Origin: Pseudomonadota bacterium
Lineage (GTDB): Bacteria; Pseudomonadota; Alphaproteobacteria; Rhizobiales; Xanthobacteraceae
DNA: 11,974 nucleotides
Assembly: GCA_023390695.1 (NCBI GenBank)
Contig: JAEWCJ010000046.1
Coordinates: 1 to 11,974, forward strand
Reading direction: 5' to 3'
Within the stretch, counting starts at the first letter, position 1, and each line of letters begins with the position of its first letter. Below are positions 1 to 11,974 of this stretch, one piece after another. A program made the position numbers and the translations under genes. The notes beneath the pieces were generated by a model. It did no database searches, was not told the origin of the DNA, and saw nothing but the letters and a program-made list of their open reading frames with translations.

Positions 1-621
1 CACCGGCACCTGAAGTACGATTCCCGTGCGCGGACAGATCGGCAGGAATGGCGAATAGGTCTGCGCCCGTTCCTCGCGGAGGGACGGCAGCATGATGGCC
101 ATCACCTTGTCGAAGTTCGCAAGCATCTGCAGCAGCGCCTGGTCGAAACGGCCGGAGGTGTAGCAGAGCGTTGCCGACAGAAATTCGTAATCGAAGCCGA
201 ACGTGTCGAGGAACGCGCGCAGCCGCGCATTGTTGTGCTCGCCGAAACTCGGATGCGTCCCAAACGGATCGCGCACCTTGGTCAGCGGCTTGCCCAGATC
301 TTCGGCCAGCAGGTCCTTGTTGGGGACATTGTCCGGCACCTTGCGCAGGCCGTCCATATCGTCCGAAAAAGCGATCAGCCGCGTCTTGATCCTGTCGTCG
401 GTCAAAACCCGGAAGGCATGACGCACCATGGTGGTCCGCGCGACCTCGCCAAAGGTGCCGATGTGCGGCAGCCCGGAGGGGCCGTAGCCGGTCGCGAAAA
501 TGACCTCGTCCTTTGGCTTCCGTTTGAGGCGGGCAACAATCGCGCGCGCCTGTTCGAACGGCCAGGCGCCTGATTGTTCGGCAAGTTCACGCAGATTCGG
601 GACGGCTTCGGTCATTGACAT
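1..621 (-). CDS. lysK: Lysyl-tRNA synthetase, class I (N-terminal part, cut by window edge)
   Basis: Attaches lysine to tRNA-Lys in the cytoplasm. This is the class I (archaeal-type) enzyme, which many alphaproteobacteria use instead of the class II form. The 207 visible codons run off the window at position 1; the full protein is usually around 530-550 residues, so roughly the first 40% is present. The class I HIGH-type signature is visible as [10 protein letters not shown] at residues 48-57, followed by a conserved stretch [14 protein letters not shown] at 85-98 that is typical of this family. The KMSKS loop and anticodon-binding part lie outside the window. The ATG at 621 was chosen because GGAG sits 6 bases upstream (628-631); an in-frame ATG at 615 is possible. 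The gene follows the solute-binding protein gene by 61 bases on the same strand, with a hairpin in between, so co-transcription is possible but not shown. Confidence 0.95.
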
Positions 622-635
622 GCTCTTCTCCGGAG

Positions 636-659
636 GTGCGGTCCTTTAAGCGACCGCAC
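636..659 (-). other. Hairpin in the lysK leader
   Basis: Perfect 8-bp inverted repeat (GTGCGGTC / GACCGCAC) with an 8-base loop, between the solute-binding protein stop codon and the lysK ribosome binding site. On the minus strand its end lies only 4 bases before the GGAG of lysK. No run of U follows, so it is not a good intrinsic terminator. It could affect lysK translation, protect an mRNA end, or be chance. Confidence 0.4.
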
Positions 660-682
660 TGGGCGGCGTCAAATCCGGGGAG

Positions 683-1567
683 TCAGAACGGGCTGACCGG
701 GAAATAACGCAACCAGAGATCGGTAAAGCGCCCCTTCTCCCAGAGGCGGAACAGCGCCCAATTGAAGGCCTGCCGCAGCGTGCTGTTGCCCTGCTTGACT
801 GCGATCCCTACGCCTTCGCCGAAATAGCGGCTTTCAAAAAAGGCGCCGCCGGCGAACGCGCAACAGCCGGCGGAATCTGTGCCGTTGAGCCAGAACGACA
901 GCGAAATGCCATCTCCGAAGACATAGTCGACCTCATTCCGGCGCAAAGCCTCCCGTGCCGCCTCCGCGCTGGGATAGGGCATGGCCTGTGCCTCGGTGAA
1001 CAGGGTCTTGAGATAGGCCTCATGCGCACTGCCGGCGACCACTGCGATTTTCTTGCCCTCGACCAGTTCCGGCCGCAGCTCGCCCCTGGCAACCGCCTGC
1101 TGGGCCACAAACCGTGCCGGTACACGGTAATAAGGATCGCTGAATTCCAGAAGCTTGCGGGAGGCTTCCGTCACCGCGATGGAGGCAATCACCGCCTCCC
1201 CCCGATTTTCGTTTAACGCAGGAACAAGCGTGTCGAATCTACGCATCTGGATCGTGCAGGTAACCCGCAATTCTTCGCAGATCAGGCGGGCCAGATCGAC
1301 ATTGAACCCAGCCGGATGGCCGTCCGGGCCTGCAAAATTAAACGGCGGATAGTCGATTTCGGTCAGAAAACGGATCTGGGAGACACGCGAGAGATCGGGC
1401 CGCTCGGGACGCCGGCGAGGGTCCCAGAAACCGGGCACGGGTGAAACTTCGCTTGCCTGAGCGTGAGCGGAGGGCATCGCCTGGGGCAGCCACGCCGAGC
1501 CCGCAACCAGGATCGCAACCAAGGCCGCCATGCGCGGCCCTATGCAAGGAAAGCCACTTGTGAACAT
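683..1567 (-). CDS. Periplasmic amino-acid-type solute-binding protein (family 3)
   Basis: A family 3 extracellular solute-binding protein, the class that captures polar amino acids or similar small molecules in the periplasm for an ABC importer. With the ATG at 1567 it has 294 residues. The N-terminus carries a signal peptide: a hydrophobic stretch AALVAILVAGSAWLP and a cleavage-like AHAQA. The mature part has the usual fold landmarks: a beta strand followed by DYPPFNF, then PAGFNVDLARLICEEL (the family's G-x-x-x-D-L motif), ASIAVTEASRKLLEFSDPYY, and a C-terminal domain ending in a tryptophan/aromatic-rich helix. A TTG at 1579 is also in frame, but the ATG at 1567 is better placed relative to AGG (spacer 4) and fits a normal signal peptide. 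No permease or ATPase gene is adjacent, so this is an orphan receptor, either serving a distant transporter or acting in sensing. The ligand cannot be told. Confidence 0.85.
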   Translation of the reverse strand: MFTSGFPCIGPRMAALVAILVAGSAWLPQAMPSAHAQASEVSPVPGFWDPRRRPERPDLSRVSQIRFLTEIDYPPFNFAGPDGHPAGFNVDLARLICEELRVTCTIQMRRFDTLVPALNENRGEAVIASIAVTEASRKLLEFSDPYYRVPARFVAQQAVARGELRPELVEGKKIAVVAGSAHEAYLKTLFTEAQAMPYPSAEAAREALRRNEVDYVFGDGISLSFWLNGTDSAGCCAFAGGAFFESRYFGEGVGIAVKQGNSTLRQAFNWALFRLWEKGRFTDLWLRYFPVSPF

Positions 1568-1658
1568 AATACCTATCAATTCCGGCGAACCGACGCACTC
1601 GACCGCTTATAGACCAATCGCGGTGGCGTAACACTGGTTTGAAGTCGGAGGGGGGCAT
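1568..1658. promoter_or_regulatory. Divergent promoter region and RBS of the glycosyltransferase
   Basis: Ninety-one bases separate two divergent genes, so promoters for both must lie here or just inside the genes. A TATAAG-like element (minus strand, around 1605-1612) is the only AT-rich core that resembles a -10 box, and no convincing -35 partner is seen. On the plus strand a strong Shine-Dalgarno GGAGG at 1647-1651 stands 7 bases before the GTG at 1659, which decides that start. Confidence 0.4.
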
Positions 1659-3602
1659 GTGAGGGATCCTCACAGCGGGGTAACTTTGCGCCGGAATGCC
1701 TGGCCGCAGACCTGGTCTGCGAAGGCCGATGCCCTTTCATTTGCCCCGCTCTGGCAGACTTCTTCCGATCGGACCCGTCACAAGCTCGCTTCCTGCCCAG
1801 AAATCGATTGTGTCCGGCATTTGATGCCGCCGGGCGTAATCGCCGCAGCCGAGTTGCGAGCCATCGAGATTGGCACCGGCGCCGACCGCGTGCTGGTTGC
1901 AGAGGGTGCAATCTCCGATGAGCAGTATGTCAGGGCTTTGGCGTTCTCGCTGGGGACCAGCTACGACGACCTCAGACATGTTCCCCGCGCCGCATGCCCT
2001 GCCGCCGATCTGGAAATGATCGAGGCTGCAAGAACAGGGATTCTGTGGCTCGCGACCGGACAACGTCGTCTCCTGGTCATCGCACCCCACTCGCTTGCCG
2101 GGCGCCATCTCGTCACCCAGCTCAAGTTCGCGCCTCATCTCTCCAAGGATATTTACCTGACGACTTCCGGCCATCTGCTTGATTTCATCAACAGGCATGC
2201 GGCATCAACACTGACGCGGAAAGCAGCTTTCGAGCTCAGAACAACACAGCCGGATTTCTCCGCCGGGAAAGGTCGCGCCCAACCGATCTTGGCGGCGATT
2301 GGCTGGGCCGCCGTGCTTGCGACATTCATCACCGCCCCTGCACCAACAATGACCGTACTTGCTGTGATCCTTCTGAGTTGGGCGATCTTGCGCGTCATCG
2401 GCGCATTGACCACAGGTCTTTTATGGACCAGAGACACGGCAATTCCCGATTACGAACTTCCCGCCTATTCGATCATTGTTGCGCTTTATCGCGAAGCCAC
2501 TGCCGTCCAGGGACTCGTCGAAGCTCTTGAAGCACTCGACTATCCCCTAGAGAAGCTGGACATCACGTTCGTGCTGGAGGCCGATGACGCCGAAACGCGG
2601 TATGCGCTCTCCAAGCTAAATCTTGGCCCACCTTTCACGATCGTCACTGCACCCGGAATCGGGCCGAAAACCAAACCGAAAGCGCTCAATGCAGCGCTGC
2701 CATTTGCACGCGGAACGTATGTTGCGATATTCGATGCCGAAGACAGGCCAGAACCAGATCAACTGAGGAAAGCCGTCCAAGCCTTCCGTTCGGGACATCA
2801 AAAGCTCGCCTGCGTTCAGGCTCGCTTGACCATCGACAATTCCACCGACAGTTGGCTTACACGCATGTTCGCAGCCGAATATGCGGGCCTTTTCGATGTC
2901 TTTCTGCCTGGTCTCGCCGCATGGCACCTGCCCCTGCCGCTTGGCGGTTCGTCAAATCATTTTCGAACATCCACGCTGCGCGAAGCGGGCGCCTGGGATC
3001 CCTATAACGTCACCGAGGATGCCGATCTGGGAATGCGATTGGCGCGGCTCGGATATCATGCCGCCGTCATAAGCTCGACAACCTATGAAGAAGCGCCGGC
3101 GCGTTTCGTTCCGTGGCTGAAGCAACGCAGCCGATGGTTCAAGGGCTGGATGCAGACATGGCTGGTCCATATGCGCCATCCAATACGGCTGTGGCGCGAT
3201 CTCAAACCGTCGGGATTCATGGTATTTCAACTGGTGATCGGCGGCACCGTCCTGGCGGCCATCGCCCACGGCCTGTTTGCCGCAATGCTGGGCTGGCAAA
3301 TCGCATCCGGCTGGCTGTGGAGCGAAAAATCCAGCGTCGGCGACATAGTCATTGCCGGCTTGCACGCCACCACGTTCATCAGCGGCTATTTGATATCCGG
3401 ATTCCTAGGTGTGTCGGGTCTTGCCCGGCGAGGCATGATGCACAACGCATGGGCGCTTTTGCTGATGCCACTCTATTGGCTGCTGCTGTCGATTGCCGCC
3501 TGGCGGGCGTTATTCCAGCTCATCTTCACGCCCTACACATGGGAGAAGACGGAGCACACTCACGCGCGTCTCCCCTCCCGGCCACCCCGGATCACTTCCT
3601 GA
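1659..3602 (+). CDS. Membrane GT2 glycosyltransferase with MshEN-like N-terminal region
   Basis: A processive-type family 2 glycosyltransferase of the cellulose synthase-like group, 647 residues, expected in the inner membrane. Residues about 55-180 resemble the N-terminal domain of type II secretion/pilus ATPases (GspE/MshE type; for example LVAEGAISDEQYVRALAFSL at 79-98). Two membrane spans follow (about 208-227 and 231-253). The cytoplasmic GT-A domain spans about 265-500 and shows the substrate-binding acidic cluster EADD at 307-310, KPKALN at 339-344, DAEDR at 359-363, the catalytic TED at 452-454 and QRSRW at 489-493. Further spans lie at about 520-545, 563-585 and 597-624. All key D, D, D, QxxRW residues are intact. 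The start is GTG, supported by GGAGG 7 bases upstream; the overlapping ATG at 1657 runs straight into TGA. It stands alone on the plus strand, so the polysaccharide it makes cannot be inferred. Confidence 0.9.
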   Translation: MRDPHSGVTLRRNAWPQTWSAKADALSFAPLWQTSSDRTRHKLASCPEIDCVRHLMPPGVIAAAELRAIEIGTGADRVLVAEGAISDEQYVRALAFSLGTSYDDLRHVPRAACPAADLEMIEAARTGILWLATGQRRLLVIAPHSLAGRHLVTQLKFAPHLSKDIYLTTSGHLLDFINRHAASTLTRKAAFELRTTQPDFSAGKGRAQPILAAIGWAAVLATFITAPAPTMTVLAVILLSWAILRVIGALTTGLLWTRDTAIPDYELPAYSIIVALYREATAVQGLVEALEALDYPLEKLDITFVLEADDAETRYALSKLNLGPPFTIVTAPGIGPKTKPKALNAALPFARGTYVAIFDAEDRPEPDQLRKAVQAFRSGHQKLACVQARLTIDNSTDSWLTRMFAAEYAGLFDVFLPGLAAWHLPLPLGGSSNHFRTSTLREAGAWDPYNVTEDADLGMRLARLGYHAAVISSTTYEEAPARFVPWLKQRSRWFKGWMQTWLVHMRHPIRLWRDLKPSGFMVFQLVIGGTVLAAIAHGLFAAMLGWQIASGWLWSEKSSVGDIVIAGLHATTFISGYLISGFLGVSGLARRGMMHNAWALLLMPLYWLLLSIAAWRALFQLIFTPYTWEKTEHTHARLPSRPPRITS

Positions 3603-3607
3603 GAAGG

Positions 3608-4204
3608 CTAGAAGTATTTGCGCAGCTCGGCAGCGGCATCTTCCGGCTTCAGCTTCATATTGAAGGGCGCCACAAAACGTCCCTCCTTGTCCATCAGATA
3701 CACCAGGGCGGTGTGGTCCATCGTATAGCCGCCACCGTCCACCGGCACCTTCTTAGAATAGACGCGATAGGTTTTCTCCATTGCAGCCACGGCCGCACCG
3801 TCGCCTGTGAGTCCCCGTAGCTGCGGATGAAAGCTCGACAGATAGTCCTTCAGTTTGTCTTGGCTGTCTCGCTCCGGATCAACGGTCACGAACAGCGCGT
3901 TCACACGACCGGCATCGGGGCCTAATTTGCCAAGTATCTCGGACACCTCGAAAAGCGTGGTCGGGCAGATGTCGGGGCAATGCGTAAAGCCGAAAAACAC
4001 CAGGAACGGTTTGCCCTTCAAATCGGCTTCTGTGACGGTTTGTCCGTTGTGATCAATGAGCCGGAAGGGACCTCCGATCGCGGATGGTGCAGGCGCCTGC
4101 ACAGGTGACTTGCCCGTTACAAGGAAGATGGCCGCTGAGAATACCACCAGACCTGCGACAAAGGCCGTCAGAACCAGCAGCAGATGGGATGTACGAGAGG
4201 TCAT
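3608..4204 (-). CDS. SCO1/SenC family copper chaperone
   Basis: A membrane-anchored thioredoxin-fold protein of the SCO1/SenC/PrrC family, which delivers copper to the CuA site of cytochrome c oxidase or acts as a thiol redox protein on the periplasmic side. Length 198 residues matches bacterial members. One N-terminal membrane anchor spans about 8-30. The copper-binding CxxxC is C76-P-D-I-C80 inside FGFTHCPDICP, and the third ligand is H164 in TMDHTALVYL; VTVDPERD at 106-113 is another family hallmark. All three copper ligands are present, so the protein should be functional. It lies 20 bases downstream of a small membrane protein gene on the same strand, and its stop codon is only 5 bases from that of the convergent glycosyltransferase. 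The start ATG at 4204 has only a weak ribosome binding site, which fits translation following from the upstream gene. Confidence 0.93.
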   Translation of the reverse strand: MTSRTSHLLLVLTAFVAGLVVFSAAIFLVTGKSPVQAPAPSAIGGPFRLIDHNGQTVTEADLKGKPFLVFFGFTHCPDICPTTLFEVSEILGKLGPDAGRVNALFVTVDPERDSQDKLKDYLSSFHPQLRGLTGDGAAVAAMEKTYRVYSKKVPVDGGGYTMDHTALVYLMDKEGRFVAPFNMKLKPEDAAAELRKYF

Positions 4205-4224
4205 AATGAGAAGATTTCAGCGTC

Positions 4225-4419
4225 TCAGAAACAGGCGGCAAGCCCGGTCAGCAACATTTCGTAGAACACAGCCCCGCCGTAGTGCGCCCACAGGGCAATT
4301 GTAGCCGCCAATAGCAACCCCACAACGATGCCTGCGGCCATCGCTGCCAGAGGCATGCGGCGCGGCGGTGCTTGGCCGGATGGATCCGACCCCGATGACG
4401 TCCTAGCAGCGTCCGACAT
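4225..4419 (-). CDS. Small single-span membrane protein upstream of SCO
   Basis: A 64-residue protein with a short polar N-terminus (MSDAARTSSGS...) and one hydrophobic span, AAMAAGIVVGLLLAATIALW, followed by a second weakly hydrophobic stretch AVFYEMLLTGLAACF that reaches the C-terminus. I do not recognise a named family. The frame stays open to 4491, but the ATG at 4419 is preceded by AGGA with a 5-base spacer and gives a sensible N-terminus, so it was chosen. The 20-base gap to the SCO gene indicates one transcription unit, so an accessory role in copper delivery or oxidase assembly is a reasonable guess, not something the sequence proves. Confidence 0.7.
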   Translation of the reverse strand: MSDAARTSSGSDPSGQAPPRRMPLAAMAAGIVVGLLLAATIALWAHYGGAVFYEMLLTGLAACF

Positions 4420-4518
4420 GGCAATCCTGCAGCTGAAACCAGTACGACCGGTCACTGCACCTGAGATAGGCCGGAAGCGTCCCTGATACAACCCGCCCGG
4501 AGGCCAAGGAGGACGATT

Positions 4519-4533
4519 TGAGGCTCCGCCTCA
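4519..4533 (-). terminator. Small hairpin after the hypothetical gene
   Basis: Perfect 6-bp stem TGAGGC / GCCTCA with a 3-base loop, 6 bases beyond the stop codon of the 4540-4788 gene on the minus strand. No U tract follows, so termination would be weak at best. It may simply mark the boundary between that gene and the SCO pair. Confidence 0.3.
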
Positions 4534-4539
4534 CAACGC

Positions 4540-4788
4540 CTATCGTCCTATTCCCCGCATGATCAGTTTGCAGCGTTCATTGCGGGCTTCCTGCTCGGAC
4601 ATCGACAGCCTGTCCCGACCGGTGCGCCCACGGCGCAGGTCAAGCTCCAGATCGATCTCCCGACAAATTTCAGGCCTGAGCGGCTCGTCCACGGCCGGCG
4701 CCCGGAAGAGAAAATAGCCGACGGCCAGAACTACCAGCACGGCCATCGCGACGGCAGTTATGTCGATAATTCTGGAGGAATAGAGCAT
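4540..4788 (-). CDS. Hypothetical small membrane-anchored protein
   Basis: Unrecognised protein of 82 residues if it starts at the ATG at 4788. A hydrophobic segment IIDITAVAMAVLVVLAVGYFLF at its N-terminus would anchor it in the membrane. The rest is strongly charged (EICREIDLELDLRRGRTGRDR, then EQEARNERCKLIMRG) and contains two cysteines. The frame extends to an ATG at 4824 (94 residues), but the additional MGVQAQFCDESR adds a polar stretch before the anchor; neither start has a clear Shine-Dalgarno, so the choice is uncertain. It lies about 120 bases upstream of the SCO-linked small gene and about 190 bases downstream of the phosphopantetheinyl transferase gene, with hairpins on both sides, so it is probably transcribed on its own. 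No function can be assigned. Confidence 0.55.
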   Translation of the reverse strand: MLYSSRIIDITAVAMAVLVVLAVGYFLFRAPAVDEPLRPEICREIDLELDLRRGRTGRDRLSMSEQEARNERCKLIMRGIGR

Positions 4789-4880
4789 CCGCGATTCATC
4801 GCAGAATTGTGCTTGCACCCCCATTACGAGAGTTCTGAAAGCTTTATCCGGGTGAAGACGAAGTTTTTAAGGTCTCACGT

Positions 4881-4936
4881 CGAGAGGCAAATTGGCAAAG
4901 AAATCCCCCTGTGGGGGGCCAATCAATCGCCTCTCG
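4881..4936. repeat. Three-tier compound inverted repeat
   Basis: Three nested perfect arms are visible: CGAGAGGC (4881-4888) with GCCTCTCG (4929-4936), ATTGGC (4891-4896) with GCCAAT (4918-4923), and CCCCC (4905-4909) with GGGGG (4913-4917) around a TGT loop. An 8-base bulge lies between the second and third stems on one side only. It sits in the gap between the phosphopantetheinyl transferase gene and the small hypothetical gene. Neither strand has a U run after it. It could be a 3' end structure of the operon transcript, a small structured RNA, or a dispersed palindromic repeat element. Confidence 0.6.
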
Positions 4937-4951
4937 CAAACAAGCTTGAGA

Positions 4952-4974
4952 AGGCATGCCGGTCCGGCTTGCCT
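4952..4974 (-). terminator. Candidate terminator hairpin after the PPTase gene
   Basis: Near-perfect inverted repeat AGGCATGCCGG / CCGGCTTGCCT with one mismatch, starting 4 bases after the TAG stop of the phosphopantetheinyl transferase gene. The minus-strand sequence after it (TTCTCAAGCTTGTTTG) is only moderately U-rich. Together with the larger inverted repeat just beyond, it plausibly ends the three-gene operon transcript. Confidence 0.45.
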
Positions 4975-4977
4975 GCG

Positions 4978-5712
4978 CTAGGCCAAAAACCCGGCATGGC
5001 TCATCGGCTTTTCGGCAACCAGATCCCATAGGGTTTGCGGAAGCGGCAACCGCGATGCGCCCGCCACATCGGCAGCCACGCTGAGCCGATACGGGCCTGT
5101 GCGGAAGGTCCAGAACGACCAGCGAGACCCGAATGCGGCCGGCGCATTACGCAATACAGGTGGCGAAAGGCTGAACGCGATTGCTTCCGGCGGTGTCGCA
5201 AGCGCTGCCCCTGTCGCCTTGAGAAGACTTTCCTTCAGCGTCCAGAGCATAAAGAAATCCTCGCAGGCGAGCTCCGAACCCGCTCCGGCCGCAAGGGCAT
5301 GGAGTTCCTCCGGTGCGCAGAACGTTTGCGCAGTCGCCAAGGTGGCGAGACCGGACTCCACCGCCTCTGCATCGACGCCGACCCGGCCACCTCGCGCAAC
5401 GGCGACAGCGGCGAGCCCTTCAGCATGCGACAGACTGATGCCGATGTCGGGATGCCCGGCCACCGCCGGCCTGCTGCCGGCCTCGCCTTCGATCACCCAT
5501 GCGCCCGGCTGATTGCCGGGGAAGCACCGGCTCAGTGCAAGGCGACGCAGAGCATGCGCCGCAATGAAATCGCGGCGTGCGTTCCGGTTGCGAAGGCGGT
5601 CCGCCCGCGCGGTCTCGCCGTTATCAAGCCAGGTCGATAGGTGCGCGGCCCGCGCCTCGTCGATACCCGTGGTCGATGCGATAAAAAGCTCAGGGCATTG
5701 CAAATCTGACAT
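4978..5712 (-). CDS. 4'-phosphopantetheinyl transferase (Sfp type)
   Basis: Transfers the phosphopantetheine arm from coenzyme A to the serine of carrier domains, turning an apo-NRPS into the active form. At 244 residues it matches the Sfp/Gsp-type two-lobed enzymes. Visible motifs: GISLSHAEG at 91-99, GVDAE at 112-116 (Mg ligands D114 and E116) and FMLWTLKESLLKATG at 154-168, in which E161 completes the metal site and the lysines belong to the signature W-x-x-K-E-x-x-x-K-A. It is the last gene of the operon, 15 bases after the transporter gene, so its natural client is almost certainly the carrier domain of the NRPS-like protein encoded at 7206-11207. The ATG at 5712 has only a weak ribosome binding site, consistent with coupling to the gene before it. 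Confidence 0.93.
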   Translation of the reverse strand: MSDLQCPELFIASTTGIDEARAAHLSTWLDNGETARADRLRNRNARRDFIAAHALRRLALSRCFPGNQPGAWVIEGEAGSRPAVAGHPDIGISLSHAEGLAAVAVARGGRVGVDAEAVESGLATLATAQTFCAPEELHALAAGAGSELACEDFFMLWTLKESLLKATGAALATPPEAIAFSLSPPVLRNAPAAFGSRWSFWTFRTGPYRLSVAADVAGASRLPLPQTLWDLVAEKPMSHAGFLA

Positions 5713-5727
5713 GCGCTCACGCTGCCG

Positions 5728-7209
5728 TCAGAGGAAGCCGCCATGGCCGACGAGCACGCCCACAGCGATCACGGCCAAGCCCGCGATGATCCCGGCGAGC
5801 CACCGCTCCGCGCCGCGGAAGACAGGCTGCCCGGATTGCTGCCGCTGCTTGATGAAAAGCAGAGTGCCCGGCGCGAAGGCGAGCGCCAGCAGCAGATAGG
5901 TGAGGCCGCCCGCATAGATCATGCCTCCGGCATAAATCATCGCAACCAGACTGATGAGCAGATCGCGACGCCGCACCCGCGGCTCGGACGCGTATGCCGT
6001 CCCTCGGGCGGCGACAAGTACGCCGAAACCGGCAACGAGAGCGTAGGGAATGATGCCCATGGCGCCTGCCATCTCGGCAGCCAACCGGAAGGTGGAATGC
6101 GAGAACAGGGTGAGCAGCAATATGATCTGAGCGAAGCCGTTGGTGATCCAGAGTGCGGCCTCCGGAGCGCCTTTGTCATTTTCTCGTCCGAGAAAGGCGG
6201 GCATCACGCCGGAACGCGAAGCCGACGAAAGCACCTCAGCCGACAGCAAAAGCCAGCTCAGGAATGCCCCGAGCACAGAGACTGCGAGCCCCAGACTGAC
6301 GAACAGCGCACCGCTCGGACCGATCAGCCGCTCCAGCACACCGGCCATCGAGGGATTGTGAAGTGCGGCAATCTCTTCCCGCGGCATCACGCCGTACGGC
6401 AAGAGCGTGACGCAGATCAGCATCGCCAGCACGGAGAGAAAGCCGAGGACGGTGGCTCGGCCGACATCCTTTCGACGACGTGCCATGCGGGAGTAAACGC
6501 TCGCCCCTTCGATGCCGAGAAAGACGAAGACTGTAATCAGCATCGTGTTACGCAATTGCGCGAACAAGGCGTCGGCGGTGAGGCCGCCCGGACCGGCAAG
6601 ATTGTCCAGCAGCACCTCCGGACGAATAGCCCAGGCCGCGATTGCGATGAAGATCAGGATCGGCACCAGCTTCGCCGCAGTGACGATCATGTTCAACGTC
6701 GCCGCCTGTCGCACGCCACAGAGGAGCATGGCGTGGAACGCCCAGAGGATCGCCGAAGCACCGACAATCGCGGCAATGGTGTTGCCATCGCCGAATGCGA
6801 GCCAGTACGCGCCGAGCGTCGATTGCAGCAGCAGCAGCAAGGCCACATTGCCCAGTACCGCGCCGGCCCAGTAGGCCAGAATGGCGAGGAAGCCAACATA
6901 GTCGCCGAATCCCTCGCGGACATAACCGACGATGCCGGTGTCGATATCGGCACGTCGCGTGGCAAGGGTCTGGAAGACAAGTGCCAGCATCAGCATGCCG
7001 GTGCCCGAAATCGCCCAGGCGATCATGGCTCCCAGCACTCCCGTCGCCTGCCCGAAGGCCTGGGGGAGAAAGAATACGCCGCCTCCCACCATGGAACCGA
7101 CGACGAGGCTCGCCAACGCAAGGAAGGAGAGCCCTCCCTGTGCCGGAGCCGCGGTATTGGACCCAGAGACTGCCGGAGCGGTCTGGGACGAGAATTCGAC
7201 AGTGCTCAA
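5728..7209 (-). CDS. APC-family transporter, basic amino acid/polyamine antiporter type
   Basis: A 493-residue inner membrane transporter of the amino acid-polyamine-organocation superfamily. About 12 hydrophobic helices follow a roughly 25-residue polar N-terminus. Helix 1 contains the substrate-binding G-rich motif GSMVGGGVFFLP at 38-49, and the helix 6 region reads FLGIEGASVYSRMARRRKDVG, a pattern typical of the basic amino acid antiporter branch (arginine:ornithine, arginine:agmatine and cadaverine:lysine exchangers). The exact substrate is not determined. The start is a TTG at 7209 that overlaps the TGA stop of the NRPS-like gene; GGAAG at 7217-7221 with a 7-base spacer supports it, and no other start lies before helix 1. 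Placed between a synthetase whose pocket suggests a diamino acid and its activating transferase, it probably supplies the monomer or exchanges it for a related amine. Confidence 0.88.
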   Translation of the reverse strand: MSTVEFSSQTAPAVSGSNTAAPAQGGLSFLALASLVVGSMVGGGVFFLPQAFGQATGVLGAMIAWAISGTGMLMLALVFQTLATRRADIDTGIVGYVREGFGDYVGFLAILAYWAGAVLGNVALLLLLQSTLGAYWLAFGDGNTIAAIVGASAILWAFHAMLLCGVRQAATLNMIVTAAKLVPILIFIAIAAWAIRPEVLLDNLAGPGGLTADALFAQLRNTMLITVFVFLGIEGASVYSRMARRRKDVGRATVLGFLSVLAMLICVTLLPYGVMPREEIAALHNPSMAGVLERLIGPSGALFVSLGLAVSVLGAFLSWLLLSAEVLSSASRSGVMPAFLGRENDKGAPEAALWITNGFAQIILLLTLFSHSTFRLAAEMAGAMGIIPYALVAGFGVLVAARGTAYASEPRVRRRDLLISLVAMIYAGGMIYAGGLTYLLLALAFAPGTLLFIKQRQQSGQPVFRGAERWLAGIIAGLAVIAVGVLVGHGGFL

Positions 7210-10200
7210 TGCGCAGCTTCCATCATGGGTTGGGCCGGCGCACCCATCCAGCGCGTGTTGGCCGGGATGGCTTCACCCTTCATCACGATGGTCAGCGGGG
7301 CCAGCTCGGCATAGGCACCGACACGCGTGTTGTAGAGCACCGTGGACAACGCACCGATGGAAGCTCCCTCTCCCACTTCAATCAGCCCGACCTTCATCAC
7401 CCGATCCTCGAACAGGTGCGTCTGAAGATTGGCGGTGGCATTGATCGCGGCATGATCGTGGATCCTGACGCAATCGAATTCCGTGATGTCGGTGCTGTCC
7501 ATGAACACACCGCGGCCGATCTTCACGCCGAACAGCCGGAGCGCCCATGGCAGCATGGGTGTGCCGCGGAAAGCGTTGAGCAGGATTTGGCCGGCCGTGC
7601 CCCAGTAGAGCGTGGTCATGGCTTCGGTCCTCAGGGCCCACCAGGAATAGAGACCCCGGTTGCCCGGACGGTAGACACCCATCAGCAGCCACTTCACCAG
7701 CAACACAACGGTTGCCAGCACGAACGAGCAGCCGACGCAGGTCGCCACGAAGATCGGCAGGAAATGCAGGAAGCTGTCCGACGCGTGAAGTGCCGGAAAC
7801 AGGACGAGCTCAGCCGCGATGGTGCCGACAGAAATGAACATCATGATCGGCATCGATGCGCTGAATAGCTCAAACACCCCACGGAGCAAGCGACGCCAGA
7901 ATGGCGGCCGGAACGTCTGCGCCTGATCCATGTCGTCGAAGCGCTGACGGCTCGGCAGACGGATGGGCGGGCTGCCGAACACGGTCTCGCCGCTTGCCAT
8001 GCCTTCTGCCGGCGGCTTCGACTTCACACCGATGAGCGCACCGTCCGGAATCTGTGCGCCCGGAGGAAGAACAGAGTCGTTGCCGAGGAACACCCGCGAG
8101 CCGGTGCGCACGTTGCGCGCCATCATCCAGCCGCGACGGACATCCTCCTCGGCCAGGACAACCTGGTCGGCGACGAAACACTTCTCGCCGATCTCGATGG
8201 AATCGTAGCGACCACCGAAACTGGTTGCGACCTCGGTGTCCTTGCCGATCCGGGCGCCCATCATGCGGTACCAGTAGCGCATGTAGATCGTGGAATAGAG
8301 AGACGACAGACTCTCCAGCATCACTTCGGAGGCAAGTGCCACCGTCCATTTCCTGACGCCGATGCCGGAAGCCACGGCATGGCGCGCAGGCGGAGGAGAC
8401 GGCATCACTGCCCAGCGGATGACGGTCACCAGCATCACCGTGCCGAACATCAGGATCATCGCTGTGGGCCACGCCAGAACCGGCATCACGAAGCGATAGT
8501 CGATGCCGATTGCGTCCTGCAGCACGGAGTCGTAGCGATCGATCACATAGAAGGCCGGGAAGACGGGCAGCAGGCTGAGCGCCGGCATCAACTGCACCAA
8601 CAGGCCTTGGTAGAGGTTTTGCATCGCCTGGACCGGGCGGGAGGGCTGCGGCGCAGGCTCCGGCCAGGAGGACGGATCCACGCTGCCGACACGACGACCC
8701 GGGGAGCCGTCCCAATGTTCGAACGCGCCGACGCGCGTGCCCGGCGGCAACGCCGTCAAATCCGCCAACTCCGCTCCTTCACCGATGATCGTATCGGGAC
8801 CGATGGCGCAGGAGGTGCCGATATAGGCATCCTTGCCGATGCTGACCTTGCCGATCACCAGTTCACCGCCCACCACCTCAGCATTGGCGATGCTGATCTT
8901 GGCGCCGAGCGTCACGTTGTCGCCGATCTCGACCAGGTCGATGGCACCTGCTTCGAAGCCGCTGAAATAGACGCCGCGCCCAACCTTGGCGCCGAGCATC
9001 CGCATGACGAAGAGAGCGAGTGTGGTGCCCTGCATCAGATGCAGATGGGTGAAATTCACCAGCGCGCGAGACAGCCACCATCGGAAATAATAGACACCCC
9101 ACACCGGATAGCGGCCCGGCGTCGCCCGCCAGAGGACCAGACGCTTGCCGATGATACCCAATATGCCGATCGCTGCTGTAACCAGGGCATAGACACCGAG
9201 GAGTTGGAACACCTCGATGGGCTTGATCACGTCGTCGCTGGTGATCAGTTCGTAAGTGACGAAGATGGTGAGCCAGGGCCCGGTGAGCGCCAGCAACAGC
9301 AGAGGCATGCACGCCGCCTGCGCAAGACCGCAGAGGAAGCGGCGCAGGAGCGGCGGGGGGCTGAAGGAAAGATCGGCCTGTGCCTGCGGAGCCGTCCGCT
9401 CATCAAGCTTGGCGGCCATTGCGCGCAGCGTGCGCAGACCGTAGATGTCTTGCAGGGTGATGGCCGGCAGCGAGGGGTTCTCGCGCAAGGCTGCCAGGAA
9501 GGTGGCCGCCAGCAAGGAATGACCGCCGAGTTCGGCGAAGAAATCCGCCTCGAAGCTGACCGCTTGTCCCGGAAACAACGGCTTTGCTGCAGCGAGCAGC
9601 GTCGCCTCTGTCGCGGTCAGCGGCTCCTCCTGCTCCTCGATTTCAGCCGGCGCCGAGAGCGGCGCCGCCTTCAGCGCCTTGCGGTCAGCCTTGCCGGACG
9701 TCAGACGGGGCAGGACGGTCATGGCCTCAAAATGCGACGGGACCATGTAGGGCGGCAGCTTTTCCCGCAACACGGCACGAAGACCTGCACCGTCAACTTT
9801 CTGTCCCGGCTCCGGGACCACAAAAGCGACAAGCCGATCGATGCCGTCATCACGCCGCAGCACCACCGCGCACTGCGAAACAGCCGGCATTTCCGACAGC
9901 CGCGCCTCGATTTCCCCCAGCTCAAGGCGGAAGCCGCGCAACTTGACCTGATCGTCGATCCGGCCGTGATAGAGGATGCGGCCATCCTCAGAGAGACTGA
10001 CGGCGTCGCCGGAGCGGTACAGAATGGGATCTCCGGCATCCTTGGCGAACGGGTTCGGAATGAACTTCTCGGCTGTCAGCTCGGGACGGCCGAGATAGCC
10101 GCGCGCCACGCCGGGGCCGCCGATGAGCAGCTCGCCCTCCTGGCCCAGGCCGAGGAGTTGCATGTCCTCGGAGACGATGTAGCAGGTGTAGTTCGGAACC

Positions 10201-11207
10201 GGCACGCCGATGGTGATGATGCCGTCTGCGGTCACCTCATCTACCGTGGCGACAACCGTCGTCTCCGTCGGACCGTAGGAGTTCATTACGCGACGGCCAG
10301 CTCGGCACCATCGCTGCCGCACGGACGGCGGACAGGCTTCGCCGCCAAGAATGATAAGCCGGATGCTGGGCACGTCGTCGGGCAGCATGGCCAGAAGAGT
10401 GGGAACCGTATCGAGCACGGTGATCCCGGCCTCGCGCATGATGGACGGCAGACGCTCCACTTCGGCCAGCACGTCAGGATAAGCAACCCAGAGCGTGGCG
10501 CCGACCATGTAGGGAATGAAGATCTCTTCCAAGGAGAGGTCGAAAGCGACCGAGGCGCCCTGGAAGCAAACGTCATCCGGCCGCATGCCGTAGACTACGT
10601 TGGTCGAGCGCAGACAATGGCAGATGTTGCGGTGCTCGATGACAATGCCCTTGGGCTTGCCCGTGGAGCCGGAGGTATAGATGGCATAGGCGGGATGGGC
10701 CGACGTGACGCCATCGGCGCGCAGATCCGGCGCAGCGCCCTCTCCGCCTTCTTCGACCAGCTTCAAGCAATGCAGAATCTCGGCGGGCAATTTGCCTTGG
10801 ATCTTTGCAGCGGTGGCCGCATCGACGATCAGAATACGTGCCTGGCAATCGGACAAACATTCACCGACCCGGTCCGACGGCGCATCGGCGTCGAAGGGGA
10901 TGTAGGCAGCGCCGGCTTTCAGGATGCCGAGCAGACCGACATGCAGGTCGAGCGAGCGTGACATCCAAAGGCCGACAAAGTCACCGGCCCGGATTCCACG
11001 CGCACGAAGCGCGCGGGCAACCTTGGTCGCGCGCGCATCCAGTTCCCGATAGGTGATGCGCTCGCCGTTAAAGACGATGGCCGCATGATCGGGCCGGCGC
11101 CGAACCGATTCAACGAACACCTCGGGAAGCAGTTCATCTCGCAGCAGATCCGGATCAGGTCTCCCGATCAGAACTCCTGTAATGGTGCCTGTTACCGATG
11201 CGTCCAT
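7206..11207 (-). CDS. Pls/PosA-like membrane NRPS: candidate cationic homopoly(amino acid) synthetase
   Basis: An NRPS-like protein of 1333 residues (Streptomyces epsilon-poly-L-lysine synthetase has 1319). The adenylation domain occupies about 25-515: YTSGSTGKPKG at 177-187, NSYGPTETTV at 309-318, YRSGD at 397-401, GRIDDQVKLRGFRLELGEIE at 415-434 and the A10 lysine K506. The carrier domain at about 530-600 has FFAELGGHSL at 556-565 with attachment serine S564. No condensation (HHxxxDG) or thioesterase domain exists. From about 620 on, three pairs of membrane spans (624-650, 668-690; 865-889, 905-932; 1112-1140, 1147-1177) alternate with three left-handed beta-helix modules (about 735-840, 955-1085, 1185-1325). 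Aligned by eye to GrsA, the pocket residues are D223, L224, E227, D266, I286, G288, S310, V318, V319, K506. Expected role: adenylate a basic amino acid, load it on S564 and polymerise it at the membrane. First gene of the operon; the ATG at 11207 has a weak GAGA upstream. The polymer and its linkage are inferred. Confidence 0.93.
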   Translation of the reverse strand: MDASVTGTITGVLIGRPDPDLLRDELLPEVFVESVRRRPDHAAIVFNGERITYRELDARATKVARALRARGIRAGDFVGLWMSRSLDLHVGLLGILKAGAAYIPFDADAPSDRVGECLSDCQARILIVDAATAAKIQGKLPAEILHCLKLVEEGGEGAAPDLRADGVTSAHPAYAIYTSGSTGKPKGIVIEHRNICHCLRSTNVVYGMRPDDVCFQGASVAFDLSLEEIFIPYMVGATLWVAYPDVLAEVERLPSIMREAGITVLDTVPTLLAMLPDDVPSIRLIILGGEACPPSVRQRWCRAGRRVMNSYGPTETTVVATVDEVTADGIITIGVPVPNYTCYIVSEDMQLLGLGQEGELLIGGPGVARGYLGRPELTAEKFIPNPFAKDAGDPILYRSGDAVSLSEDGRILYHGRIDDQVKLRGFRLELGEIEARLSEMPAVSQCAVVLRRDDGIDRLVAFVVPEPGQKVDGAGLRAVLREKLPPYMVPSHFEAMTVLPRLTSGKADRKALKAAPLSAPAEIEEQEEPLTATEATLLAAAKPLFPGQAVSFEADFFAELGGHSLLAATFLAALRENPSLPAITLQDIYGLRTLRAMAAKLDERTAPQAQADLSFSPPPLLRRFLCGLAQAACMPLLLLALTGPWLTIFVTYELITSDDVIKPIEVFQLLGVYALVTAAIGILGIIGKRLVLWRATPGRYPVWGVYYFRWWLSRALVNFTHLHLMQGTTLALFVMRMLGAKVGRGVYFSGFEAGAIDLVEIGDNVTLGAKISIANAEVVGGELVIGKVSIGKDAYIGTSCAIGPDTIIGEGAELADLTALPPGTRVGAFEHWDGSPGRRVGSVDPSSWPEPAPQPSRPVQAMQNLYQGLLVQLMPALSLLPVFPAFYVIDRYDSVLQDAIGIDYRFVMPVLAWPTAMILMFGTVMLVTVIRWAVMPSPPPARHAVASGIGVRKWTVALASEVMLESLSSLYSTIYMRYWYRMMGARIGKDTEVATSFGGRYDSIEIGEKCFVADQVVLAEEDVRRGWMMARNVRTGSRVFLGNDSVLPPGAQIPDGALIGVKSKPPAEGMASGETVFGSPPIRLPSRQRFDDMDQAQTFRPPFWRRLLRGVFELFSASMPIMMFISVGTIAAELVLFPALHASDSFLHFLPIFVATCVGCSFVLATVVLLVKWLLMGVYRPGNRGLYSWWALRTEAMTTLYWGTAGQILLNAFRGTPMLPWALRLFGVKIGRGVFMDSTDITEFDCVRIHDHAAINATANLQTHLFEDRVMKVGLIEVGEGASIGALSTVLYNTRVGAYAELAPLTIVMKGEAIPANTRWMGAPAQPMMEAAH
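7217..7221 (-). promoter_or_regulatory. RBS deciding the TTG start of the transporter gene
   Basis: GGAAG on the minus strand, 7 bases before the TTG at 7209, inside the last codons of the NRPS-like gene. TTG and the NRPS stop TGA share two bases (TTGA), which points to translational coupling of the two genes. Confidence 0.6.
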
Positions 11208-11546
11208 GAATTCGTCTCAGCATGACTACGAGGATGTTTCGCAATAACATTCCTACGCATGAACTGATTAAATGTTTATTCCTGCAAGCCGCGATGGGCT
11301 CGACGCGACGGCAGCACGAACGTCGCACACTGTCAGGACAAGCGGAGGAAATGAGACGAAGCGGACTGCGACAATTTCACAGGCAATGCGAAAGCAATGA
11401 TGGACCGGCGCAACGCGCTCTCGACAAGTAAGATAGAACGGCGCGGACCTATTCGTATCGAGCTCGCGGCTAAAGATTATCCGCGGAAATCACGCCGCGC
11501 GTTGTCATAACGAGACCAAGCCATCTGCATGGACGTTCGCCGCTGC

Positions 11547-11570
11547 ATTCTCGACGGGACGTCGAGGAAT
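11547..11570. other. Hairpin in the intergenic region
   Basis: Inverted repeat with a 7-bp perfect core CTCGACG / CGTCGAG around a GGA loop, extended by three A/T pairs beyond a single bulged G. Function unknown. Confidence 0.4.
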
Positions 11571-11588
11571 ACACGCATGACGCAGTCT

Positions 11589-11605
11589 GCGCTTCAAAGA
11601 AGCGC
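11589..11605. other. Hairpin in the intergenic region
   Basis: Perfect 7-bp stem GCGCTTC / GAAGCGC closing an AAA loop. No U run on either side, so it is not a typical terminator. Confidence 0.4.
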
Positions 11606-11659
11606 CCGTCACGGCTGATCTCAGTCAGCATCTCTATTTCTGTTTCACATCCGAAATAA

Positions 11660-11677
11660 GCGGGTCATAAGACCCGC
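11660..11677 (-). terminator. Candidate intrinsic terminator
   Basis: Perfect 7-bp GC-rich stem GCGGGTC / GACCCGC with a 4-base loop. On the minus strand it is followed by TTATTTCGG, a short U-rich tail. It could terminate the transcript carrying tRNA-Gly, about 250 bases upstream, and so insulate the NRPS operon. The plus strand has no such tail. Confidence 0.45.
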
Positions 11678-11928
11678 CGGGCCATCGAGCGGAATCCGAT
11701 AATACGGTTAAGAACATCTAGCGGCGATGATTTCCCGCGTCGTCTGTAACGGTGGACCAGACAAGATGTTAGCGACCGTTAAACCATAGAGGCTGCCGAC
11801 AGCCGCTGTTCAAATGACAGGAAAGATGCGCCAGCAGCGTTTGGAACAGCGCCAGCTTGTCCGAACGCTTCCAGAACTGGCCAAACAGGCCGTTACATCG
11901 GTGCCGGATTGGTCTGCGGATTTTTGAA

Positions 11929-11974
11929 TGGAGCGGGCGATGGGAATCGAACCCACGACATACAGCTTGGGAAG
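11929..11974 (-). tRNA. tRNA-Gly (CCC), 3' part, cut by window edge
   Basis: Read on the minus strand from the window edge: the anticodon loop TTCCCAA (11967-11973) with anticodon CCC at 11969-11971, the 3' anticodon stem GCTGT, a 5-base variable loop, a T arm GTGGG-TTCGATT-CCCAT with a proper 5-bp stem (11940-11956), the 3' acceptor strand CGCCCGC, discriminator T and an encoded CCA at 11929-11931. Only the D arm and 5' acceptor strand lie outside. Anticodon CCC assigns glycine, and the CGCCCGC-T-CCA end matches bacterial tRNA-Gly. Confidence 0.9.

What the first reader, a model, noticed from the sequence alone, without database searches (positions are those of the whole stretch)
4978..11207. 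Compact operon that looks like a cationic homopoly(amino acid) biosynthesis system in an alphaproteobacterium
Seen: three tightly packed genes (2-base start/stop overlap, then a 15-base gap) encode an A-T-membrane/beta-helix synthetase, a basic amino acid type APC transporter and a dedicated phosphopantetheinyl transferase. Known: the same architecture and length define epsilon-poly-L-lysine synthetase of Streptomyces and the Pls/PosA family, which make antimicrobial isopeptide-linked polymers without a normal condensation domain. Inferred: this cassette makes a cationic polymer or oligomer of a diamino acid. Having transporter and activator in the same transcript makes it a self-contained unit.
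Basis: partly seen in the sequence, partly recalled or inferred. Interest (0 to 1): 0.85.

Follow-up and report, generated by a model that had tools for sequence, protein, structure and literature searches.

The report
Cationic amino-acid polymer synthetase operon
This is a three-gene operon in an alphaproteobacterium for a known kind of enzyme that strings basic amino acids into a positively charged chain; the building block is not yet known, and the operon carries its own amino-acid transporter and enzyme activator.

Summary
In detail: three tandem genes encode a 1333-aa adenylation-carrier-membrane synthetase, a basic amino acid/polyamine antiporter and a phosphopantetheinyl transferase (PPTase). 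The synthetase belongs to the Pls/PosA family: TIGR02353, 535 bits against a cut-off of 423, and 39% identity over its length to the Acinetobacter delta-poly-L-ornithine synthetase PosA. Its adenylation code is DLEDIGSVVK. That class is in print with unknown substrate, so lysine, ornithine or diaminobutyrate cannot be read off; PosA is the nearest characterised relative I could compare. The trio recurs in 6 of 6 clade relatives from one family; of the same clade, 0 of 10 Bosea loci and 1 of 6 Methylobacterium loci have the antiporter. In 19 of 22 clade genomes searched, the antiporter occurs only beside the synthetase (4) or is not found (15). Best reading: an isopeptide-linked poly- or oligo-(basic amino acid) made at the inner membrane, with dedicated monomer exchange and carrier activation. 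Monomer and product are untested. This is a new member of a known kind.

The parts
7206..11207 (-). Pls/PosA-family synthetase (A - T - membrane/hexapeptide domain), 1333 aa
   Evidence: ORF; TIGR02353 535 bits; 39% identity, residues 1-1327, to A. baumannii PosA
9690..11114 (-). Adenylation domain, residues 32-506; code D223 L224 E227 D266 I286 G288 S310 V318 V319 K506 = DLEDIGSVVK
   Evidence: PF00501 and PF13193; code mapped through PosA, whose residues D217, M218, E221, H260, N280, T304, V312 and S313 came out as published
9411..9572 (-). Carrier (T) domain, residues 546-599, with intact LGGHSL serine motif
   Evidence: PF00550 26.8 bits over cut-off 20.8; motif seen in the translation
7233..9317 (-). 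C-terminal polymerising domain, residues 631-1325: three pairs of hydrophobic segments with soluble parts between
   Evidence: TIGR02353; hydrophobic segments 623-656, 660-696, 865-891, 906-938, 1107-1143, 1145-1182
7392..7424 (-). QTHLFEDRVMK, residues 1262-1272: candidate catalytic stretch in the third soluble part
   Evidence: Q1262, H1264, E1267 and K1272 are kept in about 99% of 287 rows and in all of 16 diverse rows including PosA; catalytic role is inference
5728..7209 (-). Basic amino acid/polyamine antiporter (APC superfamily), 493 aa, TTG start
   Evidence: TIGR00905 over cut-off; groups with the antiporters of 7 sister operons in one 29-row branch
4978..5712 (-). 4'-phosphopantetheinyl transferase, 244 aa
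   Evidence: PF01648; GVDAE and WTLKESLLKATG seen in the translation (meaning of these motifs recalled)
7206..7209 (-). TTGA overlap of synthetase stop and antiporter start
   Evidence: sequence
5713..5727 (-). 15-nt antiporter-PPTase spacer
   Evidence: sequence

Best explanation
The operon makes a short cationic isopeptide chain of one basic amino acid at the inner membrane. The PPTase converts the carrier domain to its holo form. The adenylation domain activates a basic, probably diamino, acid (ornithine- or lysine-sized) and loads it on the carrier. The membrane-embedded C-terminal domain joins monomers through the side-chain amine, over and over, without a classical condensation domain; the invariant His/Glu/Lys stretch at residues 1262-1272 is the likely active site. 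The antiporter is a dedicated partner that brings in the monomer or its precursor, or exchanges it against a related amine. Shown by sequence: gene order, family membership, intact motifs, linkage of antiporter to synthetase. Inferred: monomer class, polymer formation, active site, antiporter role and direction. Unknown: exact monomer, chain length, biological role.
For: TIGR02353 at 535 bits. Full-length 39% identity to PosA, which makes delta-poly-L-ornithine of 7-12 units in vitro (abstract of PMC10522769). The A-domain and C-terminal trees both put PosA beside the DLED class. D223 and E227 keep the two positions that bind the alpha- and side-chain amines in PosA. A module assigned to lysine in a pyoverdine synthetase carries DGEDHGTV, so Glu at position 3 with Asp at position 4 fits a lysine-type substrate (PMC3207962 passages). 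Trio in 6 of 6 clade loci of one family. The antiporter lies beside the synthetase in 4 of 19 clade genomes and is not found in the other 15; operon antiporters share one branch. PPTase genes sit next to related synthetases in Rhizobium, in Sphingomonas and upstream in four Rhodospirillales-type loci (one of the four checked by Pfam).
Against: DLEDIGSVVK matches no enzyme of known substrate; the class is listed as unknown in PMC10522769. I found no paper that shows a product for this class. Antiporter and PPTase are dispensable in sister lineages: none of 10 Bosea clade loci has either, and 1 of 6 Methylobacterium loci has the antiporter. The antiporter fails the arginine-ornithine equivalog cut-off. 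The pyoverdine lysine assignment rests on code and mass spectra, not on an enzyme assay. The trees held no characterised Pls or Dab/Dap enzyme, and the program warns that the join with PosA is between long branches. No structure model could be had.
Confidence: 0.7

Rival explanations
1. The C-terminal domain transfers a single aminoacyl group (or very few) to a lipid, sugar or polyamine acceptor, so the product is a decorated envelope component, not a homopolymer.
For: The C-terminal part has weak PDB matches to hexapeptide acyltransferases such as LpxA and GlmU (best E 3.5e-5). A related copy is found in 110 of 111 Methylobacterium and 67 of 67 Bosea genomes, which looks more like a core envelope function than an antibiotic.
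Against: The characterised members of the family are described as homopolymer makers in PMC10522769, including PosA, at 39% identity and with the same invariant stretch.
Confidence: 0.15
2. The antiporter has no part in polymer making: it is an arginine/ornithine-type catabolic exchanger that shares the transcript.
For: Its best profile by bits is the arginine-ornithine antiporter model, below that model's cut-off; most relatives of the synthetase do without it.
Against: In 19 clade genomes this antiporter was found nowhere but at the synthetase, and the operon antiporters share one branch apart from 99 other homologues.
Confidence: 0.15
3. Sub-reading of the best explanation (not exclusive of it): the monomer is not ornithine or lysine but arginine, beta-lysine or another cationic amino acid, giving a polymer outside the known set.
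For: Two acidic pocket residues (E227, D266) and Leu at the chain-length position set the class apart from the codes of known enzymes; a homologue with an odd code preferred L-arginine in vitro (PMC10522769).
Against: The nearest characterised relative uses L-ornithine; a Glu3/Asp4 code is assigned to lysine in a pyoverdine synthetase.
Confidence: 0.3

Closest known systems
PosA, delta-poly-L-ornithine synthetase of Acinetobacter baumannii (PMC10522769)
   Same: 39% identity over residues 1-1327, same domain order, 1332 vs 1333 aa, conserved QTHLFEDR; branch next to the DLED class in A-domain and C-terminal trees
   Different: Code DMEHNGTVSK against DLEDIGSVVK; the paper calls posA a single-gene operon, here transporter and PPTase follow
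Epsilon-poly-L-lysine synthetase (Pls) of Streptomyces; PDB 7WEW A domain
   Same: Same family and architecture; A domain matches at 5e-73
   Different: More distant than PosA by A domain (249 vs 357 bits); Pls has Ala at code position 2 (paper), here Leu
NAPAA cluster with code DLedLgTVvK in Bosea (PMC10508160) and 'non-alpha poly-amino acid' clusters in Methylobacterium (PMC8561711)
   Same: Same substrate-code class
   Different: Presumably the near-universal copy, 50-58% identical to the window's, without antiporter nearby in 80 of 80 loci; the window belongs to a separate second branch
Arginine/agmatine antiporter AdiC and ArcD-type antiporters
   Same: Same superfamily; AdiC is the closest solved structure (5e-23)
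   Different: Own branch; fails the arginine-ornithine equivalog cut-off

Membership tests
Pls/PosA family NRPS (TIGR02353) | C-terminal domain over the curated score | tested here: met
   535 bits vs 423.1, residues 631-1325
Pls/PosA family NRPS (TIGR02353) | A domain followed by a carrier domain with the serine motif | tested here: met
   PF00501, PF13193, PF00550 over cut-offs; LGGHSL in the translation
Pls/PosA family NRPS (TIGR02353) | no classical condensation or thioesterase domain | tested here: met
   six Pfam families listed up to E 0.001, none of these
Pls/PosA family NRPS (TIGR02353) | six transmembrane helices in three pairs | tested here: met
   Kyte-Doolittle scan
Pls/PosA family NRPS (TIGR02353) | three left-handed beta-helix parts | tested here: inconclusive
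Pls/PosA family NRPS (TIGR02353) | Asp and Glu at code positions 1 and 3 (conserved for cationic monomers) | tested here: met
   D223, E227; rule from PMC10522769
Pls/PosA family NRPS (TIGR02353) | makes an isopeptide homopolymer | not testable with these tools
   needs enzyme or culture chemistry
delta-poly-L-ornithine synthetase (PosA proper) | ornithine code DMEHNGTVSK | tested here: not met
   window code DLEDIGSVVK
epsilon-poly-L-lysine synthetase (Pls proper) | Ala at code position 2 | tested here: not met
   Leu224
Arginine-ornithine antiporter (TIGR03810) | curated score 591 bits | tested here: not met
   473.2 bits
Basic amino acid/polyamine antiporter (TIGR00905) | curated score 409.05 bits | tested here: met
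   433.2 bits
4'-phosphopantetheinyl transferase superfamily (PF01648) | score over gathering cut-off 25 | tested here: met
   52.2 bits

The most novel reading that the evidence does not exclude
The DLED class of synthetases makes a cationic isopeptide polymer from a monomer outside the known Dap/Dab/Orn/Lys/beta-Lys set, and in Methylobacterium and Bosea it is a near-universal core, perhaps envelope, function, not an antibiotic. The window holds a second, specialised version with its own monomer antiporter and carrier activator.
Probability: 0.2. Interest if true: 0.7.

Novelty: new member of a known kind. Interest (0 to 1): 0.4.

Why it matters
Few cationic homopolymers are known (PMC10522769 counts six diamino homopolymers before its own), and that paper reports the first from bacteria other than Actinomycetes (abstract). 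The DLED class is common in Alphaproteobacteria, yet I found no known substrate, product or role for it. An operon with its own PPTase and antiporter is a convenient unit for expression, and the antiporter narrows the search for the monomer to cationic amino acids and polyamines. The near-universal sister copy raises a question that can be tested directly: why almost every Methylobacterium and Bosea genome keeps such an enzyme.

Tried and rejected
Laying the whole genome or searching the window's own relatives was not possible: no genome is held. That the trio is the general arrangement for this enzyme: rejected, 0 of 80 loci (80 kept of 97 found; all at 58% identity or less, some with short flanks) show the antiporter. 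That neighbours of the near-universal copy reveal its role: they look like housekeeping synteny (FabI-type reductase, histidine phosphatase, chorismate synthase, PPK2; 10 of 45 listed neighbour groups were sent to Pfam), so this led nowhere. A riboswitch or other RNA element upstream: none found up to E 0.5; the only match is a tRNA fragment at the window's edge. A sigma-70 promoter: none found, 1.4 expected by chance, so not informative. A genomic-island repeat of the tRNA end: it occurs once in the window. A pseudogene: rejected, frames and motifs are intact. Reading the monomer from the code: failed, the class matches no characterised enzyme. An early search of 8 relatives' genomes for the antiporter was empty, but the tool warned that without a positive it shows nothing; one search supplied positives.

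Full report
What is there. Three genes lie in tandem on the minus strand: a 1333-aa synthetase (7206-11207), a 493-aa APC transporter (5728-7209, TTG start) and a 244-aa phosphopantetheinyl transferase (4978-5712). The first two overlap by TTGA, so that stop and start codon share two bases; the next gap is 15 nt.

Family. The synthetase has AMP-binding, AMP-binding C-terminal, carrier and hexapeptide matches and no condensation or thioesterase family. TIGR02353 (Pls/PosA family) scores 535 bits against 423.1 over residues 631-1325. Six hydrophobic segments come in three pairs, as described for this domain in PMC10522769 (section read). I took the PosA gene from a named A. baumannii record, strain VB958, where it is annotated only as an adenylation-domain protein; all eight published pocket residues stand at the published numbers. 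Against it the window protein is 39% identical over residues 1-1327. In the PDB the highest whole-sequence scores belong to linear gramicidin synthetase and another large synthetase, each by two stretches; the best single-stretch match is the PosA A domain (8G95, 1.3e-105, 357 bits), while the epsilon-poly-L-lysine synthetase A domain (7WEW) has 5e-73, 249 bits. NCBI already names several relatives at 68-73% identity 'Pls/PosA family non-ribosomal peptide synthetase'.

Substrate code. I mapped the ten specificity positions through PosA. The window reads D L E D I G S V V K. Of 287 rows (many repeat one gene in overlapping loci), 157 have exactly this code, 82 DLEDLGTVVK, 12 DLEDIGTVVK, 14 other codes beginning with DLE, and 22 begin with DF, DA or DM. 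PMC10522769 lists 'D L E D I G T V T/V/I K' from Archaea, Rhizobia and Methylobacterium as a signature without known substrate (section read). PMC10508160 (whole text read) reports a NAPAA cluster with code DLedLgTVvK in a Bosea strain, found also in the seven other complete Bosea genomes. The class is therefore in print; a substrate for it is not, as far as my searches of an open-access library go. Positions 1 and 3 (Asp, Glu) are those that bind the two amines in PosA. Position 2 is Leu, near Met in size, where PosA has Met, Pls Ala and Dab/Dap enzymes Phe. Position 4 is Asp. In PMC3207962 (passages read) the single-module enzyme assigned to the lysine of a pyoverdine has DGEDHGTV, so Glu3 with Asp4 fits a lysine-type monomer; that assignment rests on code and product mass spectra, and the authors' purified modules were inactive.

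Tree. In a 58-row tree (quick method, no bootstrap) all 48 rows with DLE codes form one branch (100*) with PosA next to it (99*); the window sits in a sub-branch of 20 rows (100*), which I call clade B, with Aquabacter, Xanthobacter, some Bosea and some Methylobacterium. The program warns that PosA and other outer rows are long and that their joins may be false. Separate 22-row trees agree: in the C-terminal tree PosA is next to the DLED rows (97*), in the A-domain tree PosA, a Flavipsychrobacter row with a PosA-like code and the DLED rows share an unresolved branch (98*). No characterised Pls, Dab or Dap enzyme was in these trees; rows with such codes stood in.

Two copies. A copy at 53-57% identity is found in 110 of 111 genomes of the genus of G001 (Methylobacterium), and one at 50-58%, in two genomes only as partial matches, in 67 of 67 genomes of the genus of G003 (Bosea). 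Those that I read carry DLED-type codes; I did not read all. Clade B is an extra copy in 6 of 111 and 10 of 67 of them. Of 397 genomes drawn from the order, 43 match at E 1e-200 or better. In the family of G371, 27 of 391 genomes match and 6 are clade B at 71-74%; three of these six were searched with TIGR02353 and each has one full-length copy. G371 was chosen because its lysyl-tRNA synthetase gave the best score (382 bits, 82%) against that at the window's edge, among 387 genomes of the order; G371 itself has no synthetase match. Contig lengths identify three of the six as Aquabacter, so I take the window to come from this family, Xanthobacteraceae in the wide sense; that is inference. [quoted passage not shown]

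The operon. I fetched the surroundings of 22 clade-B genes; L133 has only residues 11-1068 of the synthetase in the match and L177 starts at residue 275 because the contig ends. All 6 loci from the family of G371 have synthetase, antiporter and PPTase in this order on one strand, with a possible 4-nt antiporter/PPTase overlap (my first gene call had missed the PPTase of L172). Of 6 Methylobacterium loci one has the antiporter and five have a gene of OprB-porin type directly after the synthetase or antiporter (Pfam on two of the five; the others by similarity). Of 10 Bosea loci none has antiporter or PPTase, and no neighbour is shared by more than 4 of them. Among 80 more distant loci none has the antiporter. 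A whole-genome search with a clade-B antiporter in 19 of the 22 clade-B genomes, at E 1e-20, found it in 4, each time at the synthetase, and not in the other 15; five 28-29% matches to other transporters also appeared. In a FastTree of 128 rows the antiporters of the window and of 7 operons fall in one 29-row branch (100*) apart from 99 other homologues. Six pairs of synthetase and antiporter rows in the protein searches also share a contig length, among them one on an 8.6-kb and one on a 14.6-kb contig. So the transporter is tied to this synthetase branch, but the synthetase is not tied to the transporter.

PPTase genes turn up beside related synthetases elsewhere: 8 nt downstream in a Rhizobium plasmid, overlapping in a Sphingomonas plasmid, whose code is PosA-like, and just upstream in four loci (one checked by Pfam). 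This repeated pairing supports a dedicated activating role.

How it likely works. PPTase arms the carrier; the A domain loads a basic amino acid; the membrane domain polymerises through the side-chain amine. Thirty-eight positions of the C-terminal domain are kept in over 95% of 287 rows and identical in 16 diverse ones, among them Q1262, H1264, E1267 and K1272 in the third soluble part; PosA has the same QTHLFEDR. I propose them as the active site; this is inference. No solved structure of the domain was found by sequence; the 19 matches up to E 0.01 are weak ones to hexapeptide transferases and other beta-helix proteins. The structure predictor was closed.

Limits. No sequence evidence fixes the monomer, chain length, direction of transport or biological role. 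No genome is held for the window, so a second copy or another PPTase in the same cell cannot be excluded.

Noticed in passing
related genomes (genus of G001 and of G003): A related synthetase copy is nearly universal: 110 of 111 Methylobacterium and 67 of 67 Bosea genomes, unusual for a gene seen as antibiotic biosynthesis.
   Followed up: partly
L128, L129, L130, L131, L132: A gene of OprB-porin type follows the clade-B synthetase (or antiporter) in 5 of 6 Methylobacterium loci, which suggests that something crosses the outer membrane.
   Followed up: partly
11929-11974 (-): 3' part of a tRNA gene, cut by the window's end, lies upstream of the operon (Rfam score 24.9, below the gathering score 29); about 720 bases without a clear gene lie between.
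   Followed up: partly
683-1579 (-): Periplasmic binding protein of lysine/arginine/ornithine type (TIGR01096 below cut-off); none of the eight window ORFs scanned is a matching permease.
   Followed up: no
1659-3602 (+): Family 2 glycosyltransferase whose first 267 residues match no Pfam family up to E 0.001.
   Followed up: no
L153-L155 and L156-L166: Other genomes of the same family carry distant synthetases with code DAESVGTVVK (Ala at position 2, as stated for Pls) or codes beginning with DFE (Phe, as stated for Dab/Dap enzymes), so several polymer types may coexist in one family.
   Followed up: partly
L170:10032-12618: In a Streptomyces plasmid the synthetase gene is followed by diaminobutyrate transaminase and aspartate kinase genes, a likely monomer supply for a Dab polymer.
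   Followed up: no
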